Source: Cloeon dipterum (taxonomy: Eukaryota > Arthropoda > Insecta > Ephemeroptera > Baetidae). From it: a stretch of DNA of 64,000 bases. Positions 1 to 64,000 of this stretch are shown here, in pieces. Numbering within the stretch: the stretch's first letter is position 1; the number at the start of each line of letters is the position of its first letter. The stretch covers positions 32,791,883 to 32,855,882 of the forward strand of contig NC_088789.1 of NCBI RefSeq assembly GCF_949628265.1, given 5' to 3'. The translations under genes were made by a program, and so were the position numbers. Below the pieces are notes generated by a model. That model was given only the letters and a program-made list of their open reading frames with translations. It had not been told where the DNA came from and did not search any database.

Positions 1-328
1 CCAGGTGTGGCAGCGCCTGCATCATCTTGTCAAACTGCTCCAAATTTCCACCATAATATGGGACAAAAAATCTCCACTGCAAAATCCTCTGCAATAGTTT
101 CTCGCGAATTTGAGAGCCTGTGAAACAGACGGGTAATTTTATAACTGTCATCGCATAAAAACTAATAAATAACTTACGTAGGTTGAAATCTTTATACAGT
201 TGGAAATTTGCGGCAACGAACTGCAGCGCCAGATCCTCCAGCCTCTGCTTCCTCGCCAGATTCTGGAGTCTGACTTTGGTCAACTCCACTAACTGAACAT
301 CGCTTTTCTGTTGTTGCTCGGCGCTCAT
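1..328 (-). CDS. 5' exons of an unrecognised protein (partial, runs off the window)
   Basis: Two exons read on the minus strand. Exon 1 (328-178) begins with ATG at 328-326 and opens MSAEQQQKSDVQLVELTKVR. It ends at a good donor (C|gtaagt) in phase 1. Exon 2 (117 down to 1) follows a CAG acceptor and continues in frame with RSQIREKLLQRILQWRFF, then leaves the window. The roughly 89 visible residues are rich in Leu, Gln and charged residues, so they are probably helical. No catalytic or metal-binding motif is visible. The style resembles the N-terminal lead-in of some arthropod leucine-rich-repeat or F-box-like families, but that is only an impression and I do not name a function. The start was chosen because it is the first ATG of an uninterrupted frame that splices cleanly. 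Confidence 0.6.
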   Translation of the reverse strand, partial: MSAEQQQKSDVQLVELTKVRLQNLARKQRLEDLALQFVAANFQLYKDFNLRKLFISFYAMTVIKLPVCFTGSQIREKLLQRILQWRFFVPYYGGNLEQFDKMMQALPHL

Positions 329-1054
329 GCTGCAGAAAATGTACATAATTAATAGTCAATCTATATCTACTACGATTTTCATGGACATCCATAGCCACGC
401 ACCAGAATTATTTCGTGATTTTAATCAGAAACAAATCCTCGAATACATAATCATCACAGAATTAGAAATATAAACAAACGAGGATCGCAGCTAATAAGTC
501 TTTGGGCTATTTACCTGAACTGACGTGAGATACTGCTCAAATTCCTGAGAGAGTTTTCAGCAAAAATTGAATCGATCAAACACAAAAAACAAAAAGCAAA
601 TATGGCCGACGCCGCTCAAAGCACAGGCGCCGCTGGACTAAAAAAGGGATTTGAACGAGGAGTTAAAGTAAAGTCTGCAAGAAGCTCAAATTCCATCAAA
701 TTTTGACTGAAATTGCCACAATTTCAATTTAAATAATAAAATTCTCGTTCTTTAGAAATTCATTTACATTCATTAATCATTCTTGTAGCTCACGTACAAA
801 GGTAATATACATTTCTCCGCAACTCACACCCTATCGCCACGCGCCTAGTTGCCACGAGTGCCGCACCGAAACGCCCGTGTGGCGATTGGCGATCATTGTG
901 CTATTTGTAAGGACCAATGAGATTGCTCAATTTATTTTTCTCACTGTCAGTATAGGCGCAAAAGGAACCATGGTTAAAAGGCGCCTAAGAATTTTAGTTC
1001 TTTGAAGATTCTTTCACGATTTGTAGCATTATTTGTTGGATGAATTCTTTAAAT
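329..1054. other. Intergenic stretch with a possible short plus-strand first exon
   Basis: Most of this interval is AT-rich with no supported gene. An ATG at 602 opens MADAAQSTGAAGLKKGFERG and reaches a possible donor (AAA|gtaaag) near 668, facing away from the gene at 1-328. No continuation exon was found before the duplicated block starts at about 1,055, so it could be a 5' exon cut off by that block or a chance frame. Confidence 0.25.
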
Positions 1055-1436
1055 AAATGCTACATATGTACAGCTTCATGATTGAGTCATAATTCGCTAC
1101 GTATTATTATAATTTTATAATAAATCTATCATTACATTTAATGGCAGCTAAACTATTATTTGGAAAGTGCAGAAATAAACAAAATTACATATTATCTAAT
1201 ACGCAGTCTTTTCATCTCAAAACCAGCATTTTAAACGGTTGTTTACTAAAACTCCATACGATTCCTGAAAAAAATTTATTACTAAAATGGCCAAGAACAT
1301 GTGTATCATTGTAAAGCATTTAAAAAAAATGATTACCGCTGTAATCTTGGCATTACTACTGGTCTACTATCAAAATTCTTTTCACACGCTCCAAGAATTG
1401 AGGCTTAAAACTATTTGCATTGTATGAAGCTAAATG

Positions 1437-2190
1437 TTATTGGTTATCGATGTTCAAACCGCAAATCTCAAAATATAGTGAAATAGCTTCGTCAGCAGAT
1501 TCGGTATCATTCGGCTTCAAATCGTGTAATTCGCACACAAGCCACTGACGCATTTCCTCATTGCCATTGTTCCGGGCGATGAGCATTGCAGTCTTCCCAT
1601 TCTCTCCACTTGCCATGCTCTTGTCCAATCCGAAAACGAATTTAGCACTCTCCAGCTGATTGGCCGACACGCAGAAAAGAAGCAAATTGTGTCCTCCACA
1701 TTTTTCGTGAATGAGGGATTTGTTGTGTTCGAGCAGAACCTTCGCAAAATGTCAAGCTTTCCGAACTTGAGGGCAAGATGAAGAGCATTTTCTTCGTCGA
1801 CGTCGTCTTTGTAATAGGCTTCTCCTTGGTCAAGTTGCCCGATGAAGCACTGAATTATTTCCAATCCGTGAGCTTCGTTGAGCACAGCACGGCGTAAAAA
1901 TGAAACCTTTGTCATTTCGGTTGCAGTTTCAAAATTCAGCTTGGTCATCAGCCATTGGCACATTTCGACGTTTGCAAACTCTGCCGCGAGGGGTAAAATG
2001 GTCGCGCCGTCTGCAAACTGCGGAATTTCATAGCAATTTTGCATCAAGAACATAGCACCCGGCAGAAAATTTTTCTCTACGCAGTATTGGAAGAGATCAC
2101 GCTCTCTCGACTTCACGTAAAATTTTGCACCAAATGTACTCGTCATTAAAACCTCAGCGGCATCGATGTTTTCATACTTTAAAGTCATAT
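1437..2190 (-). pseudogene. Ankyrin-repeat gene, 5'-truncated and frameshifted duplicate
   Basis: Corresponds to the 3' third of the intact ankyrin gene at 8,500-10,295. It keeps the last ankyrin repeats, for example LLFCVSANQLESAKFVFGL followed by the conserved C-terminal GENGKTAMLIARNNG. Two lesions show it is broken. First, the 5' two thirds are missing: sequence matching about 9,240 is joined directly to sequence matching about 11,045, with a few bases of microhomology. Second, near 1,745-1,750 it carries two extra bases relative to copy B, shifting frame between the blocks NALHLALKFGKLDI and LLFCVSANQ. A three-base insertion near 1,822 is in frame. No promoter or 5' exons remain. A transcript is possible but a functional ankyrin protein is not expected. 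Confidence 0.8.
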
Positions 2191-2242
2191 GACAAGTAAT
2201 AAATTTTAATGTTAAGAAATAGCATAGAATAATTGAGAACAA

Positions 2243-3519
2243 AATTTTAATGACTGCTGTGTGTTCATCAAACCTTTTGGCATATTCATACAGGCTTAAA
2301 ATAATTATTATTAACTACAGAAACAACTAGCCCATACTGATTTACAAAAGAAAAGGTTCTTACTTGGGACAGACCGATTTTGCTGCAGTTCTGACTGTTA
2401 TGAGGAGAAATAATCGATTTTATCAGGCTGCTTCCCTAGAACATACGTCGCCCTCCGAATGTCAGCTGATTATGAGCGAGGACGCGATCAGGTTGCAGCA
2501 GCAGAGGCCTCTTCTGGCAGTTTAGTAACTGCTGCCTGTGAGTAGCAACAGAACTACCTTTTTGGTCTCAGTGGCGCCCAAAAGTTAGTATAAACTCAGG
2601 GGCTGGATGCAGCCAAGGAGTGTGTGACGGAGCAGCATCTTGTGATTTTCAGGCGATTACATATGAATAATTAGAAAATTGTTTGGTAAAATTGTTTAAA
2701 TTTTCCCGCCCGAGCTCTGGCAAACAAATGAAAGCTACCCTGACAATCCTAGGGTTGCCACATGCACAAATAAGCGCGAAGGTTTGAAGCACTACAAGCC
2801 CGAAAATCTGCTCAATATAATTAGGTTTTCCAGTTTTGACAGTAAAACACCGGTTTCAGGGTTAAAACACTTGGAAAATTCATATATTAAAGGAAAAGCA
2901 GCTGGAACCCCTTAAGCACCTTGCTCGCCAGCGCCACCAAGTCGTAACTCTAAAGCGCAATATCATGTTGCAAGACGCATGCGCTTTGTCATGCGGCTAT
3001 AAACCCGTTGTGTTTTGTAAAAAGACTCTATTTTCACGGTAAAATGTGAATGCACGGACAATAGGCTTAATTAACCCCCGCGCCACTTGGCCTCTTTTGG
3101 ACTCCTACGCCAAAAAGTTGTTTTTGAGCTTGCATGTAAACTGCGCATGCGTCAAGTCGTGCAGCACGGCGACCAATCAGATGCGCCAGCTCTCTATGCC
3201 CCCTAGCGTCCATCACTCTAAAGAGAGGCGCTCTTTGCCCGCAACGACCGCTCTGACAATGCAGTGTTACATTTTTGGAGTGTTATTACCCCAGTAACTA
3301 TAGCTATACATTTATTGTCATCCAAGAAATCGAAAACATGATTTTCCTCTATTGTTTTTCAAGGTTGCGTGTTTTCCGATTGTAAAAAGAACAAAATTCG
3401 ATTGCGCAGTAAAGCAGAGAGACGTAGATAAGCCAGTGTCGTCGCCAAGAAAACACCTGCATTTCTTGCAAGCAGCACCAAAGAGAACTTGATTTTGTTC
3501 GAAGTCTTCTGCTGCCACG
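2243..3519. promoter_or_regulatory. Upstream region of RCC1-BTB gene A, with NRF-1-like and CCAAT sites
   Basis: Non-coding, near-identical to 11,100-12,382 in copy B. The last 500 bases are more GC-rich than the surroundings. They contain TGCGCATGCG at 3,142-3,151, which matches the NRF-1/ewg core, and a CCAAT motif at 3,173-3,177 about 340 bases before the ATG. Both are kept in copy B (12,003-12,012 and 12,034-12,038). Assignment as promoter is inference from position, composition and conservation. Confidence 0.4.
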
Positions 3520-6193
3520 ATGTTGGAAATCTTGGACAAGTGGAAAATATTTCAGGAGCTGAGCGACGAACTGAAGCGGAATATCAGGCTTGCGGTTGTA
3601 TTTAGTAAGATTTAAATTTTATTTTTATACAAATTTTTCATTAGCCTAATTAAGTAAGAAAATTTGAAAATATTATGTGGAATTTCGGATACTTTTCTCT
3701 GTAATATTACTTAGTTTCTATTAATTGCCCATGCTGCTATATTCAATGCTTTTCATTAAAGTTAGAGCTTTGAGAACATACTAAATCTTTGTTATTTGAC
3801 ATTTAAAGGAGGAAGCGCAATTTACGTTACGAAAGATGATCAAGTTTACGGCTTTGGGGAAAACAAATATGGATTTCTTGGTACTGGCGACGAGGAACCA
3901 CGCACAGAGCACACAAAAATTGAACAATTGTGCGGACAAAACATTCAAGGTGAAGATTGTAGATTTATTATTGATGTGGCTCCAAAATAATATGACGAAT
4001 GTTTTTCTTCAGAGTTGCAATTCTCATATCGTACGTTTTTTGCGATTTCTGGTTCCGGCTCCGTTTTCGCCTGGGGAAAAAATGATTTTGGCCAGCTTGG
4101 ACTGGGTACCAAACGAGACACCTTTATTCCAACCAAAATAAAAGGAATTTTGGAAACAAAAAGAGTTGTGCAAGTGGCCTGCAGCTGTGACCATACTCTG
4201 ACTTTAACATCGGATAGAGAGGTTTAAATAAAATAAATTTAATTTATATAGTAGTGATTCACAGTTTTAAATACCACACTCTTAAGGTCTTTTCCTTTGG
4301 TCGTAACAAGGAAGGTGATTTGGGAGTGGGACACAAAATAGACTTAACTCTTCCAATAAAATTGGACTTTCCTCCGGCTGGAAGAGTTGTGACATCCATC
4401 GCTTGTCTCTTTTTATCATCTGTAGCACTCCTAGACTCAAGAGAGGTGACAATTTTTTACTATCCCACGGTTAACAAATGTCACGCTTTTTTCTTGTCCA
4501 AGGATAGCCGCCGTTTGGATTAATTAGAAAATAAATTTCTAGAGTAACCCATGAATAATCCTTGAAGAAGAATCATTTTCCTCTTGCTTCTGCTTCTTGA
4601 ATTAACCCTGGGTCATTCTCAAGGATAATATTTTGGATAACCATTCCATTATTCCTTGATCAGCATTAAGCGTGACAAAAGTTATCACATTCAATTCCGC
4701 TGCTATTTGTACAGATATGAGATGAAAATATTAGTTCTCTTATACCTCATGTTAATTATTGGATCATTCAATTTTCAAGGTATTTGCGTGGGGGAACAAT
4801 TCATATGGCATTTTGGGCCATAGTGCAAACAACGTGGAGGAGCAAAGAATTCCTTGCCGAGTGCCCGGCTTGGAAGGCATCACAATTGCAAAAATTGTTT
4901 GTGGATTTAGTCATGCCCTCGCTTTGTCCGACGATGGGAAAGTCTATTCTTGGGGATGGAATAACGTTGGCCAGCTAGGGAATGGAACAAAAGAATATTC
5001 TCACAAACCATCTTTGATAACTGGAAATTTTGGCAGGTCAGTTGAACTTTAAAGGACTATTATATTAATCATTGCTGAGTGAGTAAAATACCTTAAATGA
5101 CAAATTTGTACAAATAATAATCATTTCGATTTTTGATAGGATAAGAGACGTAGCCGCACATTACACTCTCCATCTTAGTGCTGCAGTCACAGAGGGAAAT
5201 GAAGTCTACGTATGGGGTTCCTTCCAAGGTAGGATTTTAATCTTTAAATAATTTAAACATAATCAACAACGCACCAATTCCATCTTAAGGCCAAGAGATT
5301 ATGAGCCCGACAAAAACCTCATTCGCATCACTGGATGAAGTTTTTGCGAATATTCCAAATAATGGGGCAATTACATTAGGACCATTGCGTCCAAATCTTG
5401 ACAAGACGATAGAAGAAAATAACACTGGAAACGAATGGCCGAAATGGCTCAAGAAAGCTTTTAATCACGCCGTAAGGAAAATAGACATACATTTCCAAAA
5501 ATTTTACACGACAACCCGTGGTGTATATAGGATACTGCTGACGTTGTTTTTGTTGTCGAAGGAAAGAAAATCCACGCGCACAAAACAGTTCTGATATTGC
5601 AATGCGCCGTTTTCGAGACGATGTTCCAGGGTGATTGGAAGGAGAGCCACGAAAGGTAATTTATTTAATTTCGCGAATAAAATATAAAATTTAATTTTTA
5701 AAAGGGAGCAAATGATCGAGAATCACAGCTACGATGTATTTTACGCCTTCTTGAAATACTTCTACACCAACGAGGTTGATTTTCAGCCAGATTTGGCTCT
5801 AGGTAAAGAAATTTAATTAAAGCCTAGTGGTTTCTGTTTTCAAATGATTAACTGAAAATATAGAAATTTTCTCCTTGGCCCACTTTTATCTGATGTCTGA
5901 TCTGCAAAAGGAGTGCTTGCAAATTATCAAAAGAGGCGTAACTGTGGAAAATGCAGCTTCAATTTACGACAAAGCAATTCAACTTGCTACCGAGGTACCT
6001 TATTACTATTTTTATAATAATATTTCTGGTCTATACCCTATTTTCTTTTTAGGAACCTAAGGAGTTCGTTTTCAGTTTCTGCTTAGAGAACATGACTGCT
6101 GTTGTGAACAGTGATGGCTTCAAGCTCTTGAAGGATGATGTCGTGAGAGATTTCATTCTTCGTGCTGCGCAGCAAGGAGTGTTTAAAAAATGA
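3520..6193 (+). CDS. RCBTB-like: RCC1 and BTB domain protein (RCBTB1/2-like), copy A
   Basis: Eleven exons: 3520-3604, 3809-3949, 4013-4221, 4287-4445, 4780-5036, 5140-5228, 5290-5471, 5531-5655, 5705-5802, 5864-5994 and 6053-6193. All have GT-AG introns and compatible phases, giving 538 aa, close to the roughly 530 aa of vertebrate RCBTB1/2. Residues about 30-320 hold RCC1 propeller blades (VYGFGENKYGFLGTGD, VFAWGKNDFGQLGLG, VYSWGWNNVGQLGNG). Residues about 375-465 form the BTB domain (TADVVFVVEGKKIHAHKTVL), followed by a helical tail ending AAQQGVFKK. RCBTB proteins are thought to act as Cullin-3 substrate adaptors, with the propeller as the binding surface; that role here is inferred. The N-terminus (MLEILDKWKIF) matches the family start. 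It lies head-to-head with the ankyrin locus. Intron 4 contains an old transposon remnant shared with copy B. Confidence 0.9.
4455..4700. repeat. Transposon remnant in intron 4 of RCBTB copy A
   Basis: The intron contains sequence related to the arms of the CCCGCA-ended elements at 38,003-39,799: repeated GGTTAACC/GGAATATTCC-type words, a TTAACCCTGGG block, and AAGCGTGACA near the end. The equivalent stretch lies in copy B at about 13,455-13,680. It is absent from the short intron 4 of the third paralogue (20,907-20,988), so the insertion predates the A/B duplication but not the split from the third gene. Confidence 0.55.
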
Positions 6194-6739
6194 TAATTTT
6201 TATAGGTTGGGAGAAGCAATATGAGTATATTTTTTAAATTTTGTCCCTTACATCTAATAAATATTAATTTGTATCAATTAGGACGAGTGTTATCTCTGTT
6301 AAGGCACCTTCTTTGTCCTTATCTTGTCTGCTACACTTTCAATATCACCAAAATTAACAGCAAATTCTTTAATTATTAGTTAAAATTGTGCAAATTTGAG
6401 AAAAACAATTGCTCACTTTTGTTAAATATCACGATTTAAATTCAAATAAATGTTCCTTATAAAAATATTTCCGATATAAACCCATTTCAAACCTATCCCT
6501 TATCTTACTGGCTTCGGAAGATGACATCACCCCAAAGAATTTAATCACATCTCTCGTTGTCATGCGTGATTTCCTACTTATCGGATGCCGTGTCGTGCTT
6601 ATCTGACATGGCAGTTTTTTTTTTTGTTGATTTGATTGATGGCTCCATCCACTCCATTCAATATTATATTAGTGAGCAGCACAAGATAAATTATCGTAGT
6701 TATCTCTAGTGAGCAAACAATTAATGGGGCACAGCAATT

Positions 6740-7110
6740 TGCGACTTTTTGAAATTCATCTACACAGAAGAAATCAACTTGAGGCCAGATTCCAAACTCA
6801 GTAATGGACATTTAAAACAAACAATAATTTTTTTAAAGAGCTTCTTTGTTTTGGAGCTTTTCTACCACCTTTTAAGATAAATGCGGGAACTCGTCAAAAG
6901 AGTCGTGACGGGTGAAAATCGCAGCTGGGATTTTCGAGAAGGCGATTTACCACGACTCGAAGGTTAAATTGGAAACTAATTTTTGAATAAATTTCCTAAA
7001 TTTAAGTGATAAGCAGTGACGGCTTGAAGACTCTAAAACTGTAGATAACCGTATCGCAGATAGTTGCTCAAAGACGCGCAGCACAGCACGGAGCCAATTT
7101 GTTGCTTTTT
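6740..7110 (+). pseudogene. Decayed BTB-domain fragment of an RCBTB gene
   Basis: About 550 bases after RCBTB copy A, broken frames recall its exons 9-11. FLKFIYTEEINLRPDSKL resembles FLKYFYTNEVDFQPDLAL. A following block reads REL VKRVVTGEN and, after a one-base shift, AAGIFEKAIY, matching IIKRGVTVENAASIYDKAI. Then SDGLKTLKL is interrupted by a stop codon where NSDGFKLLKD is expected. There are no RCC1 exons. It is a relic of a further RCBTB copy, also present at 17,895-18,090 after copy B, so it was in place before the block duplicated. Confidence 0.65.
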
Positions 7111-8499
7111 AATCTAATGCATTTTGGTTTTTCTTAATTGAGTTCAAAGAAATTAGATTTTTCTTGTTATTAAATTTTTTATTTTAAACCTTAAAAATAC
7201 TTCAGCCACTCCAGCAGATGAGTTTTAACTGTCGTTCTAATCTATATAATGCGAGGCGGAAAAAGATTGCAACTGGCTTTAAGCCTGTTCGTGATAGTCA
7301 GATAAGAATCCGACCGCGCGTTAATTTCGCCTCGACTCTCGAACTATTCCGATGCCGCAGCGATGCAATCGCGATAAAAAAAACACTCCCAAAAGCAGTT
7401 ATTTTCACGCTGGCTTGACTTTCACTATTTAAAGACGATGTGAAAATTAAATTTTGAACACATTTCGAAGCGGTTTCAATATAATACGAAATTAATCTTA
7501 CCTCCCGAATGTGTTCTTGCGCGTCAAAAAAGGAGAAGCGAGTCACCGGGGGCGGCGGAGGCGGACAAGGCGTCGTCAAATGCTACATATGTACAGCTTC
7601 ATTATTGAGTCAGAATTCGCTACATACAGTATATTAATATAATTTTAAACAGTAATCAATAATCGGAACTGAATTTCCAAAATTTATGTAGTTCAGGTAT
7701 ATGACGCCGCAGAAAAAATCATTCGATTTCTTTTAAAATTAGACAAGAAAAATCTAATAGAAATGCTTTAAATTTCCTTCCCCTTGGTCAAACTCTGATG
7801 CGCCCTGTGTCCCGTGTGATACCACTGCTTGCGCGCTCCGGATTTGATATCTCTCTATTTTCTACATCAATTGCGAGAAATTTTCCTCAGGCAAACAGCT
7901 TTTAATTTAAAGGATTAAATGCTGAATAAACACAAATTAATTTATTAACGTATCAAATATATTAGAATTTAAAATTTTGCAGTGTTTGTGAATTCTAAAA
8001 TTAGAAAACTTTTGTTTCCGAGAATGTCAGAGGAAAAAAGAATATTTGACAAAAATGCGTAAAATTCGCTCAAATTCAAAATGCCACCATGCTAAATTGT
8101 TACAGTTGCTTCATTGAAATGGATTGTTCACTAAAAGGCCGCGCATGACGGCCTCCACCCTATAATTCTCGCAGTGTGCAGTGAATCAAAATTTATAATT
8201 ATATTAAATGGCAATCAAACTATTCAGAAAGTGCAGAAATAAATAAAAAGTACAAATTATCTAATACGCGATCTCAAAACCAGCATTTTGAACGGTTATT
8301 AAGTAAAACTACACAAGATTCCTGAAAAAAATTTACTACTGAAATGGCCAAAAACATGTGTATCATTGTAAAGCCTTTAAAAAAATGATTACCGCTGTAA
8401 TCTTGGCATTACTACTGGTCTACTATCAAAATTCTTTTCACATGCTCCAAGAATTGAGGCTTAAAACTATTTGCATTGTATGAAGCTAAATGTTATTGG
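7111..8499. other. Intergenic; start of duplication copy B at about 7,577
   Basis: No supported gene. The homologous part of copy B begins near 7,577. About 7,670-8,190 has no counterpart in copy A and looks like an unclassified insertion in B or a deletion in A. From about 8,200 the sequence again parallels 1,130-1,436, the 3' flank of the ankyrin gene. Confidence 0.5.
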
Positions 8500-10669
8500 T
8501 TATCGATATTTCAACCGAAACTTCTTAAAACGTAGTGACATAGCTACGTCAAATGATTCGGTATCATTCGTCTTCAAATCGTGTAATTCGCACACAAGCC
8601 ACTGACGCATTTCCTCATTGCCATTGTTCCGGGCGATGAGCATTGCAGTCTTCCCATTCTCTCCACTTGCCATGCTCTTGGCCAATCCGAAAACGAATTT
8701 AGCACTCTCCAGCTGATTGGCCGACACGCAGAAAAGAAGCAAATTGTGTCCTCCACATTTTTCGTGAATGAGGGATTCGTTGTGTTCGAGCAGAAACTTC
8801 GCAATGTCAAGCTTTCCGAACTTGAGGGCAAGATGAAGAGCATTTTCTTCGTCAACGTCGTCTTTATAATAGGCTTCTTGGTCAAGTTGCCCGATGAAGC
8901 GCTGAATTATTTCCAATCCGTGAGCTTCGTTGAGCACAGCACGGCGTAAAAATGAAACCTTTGTCATTTCGGTTGCAGTTTCGAAATTCAGCTTGGTCAT
9001 CAGCCATTGGCACATTTTGACGTTTGCAAACTCTGCCGCGACGGGTAAAATGGTCGCGCCGTCTGCAAGCTGCGGATTTTCACCGCAAATCCGCATCAAG
9101 AATATAGCACCCGGCAGCAAATTTTTCTCCACGCAGTATTGGAGGAGACCACGCCCTTTCCACGTCACGTCAAATCTTGCACCACTACTAATCGTCATTA
9201 AAACCTCAGCGGCATCGATGTTTTCATACTTTAAAGCAATATGAAGGGGAGTTTCTCCTTCTTGGTAGAACGTTTCCACGTGTGATTTGAATAGTTCACT
9301 GAACTCTAGCAGGATCTTGCTTCCGTGTTGTTTGTTCTTCAAGGTGGCTAGAAGCCAATTGAAATTAGGGTAGAGCGGCTGATTAGCATGAGCGTTTTCT
9401 ATAATCCATTGACACATTTCGACGCTCGAAAACTCAAAAGCGAGAAGCAGCAACGACTCGTCGAACTGGACATTCGGTTGTCCCAATCCTTTCACGAATT
9501 TGGCAAGCAGAAGTGAATCTTCCCTCACGCAAAGCAGCATGTACGCTTGCTTTTCTTCTTCGTTTGCAACCAAGGTGACACCCTTCTTCAAGAGTTTCGT
9601 CGCAACGTTGCAGTTTCCGGTTTTAAGAGCTCTGGCCAGAAAAGTTGGCCGCTCCCAGATTAGCAAGTTGGAAATTACGAAGTTGGCAATCTCGTCGCCG
9701 TGAGTCGCGTTCTTGTCGGAATGCAGGAGGATATTGTAGAATACATCATGATCATTCACTCCGCCTATTTGGACCAACCACTGCAGCATCGGCAAGTCTG
9801 CGTGAGACGCTGCCTTGTACAGGAGGTTTACATCGAACTGTCCGACTAATCCCTTGGCAGTAAGTGCTTCAAAAACTAATTTTGCCGAGTCAACTCCTCG
9901 CTCGCAAATGCAATGCTCCAAAAGACTTTCTTCGTAGCTTAATTTGCTGATTAGAAATAATGCATTCTCAATATTTCCCTCTCTGAGAGCGTAGCTGAGA
10001 GCATCGAAATCGAATTCATCTTGCAGAGATAGGTCTACACCTTGGCGGTGAAAGAAATCAAGCACATTTACTCCGTAGTCGGTGTTCATGGCAGCGTAGT
10101 GAACGACGCTGGCCCCGTTATTGTCGATATGGCTTTTATAACTGCTCAAGTCGAAGAGGCGATTGCAAACTGCATCATCGCCCACTTTTGCCGCGAATAG
10201 AAGGGCAGGAATGTCGCCTCTGTGTGCATTAACGTACTCCAACTTTTCTTCGACTGAAGTAAGCTCAGAAAATTTCCTTTCATTTGGAAGTTGCTCTGGT
10301 GGAAAAGAAAATTAAAAGATCAGTACGTGAACGATTCAAGGAATCCCAATTATCTTACCGCCTTTTGTTGATTCCGTGCACTTTGGTTCTTCGGCTACGG
10401 GAAAATATTTCAACTTTCCACCCTTCATCACTTGGCACGTCAATATCCAACCTTCGAGTTTTCTTTTTAATCTCTGACTCAGGAGATTTTTCAGCGGGCC
10501 GTTTTTCTAAAGGAAATTTTACATAAATCGTTATATTAAAATATCTATGAATTTTAGTGTTGATTTCTTGTGACACAGGAAAGAGGCATTGAAATATTTT
10601 ACCTGCTTCGCACGTGGAATTCTTTTCTTCCGACACTTCTCTGGGAAAAGCTTCAGCGTTGGATTCCAT
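8500..10669 (-). CDS. Long ankyrin-repeat protein, copy B
   Basis: The main exon, 10295-8500, is open for almost 600 codons and consists of consecutive ankyrin-like repeats, roughly 30-35 residues each. Examples are NGASVVHYAAMNTDYGVNVL, EGETPLHIALKYENIDAAEV and ENALHLALKFGKLDIAKFLL. No transmembrane, kinase or other catalytic domain is seen. Two upstream exons are supported: 10669-10603 (first ATG at 10669, MESNAEAFPREVSEEK) and 10506-10359 (EKRPAEKSPESEIKKK, a basic linker also found in the ankyrin gene at 32,624). A 5' UTR exon donor is visible at 10,840. The ATG exons end in phase 2 while the ankyrin exon needs phase 1, so either a different donor inside exon 2 is used (for example CCAA|gtgatg) or the frame is broken. 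The gene lies head-to-head with RCBTB copy B. Ankyrin arrays usually act as binding scaffolds; the partner is unknown. Confidence 0.75.
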
Positions 10670-11045
10670 TCTTGGAATTTACTCTCAATAACACTCGAAC
10701 TCAAAGGGAAGCTAAACAGAACGCTGAAACATTCCAAAAATAAATTAAATATTTTCTACAACAATTTCTATTATGTTTTTCTAGTTCCGCAGTTTGAATA
10801 AGGACAAAAAAATATATAAGAATAAAATCAATTTTATACCTGTAAATCGTCTTGTTCACTCGTCTTTAAGGGATTAACAAGTCTGAGAGCTCGACTGACT
10901 TGGCTTTAGAAAAAATGGAGACACATTTTGACCAATTAGAGCGTGTACTAATTCGTTATTAATTTTTGACAGTTTCAACCTAATGCTGAAGCTTCCATTT
11001 CCGGTGGGTAGCTCAACAGGTCTTTAAATTTCTAGACAACATTCC

Positions 11046-12382
11046 ACGAAGACAAGTAGTAAATTTTAATGTAAAGAAATAGCATAGAATAATTGAGAAC
11101 AAAATTTTAAAGACTGCTGTGTGTTCGTCAAACCTTTTGGCATATTCATACAGGCTTAAAATAATTATTATTAACTACAGAAACAACTAGCCCATACTGA
11201 TTTACAAAAGAAAAGGTTCTTACTTGGAACAGACCGATTTTGCTGCAGTTCTGACTGTTATGAGGAGAAATAATCGATTTTATCAGGCTGCTTCGCTATA
11301 ACATACGTCGCCCTCCGAATGTCAGCTGATTATGAGCGGGGACGCGATCAGGTTGCAGCAGCAGAGGCCTCTTCTGGCAGTTTGGTAACTGCTGCCTGTG
11401 AGTAGCAACAGAACTACCTTTTTGCTCTCAGTGGCGCCAAAAGTTAGTAAACTCAAGGGCTGGATACAGCCAAGAAGTGTGTGACGGAGAAGCATATCTT
11501 GTCATTTTCAGGCGATCACATATGAATAATTAGAAAATTGTTTGGTAAAATTGTTTAAATTTTCCCGCCCGAGCTCTGGCAAACAAATGAAAGCTACCCT
11601 GACAATCCTAGGGTTGCCACTTGCACAAATAAGCGCGAAGGTTTGAAGCACTACAAGCCCGAAAATCTGCTCAATATAATAAGGTTTTCCAGTTTTGACA
11701 GTAAAACACCGGTTTCAGGGTTAAAACACTTGGAAAATTCATATATTAGAGGAAAAGCAGCTGGAACCCCTTAAGCACCTTGCTCGCCAGCGCCACCAAG
11801 TCGTAACTCTAAAGCGCAATATCATGTTGCAAGACGCATGCGCTTTGTCATGCGGCTATAAACCCGTTGTGTTTTGTAGAAAGACTCTATTTTCACGGTA
11901 AAATGCGAATGCACGGATAATTGAGGCAAAATTAACCCCCGCGCCACTTGGCCTCTTTTGGACCCCTACGCCGAAATGTTGTTTTTGAGCTTGCAAGTAA
12001 ACTGCGCATGCGTCAAGTCGTGCGGCACGGCGACCAATCAGATGCGCCAGTTCTCTATGCCCCCTAGCGTCCATCACTCTAAATAGAGGGGCTCTTTGCC
12101 CGCGACGACCGCTCTGACAAGGCAGTGTTATAATATTTTTGGAGTGTTATTACCCCAGTCACTATAGCTATACATTTATTGTCATCCAAGAAATCGAAAA
12201 CATGATTTTCCTCTATTGTTTTTCAAGGTTGCGTGTTTTCCGATTGTAAAAGAACAAAATTCGATTGCGCAGTAAAGCAGAGAGACGTAGATAAGCCAGT
12301 GTCGTTGCCAAGAAAACACCTGCATTTCTTGCAAGCAGCACTGAAGAGAACTTGATTTTGTTCGAAGTCTTCTGCTGCCACG
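11046..12382. promoter_or_regulatory. Intergenic region between the ankyrin gene and RCBTB copy B
   Basis: Parallel to 2,190-3,519 of copy A. It contains the conserved TGCGCATGCG (12,003-12,012) and CCAAT (12,034-12,038) motifs upstream of the RCBTB start. No coding potential was recognised. The ankyrin 5' UTR exon lies just to its left, so the two genes are divergently transcribed about 1.4 kb apart. Confidence 0.4.
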
Positions 12383-15246
12383 ATGGTGGAAATCTTGGAC
12401 AAGTGGAAAATATTTCAGGAGCTGAGCGACGAACTGAAGCGGAATATCAGGCTTGCGGTTGTATTTAGTAAGATTTAAATTTTATTTTTATACAAAATTT
12501 TCATTAGACTAATTAAGTAAGAAAATTTGAAAATATTATGTGGAATTTCGGATACTTTTCTCTGTAATATTATTTAGTTTCTATTAATTGCCCATGCTGC
12601 TATATTCAATGCTTTTCATTAAAGTTAGAGCTTTGAGAACATACTAAATCTTTGCTATTTGACATTTAAAGAAGGAAGCGCAATTTACGTGACGAAAGAT
12701 GATCAAGTTTACGGCTTTGGGGAAAACAAAACAGGATTTCTTGGTACTGGCGACGAGGAACCACGCACAGAGCACACAAAAATTGAACAATTGTGCGGAC
12801 AAAACATTCAAGGTGAAGATTGTAGATTTATTATTGATGTGGCTCCAAAATAATATGACGAATGTTTTTCTTCAGAGTTGCAATTCTCATATCGTACGTT
12901 TTTTGCGATTTCTGGTTCCGGCTCAGTTTTCGCCTGGGGAAGAAATGATTTTGGCCAGCTTGGACTGGGTACCAAACGAGACACCTTTATTCCAACCAAA
13001 ATAAAAGGAATTTTGGCAACAAAAAGAGTTGTGCAAGTGGCCTGCTGCTGTGACCATACCCTGGCATTAACTTCGGATATAGAGGTTTAAATAAAATGAA
13101 TGTAATTCATAGTAGTGATTCACAGTTTTAAATACCACACTTTTAAGGTCTTTTCCTTTGGTCGTAACGATTATGGGCAGTTGGGCCTGGGACACAAAGG
13201 TGACCAAACTTTGCCATCAAAATTGGTATTTCCTTCGGCTGGAAGAGTTGTGACATCCGTCGCTTGTCTCTATTTATCATCTGTAGCACTCCTAGACTCA
13301 AGAGAGGTGAAAATTATTTATTATCTTTTAACGAGTCTTTACGAGTCTTTGCTTTTAAGTGTAATCTTTCCCCAAAAATTTATAGTCCAAAAATCACCCA
13401 GAGTTATACCAACTTCGCCACAGATTATTATCAGGAATTATTTTTTACTATCCCACGGTAAATAAAAAAATTCACGAGAATAACCTTCAGGGTTAATCGG
13501 AAAAATATTTGTAGAATAACCCAGGAATATTCCTTGGAGAAGAATCCTTTTCCTCTTGCTTCTGCCTTTTTGATTAACCCTGGGTTAATCTCGGGATAAT
13601 ATTTTGGATATCCATTCGATTATTCTTTGGGCAACATTAAGTGTGGCAAAAAAGTTATCCTTAAATTGAGATTTTTTGTTCCCAGAGACTATATATACTC
13701 AAAAAAATCACCTTTGATTTATTTATATTAATTATTCAAATCGGCTGCTTTTCTGCAGAACTATAGATATAAGATGAAAATATTATTTCTCATATACCTC
13801 TTGTTAATAAGTTGACCATTCACTTTCAAGGTATTTGCGTGGGGGAAAAATGAAGCTGGCATTTTGGGCCAAAACGCATATGTGAAGGAGCAAAAAATTC
13901 CTTGCAAAGTGCCAGGCTTGGATGGCATTACCATTACAAAAATTGTTTGTGGAGTAAATCATGCCCTCGCTTTGTCCGACGATGGAAAAATCTATTCTTG
14001 GGGATGGAACGAATGTGGCCACCTTGGAAACGGAACCTACAAAAATTCACACCAACCAACTTTGATATCTGGAAATTTTGGCAGGTCAGTTGAGATTTTA
14101 CGGATAATTAACAACTATATTAAGCACTGCTGAATGAGTGAAATATTTATAAGACAAATTGTGTACAAATAAACAATCCTTTTGATTGTTGATAGGATAA
14201 GAGACATAGCCGCTCATTACACTAGCCATCGTAGTACTGCAGTCACAGAAGGAAATGAAGTATACGTATGGGGTTGCTCGGGATCCCGAGGTAGGATTTT
14301 AATCTTAAAAATAATTAAAACATAACAAACGCACGAATTCTATCTTAAGGCTCATTTATTGTAAGCCCCCAAAAAACTATATTAGCATCACTGGATGAAG
14401 TTTTTGTGAATATTCCAAATAATGGGGCAATTACATTCCGACCGTTGCGTCCAAATCTTGACAAGACGATAGAAGAAAATAACACTGGAAACGAATGGCC
14501 GAAATGGCTCAAGAAAGCTTTTAATCACGCCGTAAGGAAAATAGACATACATTTCCAAAAATTTTACACGACAAATCGTGGCGTATATAGGATACAGCTG
14601 ACGTTGTTTTCGTTGTCGAAGGAAAGAAAATCCACGCGCACAAAGCAATTCTGATATTGCAATGCGCCGTTTTCGAGACGATGTTCCAGGGTGATTGGAA
14701 GGAGAGCCACGAAAGGTAATTTATTTAATTTCGCGAATAAAATAAAATTTAATTTTTAAAAGGGAGCAAATGATCGAGAATCACAGCTACGATGTATTTT
14801 ACGCCTTCTTGAAATACTTTTACACCAACGAGGTTGATTTTCAGCCAGATTTGGCTCTAGGTAAAGAAATTTAATTAAAGTGGTTTCTGTTTTCAAATGA
14901 TTAACTGAAAATATAGAAATTTTCTCCTTGGCCCACTTTTATCTGATGACTGATCTGCAAAAGGAGTGCTTGAAAATTATCAAGAGAGGATTGACTGTGG
15001 AAAATGCAGCTTCGATTTACGACAAAGCAATTCAACTTGCTACCGAGGTACCTTATTACTATTTTTATAATAACATTTCTGGTCTGGACTCTCATTTCTT
15101 TTTAGGAAGTTAAGGAGTTCGTTTTCAGTTTCTGCTTAGAGAACATGACTGCTGTTGTGAACAGTGATGGCTTCAAGCTCTTGAAGGATGATGTCATGAG
15201 AGACTTCATTCTTCGTGCGGCGCAGCAAGGAGTGTTTAAAAAATGA
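12383..15246 (+). CDS. RCBTB-like: RCC1 and BTB domain protein (RCBTB1/2-like), copy B
   Basis: Eleven exons mirror copy A: 12383-12467, 12672-12812, 12876-13084, 13148-13306, 13831-14084, 14196-14290, 14350-14531, 14591-14715, 14763-14860, 14917-15047 and 15106-15246. Phases are compatible throughout and the product is 539 aa. RCC1 blades include VFSFGRNDYGQLGLGHKGD and IYSWGWNECGHLGNG; the BTB domain starts at DTADVVFVVEGKKIHAHKAI. Compared with copy A there is one codon fewer in exon 5 and two more in exon 6, plus many substitutions concentrated in RCC1 loops. The N-terminus is MVEILDKWKIF, nearer the family consensus than copy A. Intron 4 is longer (524 bases) and holds the same transposon remnant. 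It appears functional from sequence. The likely role is the same as for copy A: propeller-based recognition coupled to a BTB domain. Confidence 0.9.
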
Positions 15247-15483
15247 TAATTATTATAGGTTGAGAGAAGCAGAATGTGTATATTTTTTAAATTTTGTTCC
15301 TTACATCCAATAAATATTAACTTGTATGAATTAGGACGAGTGTTATCTCTGTTAAGGCACCTTCTTTGTCCTTATCTTGTCTACGTCTCCGCGAGTTTCG
15401 ATAATCACCAAAATTAACAGCAAATTCTTTAATTATTAGTTATATTTGTGCAATTTTGAGAAGAACAATTGCTCACTTTGTTA

Positions 15484-15967
15484 CCCTGCAAGAAAAAAAA
15501 TATCACTGTGACGTCATATTGATGTCACATGATATCACCCGGGTGACGTCATATTGACGTCACTTAATGTCCGTCACAATTGGATCATATTGATATCATT
15601 ATGATATCACGACCAAAAAATTTTTCCCAAATGCTATTATTTTAATAGCATTTTCAAAACTGACAGTTTTTGGATCCGTATTCCAAGCTCCAACCTGGAG
15701 TGACGTCAATATGACGTCATATTGACGTCACTTGAGGTGATATCTTGACCAAAAATTTTCCCCAGAAAATTTTCTTTAAATCATTTTAATAGCATTTTCA
15801 ACCTCAAGTTTTAAAAATGCAATAAAAATAATTTTCTGGGAAAAATTTTTTGGTCGTGATATCATAATGATGTCAATATGATCCCATAGTGACGGACATT
15901 TAGTGACGTCAATTTGACGTCACCCGGGTGATATCAATATGACATCACAGTAATATTTTTTCCTGGA
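15484..15967. repeat. Inner palindrome 1 of the 2.1 kb element
   Basis: The left arm (15,484-15,660) and right arm (about 15,790-15,967) are inverted copies. Both carry the order ATATCACTGTGACGTCA, CACCCGGGTGA, GTCCGTCAC and ACCAAAAAATTTTTCCC. It is about 480 bases long and fold-back in character. Confidence 0.8.
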
Positions 15968-16317
15968 AAATTCAATTAATTTTTTGATTAGGAATGAAGA
16001 AAACGCATATGAATTATATTTTATTGTCACTTACATCGCATACAATATAATTCTGAGTGTAAGGAATCTCCACCGTTAAGAGCATCGCAGCGGAAAAAGT
16101 AGCCCCGTCACGCTTGTCACTTTTATTTTAATAATCTTAATCTCCCAGCCATCGCAAATTATTTGCGTTTCCAACCAATCGAAAACATGGAGTTTTTTCC
16201 ATTTTATAAAATAAAAATATTTACTGATTTCCTTATTCAAGCATTAAATTTTCCATCCCTGCAATGACGTCACTGTGACATCACTTTGATATCACTCGCG
16301 TCACAATTGCACTTGAG

Positions 16318-17588
16318 TGCAAGAAAAATGATGTCAGTGACGTGAAAATGACGAAAAATTTTGTATTTCCCAAAGGCTTTAAATTTTTATTTTGAACAGC
16401 TAAAAACAAGTTTTGTTGGTTTTCCATTGAATTTTGAGCAAATTTTGAAAATTTCCCATTCCTTCAATGACGTCACTGTGACATCACTGTGATATCACTC
16501 ACGTCACGATTGCACTTCCGAAGAGACGAGGAATGAAAATGATGTCAAAATGATATCATATTGACATACCCACGGTGACCAAACGTTTTAATATTTTTCC
16601 GTTGATATACCAAAGAAATCAATATAATATCTCTAAAATTTTCCAATTTTGGAAAAAATTTTAAAAATTTTTTAAAAAAATTTGTCATTTTTTCATACTT
16701 TTTTAAATTATATTATTGCAAATGGGGCATACAATTCAGGTGTGCAGGGTCACGATTCGACGTGATGTCAAAGTGACGTCAAAGTGACGTCAAAGTGACG
16801 TCAAAGTGACGTCAAAGTGACGTCAAAGTGATATCAATATGACATGCTCAGCGTGATGATTTTTTGAAATTCTGGGGATGCACGTGATATCAATGTGACA
16901 TCAATGTGATGTCCCAAAAGAATTTGAAACAAAAAAAAATTTGAAATCTTTGCTGATCATTAACATTTAAATTAATTAATTAATTTCATAATTTTTTTGT
17001 TTCAAATTCTTTTGGGACATCACATTGATGTCACATTGATATCACGTGCATCCCTGGAATTTCAAAAAATTATCACGCTGAGCATGTCATATTGATATCA
17101 CTTTGACGTCACTTTGACGTCACTTTGACGTCACTTTGACATCACGTCGAATCGTGACCCTGCACACCTGAATTGTATGCCCCATTTGCAATAATATAAT
17201 TTAAAAAAGTATGAAAAAATGACAAATTTTTTTTAAAATTTTTTAAAATTTTTTCCAAAATTGGAAAATTTTAGAGATATTATATTGATTTCTTTGGTAT
17301 ATCAACGGAAAAATATTAAAACGTTTGGTCACCGTGGGTATGTCAATATGATATCATTTTGACATCATTTTCATTCCTCGTCTCTTCGGAAGTGCAATCG
17401 TGACGTGAGTGATATCACAGTGATGTCTCAGTGACGTCATTGGAGGGATGAGGAAATTTTCAAAATTTGCTCAAAATTCAATGGAAAACCAACAAAACTT
17501 GTTTTTAGTTGTTCAAAATCAAAATTTAAAGCCTTTTGAAAATACAAAATTTTTCGTCATTTTCACGTCACTGACATCATTTTTCTTG
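16318..17588. repeat. Inner palindrome 2 (arms about 630 bases) with an 11-bp CRE-like array
   Basis: The arms 16,318-16,950 and 16,985-17,588 are near-perfect inverted copies around a short AT-rich centre (TTAATTAATTAATT near 16,970). Near 16,770-16,830 the left arm holds at least five tandem copies of an 11-bp unit, AAGTGACGTCA. The right arm near 17,100-17,140 has about three. TGACGTCA is the CREB/ATF palindrome. Confidence 0.8.
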
Positions 17589-17894
17589 CAGGGTAAATAT
17601 CACGATTTAAATTCAAATAAATGTTCCTTATAAAAATATTTCCGATATAAACCAATTTCAAACCTATCCCTTATATCTTACTGGCTTTGGAAGATGACAT
17701 CACCCCAAAAATTGAATCACATCTCGTTGTCATGCGTGATTTCCATCTTATCGGATACCGTGTAGTGCTTATCTGACATGGCAGTTTTTTTTTGTTGATT
17801 TGATTGATAGCTCCATCCACTCCATTCAATATTATATTAGTGAGCAGCACAAGATAAATTATCGTAGTTATCTCTAGTGAGCAAACAATTAATG

Positions 17895-18090
17895 GGGCAC
17901 AGCAATTTGCGACTTTTTGAAATTCATCTACACAGAAGAAATCAACTTGAGGCCAGATTGCACAGCCAGTAATGGACATTAAAAACAAATAATAATTTTT
18001 TTTAATAGCTTGTTTGTTTTGGCGCTTTTCTACCACCTTCCCGCGCTTCAAGATAAATGCGGAAAATTCTTCAAAAGAGGCGTCGAGGTG
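17895..18090 (+). pseudogene. Decayed BTB-domain fragment (copy B counterpart)
   Basis: Repeats the fragment at 6,740-7,110: FLKFIYTEEINLRPDC followed by a degraded stretch ending in a form of KRGV. Homology stops near 18,088 at the duplication boundary, so less of the relic is present than in copy A. Confidence 0.55.
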
Positions 18091-18184
18091 TAGCTGGAGG
18101 TGCTGCCAGGAAGGCGGCCAGCATGAGGCCCACCTCCGGGGGGCAGCCTCCCCAGCTCAGCTGCTCCATCTGGCGACGAGCCAT
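18072..18184 (-). other. Possible truncated first exon at the duplication breakpoint
   Basis: On the minus strand an ATG at 18,184 opens MARRQMEQLSWGGCPPEVGL and stays open for about 37 codons to a stop beside the duplication edge. It is clearly more GC-rich than both flanks and about 100 bases of similar composition lie upstream. The PPEVGLMLAAFL stretch is vaguely F-box-like. It may be the 5' end of a gene whose remainder was replaced by the duplicated block. No downstream exon could be tied to it. Confidence 0.25.
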
Positions 18185-20001
18185 CGTGACGCGCCTTCAA
18201 CTTTTTTACTACCACCGCCCTTCTTTTTACGCCGTCAGCCCGAAGAGTCAATCTGTCACCACAAGAGGAGCAAAAAATAATTATTCCCGAAACCTAAATC
18301 AAGCTCGCGTGTCGTGGAAGCCAGTTTAGCCGTAGCCAGGTATGCCAGGTGATTAGCGAGTGGGCGTGGCCGCTATTCCGGTTGCGCCAACAGAGAGCGG
18401 ATGGCGCCAAAATAAGTCGGGAAATTAATTCTGTTTGGATTTGCAATAGTCAACACACTTCTTACGTTAATTTATATATTTTTTGATTGGCATGCATTAA
18501 ATTTTGTACTATCATTTAATTGTTCGCAGACGTAATTTAAAATCACGAAAAATCTAATCTGAAAAAATCGGCCAGGCGAAAAAAAAATCAAATCAATCAA
18601 AAAAGTTATTCAAATTAATAATTTTAGGTCTAATAATATGCTAAGAAATTCTGTTCTTTGTCCATGTTCTGCATAAAGTGTCCTGTACGAAATTACAGAG
18701 ATAGAGAGTGACTCATGCAATCCTTTGTCAATTTGTGTTTCGTTATAAACACACAATTATGTGACATCATGAGACCGGCCCTTGAAATAATTGTGTTAGC
18801 CAATCCTGATTCCTGACGTAATACTAAAGTATGGAAAGGAAAAATGTTTTTCTTTTAATTTTAAAAATAATTTAAATTCGCTTTTCATAACATTGAAAAT
18901 TTCTTTCGTAGAGAAAATAATATCGTTAAATTAAAACACTTAATATAATGAACTTATTCATGCAGGGTACAAAATGAAAGGTTGAAGATTTAAAAATTTT
19001 AACCATTTTTAAAATGTCAGGTTCAGGATAAGTTTATCAAGTATTGTTTCACGATTATAATTCGGCCGTTTTGGCATTTTATTTTAGTTTTATAGCGCCG
19101 AAAACCTATGAAAAGACACTAAAAGGTCGAAGAAATTGGAACTATGTTCGAAATTTGTATATCAGGTACAAGTCAGGGACAGACCCGAATTCGACCTTCA
19201 TAGGTCCATACCCTAAGCCCTATTGGTGTTTTTATGCAAATCAAATTTTTAAAAATATGCAAGACAGTCGAGAGGTGAACTCACTGCTCGAAGCAGGCCT
19301 TGAGGACGGCTTTTCATTTTCTAATTCGAATTGAAGAAAAATTGTCGTGATTGTGCAGATATTCAAAGGCAACATTTCACCGCAGAAACCCTATAAAATC
19401 AAAGGGAGTATCATCCCCTAATTTTAAATTTCCAAAAAAAGGTCGAAAAAAGGGGACATTGATCCTTGACCTGCGAGTTTTTTATGAACTGAAAAGTTGT
19501 TCAGGATCAAAAACTAGGTTGAGCAGTGAACATTTCAACATCAAGAGTTACAGTCCACCTATCTTATGATTTATTTTGAGATACCGAAAAAATGGGGAGC
19601 ACCCTGATTGCCGGGCATATAAATTGGAATTCGCACCACCAATTAACAAATTCTTTAAGTAAATAATAAATTTGTCACCTGAAAATTTCAACGCCAACAA
19701 AATCGCAGTCCAATCTCGAGTTATTTGACAGAGCTCTTTATAATTAAGGTTCTAAAGCATAATAAATTATTAAAAGTCTATTATTAATCTAGTCATAACA
19801 ATTGATAAATTTATTTTTTTGCCCTTCATAAAAATTAAAAACATGTTTTTCAAGTTGGCGTGTTTTTAAAATTTATGAATAAAAATCTATTAAGCATTCA
19901 GACGGACGACAGACGTTCGTCGATTCTCGTCGACAAGAAAACACCTACGTTTCTTGAAGAGGATTTGATTTGGGGCGGAGATTCTCTGCTCTACCACCGC
20001 G
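18185..20001. other. Intergenic, no supported gene
   Basis: AT-rich. Open frames around 19,044-19,570 have no recognisable domain, no homologous counterpart in the window and biased composition, so they are not called. The last few hundred bases before 20,002 are the 5' flank of the third RCBTB gene. Confidence 0.5.
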
Positions 20002-22341
20002 ATGAAGTGCAGTTTACATAAGTGGAAAATATTGCAGAAGTTGAGCAACGAACTGAAGAGGAATATCAGATGTGCATTCGTATTAAGTAAGCTTTTAATT
20101 TCATCCTTTAATGAGGCTCAAACTTGATATTATGTTTAATTTCTGATTATTTTTTTACTATATTAATTAGTTTCCACTGCCCAGTGCTAAATTCAAAGCT
20201 TTATTTAAGTTAGAGCTTTGATAATAATTCCCAGTTTCCTAAGTAAAACCTCTCATCTTTGCTATTTAACATTCATAGATGATGGCGCAATTTACGTGAC
20301 GAAAAGAGATAGAGTTTACGGCTTTGGGAAAAACCAAGAAGGATTTCTTGGTACTGGCGACAAGCAACCACGCGAAAAGCACACAAAAATTGAACAATTG
20401 TGCGGACAAAACATTCGAGGTGAAGATTTTGATCAAGGATTTATTAGATTCCCGAATAAATATGTTTTTATGTTTTCATTTAGATGTGCAATGCTCACGC
20501 AATACATTCTTTGCGATTTCTGCTTCCGGCTCAGTTTTCGCCTGGGGAAAAAGTGATTTTGGCCAGCTTGGACTAAGTACGGATAGAGAAACCTTGATCC
20601 CAACCAAAATAGAAGGAATTTTGAGAGCAAAAAGAGTTGTCCAAGTGGCCTGCAGTGAACGCCATACCCTGGCTTTAACCTCGGATGGAGAGGTTGCAAC
20701 AAAATTTAATTTCATTCAAATTAATTCAAATATCACGCGCTCTGAAAGTCTTTTCCTTTGGTTCTAACTATTACGGGCAGCTGGGCCTTGGACACATTGA
20801 AGACCGAACTCTTGCAACAAAATTGGACTTTCCTGCGGCTTGCAAAAAAGTGACAGCCATCGCTTGTCTGGATTTATCATCTGTAGCTCTGCTAGACTCA
20901 GGAGAGGTAAAATTTTTATTTATTTCGAGAGCTCAAATATTTATTTAGAAATAAGATGGAATTAATTATTGGATCATTCAATTTAAAGGTGTTTGCTTGG
21001 GGGAACAATTTATATGGCATTTTGGGCTATAATAATGAAGACTTGGAGGAGCAAAACATTCCTCGCCAAGTGCCCGGCTTGGATGGCATCACAATTACAA
21101 GAATTGTTTGTGGCGCTAATCATGCCCTAGCTGTGTCCAAAAATGGAAAAGTCTATGCTTGGGGATGTAATTATTTTGGCCAGCTTGGAAATGGCGCCAA
21201 CCGAAATTCACACCGACCATCTTTGATAACTGGAATTGTTGGCAGGTCAGATGGACAATAGTAGTATAAATGAACAAAATATTAACGTGACAAAAATGTT
21301 ACTATAGGGTAAGAGACGTAGCTACTCATTTCGCAAGAAGTGTTAGTGCTGCGGTCACAGAAGCAGGTGAAGTTTACGTATGGGGTGACACCAATGGTAC
21401 GAGTTTGAATTTGGAGTAAAAAACGATTAAAAAATAATGAATCATGAATAGGCAACAAATCTAACAGGCCGAAAAAAACCTTTTGCAAATCGCTGGATGA
21501 AGTCTTTGCGGATATTCGGAATAGGGAATTTAGATTCCGACCGTTGCATTCAATACTTTATGAGCCGAGAGAAGAAAAGATAAGTTCTGCTCCCGAATTG
21601 CCGGAATGGCTCAAGAATTCTTTTGATGACGTCGTAAGGAATATAACACATTTATTATAATATTTGATAAATTAATCGTGTTGGATAGGATTCTGCAGAC
21701 GTAGTTTTTGCGGTCGAGGGAAAGAAAATCCACGCGCACAAAGCAATTCTGGTCATGCGATGTGAATTCTTCAGGGCGATGTACCTGGGAAATTGGATAG
21801 AGAGCAACAAAAGGTAGATATTTCAACTTGTTAATGTACCAAAACCTAATTTTAAAAGGGAGCAAATCATCGAGCATGGCAGCTATGACGCGTTTTACGC
21901 CTTCTTGAAATACTTCTATACCAACGAGGTTGATTATTTTCAGCCAGATTTGGCTCTAGGTACAGAAATTTAATTAAAGTGGTTTCTGTTTTCAAATGAT
22001 TAACTGAAAATATAGAGCTTTTCGCCTTGGCCCACTTTTATTGCATGACTGATCTGCAAAACGAGTGCTTTCAAATTATCCAAAGAAGCGTGACTGTGGA
22101 AAATGCAGCGTCGATTTACGATCAAGCAATTCTATACTTGATGTTGAGGTTCCGATTTGATTTTCTCTAACTAAAAGTTCTGGTTGGTAAACTTAATTCT
22201 TTTTAGGAACTGAAGGAGTTCGTTTTGAACTTCTGCAAGAAGCACATGAATGCTGTTGTGAAGAGTGATGGTTTCAAGCTCTTGAAGGATGATATGAAAA
22301 ATTTTATCCTTCGTGCTGCGCAGCAAGGATCGAGCGCTTAA
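20002..22341 (+). pseudogene. RCBTB-like: Third RCC1-BTB paralogue (RCBTB-like), probably damaged
   Basis: Same eleven-exon plan as copies A and B: 20002-20086, 20279-20419, 20484-20692, about 20749-20906, 20989-21245, 21308-21396, 21452-21633, 21689-21813, 21859-21959, 22016 to about 22148, and 22207-22341. Domains are recognisable: blades such as VFAWGKSDFGQLGLS and VYAWGCNYFGQLGNG, BTB start DSADVVFAVEGKKIHAHKAI, and a tail ending AAQQGSSA. Two positions break the frame. The intron 3 acceptor reads GAAAG|TCTTTTCC and lacks the G seen in the paralogues (AAG|GTCTTTTCC), shifting frame unless an alternative acceptor 33 bases inside the exon is used. The end of exon 10 has two extra bases, so joining exon 11 gives an early stop. 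Exons 5-9 are otherwise clean. It may be a recent pseudogene or produce a shorter protein. Confidence 0.7.
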
Positions 22342-22695
22342 AAAAAGATGTCAAGGAGGCGATTTATTCTGCTAAGAGAAGCAAAGATTTAAACATTTTG
22401 TTCGTTTACCAATAAAAAATATTTTTTCGAATTAAGACGCGTGTATGATATCACTGATTGTGAGGTGGCTTTTACAGTTTTTTCTTAATTCGCCCAGACT
22501 GTGTTTGATGTTTGACGTCGACGACCTAAGGTTATAGGTCGATTAATCTAACTTCAATTTTTGAATGCAAATCCAATATTATAATCTTAACTAACACGTT
22601 TTCGACTAAATCGTAGCCTAAGGAAACATAATGTTAATCGAATCCACAATTTCAAGATTTGTACATGCAAATTGATTGTTATTTCTCTCGATAAT

Positions 22696-22880
22696 ATGAG
22701 AGGATATCACCTGAATATGTTAAAAAGTGCTGTTGCTCACTGCAAGTGCAAATTCCAATGCTCTGGCTTGTACCAAACTCACTTGGAGCCATGCAGAAAG
22801 ACAAAATTTAACTGTGACAAGTGTTCAAAATAATACAACCTGCTTTTTCACATGCGAAAAAAACACATACTCTAAAAGTT
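22696..22880 (+). pseudogene. Fragment of a lola-like C2H2 zinc-finger exon
   Basis: One frame reads CKFQCSGLYQTHLEPCRK, then FNCDKCSK, a TAA stop at 22,831-22,833, then YNLLFHMRKKH. Cys pairs, a Leu-X2-His spacing and a His-X4-His tail are arranged as in the paired zinc fingers of alternative C-terminal exons of longitudinals-lacking-type BTB genes. The internal stop and a shortened second finger show decay. No BTB exons of such a gene were identified nearby. Confidence 0.45.
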
Positions 22881-23333
22881 GTACAGGACAAACGAACTCA
22901 AATTCAATTGCATTTTGTTTACAATCCTTTATTAGTATTATGCTCACTATATGTTTGATATATATGTGTCCTTTCATCTCACAAACAATAAAAAGACAAT
23001 TTTCGGCGGGACTTTATGATTGTAGAATTTCTCATCTGTCCAGCCTTGCAAATATTTCTTTTGAAAGAATCTCTTTGTAAAAATAAGATAATCCTCACTT
23101 TGTCTCCTTAAATTGTATGCGGGCTTTTCTGCAGTCTTCATCAAGTATAAATTTAGGAACGCATTTATTCGCGATTCCTTTGATTCCTGTGCTTGCGCTC
23201 GAGTCATTTTAATAATTATATTATACGGCATAGAGATAATATAGTTTACTTCCCTAATAGTAACACCTAATTTTTAATTTATTTTCTAATTCTTCGTGGC
23301 TTTTTCTTCAGAGCGTTGGAGGCGTTTTGTAAC
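22881..23333. other. Intergenic, no supported gene
   Basis: AT-rich sequence between the zinc-finger relic and the 3' end of the prolyl oligopeptidase gene. An open frame at 22,974-23,231 has no support. Confidence 0.5.
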
Positions 23334-26300
23334 TCAGAAGACGCACTCGATGTTCAGAGAACGCCCGATGAACGAGAGAATGTCCGTGTCCCATTCAATC
23401 TGAAACAGGATTTTCCTAACTTATTTATTTAAGCTTTTTACTAATAAAAGTTAGGAGGCGCTTCAAACTGCGACTGACATAATAATGTCAAATTTCAGAT
23501 CTCAATTGAAATATTTTGAAGCAATTAATCCGAAACCGTGCAGTTAAAATAGTAAATCAACTGTGGCGCCTTCTGTTTTCGTCTTCAAACACTGAAGCAG
23601 GACTTGTCAAATTAGCGCATCGTCTTAGATTCAAACAAAAAAGTAGATTTGGGTCTCACCTCATCGGCAGTAGTGGGTTTGTCGTTACCACGTCCAGCCT
23701 TGGTCTGTACCTTGATGAGCAGCGGGTTCATCTGAAACAGATTCAAAAGAAAAATATCCGATTTAATCGCTTTCGACTTACATCGATTTTGGTTTTCAGC
23801 ACATCAAAAGAAAATATACAAAGCAAAGAATGCTTAGTGGCAGGATTGAGTCTGAAATCGCAGCGGAAGTGCCTTGACGCCTTGACAATAAATTTATTAC
23901 GAATGTATAAGGTGGTGACATCTGTTGGAGGGTTAATACAACTGGTCCAAAAAAACACCTTAATTCTCAAATAATATAACCGCTTATATTTCTGCTCAGG
24001 ATCCGAATCAGAAAATATAGTGGAAGCTCACCTGGACAGGTTGGTAGCGCAGGGTGTGTTGCAGCTGGGCGATGAACTTGAGAGAGTGGAGGGGCTCTTT
24101 GTGGTCGGCGGTGAGCAGCAGCGTGGCCGGATACTGCATGGGGCTGGGCCTCTCGAACAAATTCTTCGGAGCATCTTCGTCCGGCACCCTGATGTTGTGC
24201 AGCGGCGAGATGTCCAGCAGCTTGCGGAAGTGAAGACCCAGGTAGCAAGAGATCTTTGACAAAGATTTGGGGGGGGGGGGGGTTCAAATTATTTTAAAAA
24301 TGTTTTCAGACATCCTTACTGGGCAATATTGTTGATGGTACAGGGAAAAAATGCTTTGGCAATTTTTTCGAATTATTTTACAGAAGTAATCGTTTAAGTT
24401 TCTTTAAATATGTTTCAAACATTGAAAAAGCGTTACATTTTATCAATTATAATGATTTGAAGAGATTATTTTGAATACGAGAAGAAATATTGCCAAGACA
24501 ACCCTAATATCTTAAAAACATTGTCAAGAGATATTTTGCTACCTGGGGAAGGTCGTCTGGGTTGCAGTACTCGGACATACACGCGGTGCCGGAATTGACC
24601 TTGCAGAAGTGAACCAAGTCAAGCACTCCGAATTGCACGATGGCGGCGCCGAAGAGCTGCGGCCGTTGGTTGATGCACGCCCCCACCAGCAGGCCGCCGA
24701 TCAAGCCCCCCTCGATCGTCAGATGGGCGCTGCTCGTGTATCTCGCCGAGATCAGGTACTCGGCCGCGGCCTGGAAGTCGTCCAGACCGTTCTGCTTGTT
24801 GAACAGACGACCAGCGTTGTGCCACGACTCGCCGTACTCTCTGGAAACAGACAATTGGTGATTTTAGAGAGACTGCCTGAACGAATGACTATGCATAAAG
24901 GAGCGCCCGTGGCGAGAACCAAGATTTGTCACTCTGCTTACAATTCTTGGAGGGTTTGAGTGACAGGAAATTTTAGGATTTTATAAGAGAAACTTATTTA
25001 GTATCTGGAAATCTCTGAAATTCTTTTTATCTCTTCTTTCTGGCAACCAGTCTGTCCGTAAATGTCGTAATAACTTGTAAAATGAATAAAAAAGTTTACT
25101 CACCCCCCGCCCCTTATGTTGGCAACGGCGAAGACTCCATTGAAATGCTGCATGAAGACCAGTCTTCTGGCGTGGAAGGTGGGCAGAATGCTCTTGCCGA
25201 AGCCTCCGTATCCATACAGCAGGCATGGACTGCTGCCGTCCCTCTTCAAGTCCTTCTTGTGCACTATGAACAGGGGCACTATGGTGCCGTCCTTGCTCCC
25301 ATAGAACACCTGCTTCGTAATGTACAACGACGCGTCGAAGTCCTTCAACTCGACTTTTCTGTACAGCTGAAATTGAAATTGGAAAATAAGTTTTTTAAGT
25401 ATTTATCACAAAATAAAACTCGTTACCACAGGCTCGATGATCGGCTTTGACAGGTCACACATGTAAATCACTCCCGGCGTGAGGAACGAGTAGAACTCGA
25501 AGAATAATTCCGGGTACTTCCTATTTTCCAACACGCCGGACACCATGCCGTTATCCAGGGGCAGCTGCGTGATCAGATCTCCGGTGGCTAAATCTCGGAT
25601 TTGCAGCACGCTCTGCATTAAAAGGGATTTATATTATTTTAACAATCAAATTAAACATAGGTCGAACTTTGACGTCGTGGAAGTAGCAAACGACGAGTTT
25701 GTCTTTGTTTGAGAGGACGGCCCATTTGAGCACGTCCTTTGGGTGCTCGGCCACCAGGGTCCTCCACTGGTCCATTCTCGGATTTTTCAGGTCGATGCTG
25801 ACCAAACGGTAGTTGGGCGCGTCCTTGTTTGTCCGGAAGATGAACTCGGACCCCACGTTTGTCACGTACTGGGAAAATTAAATTTAATTAAATTTAAATG
25901 AAATTTATACCCACACCTCTTAAAACACTTTTTTTCATTAGAGACTCTTTACAGGGTAGGGTACCGAGTTATGCTCTATTAATGAGTTGAAATCAAGTCT
26001 GAAAGACAAAGGGCTAGCGCGAAGCACTCATCTGGAGGCCATTTATCCTTCAATGATGACTAACCTCATAGCCAGACTCCATTTTGTGCACGATTTGGGT
26101 GAGAGGCAGCGGTCCTCGAGGTCCATCAGGCAGAGAGCCGATCTTAGCAAAGAACACCATATTCCCCTTGCCATAGAGCGGCAAGACAATCAGGTAATTG
26201 CCACAGTGGCACACAACGGCATCTCTAATAGATTTTAAAAAAATAAATAACTTATATTAAAAAACGATGAATCGTACATCATGATACACGGATCGTCGAG

Positions 26301-27246
26301 GAACTGGACGACCAAAACGTCCTCCGACCGTGGGGTGTTAACCCTATGGTAGTACAGCTGTTGGTACTTGATCGCCACTTTTCCCTGCTTTTCCAGACAC
26401 ATCTGAAATAAAAAAATAAACGTGAATAGGACTGATGATTTTCCTAAAAAGAAAAATATATTACGGCATAAAAAATTCCTTTGTTGTCGTGCGACCACGT
26501 CAACGGGGAAATCTTGACCTTTTCCAGCACCTCTGGATAATCAAGCCCTGAATTTAGAAGATAAATAATTATATAATTATACTCCGTATTTTTATTATTA
26601 TGCCTGTTTCGGTGTCTCTAAAGTGGATGGTGGTCCAGTCTGAACCGCTTTTGCTCAGGCCGTAACACATGGTTTTGCCATCCTCGGAGAACGCAGGTTG
26701 AGTCAGCACCATTGAGCCATCCTTGGACAGCTCATTCGGGTCCAAAAAAACTTTTGCCTCGCCGTATAAACCATCCTGCACGTACAGCACGCTGAAAAAT
26801 TAAGAATTATAATTATGAAGATAAAGAAATGTTAGAAATGCAAAACAACACCGAATCATGACTGGCCAGCACCGTTACGGCGTACGGCCGCCATTTTGAT
26901 GCGCAAAATATATATGCAACTGCTCTTCCATTGGTCACCAGCAAAATTACCTCCGATTCTGGAGGCCAGAGCTTTTGGAGAAGTAATAGCGGTCGCCACG
27001 GCGCAAGGAACACGAGTAACATGGAAAGTTCATGAGCTGCCTGAGGCGACTCTTGATTTTCTGCCTGTCATTGAAGTTTTCCAGGTACGGCTGGGTAATA
27101 GCGTTCTGCCTCTCCACGAACTCCATGCGCTCGGGCGAGTTGGGATTCTCGAGCCAACGGTAGGGGTCGGTGACCATGTTTCCGTGGTAATTGTCCACGA
27201 TCTCGTCCCTCCTGGCAACCGGGTACAGGTAGTTGTCGAAGGCCAT
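23334..27246 (-). CDS. PREP-like: Prolyl oligopeptidase homologue lacking the catalytic triad (pseudoenzyme)
   Basis: Twelve exons on the minus strand: 27246-26951, 26791-26604, 26547-26465, 26402-26278, 26224-26065, 25868-25668, 25612-25427, 25366-25104, 24840-24543, 24253-24032, 23731-23660 and 23399-23334. All phases join and the product is 719 aa (human PREP is about 710). The N-terminal cap and seven-bladed propeller are recognisable ([37 protein letters not shown]). The C-terminal alpha/beta-hydrolase half has [22 protein letters not shown] and [10 protein letters not shown]. The active site is gone. The nucleophile motif GGSNGG is EGGLIGG (Leu547 for Ser554). The loop with Asp641 and Arg643 is shortened to [10 protein letters not shown]. 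The His680 motif KAGHG is KAGRG (Arg688). The S1-pocket Trp595 is Cys588. Intron 2 uses a GC donor (CAG|gcataa). The frame is intact, so a non-proteolytic role is inferred, such as the protein-binding functions reported for PREP. Confidence 0.88.
23775..23950. mobile_element. MITE relic (CACCAGTTGC family) in a PREP-like intron
   Basis: Contains GATTTTGGTTTTCAGCAC, GATTGAGTCTGAAATCGCAG and a terminal CAACTGGTCC, matching the right half of the MITEs at 31.7-50.1 kb. The left half is missing and it is more diverged. It lies in the intron between 23,731 and 24,032. Confidence 0.65.
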
Positions 27247-28977
27247 GATCGCAACACGATCCTATACGTGCTCTGCTCTACCTGCTGGTGGAAAAATGGA
27301 GCTTCAAGAAATTTAGTTGAATTTCGGCGTGCAGCAACAAAGCCAGCGGTAAATAATTGCCCGGAGAGACCGAATGAATTTCAACTGAGTCGTCGTGAGC
27401 GTGATATATAAAAATAATTATGGCCCAAAGCAAAAGAATGTTGGATACTTCTTTTATTCAGAGTGGTGTAAATATTATACATAGTTTTCGTGAAATTGTT
27501 TGGTTCTTTGCGCCTCTAAATCTTTGGTTGTAAACATCAGAATTGCAACAACTACCTGCACCGTTAGACTCGTCTTGGCTAATTCTTCCACTAACCAAGA
27601 ATAAAAAACTGTTTTCAATTTTTTTTTTAAAGAAATCAGTATTTTTAATGGGAAACCACCTCTATAATTAATTGAAAAATGTTATCGACAATACAAATAT
27701 AAACTGGCCTCTCCGTGCCTGTTTTAATATTTTGGTCCAGTCCGTGCCTGAGAATCTCTCGTATACCCCAGTAGTGGAGCCGATATATGGAGAAAAAATG
27801 AACATGTTTCACATGCCGCGCATGCCAGAGAAGAAGAAAATACATAAATGTTTTTAGAAAATATTAAATTTTTAGTTCTGCCTTGAGTACAAAGAGAATA
27901 ATAATAATTATATTTTTGCCGTAATTAAAGTAGAAGTAATATTCGAATTAATTGCGCGAGGATTTAGTGGGACGGAATGAGAGTTGAAATCAAACTTATT
28001 GACTTTTATTATTTGGATTTCAGAACAATTATTCAATAAAATATTAAAATTGTGATTTAATAAGAGACTTACGGAGAACTGAAGCTGCAACAGGCGAAAA
28101 TGTGGTGAGAATAAGAGAGGGCTGACGCGCGCTTTCTGCTCGACACTCTGACTGACAATGAGAAACAATGCGAGCAGCGGAACACACAAAGGCGACTGTT
28201 GTACTGCGGCCAGTTTAAAGGTGAATGACCTGGCAGGTGCAAAGCCCAAGGTAAAAAACAACATTCCAATACAAGGCAAGGGTGTGGGAAAGAAGCTGCT
28301 TTTATTGAGTGAGGAATTAATGAGCACGTCCTGAGAGGCGTGACCCAGTGTAGGTCTGTAGGTTTAGGTTTGGTGCGCTGGGAAGGGGTGTGCGTTGCGG
28401 AGAAAAGTATCGCAGCTCATAACCTTAGTTCTAAGAATAATTAATGAATGTAAGTTAAATTTTACAGATTTAAATGTATCATTAAACTTATAAAAGTTGC
28501 GTTGTCAATCGAAATTGGATGTAATTAGGAGCCTATTCAAGCTATTCTCTTACTCCTCGTTCAAATCCCTTGGCATCGGCTTATGAGAGCAACGTCGGAC
28601 GTCAGCCGGCATTATTACTTACGAACGCCTAACGCCGTTTCAAGAGAAGAGAGAGGAGACGTGCTGATAAGGAGGGGAGGCTATTGCGTGATTAATTTCC
28701 AGTATTTGAATTTGGCGCGCTCTCATGTCTGTAAAGAGTGTCAGACTTGTCAGAGTGTAAAGCCGCATCCTTTCCTTTGATGCAGTCGATGCAGTGATGT
28801 GAGTGATGCTCATTCCGCGCGTCGTTGGACGGCAAACTGCGTGTCACTCGAAAGATTTGATTTGCCCGCATTTCCGGGATCCCATGCTGTCGATCTTTCC
28901 GTTTTCCGCTTGCCAACGTATATCTCTACACTCTATATATTAATTTCAGTTTCTTTAAATGTTTTTTTCTATTTTAG
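27247..28977. other. Intergenic, no confident gene
   Basis: Contains the 5' flank of the PREP-like gene (27,247-27,420) and AT-rich DNA. 28,080-28,280 and 28,560-28,930 are more GC-rich and may hold the promoter or first exon of the plus-strand gene starting at or before 28,978, but no frame joined cleanly to that gene. Confidence 0.4.
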
Positions 28978-31157
28978 ACCCACAACCGTGCAGCATGCGA
29001 ATCCGATCATTCGGCAGGAAAGAAGTGGACGCAACATCTGGCACAGGAATGGAAAATGGAAACCCCGGCGCAGCCGACAAATACTAACACATTTTCGTCA
29101 ATTCTTGGCCTCCAATCGTTACAGACGCCAGAAAATGTGGAAGCGACATCAAGAATCGTCAAGAGAGGCCGCAAACCAAAGAAGGGCCGAATCTACAATT
29201 TTAATAAACGAAAATCGTGGTAAGTTTCACTTGAATTTTTGCGTTGTCTAAATTTATTTTGTAAATTAAGCAGTAATTGTATTCATTATTAAATGTTTAT
29301 TCCAGGACGCAAAGTGGTGCCGTTGACGAATTGCCCAGAGTTGCTGTCGCTGACGATGACTACCAAAGATACCAATTGAGAGATCCATCGACCACGGGGA
29401 AACATGAAACACCGACTGACAGGTTTGAAACTTTCATTAACACATTCTCAAGTTGTCCCTACATAACGTCAGATATAATATGAATCATCAAATATTTTTT
29501 TACGAACTTATCTTTGCCGATCAACCGACGACCTCTCGAAAACCAACCCGTAGCCAACACTATAGCGAATCATTTTTTATCTTATTTATTAATTCGCGAT
29601 ACCTGTACACTGAAACGTAGAAGCAATTTTCCTTGATCGTTTCTTATTCAAAAATTTTACACATCACAGTAAAAATTAATTTTAAATCTCTTAGATCGGA
29701 CATAGCCAAACGTCGAAAACGGCTGAGGTCACCATCGCCAGGTACCAGTAATCCGCCCAGCATTGCGTCAGTCCCTGTTTCGCTAGCGACACCTGTTCAG
29801 CCAGCGGAAGAACCCGTCAGCGAGAAAGCTCGTCCGAAAAGAATTGGTCCCAAACAAAAGCGGTTCAACAAAGTCAAGCATCTCCACAATCAATTCAAGA
29901 GGTGACACTTTTACTTAATATGCTTATAAATACATTAAATACTCGCGTTTTAAGAGAATTCATAAATATCAATATTCATGTCGATTTTAGACCGCAACCG
30001 GATGTTCTTCCAGACGACAACACCCCACCATCAAGAGCGACTTCATTGCAAGAAGTGGCACCGCACTCTTCACCGACCCATCAGCACGAGCCAGACGCTC
30101 ATGAGGTTGACCCGTCATGTGTCAAAGTGGTCAATCGCAACCTTGGTGAAGATGAGATCGCGTCTGGCAATTCAACACTTCACCGGTCGGTCGAACTACC
30201 GCTTGTTTTCGTCAACATTCCGATGCTGAACCCTCGTACGTCGGCATCTTGTCAAATTTCTGTTTTACCGACGTGAGTGAACCTTTTTAATGCTATATTC
30301 CGTGATATGTTCAGCATTAATCCTTTCTTATACATACTCACAGGTCGCCTGCGGCGCCCGTTTTGCTGTCGCCACCATCCTCCGATTCGTCGTGGAGTGA
30401 CGATGACAGTGGAGAGGAATTTAACCCCGCCAACGAGCCACGAAATTCGGACACTGTTTCTGAAGATTCGCAATCTCAAGTGGAACCGCTCGTGTCACTC
30501 ATTGCTGGTGAAGACCTCACCACGTCTCCGGAGGAAGGCACACCTCGACATGATACTCGTCCGCCGCCATTACGCCAAGATCTGCCCTCACCTGCACCAC
30601 TTTCAAGGTAGGGTTGTAACACACAGAATCCGCATATTTTAGCGAGTTGAAAAAAATGTCAATCGGCTGTGAATTTGACAATGAGGAGAATTTATCGATG
30701 AGGGCCCCTGGAACGATAAGTGCGTTTCCTTAGGCGCTCTCCTGGATGATTCTCGATATCGTGCGAAATCAATTTCGACTCGTTCGCACAAACGAACACA
30801 ATGAATGTATTCTGTCAGTCAGTGTGCCGCAATTTCATGTCAAAAGGCATCACGTATCGCAAAATCAACTCTGGCAGTATTTCAGAAACGAAGGGCATCG
30901 TCGTGGTTTCTTGCCTGCTTTCAAACGTAAATGTATATCTGAAACGAGCGTGCTTTTTATTTTATTATATCGAACCGCGTACCATGACTTATTTTTTCAT
31001 CGAGCCTATAAATGCATTGGAAAACAAAACTATTTGTTTCAGTTCGTCTTCCAGTGACGCAGGCAGTGATGATTCTTCTGATGATCCGGAGTACCGTCCC
31101 GAATTAGATCGGGAAGTACATCGGTCAGATAGCGAACACGAGGATTTACCGCACTGA
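28978..31157 (+). CDS. Unrecognised Ser/Pro-rich acidic protein with AT-hook-like motif
   Basis: Six exons join in one frame: 28978-29219, 29306-29422, 29695-29901, 29991-30272, 30344-30607 and 31043-31157 (TGA). This gives at least 408 aa; the true start lies upstream and was not found. Exon 1 holds the basic KRGRKPKKGRIYNFNKRK, which looks like an AT-hook or nuclear localisation signal. Exon 3 has AKRRKRLRSPSPGTSNPPS and KARPKRIGPKQKRFNKVK. Later exons turn acidic and Ser/Pro-rich (PPSSDSSWSDDDSGEEFNP, SSSSDAGSDDSSDDPEYRP). No folded domain is evident, so most is probably disordered. Every intron is phase 2, and exons 3, 4 and 5 are symmetric. Other reading frames in the same exons are also open but do not splice together. 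A nuclear or chromatin role is suggested only by composition. Confidence 0.6.
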
Positions 31158-31693
31158 ACGAAGCATATTTCATATTGAATTTTCGGTTTCTCCGACGTGA
31201 TGCTATTGCTTTACTTTCAACTCTTTTGCTAATGTTTATTTAATGAAACTCTTTGCGATTTATAATTGCTAAAGGCGAACCAATTAATTTTCGGTGTATA
31301 TCACTTGACGTCGCTTTGGTCTTCTGCCTGAAAATGCGGAAAATGCCAACTATGGCAAAGCTTACAAATTAAATAAATTATCAATATTTTAAAATTAAAT
31401 TAAATTCATTAAGAACTCAAGAAAAAAGTTGCTATACTTTTCTCCGAAACGCACACCAAAAGTTGCCACGATGTTTGCGCCAGTAATAATAGCTTGTGGG
31501 TATCATAAATGGTGATAATGCTAATATTGTAAGCGGCACACATGACCTGAATCTGAGACTTTCATTTTATTTCTCATTCGGCGCGAAAAAACCATAGTTA
31601 AAGGGCTTCTAAGAATTTTAGTCCTTTAAAGATAGGATGAATGATGCTTCAGCGAGAAACAACCAAAAATAAAGAGGAAATAATAAAAACTAA
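31158..31693. other. Intergenic, no supported gene
   Basis: 3' flank of the unrecognised acidic-protein gene. Part of 31,440-31,640 resembles 830-1,010, with AAGTTGCCACG and AACCATAGTTAAAGG versus AACCATGGTTAAAAGG, suggesting an old dispersed repeat. Confidence 0.35.
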
Positions 31694-32128
31694 TTCACCA
31701 GTTGCATAAACCCTAGGTGTTCGAAGCCGCCAACAGATGGCGCCACCGTAGACTTTCGATTTTAAGGCACTTCCGCTGCGATTTCAGACTCAATCTAGCT
31801 ACTGTGCATTCTTCAATTAATTTGGTAATTTTTGACGTGCTGAAAACCAAAATCGGTTCAGCCAATCGCCGTAGAATCGTGAAAAACTATTTTTTGAAAT
31901 AAAAAAATCTTGTCCAACGTTTCTACGGCGAATGGCTGAACCGATTTTGGTTTTCAGCACGTCAAAAAAAACAAATTAATTAAAAAAAGCAAAACAGCTA
32001 GATTGAGTCTGAAATCGCAGCGGAAATGCCTTAAAACCGCTTAAAACAAAATTTTTAAGAAAGTCTGTGGTTGCGTCATATGTTGGCGGCTTCGAACACT
32101 AACAATAAGGGTTTATGCAACTGGTCAA
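31694..32128. mobile_element. MITE copy 1, CACCAGTTGC family (palindromic, about 0.43 kb)
   Basis: Begins AATTCACCAGTTGCATAAAC and ends GTTTATGCAACTGGTCAATT. The arms are about 190-bp inverted repeats meeting near 31,900 and share the word CCAAAATCGGTTCAGCCA. No coding capacity. The end sequences differ by one base (TTCACC versus TTGACC), giving the element a readable orientation. Confidence 0.85.
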
Positions 32129-32621
32129 TTGGACCAGTATTCTCAGTGTACTGCTCAGCAAAACAATCTTTCTGGCCATGCATCATCCTGATAAAATCTA
32201 AAAGCGGGAAATAATGTTAGCAAGTCACATTATGGTGTTCGTTGCGTCCGCAAAATTCCCCGCTCAGCGAAGGATCTGATTGGACGACGGTGGCATAATG
32301 TCAATTTTGCACAATCATATGGTCCTCCACCGCGACAAAAGATCGCCGATCGACTAGCTAACTAAAACGTAAAAAATTCATCTTCCATGGAAGGAAATTA
32401 ACGACATTTTATGGTTGTACTCTCTGGTCTAGTGTTTATGCCAGCTCCCAGATTTTCGAATGGACTTGAAATCAAAGATATAGATATATGGTGTATGAAT
32501 CCTTGAAAACATTTGCAAAATGTTTTTATTTGAAAAATTTGTGGCTAAAAAACAGTAAAAAGTATATGATGATGGTAAAAAATTGCCCGAGTCTAAAGTA
32601 AAGAAAAAAAGTATTGTTGAG
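32129..32621. other. Intergenic, 3' flank of the second ankyrin gene
   Basis: No gene, RNA or repeat recognised. Confidence 0.5.
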
Positions 32622-32623
32622 CC

Positions 32624-34134
32624 TTATGTCGGATTAAGGGGGCTGGTGGTGATTTCCCTTAGCCACTGGATCATGGGCTTGTTTTCAAACTTTGTGGCGA
32701 TGCGCAAAGCGGTCTTTCCATCCGGTCCTGGTCCATTGACCAGGCTTTTCTTCTTTTCGTACACAAACTTTGCGCTGGAGAGCTCGTTGGTGCCCACGCA
32801 ATAAAGCAGCAGATTGCATCCTTTAAAATCGACGTCTAAATCGGCGCCATATTTGATCAGTTCCTCGGCAACATCCAGTCTTGCATTGCGAAGGGCAAAG
32901 TGAAGCGCCGTTTTGCCTAGCGTATCCTTTCGATTCACGTCAATCGCGGACATTTTCGGGGCAAAGAACTTAATGTTCGCTAATGCGTGCGATTTATTCA
33001 AAACAGAATAGTGGAGAACCGTGCACAACGAGTCTTTATCAACAGCACTGACCCTGAAACCCTGATGTCTGACCATCCATTCACACACATCAGGCCTCGA
33101 ATGCTCAGAAGCAAAGTGGAGGGGATAGATGAGGATTTTATCCATCTTCTTCCCGACCAGCTCGAGGAAACGACTAATGCTCTCGACCTTGACGTCTTTA
33201 TAGCTGATTAATTTTTTAAGAAACTTTTTGTTTCCCGTTATAAAAGCGCCATGCTTAACCAGAACGTTTACCACGGGAATGTGCCCATTCAAAAATGCGA
33301 ATTGCAACGGATAATCTAATTCCCTTTTTTTCAACAATTTACGGTAATTTTTGATTAAAAAACTAATTATTTGCTCGCCGTGCTTCTTGTTGGCACTGCA
33401 CCCCGCGAGAGCCTCGCCGAGCATTTCTTTTCTCACATCGCAGATCTGGATGACCCACTTCATGGTGTCCAAGTCTCTGAACGCTGCCGCCCGGGCCATC
33501 AAATAAATCGAGTCGAATTTTTCATTCAGGTAGACCTCGGACGCTTTTTTCTCGTATAAACACTTCAATATGTCCAGTCCGATCGCATTATTGCCGATGC
33601 AGTATTCCAGAAAGCTCGTATCCTCTGCTCTTTTGTTGAACAGTGCGATGGCGAAGTCGAAGTTTCCCTCTTTGACGGCAATGATTTCCGCTCCCTCCTT
33701 GGCGGCATTTTTTCTTTTGACGTCTGCTCCGAGGCTCGCGAAATATTCGAGCAGTGCCAAGCCGTGCGCGGCGTTCCTGGCGGCGTAGTGGAAGACGTTG
33801 GAGCCTTTTTCGTCCACGGTGCCGACGTCGTGGGCCCTTTCTTCCACGAAATAGCGGCAAATTTCCAAATCGCCCACTTTTGAGGCGAAAAGCAGCATCG
33901 GAGTTTCAGCTCTGTTATTCAGGACGAATTCCTCTTTTTCTTCCAAAGATGCCATCGCGGGGAATTCCAGTAGAGGAATTTTTTGATTCTCTGGACCAGA
34001 GGGTGTCTCAAGAGGTCGTTTTTCTTCAATGTATAAGGAATTGGAATGTTAGAAAAAAATGCGTCAATGAAAGGAATTTAACACTTACTGCTCTCCTTTT
34101 GGTTTGGCGAGTCCGTCAATTGATCTTTTTCCAT
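32624..34134 (-). CDS. Ankyrin-repeat protein, second gene
   Basis: Two coding exons: 34134-34089, opening MEKDQLTDSPNQKES, and 34023-32624, joined in phase 1. The product is about 481 aa. After a basic linker (KKRPLETPSGPENQ) the rest is ankyrin repeats: EKGSNVFHYAARNAAHGLAL, YPLHFASEHSRPDVCEWMV, GKTALHFALRNARLDVAEEL. It ends with PDGKTALRIATKFENKPMI, the same C-terminal cap as the gene at 8,500-10,669. No other domain is present. A 5' UTR intron is supported by a donor at 34,736 (CAG|gtaaat) and an acceptor near 34,171 (TTTTCCAG). The shared linker, cap and exon layout show that the three ankyrin genes in this window are paralogues. Function is unknown; a scaffold or binding role is inferred from the fold. 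Confidence 0.88.
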
Positions 34135-34735
34135 TTAGTAGGGTACAGCGTCGAGAGAATTAAAAAAAAAATCTGGAAAATAGAAGATAAATATTTAGAA
34201 AATATAATCTATAGAAAAAGGGTTGACAATACTTTGACAGTGAAGGATATTGAATTCCTCTCTTAGAAAATTCTCGAGACGAATATATTTAAGAAAAAAA
34301 GATTATCATTTATTCTTAGATTGCAATTGCACCTTAAATTGCGGTGAGTCCCAGGAAATTATTAAATTAACAGTGGCAGTTTCAAAAAATTTCAAATTCA
34401 AACTTCTGAATTTTTAGGAAACAAAATTTATGGGATTTTCTCTCTAAATCACAATAAAATGACTGAATATCAGTAAGAAATAAAACCTTCCAAGCTAAAA
34501 TCGGCGAAAACAAATATCTCAAGGATCTGAAATTGAACCTTTTCTTTTCTGCCCTTATTAGTCCTAATCTCAGGACCGATTCCATCCTCATATTCACCCC
34601 TGCTTGAGATTAAATTAAGATACAGTGAAATATTGCGGCGTTATCAAGAACTAAGGACGGCAATCTGATGAGATTTATCATAAAATTGTTCGTTCTGACG
34701 ATCAAGAAAGCTAAACATCTTTTTAGTATTTACCT

Positions 34736-34860
34736 GCTGCGCTGCCGCACACGGTTGCTCGGAGCTCAGGGCTCAGGTTACTGCTGACTCTGCTCACCGG
34801 TCACTCGACTACCTCCTACTCCTAGATCAGGCGACTCAGCCGAATTTTAAGGCAATATCA
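34736..34860 (-). promoter_or_regulatory. Probable 5' UTR exon and promoter of the second ankyrin gene
   Basis: The donor CAG|gtaaat lies at 34,736-34,735 on the minus strand. The roughly 120 bases upstream are GC-rich compared with their surroundings and contain no ATG frame joining the gene. Splicing to the acceptor near 34,171 places it just upstream of the ATG at 34,134. Confidence 0.45.
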
Positions 34861-36224
34861 TTGGCGGTAGGGTGGATACACAAAAATAGATTTACGCGCG
34901 CTTTTCATTTCAAGTTTGAAAATTTGTAAACATTTTGCAAGAAATATTTTTACAAAAGGCGGTTCACCAGTTGAATAAGCCCTTTTATTGTTTGAAACCA
35001 CCAACAGATGGCGCCACCGTATAATATCGTGATAATTTTGTGTAATACTGCACAGATATGCGAGGTGAGAGTGAGGGTTCAGTGGTCAAAAATTCGAATT
35101 CAAATTTTGCTTTATTCTTTAAGTCGGAATATTTGCGATGACTTTTGAATAGTTGTCAATATCAAATTAAAAATATACATTGTTTTACAACACTTATATA
35201 CTTGTGACCAAAATACAAAACATCCAAAAGCTCAAGGATTAAAGGAGTGGAATGATACTGGGCAACGATTGAAAATTATTTGAATTGTTGGATGCCATAA
35301 ACAATTGATCGGTAAACAATTTGTTCAACAATTTGCAATAGTAAAAAAGACCTTCCTACAATAAAAATTCAAATTTTGCCAATTAACTCCAAAATTTACA
35401 GTGCTTGAACATATTTTCTTGGCATATTCCGATTCCTCTGGTCGAGATCTGTCCAATGGTGTATGCCACTTATTGGGCAAACCCTTGGTTTTCAAGTAAG
35501 GAGACAGCTACCATTTGAAAAGCACGCTAACTTTATTCCAGCCAATTTTCTAAAAATATTACAGTGCTTCTTATGTCAATTTAGGTTTTAACTGAATCCT
35601 AAGGCACGAGTTTATGCATTGGCAACAAGCATTTTCCACGCTTTCGCAGTATCATTCCTCTTTAAGTGCTTTTTAGAATATGAAACAACCAAAAGGAATT
35701 ACGTTAATATTAAGAAATCTTTTGTTACTTAAGAAAGATGTGGAATTTCATTGGTCCCCGAGGAGAGTACTTTAATGCAGAAGAACTAATATCCTTAAAA
35801 ATAACGCAATTGTCAATTTGGAATGATCCATTGTGTTACCATGGTGGACTACTTAACGCGGTTTAGAAATACTGTCGTAAATAAAAGGTTCGGAAATTCC
35901 CACAGGTATTGGTACCATAAAAAAAGGATTCACACTCTATACTTTCTATAAATATATTAAAACGCATATAAAATACAAATTTTGTTCGTAAAAATTCACC
36001 ACGTTTTGACATCATTTCGGTGACACATTTAAATTTCTGAACACGAATTTGTGACGCTTTTTGTAGAAACACTTTGTCTTGTAATAAAAAATATCACGTA
36101 GGGAGACAGTCTTCCCCTTTTGAATGTTCTTAAATGGTCCTTTCCGCCGTTTATTCACAGTTTTGAGGCACTTTGATATCACATCATGCCTTCTAGGCTT
36201 CAAATATTGTTTCTGAGCACTCCA
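34861..36224. other. Intergenic, with one MITE end fragment
   Basis: 34,974-35,035 matches one terminus of the CACCAGTTGC MITE family (TTCACCAGTTG, CCAACAGATGGCGCCACCGT) without its partner end. The rest is AT-rich with no gene recognised. Confidence 0.55.
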
Positions 36225-36480
36225 ATCGATTTTTGAGGGTCGAATTAGGAAAAATGGATGTTTTTTCCGTCCAAAAAGTGCAGCGCAACGTGCGAACCTT
36301 TTTCCCGCCAAAACTGTATGAATGCGAGAAGTGCGCATGCGTCAGAGCTGGCTGGATGTGACAAAGAAGTCATTCGTACAGCTATGCGGTCTCTCTGCAA
36401 GTACTCAAACCAGCTCTCACGCATGCGCACTTCTCGCATTCATACAGTTTTGGCGGGAAAAACGTTCGCATGGTTTTTGT
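36225..36480. mobile_element. Fold-back element (GAGGGTCGAATTA family), truncated
   Basis: Starts CGATTTTTGAGGGTCGAATTA. It carries inverted arms containing TTTCCCGCCAAAAC, GCGAGAAGTGCGCATGCG and GAGCTGG at 36,290-36,345, with the complements at 36,405-36,465. The right terminus is missing. A complete relative is at 43,152-43,431. Confidence 0.65.
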
Positions 36481-36627
36481 CTGTTGCTGGCAACCAATCA
36501 GACCTAACGCTGGCCTAACAAGGAGACAGCAACGCCACCGTGACATTCAGTACAATTAAGCGACAAGGCTGTGGCGCTGCTGTCTCGTTTTTAGGCCAGT
36601 GCTCAGTCACTTTGAGTGCTTTTAACA

Positions 36628-39600
36628 CTACATTTCTATCTCCATTGACCAATCAAAAAGCGACTCTCTGCGGTAAAATGCAATGTTATCAGCCCCTTGC
36701 TCAACCAACCAATTCGTCATTTCCAAATTGGAGAACGTTTGAGCAAGATAAACAAGGCTTTTGCCTTCCACCTGCTTCTCGGTGATCAGATCAAAGTTTC
36801 TTTCGTGCAAAAGTTTCGCGCAATCGATTGTGTCGTGTATCACGCAGCAATGGAGGTAATTGTTTCCCTCCAATTTCACTGTTAAGTCTGCGCCATTCTC
36901 AATCAACACTTTCACAACCGAAACGTTACCGTTCTCTATTGCTACGTGGAGAGCCGTCTCTCCATCGTAGTTTGTAAAGTTAACTTCTAGTGACATTCTT
37001 GAGGCGAGAAACCGTGTCACTTCCTCACCAAACCGATGGTTCAACGCTGCGTAATGCAGGAGTGAGCCTTTCTTGCTCTTGACCTTGAAGTCAATGCCCT
37101 GCTCCACCAGCCACTCGCACAGTTTAACGTCTGAGTAGATTACTGCTAGGGAAAGAATGTTCTCCTGGTGAATTTCGGCTTCTTCCACCTGCTCGCTGTC
37201 AGTCCGAAAAACGAACTTGAGGCTTTCCAGCAAGTTGTTGACCGCACAGAGCTGCAGCAAATTGAAACTGATATCTTCCATTTCTACTTTTGCTTTGAAG
37301 TTGGCGCCAAGCCTCACCAGCACCTCCAAAGCCCCGATGTTCTGAATGGCCAGGGCGATTCTCAAGGGGGTCAAGTCACTGTCAGTTTGGTCAACATTTG
37401 GCTGGTGCCTGGCGAAGAAAGGGATCAGGTCTTTGGCGTGCTTCATGTTGCGGACGGCAGAGTGCAGGATGGTTCCTCTCCAGCTGTCGTCCAGCGGTTT
37501 GATTTCCTCCACCAACCATTGGCACAGTTGCAGATCTGCGAATCGCGCTGCCAACTGCACGGATGCTGCTGTTGGAGCTTCCTCCGCCACCACCATCTTG
37601 GCAAACCTCAGGTGGTTGCTGGAAATGAAAAGGTCGAGCAAGGTCGGAAAAGGGTTGCACTGCTCGACGAGAATCCTAGCCACGGGAAAGTTCCTCGCCT
37701 CAAGCGCGTACTCGAGAGGAAATCTACCCTGAGCGTCCGGCTCGTTGGCTTTCAAGCCATGCAAAAGGAGCGAGCGGACGATTTTCCCTCCGCGTTCAAC
37801 GTTTGTGGCTGCGTAGTGAAGAGCAGTTGCACCCAACAAGCCGCACTTTGCCCTGATGTCGACTTCACCTTTCAAGAGCAGCTGGAAAACCTTCCAACAA
37901 CCAACCATCACGGCAAAGTGGAGGGCAGGAAGAAGGCCTTTGTGCGCCTGGATGAAGGCCAACTTATCTTCTAGTCGCATCTGCATGTTCATCTGAATCC
38001 TGCCCGCACAGAAAAATATGTTCCAAAGTTAACCCTGGGCTATACCATCTTCACCAAAGATTAACCGCCAGGAATGACTTTTTTATGTCCGAAAGTTAAC
38101 TAATGTCACGCTTTTTCTTGTTCAAGGTTAACCTCTTTGGTTAATCAGAAAAAATATTCCTGGAATAACCCAGGAATATCCTTGGAGAAGAATTATTTTC
38201 TGCCTCTTGGATTAACCCTGGGTTATTCTTGGAACAATATTTTGGTTAACCTTTCGATTATTCTTTGAACAACTTTAAGCGTGACATAAGTTATCCCTGG
38301 ATTATTTTTTTAAGTTAACCCTAGATTGTTCCTAGAGAATAACCCTGGAATATTATTTATTTTATTTTTATTTTTTTGCTTTTATTTAGGATTGTTGATT
38401 TAAATAGCAAAAACTTTATTCTTTATTACTTAAAATATAGCATAATTTATTTTTATCCAAACAATTACATACATATTACGAAAAATTATGGAAAAATTAC
38501 AGTTTCCGCCGGGCTACACAACTCGCCAGTTCCTGCAAGACTCCCATAATACTTTTATGTTGGATTCTCATAAGAACTGGCGAGATGTGACAATGAAGTC
38601 CGGCAGAAACTGAAATTTTTCCATGTACAAAATTTTCTAACACGCCGGTATCGTTTATCTTGAGGCCTAACTCAAAACTGAGGATCGCGGCAGCCGTTGG
38701 CAAATAAGCGTCCGACGCGTCCTTGTCTAGCCGATCCAGGCAATCCGTCCGAACCGCCGGCTGTCCGATTGTCCTTCACTATCACTTTTGGCGTCTAGCG
38801 ATGTCCGATGTCCGTTAAAACACTTTGAACTTAAACTTTGAACGGCCGTTGACGACTCGCTTGCGCTTGACTCTTTCGTTTTCGTTAGACTAGGGAAGAG
38901 AGCGAAGCAGGAATTATGGAAGTGGAAGTCGCCTGCTTGTTCTTGCCTGTCTGTCCTGCTGCCCGTCGCCCCCTCCCCCGCTCCATAACACAGGCAGGCA
39001 GAAGGCATTCCATGCAAGCGCGTGCATGCTTGTGCAGCCGCCGCTACCGCGCGCAGAATAAAATCGTCCTTTTAACCCTTGTTTGTCCTTCGTCATGACC
39101 AGATCTGTATTTAAAGATTTGCCCGTTTGTCGTTATATTTAATTAGGAAAATTTATTTGGCTTTAGTGATAGTAAATAAGTTTATTTAAATGAATTTAAA
39201 GCAAAGTTTCAACTTTTGACTCTGGGGCTTCATAAATTTTAGTTAAATGATCAAAAAATTGTTTGGTCGTAATATTTTAATTAAATACAACATCAAAAAA
39301 TTATAAATAAATATTTGCGAGAGTATTTTTTGCGCGTACAAGTTTGATAAATCTATAAAAACGTGGAATGCGTGTATTTAATTTTTAATAATTAAGAACC
39401 GCTCGAAAAATCTGGGGAAGTAGTTAATTATTCTAGTGGGCATCTTGAAGAAATATTCCTGGAATATTCATTTGGTTAATTTTTTAGGTTAACCCTTGAA
39501 TGATCCAAAAGAATATTTCTGGAACATTTAATAAGATTAATTTTTTGGGTTAACCCTGGAATGATCCAAAAGAATATTCCTGGAATATTTATGCATGGTT

Positions 39601-39852
39601 AATACAATTTTCACCGCCAGGAATATTCTAGGGATATTCCTGATGATTAATTTTTAGGGTGAACTTTAAATAATCTGTGGCTAACCTGGAATAATCGTGG
39701 AATAATCTTGGATTAATTTTTCGGATTAATCTTTTCGGATAAAAATCGAATAGCCCAAGATTATTCCGGATATTTTTGGAATATAATTTTCTGTGCGGGT
39801 GCCCTCGATCCACGCCATTTTGTTGAAGCTCGTTGTCAGGGGAACTGGGAAA
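36628..39852 (-). CDS. Ankyrin-repeat protein, third gene, 5' exon split by a transposon
   Basis: The main frame 37992-36628 encodes 454 aa of ankyrin repeats (GLLPALHFAVMVGCWKVFQL, GETALHVAIENGNVSVVKVL, GSLLHYAALNHRFGEEVTRF) and ends near NWLVEQGADNIAF. Its 5' coding part is interrupted: codons for FNKMAWIEG end at 39,802 and the frame resumes at about 38,000 as RIQMNMQMRLEDKL. Between them sits a 1,797-bp inverted-repeat element. Removing the element and one TG copy restores an uninterrupted frame. An acceptor (TTTACAG) at 39,853 marks the start of that exon; more 5' sequence was not found, and a MITE lies at 39,942. With the element present, translation could start at the ATGs near 37,992, leaving the ankyrin core intact. 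A stop or mis-splicing within the element is equally possible. Confidence 0.78.
38003..39799. mobile_element. Non-autonomous inverted-repeat element, CCCGCACAG ends, inserted in an ankyrin exon
   Basis: The left end is CCCGCACAGAAAA and the right end its complement TTTTCTGTGCGGG, with TG on both outer sides (38,001-38,002 and 39,800-39,801). The outer arms are dense in GGTTAACC, GGAATATTCC and TTAACCCTGG words. A GC-rich core at about 38,720-39,100 (CCTGCTGCCCGTCGCCCC, CATTCCATGCAAGCGCGTGC) is shared with the element at 45,476-47,657. No transposase is encoded. Confidence 0.8.
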
Positions 39853-39941
39853 CTGTAAACAAACGAATATATGTGCATTAAAAATGAATTAATTTCATGA
39901 TTTGCTTCCTTACAATGTTCCAGTTGGAAATATTTTAATAT

Positions 39942-40375
39942 TTCACCAGTTGCATAAACGCTAAGTGTTCGAAGCCGCCAATTAACAGATGGCGCCACCG
40001 TAGACTTTCGATTTTAAGGCACTTCCGCTGCGATTTCAGACTCAATCTAGCTACTGTGCATTCTTCAATTAATTTGCTAATTTTTGACGTGCTGGAAACC
40101 AAAATCGGTTCAGCCAATCGCCGTAGAATCGTGAAAAACTATTTTTTGAAATAAAAAAATCTTTTCCAACGTTTCTACGGCGAATGGCTGAACCGATTTT
40201 GGTTTTCAGCACGTCAAAAATTAGCAAATTAATTAAAAAAAGCAAAATAGCCAGATTGAGTCTGAAATCGCAGCGGAAATGCCTTAAAACCGCTTAAAAC
40301 AAAATTTTTAATAAAGTCTGTGGTTGCGCCATCTGTTGGCGGCTTCAATAACTAAGAGTTTATGCAACTGGTCAA
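39942..40375. mobile_element. MITE copy 2, CACCAGTTGC family
   Basis: TTTCACCAGTTGCATAAACG to TATGCAACTGGTCAATTG, same orientation as copy 1. The arms meet near 40,150. It lies about 90 bases upstream of the visible 5' exon of the third ankyrin gene. Confidence 0.85.
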
Positions 40376-41937
40376 TTGTCAGTTTTTGCAAGGAAAACAT
40401 TTTTAGAAACCGTGAGATCCAGTTTTTACTCGTTATCTGGAAGTAATAATTTCTGGTTAAATTTTTAGCCCGAATATTATTTTGACCCATTTTTCAGTCA
40501 ATTATTTTTATTTTTCACATGCAGAAATCTGTTTTGTCGGTATTTCAGACAAATTTTGCCAGTTTTTTATTCCTCTAAAGCCTTTTAATAAAACTTAAAA
40601 TAAATTTAGAATTTTTGGAAAAAGTTTTAAGTTCGATTTTATGTGTAGTTCCACTTGATGACGTCATTCTCATTAGCATAAAATGTAGGCATGCACATGC
40701 ATCACGCAGAACAAAATTGTCCGGCACAAAGCCTAACTTCACTTTTTGCAGGCGTTTTGTTGGTCGAACTGCAAGAAATTCGCAAAGCAAACTGCACGTT
40801 GCTTTCAAATCTCTCTAAAAACATTTTTAATTTCAAATTATTTGAGTCAGCTTCCCATATTTTTTATTTCGTTAATAATTATAACGTAAAAGTGCGTGGA
40901 AATGTTATGAATGTTTAAAAAAATCAAAGAAATAAATAATTAAGTATGCAACCGGCACAACATGTTTGTCCAACCGGTTGCATTTTCATTTTCTGCAGGC
41001 AGTTGAAAAACTAGAATGGCGCTAAAATGATTTTGTGGCTACACTGAGAACCAGAAGTTTGCTGAAAGTTGACCACATTTTTAAAGATACGAATTTTATT
41101 TAATTTTGAAAATTCGAATACAATTGCAATCAAACTAGTTTTACGCTTTCCCCGGTCACATTTGGTAATTAATAAAATTTTTGAAAAGGTAGAAATCAAA
41201 CCCTCATTCCCTGGGATTGAGTTTTTAATAATTATTAATGAATTTCATAATCATTGATGCCATGTTCATTGTTTTCCGCTCCTAAAAAAATCAAGTAAGT
41301 TTGACTTTTCCAAATTGATTCCTTTAATTTTTGCCCCTTTTTGCTGTTCGTGTGCTTGTCAGGAATTAATACAACTCTGATGGTTTTGGGATTCAATTTA
41401 ATTTACATAATAAATATGATTAAATTCCTTTTTCAAAAGATTGTCTTTTAATTTGGACTCATGACATCTGGCAGTAATTTTTAAACGTTAGAAATTACAT
41501 CTGTCAAATAGATAAAACTAATAATCTGCCTAAAAGTACCTAAAATATCATATACGAATAAATTTATCAGCTAGAATACAAAACAAACAATAAAAGTGAG
41601 TAAAATTAATGCTACACATTATACCTATACTAATAAGGTGAAATAAAAATATTAAGAAAATCATAACAAAATGCACAGATTTGTAAATCAAATATTTTCG
41701 CGTCTTACCGCACTTATTCATATTTATAATTCTTGCCGCCCACGCCTTAGCGTGAAAGAAATAGTTTTAAAAATGTTCCATTCAAACCACAATGTTGCTT
41801 TTCAAAACTTTCACAATATCACAGGTCAAAATGTCTTCCGACTCGTCTGAGAGGCCACTTCCGACTTGAGCTGAAACCAAAATTAATAAATAATCATCAT
41901 AAATACATATTCCATTATGAATCTTACTTAAGGTCTT
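40376..41937. other. Intergenic, no supported gene
   Basis: AT-rich. Open frames on both strands at 40,575-40,918 and 41,011-41,257 overlap each other and show no domain. 41,820-41,880 on the minus strand could belong to the 3' UTR of the bromodomain gene. Confidence 0.5.
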
Positions 41938-43686
41938 TCACTGCTTGTTGAGAGAAGACTTGCACTGTTGAGCTGGAACATTTCATTTTGAAAGGATATA
42001 ATTACAAAAAGGGATGAATTGACCAGTTGCATAAACCCTCAGTTATTGAAGCCGTCAACAGATGGCGCAACCACAGACTTTCTTAAAATTTTTGTTTTAA
42101 GCGGTTTTAAGGCATTTCTGCTGCGATTTCAGTCTCAATCTAGCTACTTTGCTTTTTTAATTAATTTGCTAATTTTTGACTTGCTGAAAACCAAAATCGG
42201 TTCAGCCATTCGCCGTAGAAACGTTGGAAAAGATTTCTTTATTTCAAAAAATAGTTTTTCACGATTCTACGGCGATTGACTGAACCGATTTTGGTTTTCA
42301 GCACGTCAAAAATTAGCAAATTAATTGAAGAATTCACAGTAGCTAGATTGAGTCTGAAATCGCAGCGGAAGTGCCTTAAAATCGAAAGTCTACGGTGGCG
42401 CCATCTGTTAATTGGCGGCTTCGAACACTTAGGGTTTATGCAACTGGTGAATTGGCTGAGTATAACTAAATTATCCTAATTACAGGGAAAAATTAATTAA
42501 TTACACTCACCGACATCTACATCTGATGAATTAGATGTTCTTCGACTTGATGGAATTCTCGGAGCATGTGATTGGAGCTTTCTGATAATTCCTGTCCCTT
42601 TTTTACGACCTTTGACAAAGGAATTAATAATGCATGACCAAAATAAAAGACTTATCTGTACCTTTGGTGGCCGCTTTATTCAGCTCCTGAGCGACTTTTG
42701 CCATTCGCTTTCTCTTCTCTTCAAGCAAATCTTTGAAAGTAGCGGCTTCAGTAGGGAACTGAAGGAAATTTTGATTAATAAATTAGAATTTTGGCTGCAC
42801 ACAGCTCACCGTTGAGTTTTTAGAGCAGCTTGATAATTTTCCAAGCCCGATGTCGATTTCCTCGTGGGGCATGTTTTCCCATTTTCGTTGGAATGATTGT
42901 TCGAGGCTCAAAGCCATCATTCCAACTTCAGAGTAAAGGCCATTATTGTAGCGGGAGGCATTCAAAAATATTTGTTTCATATCGGAAATGCATTCCTCCG
43001 CATTGCTATAGTAATGGTTCCTCAATCTCTCCATCACCGTGCCGAGGTCCATGGGAGATTTGATTATTTTATAATAATCCTGCAGAATAAAAACCAAATT
43101 ATTCGATTTTCCACATGGTTCGAACGCTTTGACGAAGTTTCTGAGCTCGTCAATCGATTCCTGAGGGTCGAATTAGGTAAAATGGGTGTTTTTCCCGAGA
43201 AAAACGTCCAATGCGACATATGCGAACTTTTTTCCCGCCAAAACAATAATAATGCGAGAAAGGCGCATGCGTCAGAGCTGGCTATATGTGACGTACAGGC
43301 GGTCTCTCTGCAATTGCTCAAACCAGCTCTGACGCATGCGCACTTCTCGCATTCTTATTGTTTTGGCGGGAAAATAAGTTCGCATACGTCACGCTGCCCT
43401 TTTTACGTAATTCGACCCTCAGGAATCGATTAGTGTGCTCAGACACTTCGTCAAGGATGGTTTTTAATGTATTAAGAATGAACTCTACCTTGGCTGTCTT
43501 AACATTTACTGGTTCTCGAAATGGCCCCGCACATTCTAGTTCACAGAGAGACTCGACAACGTTCTTCAAATACTCTAACTGATTTGTCCATCTGGTCAGT
43601 TTTTCTTTGCTAGGAAACACCGCCAGAGGAACTACTCCACCGATTAAAACAATCAAAGAACTGACGGTCTTCTGGGCGGATGACAT
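41938..43686 (-). CDS. Small single-bromodomain protein, BET-type
   Basis: Five exons: 43686-43489, 43079-42810, 42758-42662, 42609-42511 and 41972-41938, all phases compatible, giving 232 aa. Residues about 33-135 form a bromodomain closest in sequence to BET proteins (WTNQLEYLKNVVESL, DYYKIIKSPMDLGTVMERLR, NASRYNNGLYSEVGMMALSL). The acetyl-lysine-binding Asn is kept (Asn111 of RYN), but the WPF shelf reads GPF (Gly54 for Trp), so the binding pocket is altered. The tail is basic (EEKRKRMAKVAQELNKAATK, GRKKGTGII) and then Ser-rich. There is no second bromodomain and no ET domain, so it is far shorter than BRD2/3/4 or fs(1)h. Intron 1 carries a fold-back element and intron 4 a MITE. It is probably a nuclear acetyl-lysine reader or a dominant-negative-like derivative; this is inference. 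Confidence 0.82.
42019..42452. mobile_element. MITE copy 3, CACCAGTTGC family, opposite orientation, in bromodomain intron 4
   Basis: Begins AATTGACCAGTTGC and ends GCAACTGGTGAATT, so it is inverted relative to the other copies as judged by the single-base end asymmetry. Confidence 0.85.
43152..43431. mobile_element. Fold-back element with terminal GATTCCTGAGGGTCGAATTA, in bromodomain intron 1
   Basis: The termini ATCGATTCCTGAGGGTCG and CGACCCTCAGGAATCGAT are exact inverted copies. Inner arms carry TTTCCCGCCAAAACAAT, GCGCATGCGTCAGAGCTGG and their complements. It is about 280 bases with no coding content. The arms include NRF-1-like GCGCATGCG sites. Confidence 0.8.
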
Positions 43687-44962
43687 CTTTTTGGCAGAGT
43701 CTCAAATCTGTACAACAGAAATACACCATTCGTCACTTGCATTCCTGTAATTTGGATTTCAACCACTCCGAAAATAAAAGACTGCAACTTTTGACCCTTG
43801 GGTCCCCAGTCCCCAGGGTGATAGCCTCCACGATGTGTCCTTGAGTGTAAAAACATGCAATATATTCCTACATCCTCCATTTTTGTGTCATTTTATACAT
43901 CATCAATGCTGAGGAGGTCCAGTTAGAAGTCCCATCTTAAATAAGTTGGAAATGCGATTACAAAATTAAAAATATTCGTGAAGATTAATTAAATTTCATA
44001 ATTTCAAGTTTTGTGTTTATTATTAACAAAAAATTGACAAAGGATTGCGATTGCATCAAAGCACGCAATGATCCTTGAGAAATTGAGGAATGTTATGCAA
44101 CCCGCGCTTCAATTACGCTTGGCGGCACAGTTTCCACTCTTGTGCCAGGCGTTTTTCCACGAGCGAGCTGTTGGAAATGCTGAGATCAATTTACTAAATG
44201 TTCCCGCGTCTTATTTCCGGAGAAAAACTTCTCATGGGCATCGGGGGCCGGATTGTGATTTATGTTTTGGTTCTTTGCCGGTCAGAAGCCAATATGGCGT
44301 CGGAATATTTGAGGCCAATCAGGAGACAGACAGAGAAAAGAGGCGTACCGACCTAATAATTTCATTCCCGCGTATTTTGTTCCATTTCCATCAGCCTGAT
44401 GTGCCATCTAACGGTCGATTTGCAATTTTCTGGGCTTGTCAGCTGTTAGTAAAGAAATGCCAACAATAAAATATTAATTTCGCTGAAGCTATTTTCATAA
44501 ATTTTCAAAGCTGATTTCATTTTACGTTTTAACTTTCCCACCGTACCAATCAGACGCCATGTCTGACCGCGAATTGAGTGACTAGAGATTCTCAAACAGC
44601 TCAACGGGCTGGTAGGAGGCGCCACTTGCTGGTTTTCGCATCTATCCAGCGACTTTCTGGTGTTTCGATCATTTGTTTATTTTTTTCCATGTTCCTTAAC
44701 TCACAATTCATCGGGATTCAGAAATGAGCGTAAAAATGAAAAACTCAAGTTATTACTTGAATAATATGCAACCCGCCCTTTTTTCTGCCAAGCGGGTCGT
44801 ATAACTTGAACAAATAATAAATTTGATCCACTCTGTGGTGCCGGCGGAGAAATCTTTTCATTTGCACAAAACGGAACGCAGTAGATTTCCAATCTCAAAA
44901 AGAACACGGATGATAAGTTAGAAGGAACGCCGATGGTTGCCTGATTTGGCATATGCGGAAAA
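43687..44962. other. 5' flank of the bromodomain gene; no other supported gene
   Basis: A 133-codon open frame on the plus strand (44,068-44,469) shows no domain and spans a GC-rich, CCAAT-containing stretch that looks more like a promoter. 44,585-44,670 (GGGCTGGTAGGAGGCGCCAC) recurs at 45,425-45,475, flanking MITE copy 4. Confidence 0.4.
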
Positions 44963-45391
44963 TTCACCAGTTGCATAAACCTTACGTAAGTGTTCGGAGC
45001 CGCCAACAGATGGCGCCACCGTAGACTTTCGATTTTAAGGCACTTCCGCTGCGATTTCAGACTCAATCTAGCTACTGTGCATTCTTCAATTAATTTGCTA
45101 TTTTTTGACGCGCTGAAAACCAAAATCGGTTCAGCCAATCGCCGTAGAATCGTGAAAAACTATTTTTTGAAATAAAAAAAAACTTTTCCAACGTTTCTAC
45201 GGCGAATGGCTGAACCGATTTTGGTTTTCAGCACCTCAAAAATTAGCAAATTAATTAAAAAGAGCAAAATAGCTAGATTGAGTCTGAAATCGCAGCGGAA
45301 ATGCCTTAAAACCGCTTAATTTTTAAGAAAGTCTGTGGTTGCGCCATCTGTTGGCGGCTTCAATAACTAAGGGTTTATGCAACTGGTCAAT
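44963..45391. mobile_element. MITE copy 4, CACCAGTTGC family
   Basis: AATTCACCAGTTGCATAAAC to TATGCAACTGGTCAATTG, same orientation as copies 1 and 2. Arms are highly similar to them. It separates the two copies of the GGAGGCGCCACTTGCTGG repeat. Confidence 0.85.
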
Positions 45392-45475
45392 TGGAGTTGA
45401 AGTTCTCAAATAGCTCTCAATAATGGGCTGGTAGGAGGCGCCACTTGCTGGTTTTCGCTCCTTCCAGCAACCTTG

Positions 45476-47657
45476 CCCGCATAAAAAAATATCGCCTGAG
45501 AATGTTCTAAGAATAAACCGACTTCGCCCAGGATTAATCTAAAAAATTAATTATATATGAACTTATGATACGGTTTTTCGTGATACTGGATTAATCTGTA
45601 GATTAATTTAAGAGAATAACCTTAGAATGTTCCAGGATTATTCTGCCGGGCTTTGTTTCAAAAAGCTTTAAAGAATGATCTTGGAACATTCTCAGAATAT
45701 ACTTATGGATTAATCTTGGGATGGATCTAAGATTAATATTTAGCGTATCAAATCTTTACATAGGATTATTCTTTTCGGTTAATCTTGGAACATTCTTTGG
45801 TTATTCTAATATCATTTTAAGATCAACATAAAGTGCGACAAAAATTATTTCTAATATGTTCTTAATATTAACCTCGGATTGTTCCTAGAATATACCAAAA
45901 TCATTTATTATTGCGATTCATCTGGAATTATTTAAAAAATTACAAACTTCATTAAATGTAAAAAATATGCAAACTTTATTAGTTTTTAACCATATCACAT
46001 ATTACAGCTACAAAATTTTTTATTATACGATGCCAGCATCGCCGATCTTGAAGCCCAAACTGCAGAACTTTAACGGTTACATCTTTTTCAGTCGTGCAAA
46101 ATATCTGCGGATGGCTTGAAGCTAAAAAAAGGGGAAGCGACTCATAGAAAAATATAAATAAAAGCTTATTTCAATTAGTTTTGCTTGGAAAATGGAAGGT
46201 TCAAGTATTAAAAGTGCATGCATAATATTTTTCCATTTTCCTTGCAAAGCCAATTGAATCAGAATGTGTAATAAAGCATGCCATTCTAAATTCTCGTAAG
46301 CGTAAAAGAAATGTCACCGGTGATTTACATGGAAAAATTACATTTTTCCTCACCGATTTACAGTTTCCGCCACCCAAACTTATTTATGGGGTTCTAATTA
46401 ATAACTTAAGGATTTGCGAGAATCCCATATCAAAATATTGGTGGCGAAAACTGCATAAGTAGCGGCGAAAAGTGTAATTTTACCATAAAACCGTTGGATT
46501 TCAAAGTTGCGCGATCTGTTCTAATTTCTTTGGACGCTAATCTATAAAATGGGACTTACCCTGTTAACCGCAAGATCCAGGCCATCCGTCCGAGTCCGCG
46601 GGACGTCCGTGTTGTCCCATACTCCGGCGTCCTGCGTCCGTTAATAACTTTGATTTGAACGGCGGTTGACCGTTGACGCGTTAGACAAAGAGAGCGAAGC
46701 AGGATTTTGTAAGTCTCTTGCTGCTGCTGCTCGCTAGTCCTGCTGCCCGTCGCCCCTCCCCCGCTCCACAACAGAGGCAGGCAGCAGCAGCAGGCATTCC
46801 ATGCAAGTGCGTGCATGCATGTGCAGCCGCCGCAACCACGCGCACACTAAAATCGCCCTTTTAACCCTTTTTTGTCCTTCTGACCTTTCTTTCAAATTTG
46901 CCCGGTTGTCGGTAGCATTAATTAAGACTCTTTGTGTTAAGAAATTAATTTATTCAATCGCATTTATGATTTTTACCCTTTTTAATCTGGGCAGATTCTT
47001 TGAAAAATAAAGGCATCATAATTTTTTGTTAAGATAATGAAAAATTTGTTAGGTTTTAATATAAAAATTGAATCCATCGCATTAATTAAAAAAATATTTG
47101 CGAGAAAAAATATTTTTTTGTGATAACGATTTCAAAATATTTAACAATATGGCAGTTCATTTTCTTGATTAAATTATGTTTCGTACTTATTTTTGTGTTT
47201 TTAATTGTAAGAAAAATATATAAGTTCTTCTCTTTTCGGGTTTTTAAAGAATATTCTAGGAATATTAAAAAAATATTTAGAATTAATCTCAGAATGATCC
47301 ATAGAATAATCTGGGGATATTCTATTAACTATATTCAAATTTCCCCTTTGGGATTATTCTGGGGATATTCTTGTAGATTAATCTCTAGATTGACTTTAAA
47401 ACATTTTAAGGTTAATCTAGATTCATTCTAAGAAAATTCCAAAAATTATTTTTTTGGATTAATCTCAGAATGATCTAAAGAATAATCTGAGGATATTTTT
47501 TTAGATTAATCTCTAGATTGATCTTAAACATTCTTAGGTTAATCTCAATTAATACAGGATTAATCCTGGATCAATTTTTTGGATTAATTTTTTCTGGTAA
47601 ATTTTGATTAATCTAAGATTATTCCGGATATTCCTGGGTTATATTTTTTTATGCGGG
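45476..47657. mobile_element. Non-autonomous inverted-repeat element, CCCGCATAAAAAAATAT ends
   Basis: Left end CCCGCATAAAAAAATAT and right end ATATTTTTTTATGCGGG, again with TG on both outer sides (45,474-45,475 and 47,658-47,659). 46,560-46,900 repeats the GC-rich core of the element at 38,003-39,799 (GAGAGCGAAGCAGGA, CCTGCTGCCCGTCGCCCC, CATTCCATGCAAGTGCGTGC). The outer arms are runs of GATTAATCT and GAATATTC words. No transposase. Confidence 0.8.
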
Positions 47658-48060
47658 TGGTTTTATACTTACGTTTTAAGAAAAGAACTTGGTGGGGGAG
47701 GCGAAATGATGGCCACATATTGGACTCAAAAGCCACTTCGGGCCCCATTTTATCCGCTTGGCGGTGTTTTTTGGGAACCCGGTGAGCTCTTAGTCAACGG
47801 GATGTGATGATGAGCACAGGTTCGAAAAAATAAGTTTTCAAGGCATATATTTACTTTCAGAAATTTTTTATTCCGTGGGGACTTAATTAACGCAGCAACA
47901 CAAAGTTTCTCCTCCGAAAACTCAGAGTGTCCTAATATCATCGCGTGGAATCCATCAGGGCACAGAATTCATCAGAGTTAGTCGAGAAAAGTTATTTGCT
48001 GACGTGGTTCGGGATTTTTTTTATTAAAAATGTTGTGAAATAATATTTAATAGGTGCAAT
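47658..48060. other. Intergenic, no supported gene
   Basis: Nothing recognised between the transposon and the next MITE. Confidence 0.5.
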
Positions 48061-48467
48061 AAACCAGTTGTACGTATAAGTCCTTAGTGTACGAAGCCAC
48101 CAACAGATGGCGCCGCTGTAGACTTCCCCGTAAATAAATTTAATTTTAAGTCATTTCCGCTGCGATTTCAGACTGTCCTCACTTAATAATAATATGCTTT
48201 CTACTGTATTGACGTGCTGAAAACTAAACCAATCGCCGTATAGAATAGTGAAAAACTATTTTTTACCGAGGATTCTATGACGAATAACTGAACCGATTTT
48301 GGTCTTCAGAATTTCAAAATAAAGTAAATAAAGTGAAAAAGGACAGTAGCAGATTTGAGTTTGAAAAATGGCAACGGAAGTGACTTAAAATTAAATTTAT
48401 TACCTAAGTATACGGTGGCGCCATCTGTTGGCGGCTTCGAACACGAAGGGTTTACCCAACTGGTGAA
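48061..48467. mobile_element. MITE copy 5, CACCAGTTGC family, most diverged full-length copy
   Basis: AAACCAGTTGTACGTATAAG to ACCCAACTGGTGAATTAA. It keeps CCAACAGATGGCGCC and GGCGCCATCTGTTGGCGG arms but has many substitutions and indels, so it is older than its neighbours. Confidence 0.75.
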
Positions 48468-49700
48468 TTAACTAGACTTTTTATCCTTTTTATATTATTT
48501 TTTTGTCTAAAACTATTTAAAACTGCCTTTCATATTTCTATTTAAAATGAAAATTTGAAATCGAAACTGATAAAACAATACCTTTTCACTTGTGTTTGCG
48601 TGCACACAAACAGATTTTGCAAAAGCGGTTCGGCTTTGACGCGCTTTTAGGCTGTGCGGACATCCAGCCTGGCACTCAGCAATGCAGGAAAACATTTTGA
48701 AGTTGAGCTGAGTGCAAAACAAGGCGAAGCATTTTTTCCACTTTTTAATTATGGGAAAATCCTGCCAGAGCCGAGGTTGCGAATTTAATGCATATTAATT
48801 TGCACCTGCGGCATACTCCGATCTCGTCATTTTAAAGGTGCCAAATGCGGCACCAAAACCTTGGCACGCCTTTTCTGACAGGGTATGGAATCCCTGGAAT
48901 GACCTTCCACCGGTCTTGATATCAAAATATCCATCTCTTTTTGAGCAGTTTTTATGGTGCAATTATGAAAGTGTTTGTTTTCATGAGGTTTAAATTTTTG
49001 AACGTGACAAATTATGTTCCGCACGTTTATGTAGATCCTGTTTGTCATGTAAGTCAATTATTTTTACTCTTAACTTTAAATTTGCTTTTCATATAGTTAA
49101 TATTTTTCATCTTTAACTCAATTAACGTCTAAAAATTAATTCTAAATGTGAGCTTGCACAGTTCAATAAACTAAAAAAATGATCTTACCAACTTCTTCAC
49201 GGACTTCACTCGGCTGCAGACTGAAACAAAAATGGAGAGACCATTAAAAACACACACGACGACGTCACCAGCATTCTGCTGTTTCAGTCTTTTGTTCTAT
49301 GGCGCCTCCTTTCTCTCTCTCTCTCTAATTATGTTGTAATCAAATCAAAAGAAAATTCTTTTCCACGGTTTAGAAAATGCCCCCCAGTCTCTCGAAACTC
49401 TTCTCTCTCACTGTCATTTATTCGTCTTTGTCTTGATGCTTTTTTGCTTTTTATTTTTAAATGCCTAGTTAGTCATCTACGTCGACCGTTCGAAATGGAA
49501 AATGATTCGAATTAAAAAAAATAATAATAAAATGAAAACAAAATTCATTTATACTGTATTATTTGCGGTAATAAAAGGTTATATCTCTGCCTCTGAACAG
49601 TTGCATTTATTGCGAATAATAAAATTTAAAAGAATTTTTACTTTTATTGACATAACAAAAGGAATGATGATAACTAAAAATGGAAAACTTGTCGGCTAAT
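48468..49700. other. Intergenic, no confident gene
   Basis: Weak candidates only. On the minus strand a frame MFSCIAECQAGCPHSLKARQ near 48,695 runs to a donor-like site at 48,589, and a 30-base spliceable segment lies at about 49,191-49,220. A short CT-rich simple repeat is at 49,308-49,326. None is enough for a gene model. Confidence 0.35.
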
Positions 49701-50132
49701 TCACCAGTTGCATAAACCCTAAGTGTTCGAAGCCGCCAACAGATGGCGCCACCGTAGACTTTCGATTTTAAGGCACTTCCGCTGCGATTTCAGACTCAAT
49801 CTAGCTACTCTGCATTCTTCGATTAATTTGGTAATTTTTGACGTGCCGAAAACCAAAATCGGTTCAGCCAATCGCCGCAGAATCGTGAAAAACTATTTTT
49901 TTAAATAAATAAATCTTTTCCAACGTTTCTACGGCGAATGGCTGAACCGATTTTGGTTATAAGCACGTCAAAAATAAAGCAAATTAATTGAAGAATGCAA
50001 AATAGCTAGATTGAGACTGAAATCGCAGCGGAAATGCCTTAAAACCGCTTAAAACAACAATTTTAATAAAGTCTGTGGTTGCGCCATCTCTGTTGGCGGC
50101 TTCGATAACTAAGGGTTTATGCAACTGGTCAA
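49701..50132. mobile_element. MITE copy 6, CACCAGTTGC family
   Basis: AATTCACCAGTTGCATAAAC to TATGCAACTGGTCAATTG, same orientation as copies 1, 2 and 4. Confidence 0.85.
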
Positions 50133-50700
50133 TTGCAAGAAAACAATGAAAATATTTCATTTTAGGCACAGCTTGTTCTAAAAATCAGTAGGCGTCTTCT
50201 ATATTTGCCTAACTCCTAATCGCAGATTTGATATAAAACCCACCAATTGATTAAGGGCGTGTCGAGCGTTTAGTGCTCACTAAAGGAATGGATGCAGCTG
50301 GACGAACGTTGAACCTGAAACAATAATATGAATGCATGTAAGCAGCCATTACGATGATAGGTTTAATTGGAAATTATTAATTTTTAAGTTGAATTTTATA
50401 AACCTTTTTTACACCGAAATTAGATGGTTTTTTTAATCGATGTTTCTCTGCTATTAAACGACAGCCTACCGATTCTGCGTAGTTTTAAACCTAATTATCA
50501 ATCTTTCAACTGAATTGGTATATAACCACTGATCGATTCCACAATGTCCAAATAATAATTGAGGTAAATATTATTTCCCATCGAAAAATTTGTTTTGGCA
50601 TGCGAGCAGAGATGCAAAGCAAATCGCACGTTGCCGTCTTGATGTAAAATCGCCATCAATTATTCAGTTTGGTGCACTGAACAAAATGAAAACCAGCAAG
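50133..50700. other. Intergenic, no supported gene
   Basis: AT-rich DNA immediately left of the 8.3 kb element; no gene, RNA or repeat recognised. Confidence 0.5.
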
Positions 50701-50879
50701 GGCAGGTACACGATCGTGAAGATAGCCGCTTTTCAGCAATGCTGCCAATAACATAAAATTTCTAACGCGAAAAGGGGGTCATACGTATCAATTTGAGGGA
50801 TGGGGTGAATCGGGTACTGCCAAAGTGAAGTAAAATGACACTCTTAGATGGAAAGTAAAAATTTGAGCAAAATGAAGGG

Positions 50880-51040
50880 AGAAATTTAAGGGCTAAAAAT
50901 TCGAGGGGTGGCTCCTGAGGGGAGATCGATCTCCAAATCAATCTCAATTCCTTTAGACTGATAAATGCAATATTTTCTGCGAGTTTGAATCAATTCTATC
51001 ATCCCTAACTCGAAAAAATTAAATAAAACTCCGAAACTGG
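50880..51040 (-). repeat. Divergent inverted satellite unit in the left arm of the element
   Basis: Read on the minus strand this stretch contains GAGTTAGGGATGATAGAATT, CAGAAAATATTGCATTTATC, AGTCTAAAGGAATTGAG, CCTCAGGAGC and CCTCGAATTTTTAGCCC, in the order of the main 162-bp unit. It is a single old copy in the opposite direction. Confidence 0.75.
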
Positions 51041-51114
51041 GCAAAAATTGAAGATTAAAAAGCCATTTCTCGAATTTTTAACCATCAATTTTTGCCTATT
51101 TCCGGATTTTTTTT

Positions 51115-54100
51115 TATTTTTCTCGAGTTAGGAACAGTGATGTTTATTCAATCTCACAGAAAATATTGCATTTATCAGTCTAAAGGAATTGAAAAGGATT
51201 TGGAGATCCAACTGCACTCAGGATTACATCCTCGAATTTTTAACCCTGAAAATTATCTATCTCCGGAGTATTCTTTTTATTTTCTCAAGTTAGGAACGGT
51301 GAAGTTTATTCAATGTCACAGAAAATATTGCAATTATCAGTCCAAAGGAATTGAAAAGGGTTTGGGGATCAAACTGCACTCAGGAGCACATCCTCGAATT
51401 TTTAACCCTAAAAATTATCTATCTCCGGAGTATTCTTTTTATTTTCACAAGTTAGGAACGGTCAAGTTTATTCAATGTCACAGAAAATATTGCAATTATC
51501 AGTCCAAAGGAATTGAAAAGGGTTTGGGGATCAAACTGCACTCAGGAGCACATCCTCGAATTTTTAACCCTAAAAATTATCTATCTCCGGAGTATTCTTT
51601 TTATTTTCTCAAGTTAGGAACGGTGAAGTTTATTCAATGTCACAGAAAATATTGCAATTATCAGTCCAAAGGAATTGAAAAGGGTTTGGGGATCAAACTG
51701 CACTCAGGATTACATCCTCGAAATTTTAACCCTGAAAATTATCTATCTCCGGAGTGTATTCTTTTTTTTTTCTCAAGTTAGGAACGGTCAAGTTTATTCA
51801 ATGTCACAGAAAATATTGCAATTATCAGTCCAAAGGAATTGAAAAGGGTTTGGGGATCAAACTGCACTCAGGAGCACATCCTCGAATTTTTAACCCTAAA
51901 AATTATCTATCTCCGGAGTATTCTTTTTATTTTCTCAAGTTAGGAACGGTGAAGTTTATTTAATGTCACAGAAAATATTGCAATTATCAGTCCAAAGGAA
52001 TTGAAAAGGGTTTGGGGATCAAACTGCACTCAGGATTACATCCTCGAATTTTTAACCCTGAAAATTATCTATCTCCGGAGTATTCTTTTTATTTTCTCAA
52101 GTTAGGAACGGAGAAGTTTATTCAATGTCACAGAAAATATTGCAATTATCAGTCCAAAGGAATTGAAAAGGGTTTGGGGATCAAACTGCACTCAGGAGCA
52201 CATCCTCGAATTTTTAACCCTAAAAATTATCTATCTCCGGAGTATTCTTTTTATTTTCTCAAGTTAGGAACGGAGAAGTTTATTCAATGTCACAGAAATA
52301 ATTGCAATTATCAGTCTAAAGGAATTGAAAAGGGTTTGGGGATCAAACTGCACTCAGGAGCACATCCTCGAATTTTTAACCCTAAAAATTATCTATCTCC
52401 GGAGTATTCTTTTTATTTTCTCAAGTTAGGAACGGAGAAGTTTATTCAATGTCACAGAAAATATTGCAATTATCAGTCCAAAGGAATTGAAAAGGGTTTG
52501 GGGATCAAACTGCACTCAGGATTACATCCTCGAATTTTTAACCCTGAAAATTATCTATCTCCGGAGTATTCTTTTTTTTTCTCAAGTTAGGAACGGTGAA
52601 GTTTATTCAATGTCACAGAAAATATTGCAATTATCAGTCCAAAGGAATTGAAAAGGGTTTGGGGATCAAACTGCACTCAGGATTACATCCTCGAATTTTT
52701 AACCCTGAAAATTATCTATCTCCGGAGTATTCTTTTTATTTTCTCAAGTTAGGAACGGTGAAGTTTATTCAATGTCACAGAAATAATTGCAATTATCAGT
52801 CTAAAGGAATTGAAAAGGGTTTGGGGATCAAACTGCACTCAGGAGCACATCCTCGAATTTTTAACCCTGAAAATTATCTATCTCCGGAGTATTCTTTTTA
52901 TTTTCTCAAGTTAGGAACGGTGAAGTTTATTCAATGTCACAGAAATAATTGCAATTATCAGTCCAAAGGAATTGAAAAGGGTTTGGGATCAAACTGCACT
53001 CAGGAGCACATCCTCGAATTTTTAACCCTAAAAATTATCTATCTCCGGAGTATTCTTTTTATTTTCTCAAGTTAGGAACGGAGAAGTTTATTCAATGTCA
53101 CAGAAAATATTGCAATTATCAGTCCAAAGGAATTGAAAAGGGTTTGGGGATCAAACTGCACTCAGGATTACATCCTCGAATTTTTAACCCTAAAAATTAT
53201 CTATCTCCGGAGTATTCTTTTTATTTTCTCAAGTTAGGAACGGAGAAAATTATTCAATGTCACAGAAAATATTGCACTTATCAGTCTAAAGGAATTGAAA
53301 AGGGTTTGGGGATCAAACTGCACTCAGGAGCACATCCTCGAATTTTTAACCCTAAAAATTATCTATCTCCGGAGTATTCTTTTTATTTTCTCAAGTTAGG
53401 AACGGTGAAGTTTATTTAATGTCACAGAAAATATTGCAATTATCAGTCCAAAGGAATTGAAAAGGGTTTGGGGATCAAACTGCACTCAGGATTACATCCT
53501 CGAATTTTTAACCCTGAAAATTATCTATCTCCGGAGTATTCTTTTTTTTCTCAAGTTAGGAACGGTGAAGTTTATTCAATGTCACAGAAAATATTGCAAT
53601 TATCAGTCCAAAGGAATTGAAAAGGGTTTGGGGATCAAACTGCACTCAGGATTACATCCTCGAATTTTTAACCCTGAAAATTATCTATCTCCGGAGTATT
53701 CTTTTTATTTTCTCAAGTTAGGAACGGTGAAGTTTATTCAATGTCACAGAAAATATTGCAATTATCAGTCCAAAGGAATTGAAAAGGGTTTGGGGATCAA
53801 ACTGCACTCAGGAGCACATCCTCGAATTTTTAACCCTAAAAATTATCTATCTCCGGAGTATTCTTTTTATTTTCTCAAGTTAGGAACGGAGAAGTTTATT
53901 CAATGTCACAGAAAATATTGCAATTATCAGTCCAAAGGAATTGAAAAGGGTTTGGGGATCAAACTGCACTCAGGATTACATCCTCGAATTTTTAACCCTA
54001 AAAATTATCTATCTCCGGAGTATTCTTTTTATTTTCTCAAGTTAGGAACGGAGAAGTTTATTCAATGTCACAGAAAATATTGCAATTATCAGTCCAAAGG

Positions 54101-57100
54101 AATTGAAAAGGGTTTGGGGATCAAACTGCACTCAGGAGCACATCCTCGAATTTTTAACCCTAAAAATTTTCTATCTCCGGAGTATTCTTTTTATTTTCTC
54201 AAGTTAGGAACGGTCAAGTTTATTCAATGTCACAGAAAATATTGCAATTATCAGTCCAAAGGAATTGAAAAGGGTTTGGGGATCAAACTGCACTCAGGAT
54301 TACATCCTCGAATTTTTAACCCTGAAAATTATCTATCTCCGGAGTATTCTTTTTATTTTCTCAAGTTAGGAACGGAGAAGTTTATTCAATGTCACAGAAA
54401 ATATTGCAATTATCTGTCCAAAGGAATTGAAAAGGGTTTGGGGATCAAACAGCACTCAGGAGCACATCCTCGAATTTTTAACCCTGAAAATTATCTATCT
54501 CCGGAGTATTCTTTTTATTTTCTCAAGTTAGGAACGGAGAAGTTTATTCAATGTCACAGAAAATATTGCAATTATCAGTCCAAAGGAATTGAAAAGGGTT
54601 TGGGGATCAAACTGCACTCAGGAGCACATCCTCGAATTTTTAACCCTGAAAATTATCTATCTCCGGAGTATTCTTTTTATTTTCTCAAGTTAGGAACGGA
54701 GAAGTTTATTCAATGTCACAGAAAATATTGCAATTATCAGTCCAAAGGAATTGAAAAGGGTTTGGGGATCAAACTGCACTCAGGATTACATCCTCGAATT
54801 TTTAACCCTGAAAATTATCTATCTCCGGAGTATTCTTTTTATTTTCTCAAGTTAGGAACGGAGAAGTTTATTCAATGTCACAGAAAATATTGCAATTATC
54901 AGTCCAAAGGAATTGAAAAGGGTTTGGGGATCAAACTGCACTCAGGAGCACATCCTCGAATTTTTAACCCTGAAAATTATCTATCTCCGGAGTATTCTTT
55001 TTATTTTCTCAAGTTAGGAACGGTGAAGTTTATTTAATGTCACAGAAAATATTGCAATTATCAGTCCAAAGGAATTGAAAAGGGTTTGGGGATCAAACTG
55101 CACTCAGGATTACATCCTCGAATTTTTAACCCTGAAAATTATCTATCTCCGGAGTATTCTTTTTATTTTCTCAAGTTAGGAACGGAGAAGTTTAATCAAT
55201 GTCACAGAAAATATTGCAATTATCAGTCCAAAGGAATTGAAAAGGGTTTGGGGATCAAACTGCACTCTGGAGCACATCCTCGAATTTTTAACCCTAAAAA
55301 TTATCTATCTCCGGTGTATTCTTTTTATTTTCTCAAGTTTGGAACGGAGAAGTTTATTCAATGTCACAGAAATAATTGCAATTATCAGTCTAAAGGAATT
55401 GAAAAGGGTTTGGGGATCAAACTGCACTCAGGAGCACATCCTCGAATTTTTAACCCTAAAAATTATCTATCTCCGGAGTATTCTTTTTATTTTCTCAAGT
55501 TAGGAACGGTGAAGTTTATTCAATGTCACAGAAAATATTGCAATTATCAGTCCAAAGGAATTGAAAAGGGTTTGGGGATCAAACTGCACTCAGGATTACA
55601 TACTCGAATTTTTAACCCTGAAAATTATCTATCTCCGGAGTATTCTTTTTATTTTCTCAAGTTAGGAACGGAGAAGTTTATTCAATGTCACAGAAAATAT
55701 TGCAATTATCAGTCTAAAGGAATTGAAAAGGGTTTGGGGATCAAACTGCACTCAGGAGCACATCCTCGAATTTTTAACCCTAAAAATTATCTATCTCCGG
55801 AGTATTCTTTTTATTTTCTCAAGTTAGGAACGGTGAAGTTTATTCAATGTCACAGAAAATATTGCAATTATCAGTCCAAAGGAATTGAAAAGGGTTTGGG
55901 GATCAAACTGCACTCAGGATTACATCCTCGAAATTTTAACCCTGAAAATTATCTATCTCCGGAGTGTATTCTTTTTTTTTTCTCAAGTTAGGAACGGTCA
56001 AGTTTATTCAATGTCACAGAAAATATTGCAATTATCAGTCCAAAGGAATTGAAAAGGGTTTGGGGATCAAACTGCACTCAGGATTACATCCTCGAATTTT
56101 TAACCCTGAAAATTATCTATCTCCGGAGTATTCTTTTTATTTTCTCAAGTTAGGAACGGTGAAGTTTATTCAATGTCACAGAAAATATTGCAATTATCAG
56201 TCCAAAGGAATTGAAAAGGGTTTGGGGATCAAACTGCACTCAGGAGCACATCCTCGAATTTTTAACCCTAAAAATTATCTATCTCCGGAGTATTCTTTTT
56301 ATTTTCTCAAGTTAGGAACGGTGAAGTTTATTCAATGTCACAGAAAATATTGCAATTATCAGTCCAAAGGAATTGAAAAGGGTTTGGGGATCAAACTGCA
56401 CTCAGGAGCACATCCTCGAATTTTTAACCCTAAAAATTATCTATCTCCGGAGTATTCTTTTTATTTTCTCAAGTTAGGAACGGTGAAGTTTATTCAATGT
56501 CACAGAAAATATTGCAATTATCAGTCCAAAGGAATTGAAAAGGGTTTGGGGATCAAACTGCACTCAGGATTACATCGTCGAATTTTTAACCCTGAAAATT
56601 ATCTATCTCCGGAGTATTCTTTTTATTTTCTCTAGTTTGGAACGGAGAAGTTTATTCAATGTCACAGAAATAATTGCAATTATCAGTCTAAAGGAATTGA
56701 AAAGGGTTTGGGGATCAAACTGCACTCAGGAGCACATCCTCGAATTTTTAACCCTAAAAATTATCTATCTCCGGAGTATTCTTTTTATTTTCTCAAGTTA
56801 GGAACGGTGAAGTTTATTCAATGTCACAGAAAATATTGCAATTATCAGTCCAAAGGAATTGAAAAGGGTTTGGGGATCAAACTGCATTCAGGATTACATC
56901 CTCGAATTTTTAACCCTGAAAATTATCTATCTCCGGAGTATTCTTTTTATTTTCTCAAGTTAGGAACGGTGAAGTTTATTCAATGTCACAGAAAATATTG
57001 CAATTATCAGTCCAAAGGAATTGAAAAGGGTTTGGGGATCAAACTGCACTCAGGAGCACATCCTCGAATTTTTAACCCTAAAAATTATCTATCTCCGGAG

Positions 57101-58850
57101 TATTCTTTTTATTTTCTCAAGTTAGGAACGGTGAAGTTTATTCAATGTCACAGAAAATATTGCAATTATCAGTCCAAAGGAATTGAAAAGGGTTTGGGGA
57201 TCAAACTGCACTCAGGAGCACATCCTCGAATTTTTAACCCTAAAAATTATCTATCTCCGGAGTATTCTTTTTATTTTCTCAAGTTAGGAACGGAGAAGTT
57301 TATTCAATGTCACAGAAAATATTGCAATTATCAGTCCAAAGGAATTGAAAAGGGTTTGGGGATCAAACTGCACTCAGGATTACATCCTCGAATTTTTAAC
57401 CCTAAAAATTATCTATCTCCGGAGTATTCTTTTTATTTTCTCAAGTTAGGAACGGAGAAGTTTATTCAATGTCACAGAAAATATTGCAATTATCAGTCTA
57501 AAGGAATTGAAAAGGGTTTGGGGATCAAACTGCACTCAGGAGCACATCCTCGAATTTTTAACCCTAAAAATTATCTATCTCCGGAGTATTCTTTTTATTT
57601 TCTCAAGTTAGGAACGGTCTAGTTTATTCAATGTCACAGAAAATATTGCAATTATCAGTCCAAAGGAATTGAAAAGGGTTTGGGGATCAAACTGCACTCA
57701 GGATTACATCCTCGAATTTTTAACCCTGAAAATTATCTATCTCCGGAGTATTCTTTTTATTTTCTCAAGTTAGGAACGGTGAAGTTTATTCAATGTCACA
57801 GAAAATATTGCAATTATCAGTCCAAAGGAATTGAAAAGGGTTTGGGGATCAAACTGCATTCAGGATTACATCCTCGAATTTTTAACCCTGAAAATTATCT
57901 ATCTCCGGAGTATTCTTTTTATTTTCTCAAGTTAGGAACGGAGAAGTTTATTCAATGTCACAGAAAATATTGCAATTATCAGTCCAAAGGAATTGAAAAG
58001 GGTTTGGGGATCAAACTGCACTCAGGAGCACATCCTCGAATTTTTAACCCTAAAAATTATCTATCTCCGGAGTATTCTTTTTATTTTCTCAAGTTAGGAA
58101 CGGTCTAGTTTATTCAATGTCACAGAAAATATTGCAATTATCAGTCCAAAGGAATTGAAAAGGGTTTGGGGATCAAACTGCACTCAGGATTACATCCTCG
58201 AATTTTTAACCCTGAAAATTATCTATCTCCGGAGTATTCTTTTTATTTTCTCAAGTTAGGAACGGTGAAGTTTATTCAATGTCACAGAAAATATTGCAAT
58301 TATCAGTCCAAAGGAATTGAAAAGGGTTTGGGGATCAAACTGCATTCAGGATTACATCCTCGAATTTTTAACCCTGAAAATTATCTATCTCCGGAGTATT
58401 CTTTTTATTTTCTCAAGTTAGGAACGGTGAAGTTTATTCAATGTCACAGAAAATATTGCAATTATCAGTCCAAAGGAATTGAAAAGGGTTTGGGGATCAA
58501 ACTGCACTCAGGAGCACATCCTCGAATTTTTAACCCTAAAAATTATCTCTCTCCGGAGTATTCTTTTTATTTTCTCAAGTTAGGAACGGTCAAGTTTATT
58601 CAATGTCACAGAAAATATTGCAATTATCAGTCCAAAGGAATTGAAAAGGGTTTGGGGATCAAACTGCACTCAGGATTACATCCTCGAATTTTTAACCCTA
58701 AAAATAATCTATCTCCGGAGTATTCTTTTTATTTTCTCAAGTTAGGAACGGTGAAGTTTATTCAATGTCACAGAAAATATTGCAATTATCAGTCTAAAAG
58801 AATTGAAAAGGGTTTGGGGATCAAACTGCACTCAGGAGGCAACCCTCGAT
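51115..58850 (+). repeat. 162-bp satellite array, about 48 tandem copies
   Basis: Landmarks such as CTCCGGAGTATTC recur every 162 bases (51,261, 51,423, 51,585 and onward). Unit types differ mainly at GAGCACATCC versus GATTACATCC, CCTAAAAA versus CCTGAAAA, and GGTGAAG, GGAGAAG or GGTCAAG. Copies are about 95-99% identical by eye, except the first and last, which are more diverged. Because 162 is a multiple of three, long open frames (54-residue repeats) appear by default. They are interrupted independently by TTTAATG, GGTCTAG and length variants, which argues against a protein. Confidence 0.95.
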
Positions 58851-59000
58851 CGATTTTAAACTTACCCGATTCACCCCCATCTCTCAAATTGATACGTACG
58901 ACCCCCTTTTCGCGTTAGAAATTTTATGTTATTGGTTCAATTGCTGAAAAAAAGCGGCTATCTTCTCGTGAGCGGGCAACTACACATTCGTGGCAGGTAC

Positions 59001-59240
59001 CCTCAGGTAAATCCAACTCTTTCATTTTTTACTCTAATCTTGGACCCATTTTTTAGCTCCTGCAAGTAATTTTAAGAATTTTTAAACTTACAAATCAATT
59101 GTTGGTACTGGCACTGAACGAGGGGATGTCTTCCGATTATCTATATCTCTAGATAACTGAAATAGAGAGCACAAACACACAACAAACAAACAAACAAACA
59201 CAATAACTGTTTTCATGAAGAAGCGCGGTAAAAGTGGGTG
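59001..59240. other. Right flank of the element; AAAC simple repeat
   Basis: No gene. A short (ACAA)n tract is at about 59,180-59,202. Confidence 0.6.
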
Positions 59241-59242
59241 AG

Positions 59243-59315
59243 GGTAAGTTAAGGAGAGTAGAGTCTATAAGGCGATGAAAGCATAAGAGCTGATACTCTA
59301 CAACTCCTTAACTTA
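59243..59315. other. Stem-loop of about 73 nt, candidate structured RNA or tiny MITE
   Basis: GGTAAGTTAAGGAGAGTAGAG pairs with CTCTACAACTCCTTAACTT plus AC, giving a stem of about 21 bp with one small bulge and a 30-base loop. Length and shape suit a microRNA-like hairpin, but a small inverted-repeat remnant is equally possible. Confidence 0.35.
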
Positions 59316-59514
59316 CTCAACCGAGTAGTGTGTAGTGTCCATCTTCTCACGCATTAGGAGCGTGGAGCGTCCGTGTAAGCAAGCCAAAAAGTTCTGCAGC
59401 CACTGGCAGGTGGTAGGTCGATCGCTTCTTTCAGCCAATCAGATGGCGTCTTGGAGTTTGTTGCCTGTTACGCCCACTGGTGAAGAGGGGCGTATGTGCG
59501 GAGTTTATTGCTGT

Positions 59515-60000
59515 GGCTGATGGGCAGGCGCCGCCATGAATATTCTCCGTAGAAGCGCGACGCCGTGGCTGATGGGCAGGCGCAGCTATGAATTTTCTCC
59601 GGAGCAGAGCGACGCCGTGGCTGATGGGCAGGCGCCGCTATGAATTTTCTCCGGAGCTGAGTGACGCCGTGGCTGATAGCAAGGCGTAGGAGTGCCAGAC
59701 TTCCAAAGCTAAAACCCGGAGATTTTGGACTCGAAAACCCGGAGATCCCTATACTCCCCGTGTTAAAGTTTTCAGTCCCAAACCCGGAGATCTCCGGTCG
59801 AAACCCGGAGAGTGGCAGCCCTAGCAAGGCGCCGCATTGTAGGTAAAAATCTCTTTTTTTTAATTAAATAGTAGCGAATAATTCTATTTCATATAATTTG
59901 CAGAGCAAGCGTCGCTAGGCGTATATTCTTTGTGAGAAGAACTACGCCGTGGCTGATGGGCAGGCGCCGTTATATAGATTCTTCGGACAAGAGCGACGCC
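59515..60000. repeat. 52-bp GC-rich tandem repeat with one displaced copy
   Basis: Three consecutive units of about 52 bases start near 59,515, 59,567 and 59,619, each with GTGGCTGATGGGCAGGCG and then TATGAATTTTCTCCGGAG or a variant. A partial fourth follows at 59,667 and is interrupted by the hAT-type MITE. A further copy (CCGTGGCTGATGGGCAGGCG) is at 59,947. The unit is not a multiple of three, so it does not encode a repeated peptide. Confidence 0.75.
59687..59823. mobile_element. hAT-type MITE, 137 bp, perfect 8-bp target duplication
   Basis: Ends TAGGAGTGCCA and TGGCAGCCCTA are imperfect 11-bp inverted repeats of hAT style. GCAAGGCG is duplicated exactly on both sides (59,679-59,686 and 59,824-59,831). 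The interior contains four copies of AACCCGGAGA. Confidence 0.8.
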
Positions 60001-60169
60001 TTAAAAACGTACTTGGATTTGAAAAAAAATATAATCCTAATATGCATGCTCTGTTGCGAACCGGCGTTCTTCTGTATGACGCGCCTGCCCTTAAAGCCAG
60101 GGCAGCATTTTTCGGAGGAATCCGCGTGGCAGCGCATCAGGTTCACAGATCGTCCGTGCAATAAACAAA

Positions 60170-61100
60170 CGTTTGCGAAAATATTTAATTAATGCTTGGA
60201 TTGTGCTTGTATAATTGGGTATAATTACCCAAATTTTCCATGCTCAAGGTCATCTCATAAACACCTTTTCTCCATATTAAGCCTCTCTGTAGACCTAAAA
60301 ACAGCTTAAATTATTCTCAACAGTAAAATTAAATCTGAAACAAGATTTTGAATTACTTACCTGTAATTTTTGCTTAAAAAATATTTTTAATATAAAGGTG
60401 GAAAATAAAAATCAAGCGAATGAGTTAACTATCAAATTTTCAGTTTTAATAAGCCTTTAAACAAGATTTCCTACTTAGAATGACCTGCTGATGACATACA
60501 GCTCTACATATAGTACAAGTCACAGGTCACAGCCAAAACAGGTCAGAAAAAAATTGCCACGCTCCACAGATCTTCAGCAAGCCAGGAGGTTTGTCTAAAA
60601 ATTATTACGAATATAGTGACTAAAATTGTTCGTTCTCACTCATATTTGGTGCCTTCGTGGCCCCTTGATGGTGGGTGATTTTCATTAGTGCATAAAATTT
60701 CGAAAAGTCTGGATCTAGGAATAAAATTCATTGCATCGCCTGAATCAAAGAGCAAGGCAAAATATTAAATAAACGATTACCTCAATTATCTATTTGTTTT
60801 GAAGACTTGTTGGTTTCAAAAGTGGTTGATTCATAAGATATTTCTTTGCCGTATGAATGAACTACCAATTTATTTTACACAGCTGTATAAAAATTCACAG
60901 CCAGGAAAGTATCCACTCTTTGGCGCCCAACTGAGGTTCTCGACGTATTTTAGACCTGCTCAACAAGGATTTCTCCTGAGTGAGAACTTGCAATCTTATA
61001 TTTATTTGTTAATCTACAGGCGCATAATGCTACGCAACTTTTTCTGATTGTGAACTTTTTGTTCGTTTGTTCTTGGTCTCATGGGCGAGTCTTGAGGAAA
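60170..61100. other. Intergenic, no supported gene
   Basis: AT-rich. The open frame at 60,799-61,047 lacks any recognisable domain or paralogue. Confidence 0.45.
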
Positions 61101-61760
61101 ATATTAGATGGAACGGTTGAGTTTAAATGGAGGTGTTTTTGTACCGAATACTCTCCTTTCTGTTGATTTGAAGTAGCGCGTCTTGCACATAAAGTTCAAA
61201 GGGTCAAAGGTCACTTTTCTCCAAAAAATGTTTAGAGAATTATTTCAAAAAATGATTTTCAAATTATTGTTGATCAAGAAGTAAATCATCTTAATTTTGG
61301 AGCAAACTTTGATAGCTCTAGGTAAATTCTGACTGAAAAAATGAAAACAATAACAATTTTTTCGCAGCAATGATTATGCCTTCAAGTTGGCATCGAAATT
61401 TAACCCATTTTTGGAATCACTCAACTGTTTTTCTTATCAGGCAACTTGCCATCCTCCTCCTCAGGCACTGGAATCGGTGGCGTCACTGCAAAAGGAAAGA
61501 AATAATTCAAATTGTAGCTCGTCATATATTAATTATTCCTGAAGCTTTTGGTAAAAAAATTAAAAAGGGAGGAGATTAAATTGTCTTCTGCCCCTTCTAC
61601 ACTTCTCAAATTCACGCTTAAAATATTATCATCCTCGCCAGCCGCCGGTAAAATTGGCCCACCGCCGTGACCACGAAAAAATTAGCTGCCGGCCGCCGCC
61701 TTAATTTTGCGGCTGACTGAGACACTGATTGTGAGACCTATAAGCGAACCGAATTAATCC
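61100..61760. repeat. Direct repeat, left copy, with short acidic reading frames on the minus strand
   Basis: Related to 62,430-63,110 over its length: AAGTTCAAAGGGTCAA, TTCTGCCCCTTCTACACTTC, GCAGCCGCCGGTAAAAT-type words in the same order. On the minus strand LPAAGEDDNILSVNLRSVEG at about 61,650 is matched by LPAAADDDNILTVDLRSVEG in the right copy. A second segment reads PPIPVPEEEDGKLPDKKNS at about 61,430-61,490. These look like conserved exons of an unidentified acidic protein, but no complete gene could be assembled. Confidence 0.5.
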
Positions 61761-62429
61761 TTTTTTATGTTCTGACAGCAATTCTATCTGACTGATGTTT
61801 CAGTCGAATTTTGATATTAAAAATTACTATATTTTTTTGGCCGACTTTTCGTGTAGTAGCCACCGTTTCCCCACATTCACCTACGTACAACGCGACCCCC
61901 CTGTGCGCTAGGAGGGGGTTATTACCCATTTTTTCAACGCTTTGATATTTCAAAAAATTCACAACCAGAAAAGTCTCCGCTCTTCAGAGTCCAATTCCAA
62001 TTGAGGTACTCGCCGAATTCAACTTGAGCAATTCTAGGTTTGAATTGAATTTCTTTGTGGTTGACGCATTCTGAATCAGAATATCTGTGTCGGTCATCTT
62101 GAAACAAACTCTTTGATATATTGAAAAACCCAACAAAATGTGTTCCTCGTTCTACTGCAATGCTTAAAAAACAGCCACTCAGAGGAAATAAAAAAGGAGT
62201 TTGCTTTTATGAGATTGCAGGGAAAGGGTTTGAAATTAGAAATTACCGATCAAATACTGATCCTGTGTTAAATGATTTGGTTTTTGTACTTCAAATCAAA
62301 GTTTCGACATAATTAGAGTTGAATTAAACAAAGCTTAATTAATAATTCCAGCAAAAACCTCAGTCAGGCGAACTTAAATTTTTCTGACTGGATTTTTTGC
62401 ACTGATCTCTTAGCGAGTCAGAGAAACTG

Positions 62430-63110
62430 GTAGATGATGCGGGTGAGTATAAATGGCTGTATTTTTTTGAACTCAATACTATATCCATCCTGTTGATTTG
62501 AAAAAGTGGTGAGTTTTGCACAAAAAGTTCAAAGGGTCAACAGTGACTTAATCTGCTATTTTTTTAAGTTATAAATATTCAAAATTAAATTTGATCAAGA
62601 AGTTAATCATCTTCTTTCTGAAGCAAACGATCAAAGTTTAATTTTGACTGTTAAAAAATTAAATTTGCAATTAAAAATAAATTAATAATTTTTCTTGCTA
62701 CAACGAATATTCCTTTCCTTCGAGTTGCCACCAATTTTTTACACACTTTTTAGCATCATTCAACCGTTTTCCTTCTGATCAGGCAGCTGGCCATCCTCCT
62801 CTCCTCCTCCTCAGGCGCAGACATTGAATCAGCGGCGTCACTGCAAAAGAACCAAAAATTAATTCAAATTTTAGCTCATTTATTGATAATTCCTGAAGCT
62901 TTTAGTCGAAAATTTAAAAGAGCAGAGACGAATTAATCGTCTTCTGCCCCTTCTACACTTCTCAAATCCACAGTTAAAATATTGTCATCGTCGGCAGCCG
63001 CCGGTAAAATGACCCGCCACCGTGGCCACGCTAAATAATTCGCCGCCTTAATTTTGCGGCTGAGACGCTCATTCAGAGACCTATAAACAAATTGAATTAA
63101 TCCTATTTTT
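62430..63110. repeat. Direct repeat, right copy
   Basis: Counterpart of 61,100-61,760, offset by about 1.34 kb. Its LRSVEGAEDD frame ends in a stop. The segment matching PEEEDG carries an 8-base insertion (GAGAGGAG), so this copy seems less intact. A weaker third relative, with similar GC-rich words, lies at about 63,680-63,850. Confidence 0.5.
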
Positions 63111-63210
63111 TATGGTCTGACAGCAATTTTACTCGACCCTGATGTTTCATTCGAATTTTGCTATTAAATAATACGAAAAATACTCTATTTTTTGACAGAT
63201 TTTTATGTGA

Positions 63211-63412
63211 GTGAAACCGTAATGCTCGGCGTCGAAATCGGCCTCCGAAAAAGGGGGCGTAACCGAGGGAATACAATACACTGCAAGCAATAGTGCACTG
63301 CTAACCGCTCGTAGGGGTGTGGTGTGCTGCCATATTATTGTATTCCCTTGGTTACGCCCCCTTATTCGGAGGCCTAATTCTGCTGCTTCGACGTTGACAA
63401 TTTCGGTTTCAC
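63211..63412. repeat. Inverted repeat of about 200 bp
   Basis: The left arm GTGAAACCG, GCGTCGAA, GGCCTCCG, AGGGGGCGTAACCGAGGGAA pairs with TTCCCTTGGTTACGCCCCCT, CGGAGGCC, TTCGACG, CGGTTTCAC on the right. The loop is about 60 bases. It is probably a small fold-back element; target duplications are not resolved. Confidence 0.65.
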
Positions 63413-64000
63413 GCTCATCAAGAAATCGACCAATAAATATATACTATTATTTTTCAATACCAAAAACCCGGACGAATGCCATGCTAAATTTAAGGTTAGC
63501 CAATAAAAGGATGTCTGAACTCTGTTGAACACGATCTACTTGCGCGAATTTCAAGACACCCCCATCCACTCGAGGTCTGCCGCATTTAAGACCAGTAAAT
63601 AATAATAATGCCCGCCTTATTAGTAGAATTCGAGGTAAAGTGTCAATTTTTGGCCGTTCTTTCAATTTGCAGGTCTCATTTTCGGTCTCTATCAGGCGTG
63701 CCAGCCAGAGAATTCAGGGTCTCACATCTTCATCATCTGCACTGCAGCCGCCACTGAAAACGGCCTGGTTCCGCCGCTGCCGCGCCACAAAATTCGGCTA
63801 AGCCGACAAAGCTGGCCGCCGCGTCAAATCTCGCGGCTGGTTGAGGTCAAACAGACAGCCGTGGCAGCCGCCTACTTTTGAGACTGTCTCTTTTTGCGAA
63901 TTTCGGGTCAACACTAACCTCCTCTGTAAGGAACCGTCCTTACTTCTCGATCTGCTCATTCTTGCTGAGATTGTGGCATCGTCTCGCTGCGAAAGCGAAA
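63413..64000. other. End of window, no confident gene
   Basis: 63,680-63,900 is GC-rich and related in words to the duplicated segments at 61.6 and 63.0 kb (CAGCCGCC, GCCGCGTCAAATCTCGCGGC). A splice acceptor-like tract and acidic frame are possible on the minus strand, but no model is supported. Confidence 0.35.

Follow-up and report, generated by a model that had tools for sequence, protein, structure and literature searches.

A prolyl oligopeptidase paralog of the mayfly Cloeon dipterum with a lost catalytic triad and a transposon in its hydrolase exon: a candidate pseudoenzyme

The DNA that we analysed is a stretch of 64,000 nucleotides of Cloeon dipterum (contig NC_088789.1, positions 32,791,883 to 32,855,882), here called the window. 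Its minus strand carries a prolyl oligopeptidase (PREP) gene, gene X, at 27246..23334, the 12 exons of which join into 719 amino acids and a stop codon (Table 1). The exon phases are consistent and all introns are of the GT-AG type except for intron 2 (26548-26603), which is GC-AG; its GC donor is common to X and all ten of its paralogs in the genome. In Pfam, the X protein matches Peptidase_S9_N (PF02897; E = 2.7e-115, 385.9 bits) and Peptidase_S9 (PF00326; E = 2.1e-31, 109.5 bits), and the propeller and S9 hydrolase domain of an S9A prolyl oligopeptidase span its full length. The best-matching PDB chains are likewise PREPs, namely the abalone enzyme 6jci (740 bits), residues 39-738 of which match residues 5-715 of X from end to end, and the pig entries (~713 bits). 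Intron 10 holds one copy of a dispersed repeat whose copies are 69-82% alike and often lie in opposed pairs. Elsewhere in the window there are three long single-frame ankyrin-repeat proteins and two similar adjacent genes, one exon of each holding RCC1 repeats; the extents of the latter two and their putative BTB-like downstream part come from our reading of the frames.

Table 1. Features of the window, with positions counted from its first nucleotide
Feature	Position	Strand	Remarks
Exon 1	26951..27246	-	Start codon, N-terminal hydrolase segment, propeller start
Exon 2	26604..26791	-	Followed by a GC-AG intron, as in all 10 paralogs
Exon 3	26465..26547	-	
Exon 4	26278..26402	-	Loop A 18 nt shorter than in paralog A, in frame
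Exon 5	26065..26224	-	
Exon 6	25668..25868	-	
Exon 7	25427..25612	-	
Exon 8	25104..25366	-	Hydrolase domain; Tyr473 kept
Exon 9	24543..24840	-	GGLIGG (S554L, N555I); loop B with W595C; last 5 nt are transposon
Exon 10	24032..24253	-	Loop C: D641K, R643/V644/V645 lost; first 17 nt are transposon
Exon 11	23660..23731	-	KAGRG (H680R)
Exon 12	23334..23399	-	C-terminal segment and stop
Inverted-repeat DNA transposon remnant, 311 bp	24237..24547	-	Interior is the 'intron 9' of the sequence-only reading
Target-site duplication TC, left copy	24548..24549	-	
Target-site duplication TC, right copy	24235..24236	-	
Dispersed repeat in intron 10 of X	23784-23941		
Further copies of the intron 10 repeat	31764-32092, 34988-35039, 40016-40350, 42056-42377, 45037-45365, 48088-48437, 49770-50040		
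Two genes with RCC1 repeats	12629-15371, 20209-22350		Similar and adjacent
Three ankyrin-repeat proteins	8500-10311, 32624-34048, 36628-38028 (minus)		Long single frames

A protein search of the genome returned at least 84 matches, in X and at least ten further loci, which gives a PREP family of at least 11 copies: A lies on contig C4 and the nine copies B to J on contig C2. For each of the ten paralogs an open coding sequence can be assembled in which splice dinucleotides are present, and the triad is intact in eight of them. The sequence-only reading had proposed such a search for a second, catalytically intact PREP. The same genome gave 94 cuticle-type chitin-binding matches, against none in 14 prokaryote controls, as befits an arthropod. 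X pairs with A (support of 87 for nucleotides and 98 for protein), and in the protein tree B adjoins the pig and abalone PREP outgroups (support of 94). The possibility that X is the sole PREP of this genome was rejected, since ten further loci match and B lies nearest to the outgroups. The two paralogs with an altered triad, G and H, carry Ser554Thr; Asp639Asn is also found in both, and their frames are intact. With a joint omega of 0.45 (p = 1e-4 against 1), G and H are candidates for non-catalytic or altered PREPs that are better conserved than X. Position 553 is Asp in E, F, I and J, and position 640 is Tyr in J, so the activity of those copies is uncertain too. Loop A varies in length among the copies: in exon 4 of G the ancestral acceptor AG reads AA, and use of an in-frame AG located 18 nt further inside the exon would make the loop shorter, while in exon 4 of J tandem GSETEST repeats make it 14 residues longer. 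Across the family, model M2a fitted better than M1a (2dlnL = 81, p = 3e-18; 72 without X), with an omega of 3.5 for 7% of the sites, a signal that recombination between copies can inflate. Among the 14 sites with a posterior above 0.9, five (252, 478, 481, 483 and 577) fall in substrate-cavity segments, which belong to the inhibitor site or the inter-domain cavity of PREP according to the available text of PMC5446394.

Relative to pig PREP, the numbering of which is used throughout for residues of X, the X protein shows S554L, N555I, W595C, D641K, a deletion of R643-V645 and H680R; Y473 is kept. These are the changes that the sequence-only reading had described as a GGLIGG motif at Ser554, a shortened segment at Asp641 and Arg643, KAGRG at His680 and Cys for Trp595, and all of them matched the pig numbering; its coordinates for exons 9-11 were also right. 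In place of the triad of an active enzyme, X has Leu, Lys and Arg at Ser554, Asp641 and His680, whereas Ser554 is kept in eight of the ten paralogs and Asp641 and His680 in all ten. Arg643 and Trp595 are substrate residues of PREP; X is without both, the former being deleted and the latter replaced by Cys, and the paralogs keep Trp595 in 10/10 and Arg643 in 9/10 cases. N555I is also found in A and is therefore not a private loss of X. Loop C reads TADHDDRVVPLHS in A, the nearest paralog, and is shorter in X; loop A of X is also shorter than that of A, by six residues (18 nt, in frame). Judged by the predicted protein, the catalytic residues of X are clearly lost; that the gene is an open frame without them holds only if the exon 9/10 join, which runs through a transposon, is used. 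It is highly improbable that the active-site changes are errors of assembly or sequencing. Although a 14-base homopolymer in the transposon is a place prone to read errors, it lies outside the modelled coding sequence, and the changes are spread across three exons, in frame and with no frameshift, among many other private changes (142 of 1741 comparable sites along X, counted with the paralog exon 4 start placed 18 nt late).

The transposon separates exons 9 and 10. It has inverted repeats at both termini and is flanked by a 2-bp target-site duplication, which by itself is weak evidence of insertion. The counterpart of exons 9 and 10 is one unbroken exon of 481-505 nt in 10/10 paralogs, so the transposon was inserted into a coding exon of X, at loop B; on the same ground, we rejected the reading of intron 9 as an ordinary PREP intron. 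X thus contains an inverted-repeat element with a target duplication inside a coding exon. Fifteen other stretches of the genome match this transposon (16 including that of X), some of them being the two ends of a single copy. Copies with related ends include two longer ones (1,457 and 1,700 bp) and two shorter ones (508 and 181 bp), and the reading frames in the three longer copies are short, at most 110 amino acids. Of the five copies for which flanks were printed, we read four as having a 2-bp duplication and one as having a 3-bp duplication.

In the modelled join, the donor lies 5 nt inside one transposon end and the acceptor 17 nt inside the other; counting the 2-bp duplication, the coding sequence thereby gains 24 nt, or eight codons, and the frame is kept. 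Both sites are weak. On a weight matrix trained on 110 introns of these 11 related genes, which is not an independent genome-wide standard, the donor CAG|GTAGCA scores 1.16 against a family median of 7.5 and ranks 15th among the candidates in the stretch, whereas the acceptor CAAAG|AT scores -4.33 against a median of 12.7 and ranks 11th. The GC donor of intron 2 of X itself scores 1.37 on the same matrix. If the element is left unspliced, the frame stops ~612 codons in, 12 codons beyond the donor position. The claim that the exons join without a stop into 719 residues is borne out for the frame, the phases and the S9A domains, but its exon 9/10 part crosses the transposon and depends on splice sites within the transposon ends.

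A pseudoenzyme that was long maintained may have been broken by the transposon in the end, in which case the transcripts would retain the element, their frame would stop after ~612 codons, and they would be degraded or translated into a truncated, unfolded protein. X would then be a pseudoenzyme that has recently become a pseudogene. We regard this as possible but distinctly less probable than the reading preferred below; it is the main rival in view of the high omega and the few codons past the element. Besides the position of the element in a coding exon, its weak splice sites and the early stop, omega is 2.1 over the 113 codons past the transposon (p = 0.01 against the background, p = 0.21 against 1), and these codons had a ~49% chance of staying free of stops anyway since the insertion. 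Truncating PREPL at Glu687 is already enough to inactivate it (PMC11385081, available text). Against a recent break, the X copy of the transposon carries 15 private substitutions in 229 sites, at which at least three other copies have letters that all agree (the remaining sites were dropped), so the element may be old: at most ~two thirds of the neutral branch of X, an upper bound since the source subfamily may be unsampled. At that upper-bound age, ~3.8 stops would be expected in codons 1-597 since the insertion and none is seen (P = 0.02). Furthermore, the modelled frame continues in phase beyond the join and meets no stop, and the two indels downstream of the transposon are in frame.

The X branch has an omega of 0.92 against 0.55 for the rest of the 11-copy tree (LRT = 6.5, p = 0.011). 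It does not differ from 1 (p = 0.66), with 2dlnL values of 5.4 at an omega of 0.60 and 3.1 at 1.30, the highest tried. A dN/dS near 1 combined with no expression was what the sequence-only reading had named as the mark of a plain pseudogene, and the branch value supplies one half of that pair. B, in which the triad is intact, has an omega of 0.38 (p = 1.5e-6 against 1), while A (0.66), C, D, F (0.85), I and J are singly not significantly below 1. In a two-class codon model, ~75% of the background codons have an omega of 0.14 and the others ~2.0; X has 0.57 and 2.3 and differs from the background (p = 2e-7). The value of 0.57 at family-constrained codons is below 1 (LRT = 6.1, p = 0.013), although the same value would be expected from constraint followed by neutrality, with the neutral part limited, at the 5% level, to no more than ~28% of the branch at its end.

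The state of the reading frame bears on the same question. There is no stop in the 719 codons of X, whereas 6.7 would be expected on its branch under neutrality if stops arise as a single Poisson process over the branch (P ~0.001), and the splice dinucleotides of the ten shared introns have taken no hit against ~3.9 expected. Taken together, the absence of both has a probability of ~2.5e-5 for a wholly neutral branch and of ~0.05 if the last 28% was neutral. Each of the 11 exon length differences between X and A is either zero or divisible by 3, a comparison that predates an 18-nt shift of the start of A exon 4, by which divisibility is unaffected; of the ten shared introns, none is equal in length and three differ by a multiple of 3. 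Upstream of the gene, X and A are 73% alike over 346 nt, which is not above the level of neutral divergence and is therefore uninformative on promoter retention.

We then compared the positions of the changes with the gating loops of PREP, given in the available text of PMC5446394 as loop A (189-209), loop B (577-608), loop C (636-646) and the His loop (676-685); the Ser motif (552-557) is our addition to this set. The comparison used the 591 alignment columns in which X and both outgroups are present and at least eight of the ten other paralogs agree, and others were dropped. At deeply conserved positions, private changes of X occur at 13/40 positions in the loops and Ser motif against 19/257 elsewhere (p = 4e-5). 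Loop B contributes seven of these 13 changes, and 6/24 are left without it (p = 0.012). This stretch of X is also richer in silent changes (counted with paralog exon 4 started 18 nt late), so local mutation near the transposon may add to the loop excess. In A, with its intact triad, private changes number 2/44 in the loops and 17/258 elsewhere; outside the loops, X is thus hardly faster than A. A significant loop excess is absent from the other ten copies, the lowest p being that of G (0.085). Outside the loops, X has changed at 19/257 deep against 38/273 variable positions (p = 0.017), whereas over all positions the contrast between deep and shallow is not significant (p = 0.089; B, p = 0.0006). 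When the paralog exon 4 was started 18 nt late (60 nt in J), the deep and shallow counts were 26/240 and 27/186 (p = 0.3) and the loop test gave 18/43 against 19/258. The excess of changes in the loops is what would be seen if the active site had been released and the rest held, and is not as would be expected from uniform decay.

The same numbers weigh on a plainer account, a relaxed duplicate that is drifting to a pseudogene with its frame intact by chance. Consistent with it are the dN/dS of 0.92, the high background of the family (0.55, with F at 0.85) and the lack of a significant contrast between deep and shallow positions over all positions. It is nevertheless unlikely given the small probability of an undamaged frame and splice sites, which becomes ~0.05 only if neutrality is confined to the last 28% of the branch, together with the clustering in the loops and the omega of 0.57 at constrained codons. 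The sequence-only reading had seen X as a maintained pseudoenzyme. The missing stops, the loop-focused changes and the constrained codons agree with this, but the branch dN/dS and the weak splice sites of the transposon do not.

On balance, X has most likely been a non-catalytic paralog during the greater part of its evolution. That it is a PREP pseudoenzyme whose frame was intact for most of that time and which later received a transposon in loop B is a reading that we hold with about even confidence. PREP would have multiplied to at least 11 copies that diversified, X being one duplicate, which would then have lost Ser, Asp, His, Arg643 and Trp595, with the gating and lining loops of the active site remodelled, the fold under weakened constraint and the reading frame kept. 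After X and A had split, the hydrolase exon would have received a small inverted-repeat transposon within its loop B. Splicing at the weak donor and acceptor inside the transposon termini would remove it as an intron and leave eight extra residues behind; whether full-length X protein exists today depends on this splicing. At present X would encode a repurposed protein that does not cut, or else be a gene that has since been silenced. We infer that the protein is made and, as a further inference, that it acts by binding and not by cutting. Its cavity, between propeller and hydrolase, or its surface may bind peptides or partner proteins, or X may serve as a decoy beside active paralogs. More tentatively, X could be a functional S9A pseudoenzyme without a triad whose transposon-made intron adds eight residues to loop B, with G and H (Ser554Thr, purifying selection) as a putative second route.

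Several known systems resemble X in part. Like pig PREP and abalone PREP (6jci), X has both Pfam domains, an end-to-end alignment and Tyr473; it differs in that the triad, Arg643 and Trp595 are gone, loop A is six residues shorter than that of A and, if the join is used, loop B contains eight residues from the transposon insertion. DPP6 and DPP10 are membrane-anchored S9B pseudoenzymes with no catalytic serine that are kept as binding partners; X is also an S9 protein without this serine, but it belongs to S9A and its whole triad is gone. PREPL shares the S9 fold, and one of its functions survives catalytic loss: in the available text of PMC11385081, the S559A variant keeps a role in AP-1 (trans-Golgi) transport without catalysis, while it loses its mitochondrial function and binds six interactors more weakly. 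PREPL is a naturally working hydrolase, whereas the triad of X was lost in the germline. For S554A PREP in cells, effects on the dopamine transporter and a phosphatase were tested with mixed results (PMC7916783, available text), and for PREP and PREPL alike, part of the action is reported to be independent of catalysis (PMC11385081; PMC7916783). The transposon recalls the introners described in the available text of PMC9860276: it, too, has inverted repeats, lies within an exon, contains both of the candidate splice sites and would add codons (12 bp of coding sequence in Aureococcus). It differs from them in having only 15 other matching stretches, its weak putative splice sites and its 2-bp target duplication. 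Among the literature matches listed, none concerned a PREP pseudoenzyme, and for prolyl endopeptidase in mayflies no literature match was found.

If the preferred reading is true, a natural PREP paralog without a triad would show cleanly which PREP functions do not require catalysis. X could also be an animal example of a transposon that turned into an intron. Finally, the 11-copy PREP family of this mayfly, with its strong signal of diversifying selection, would provide natural variants for comparison.
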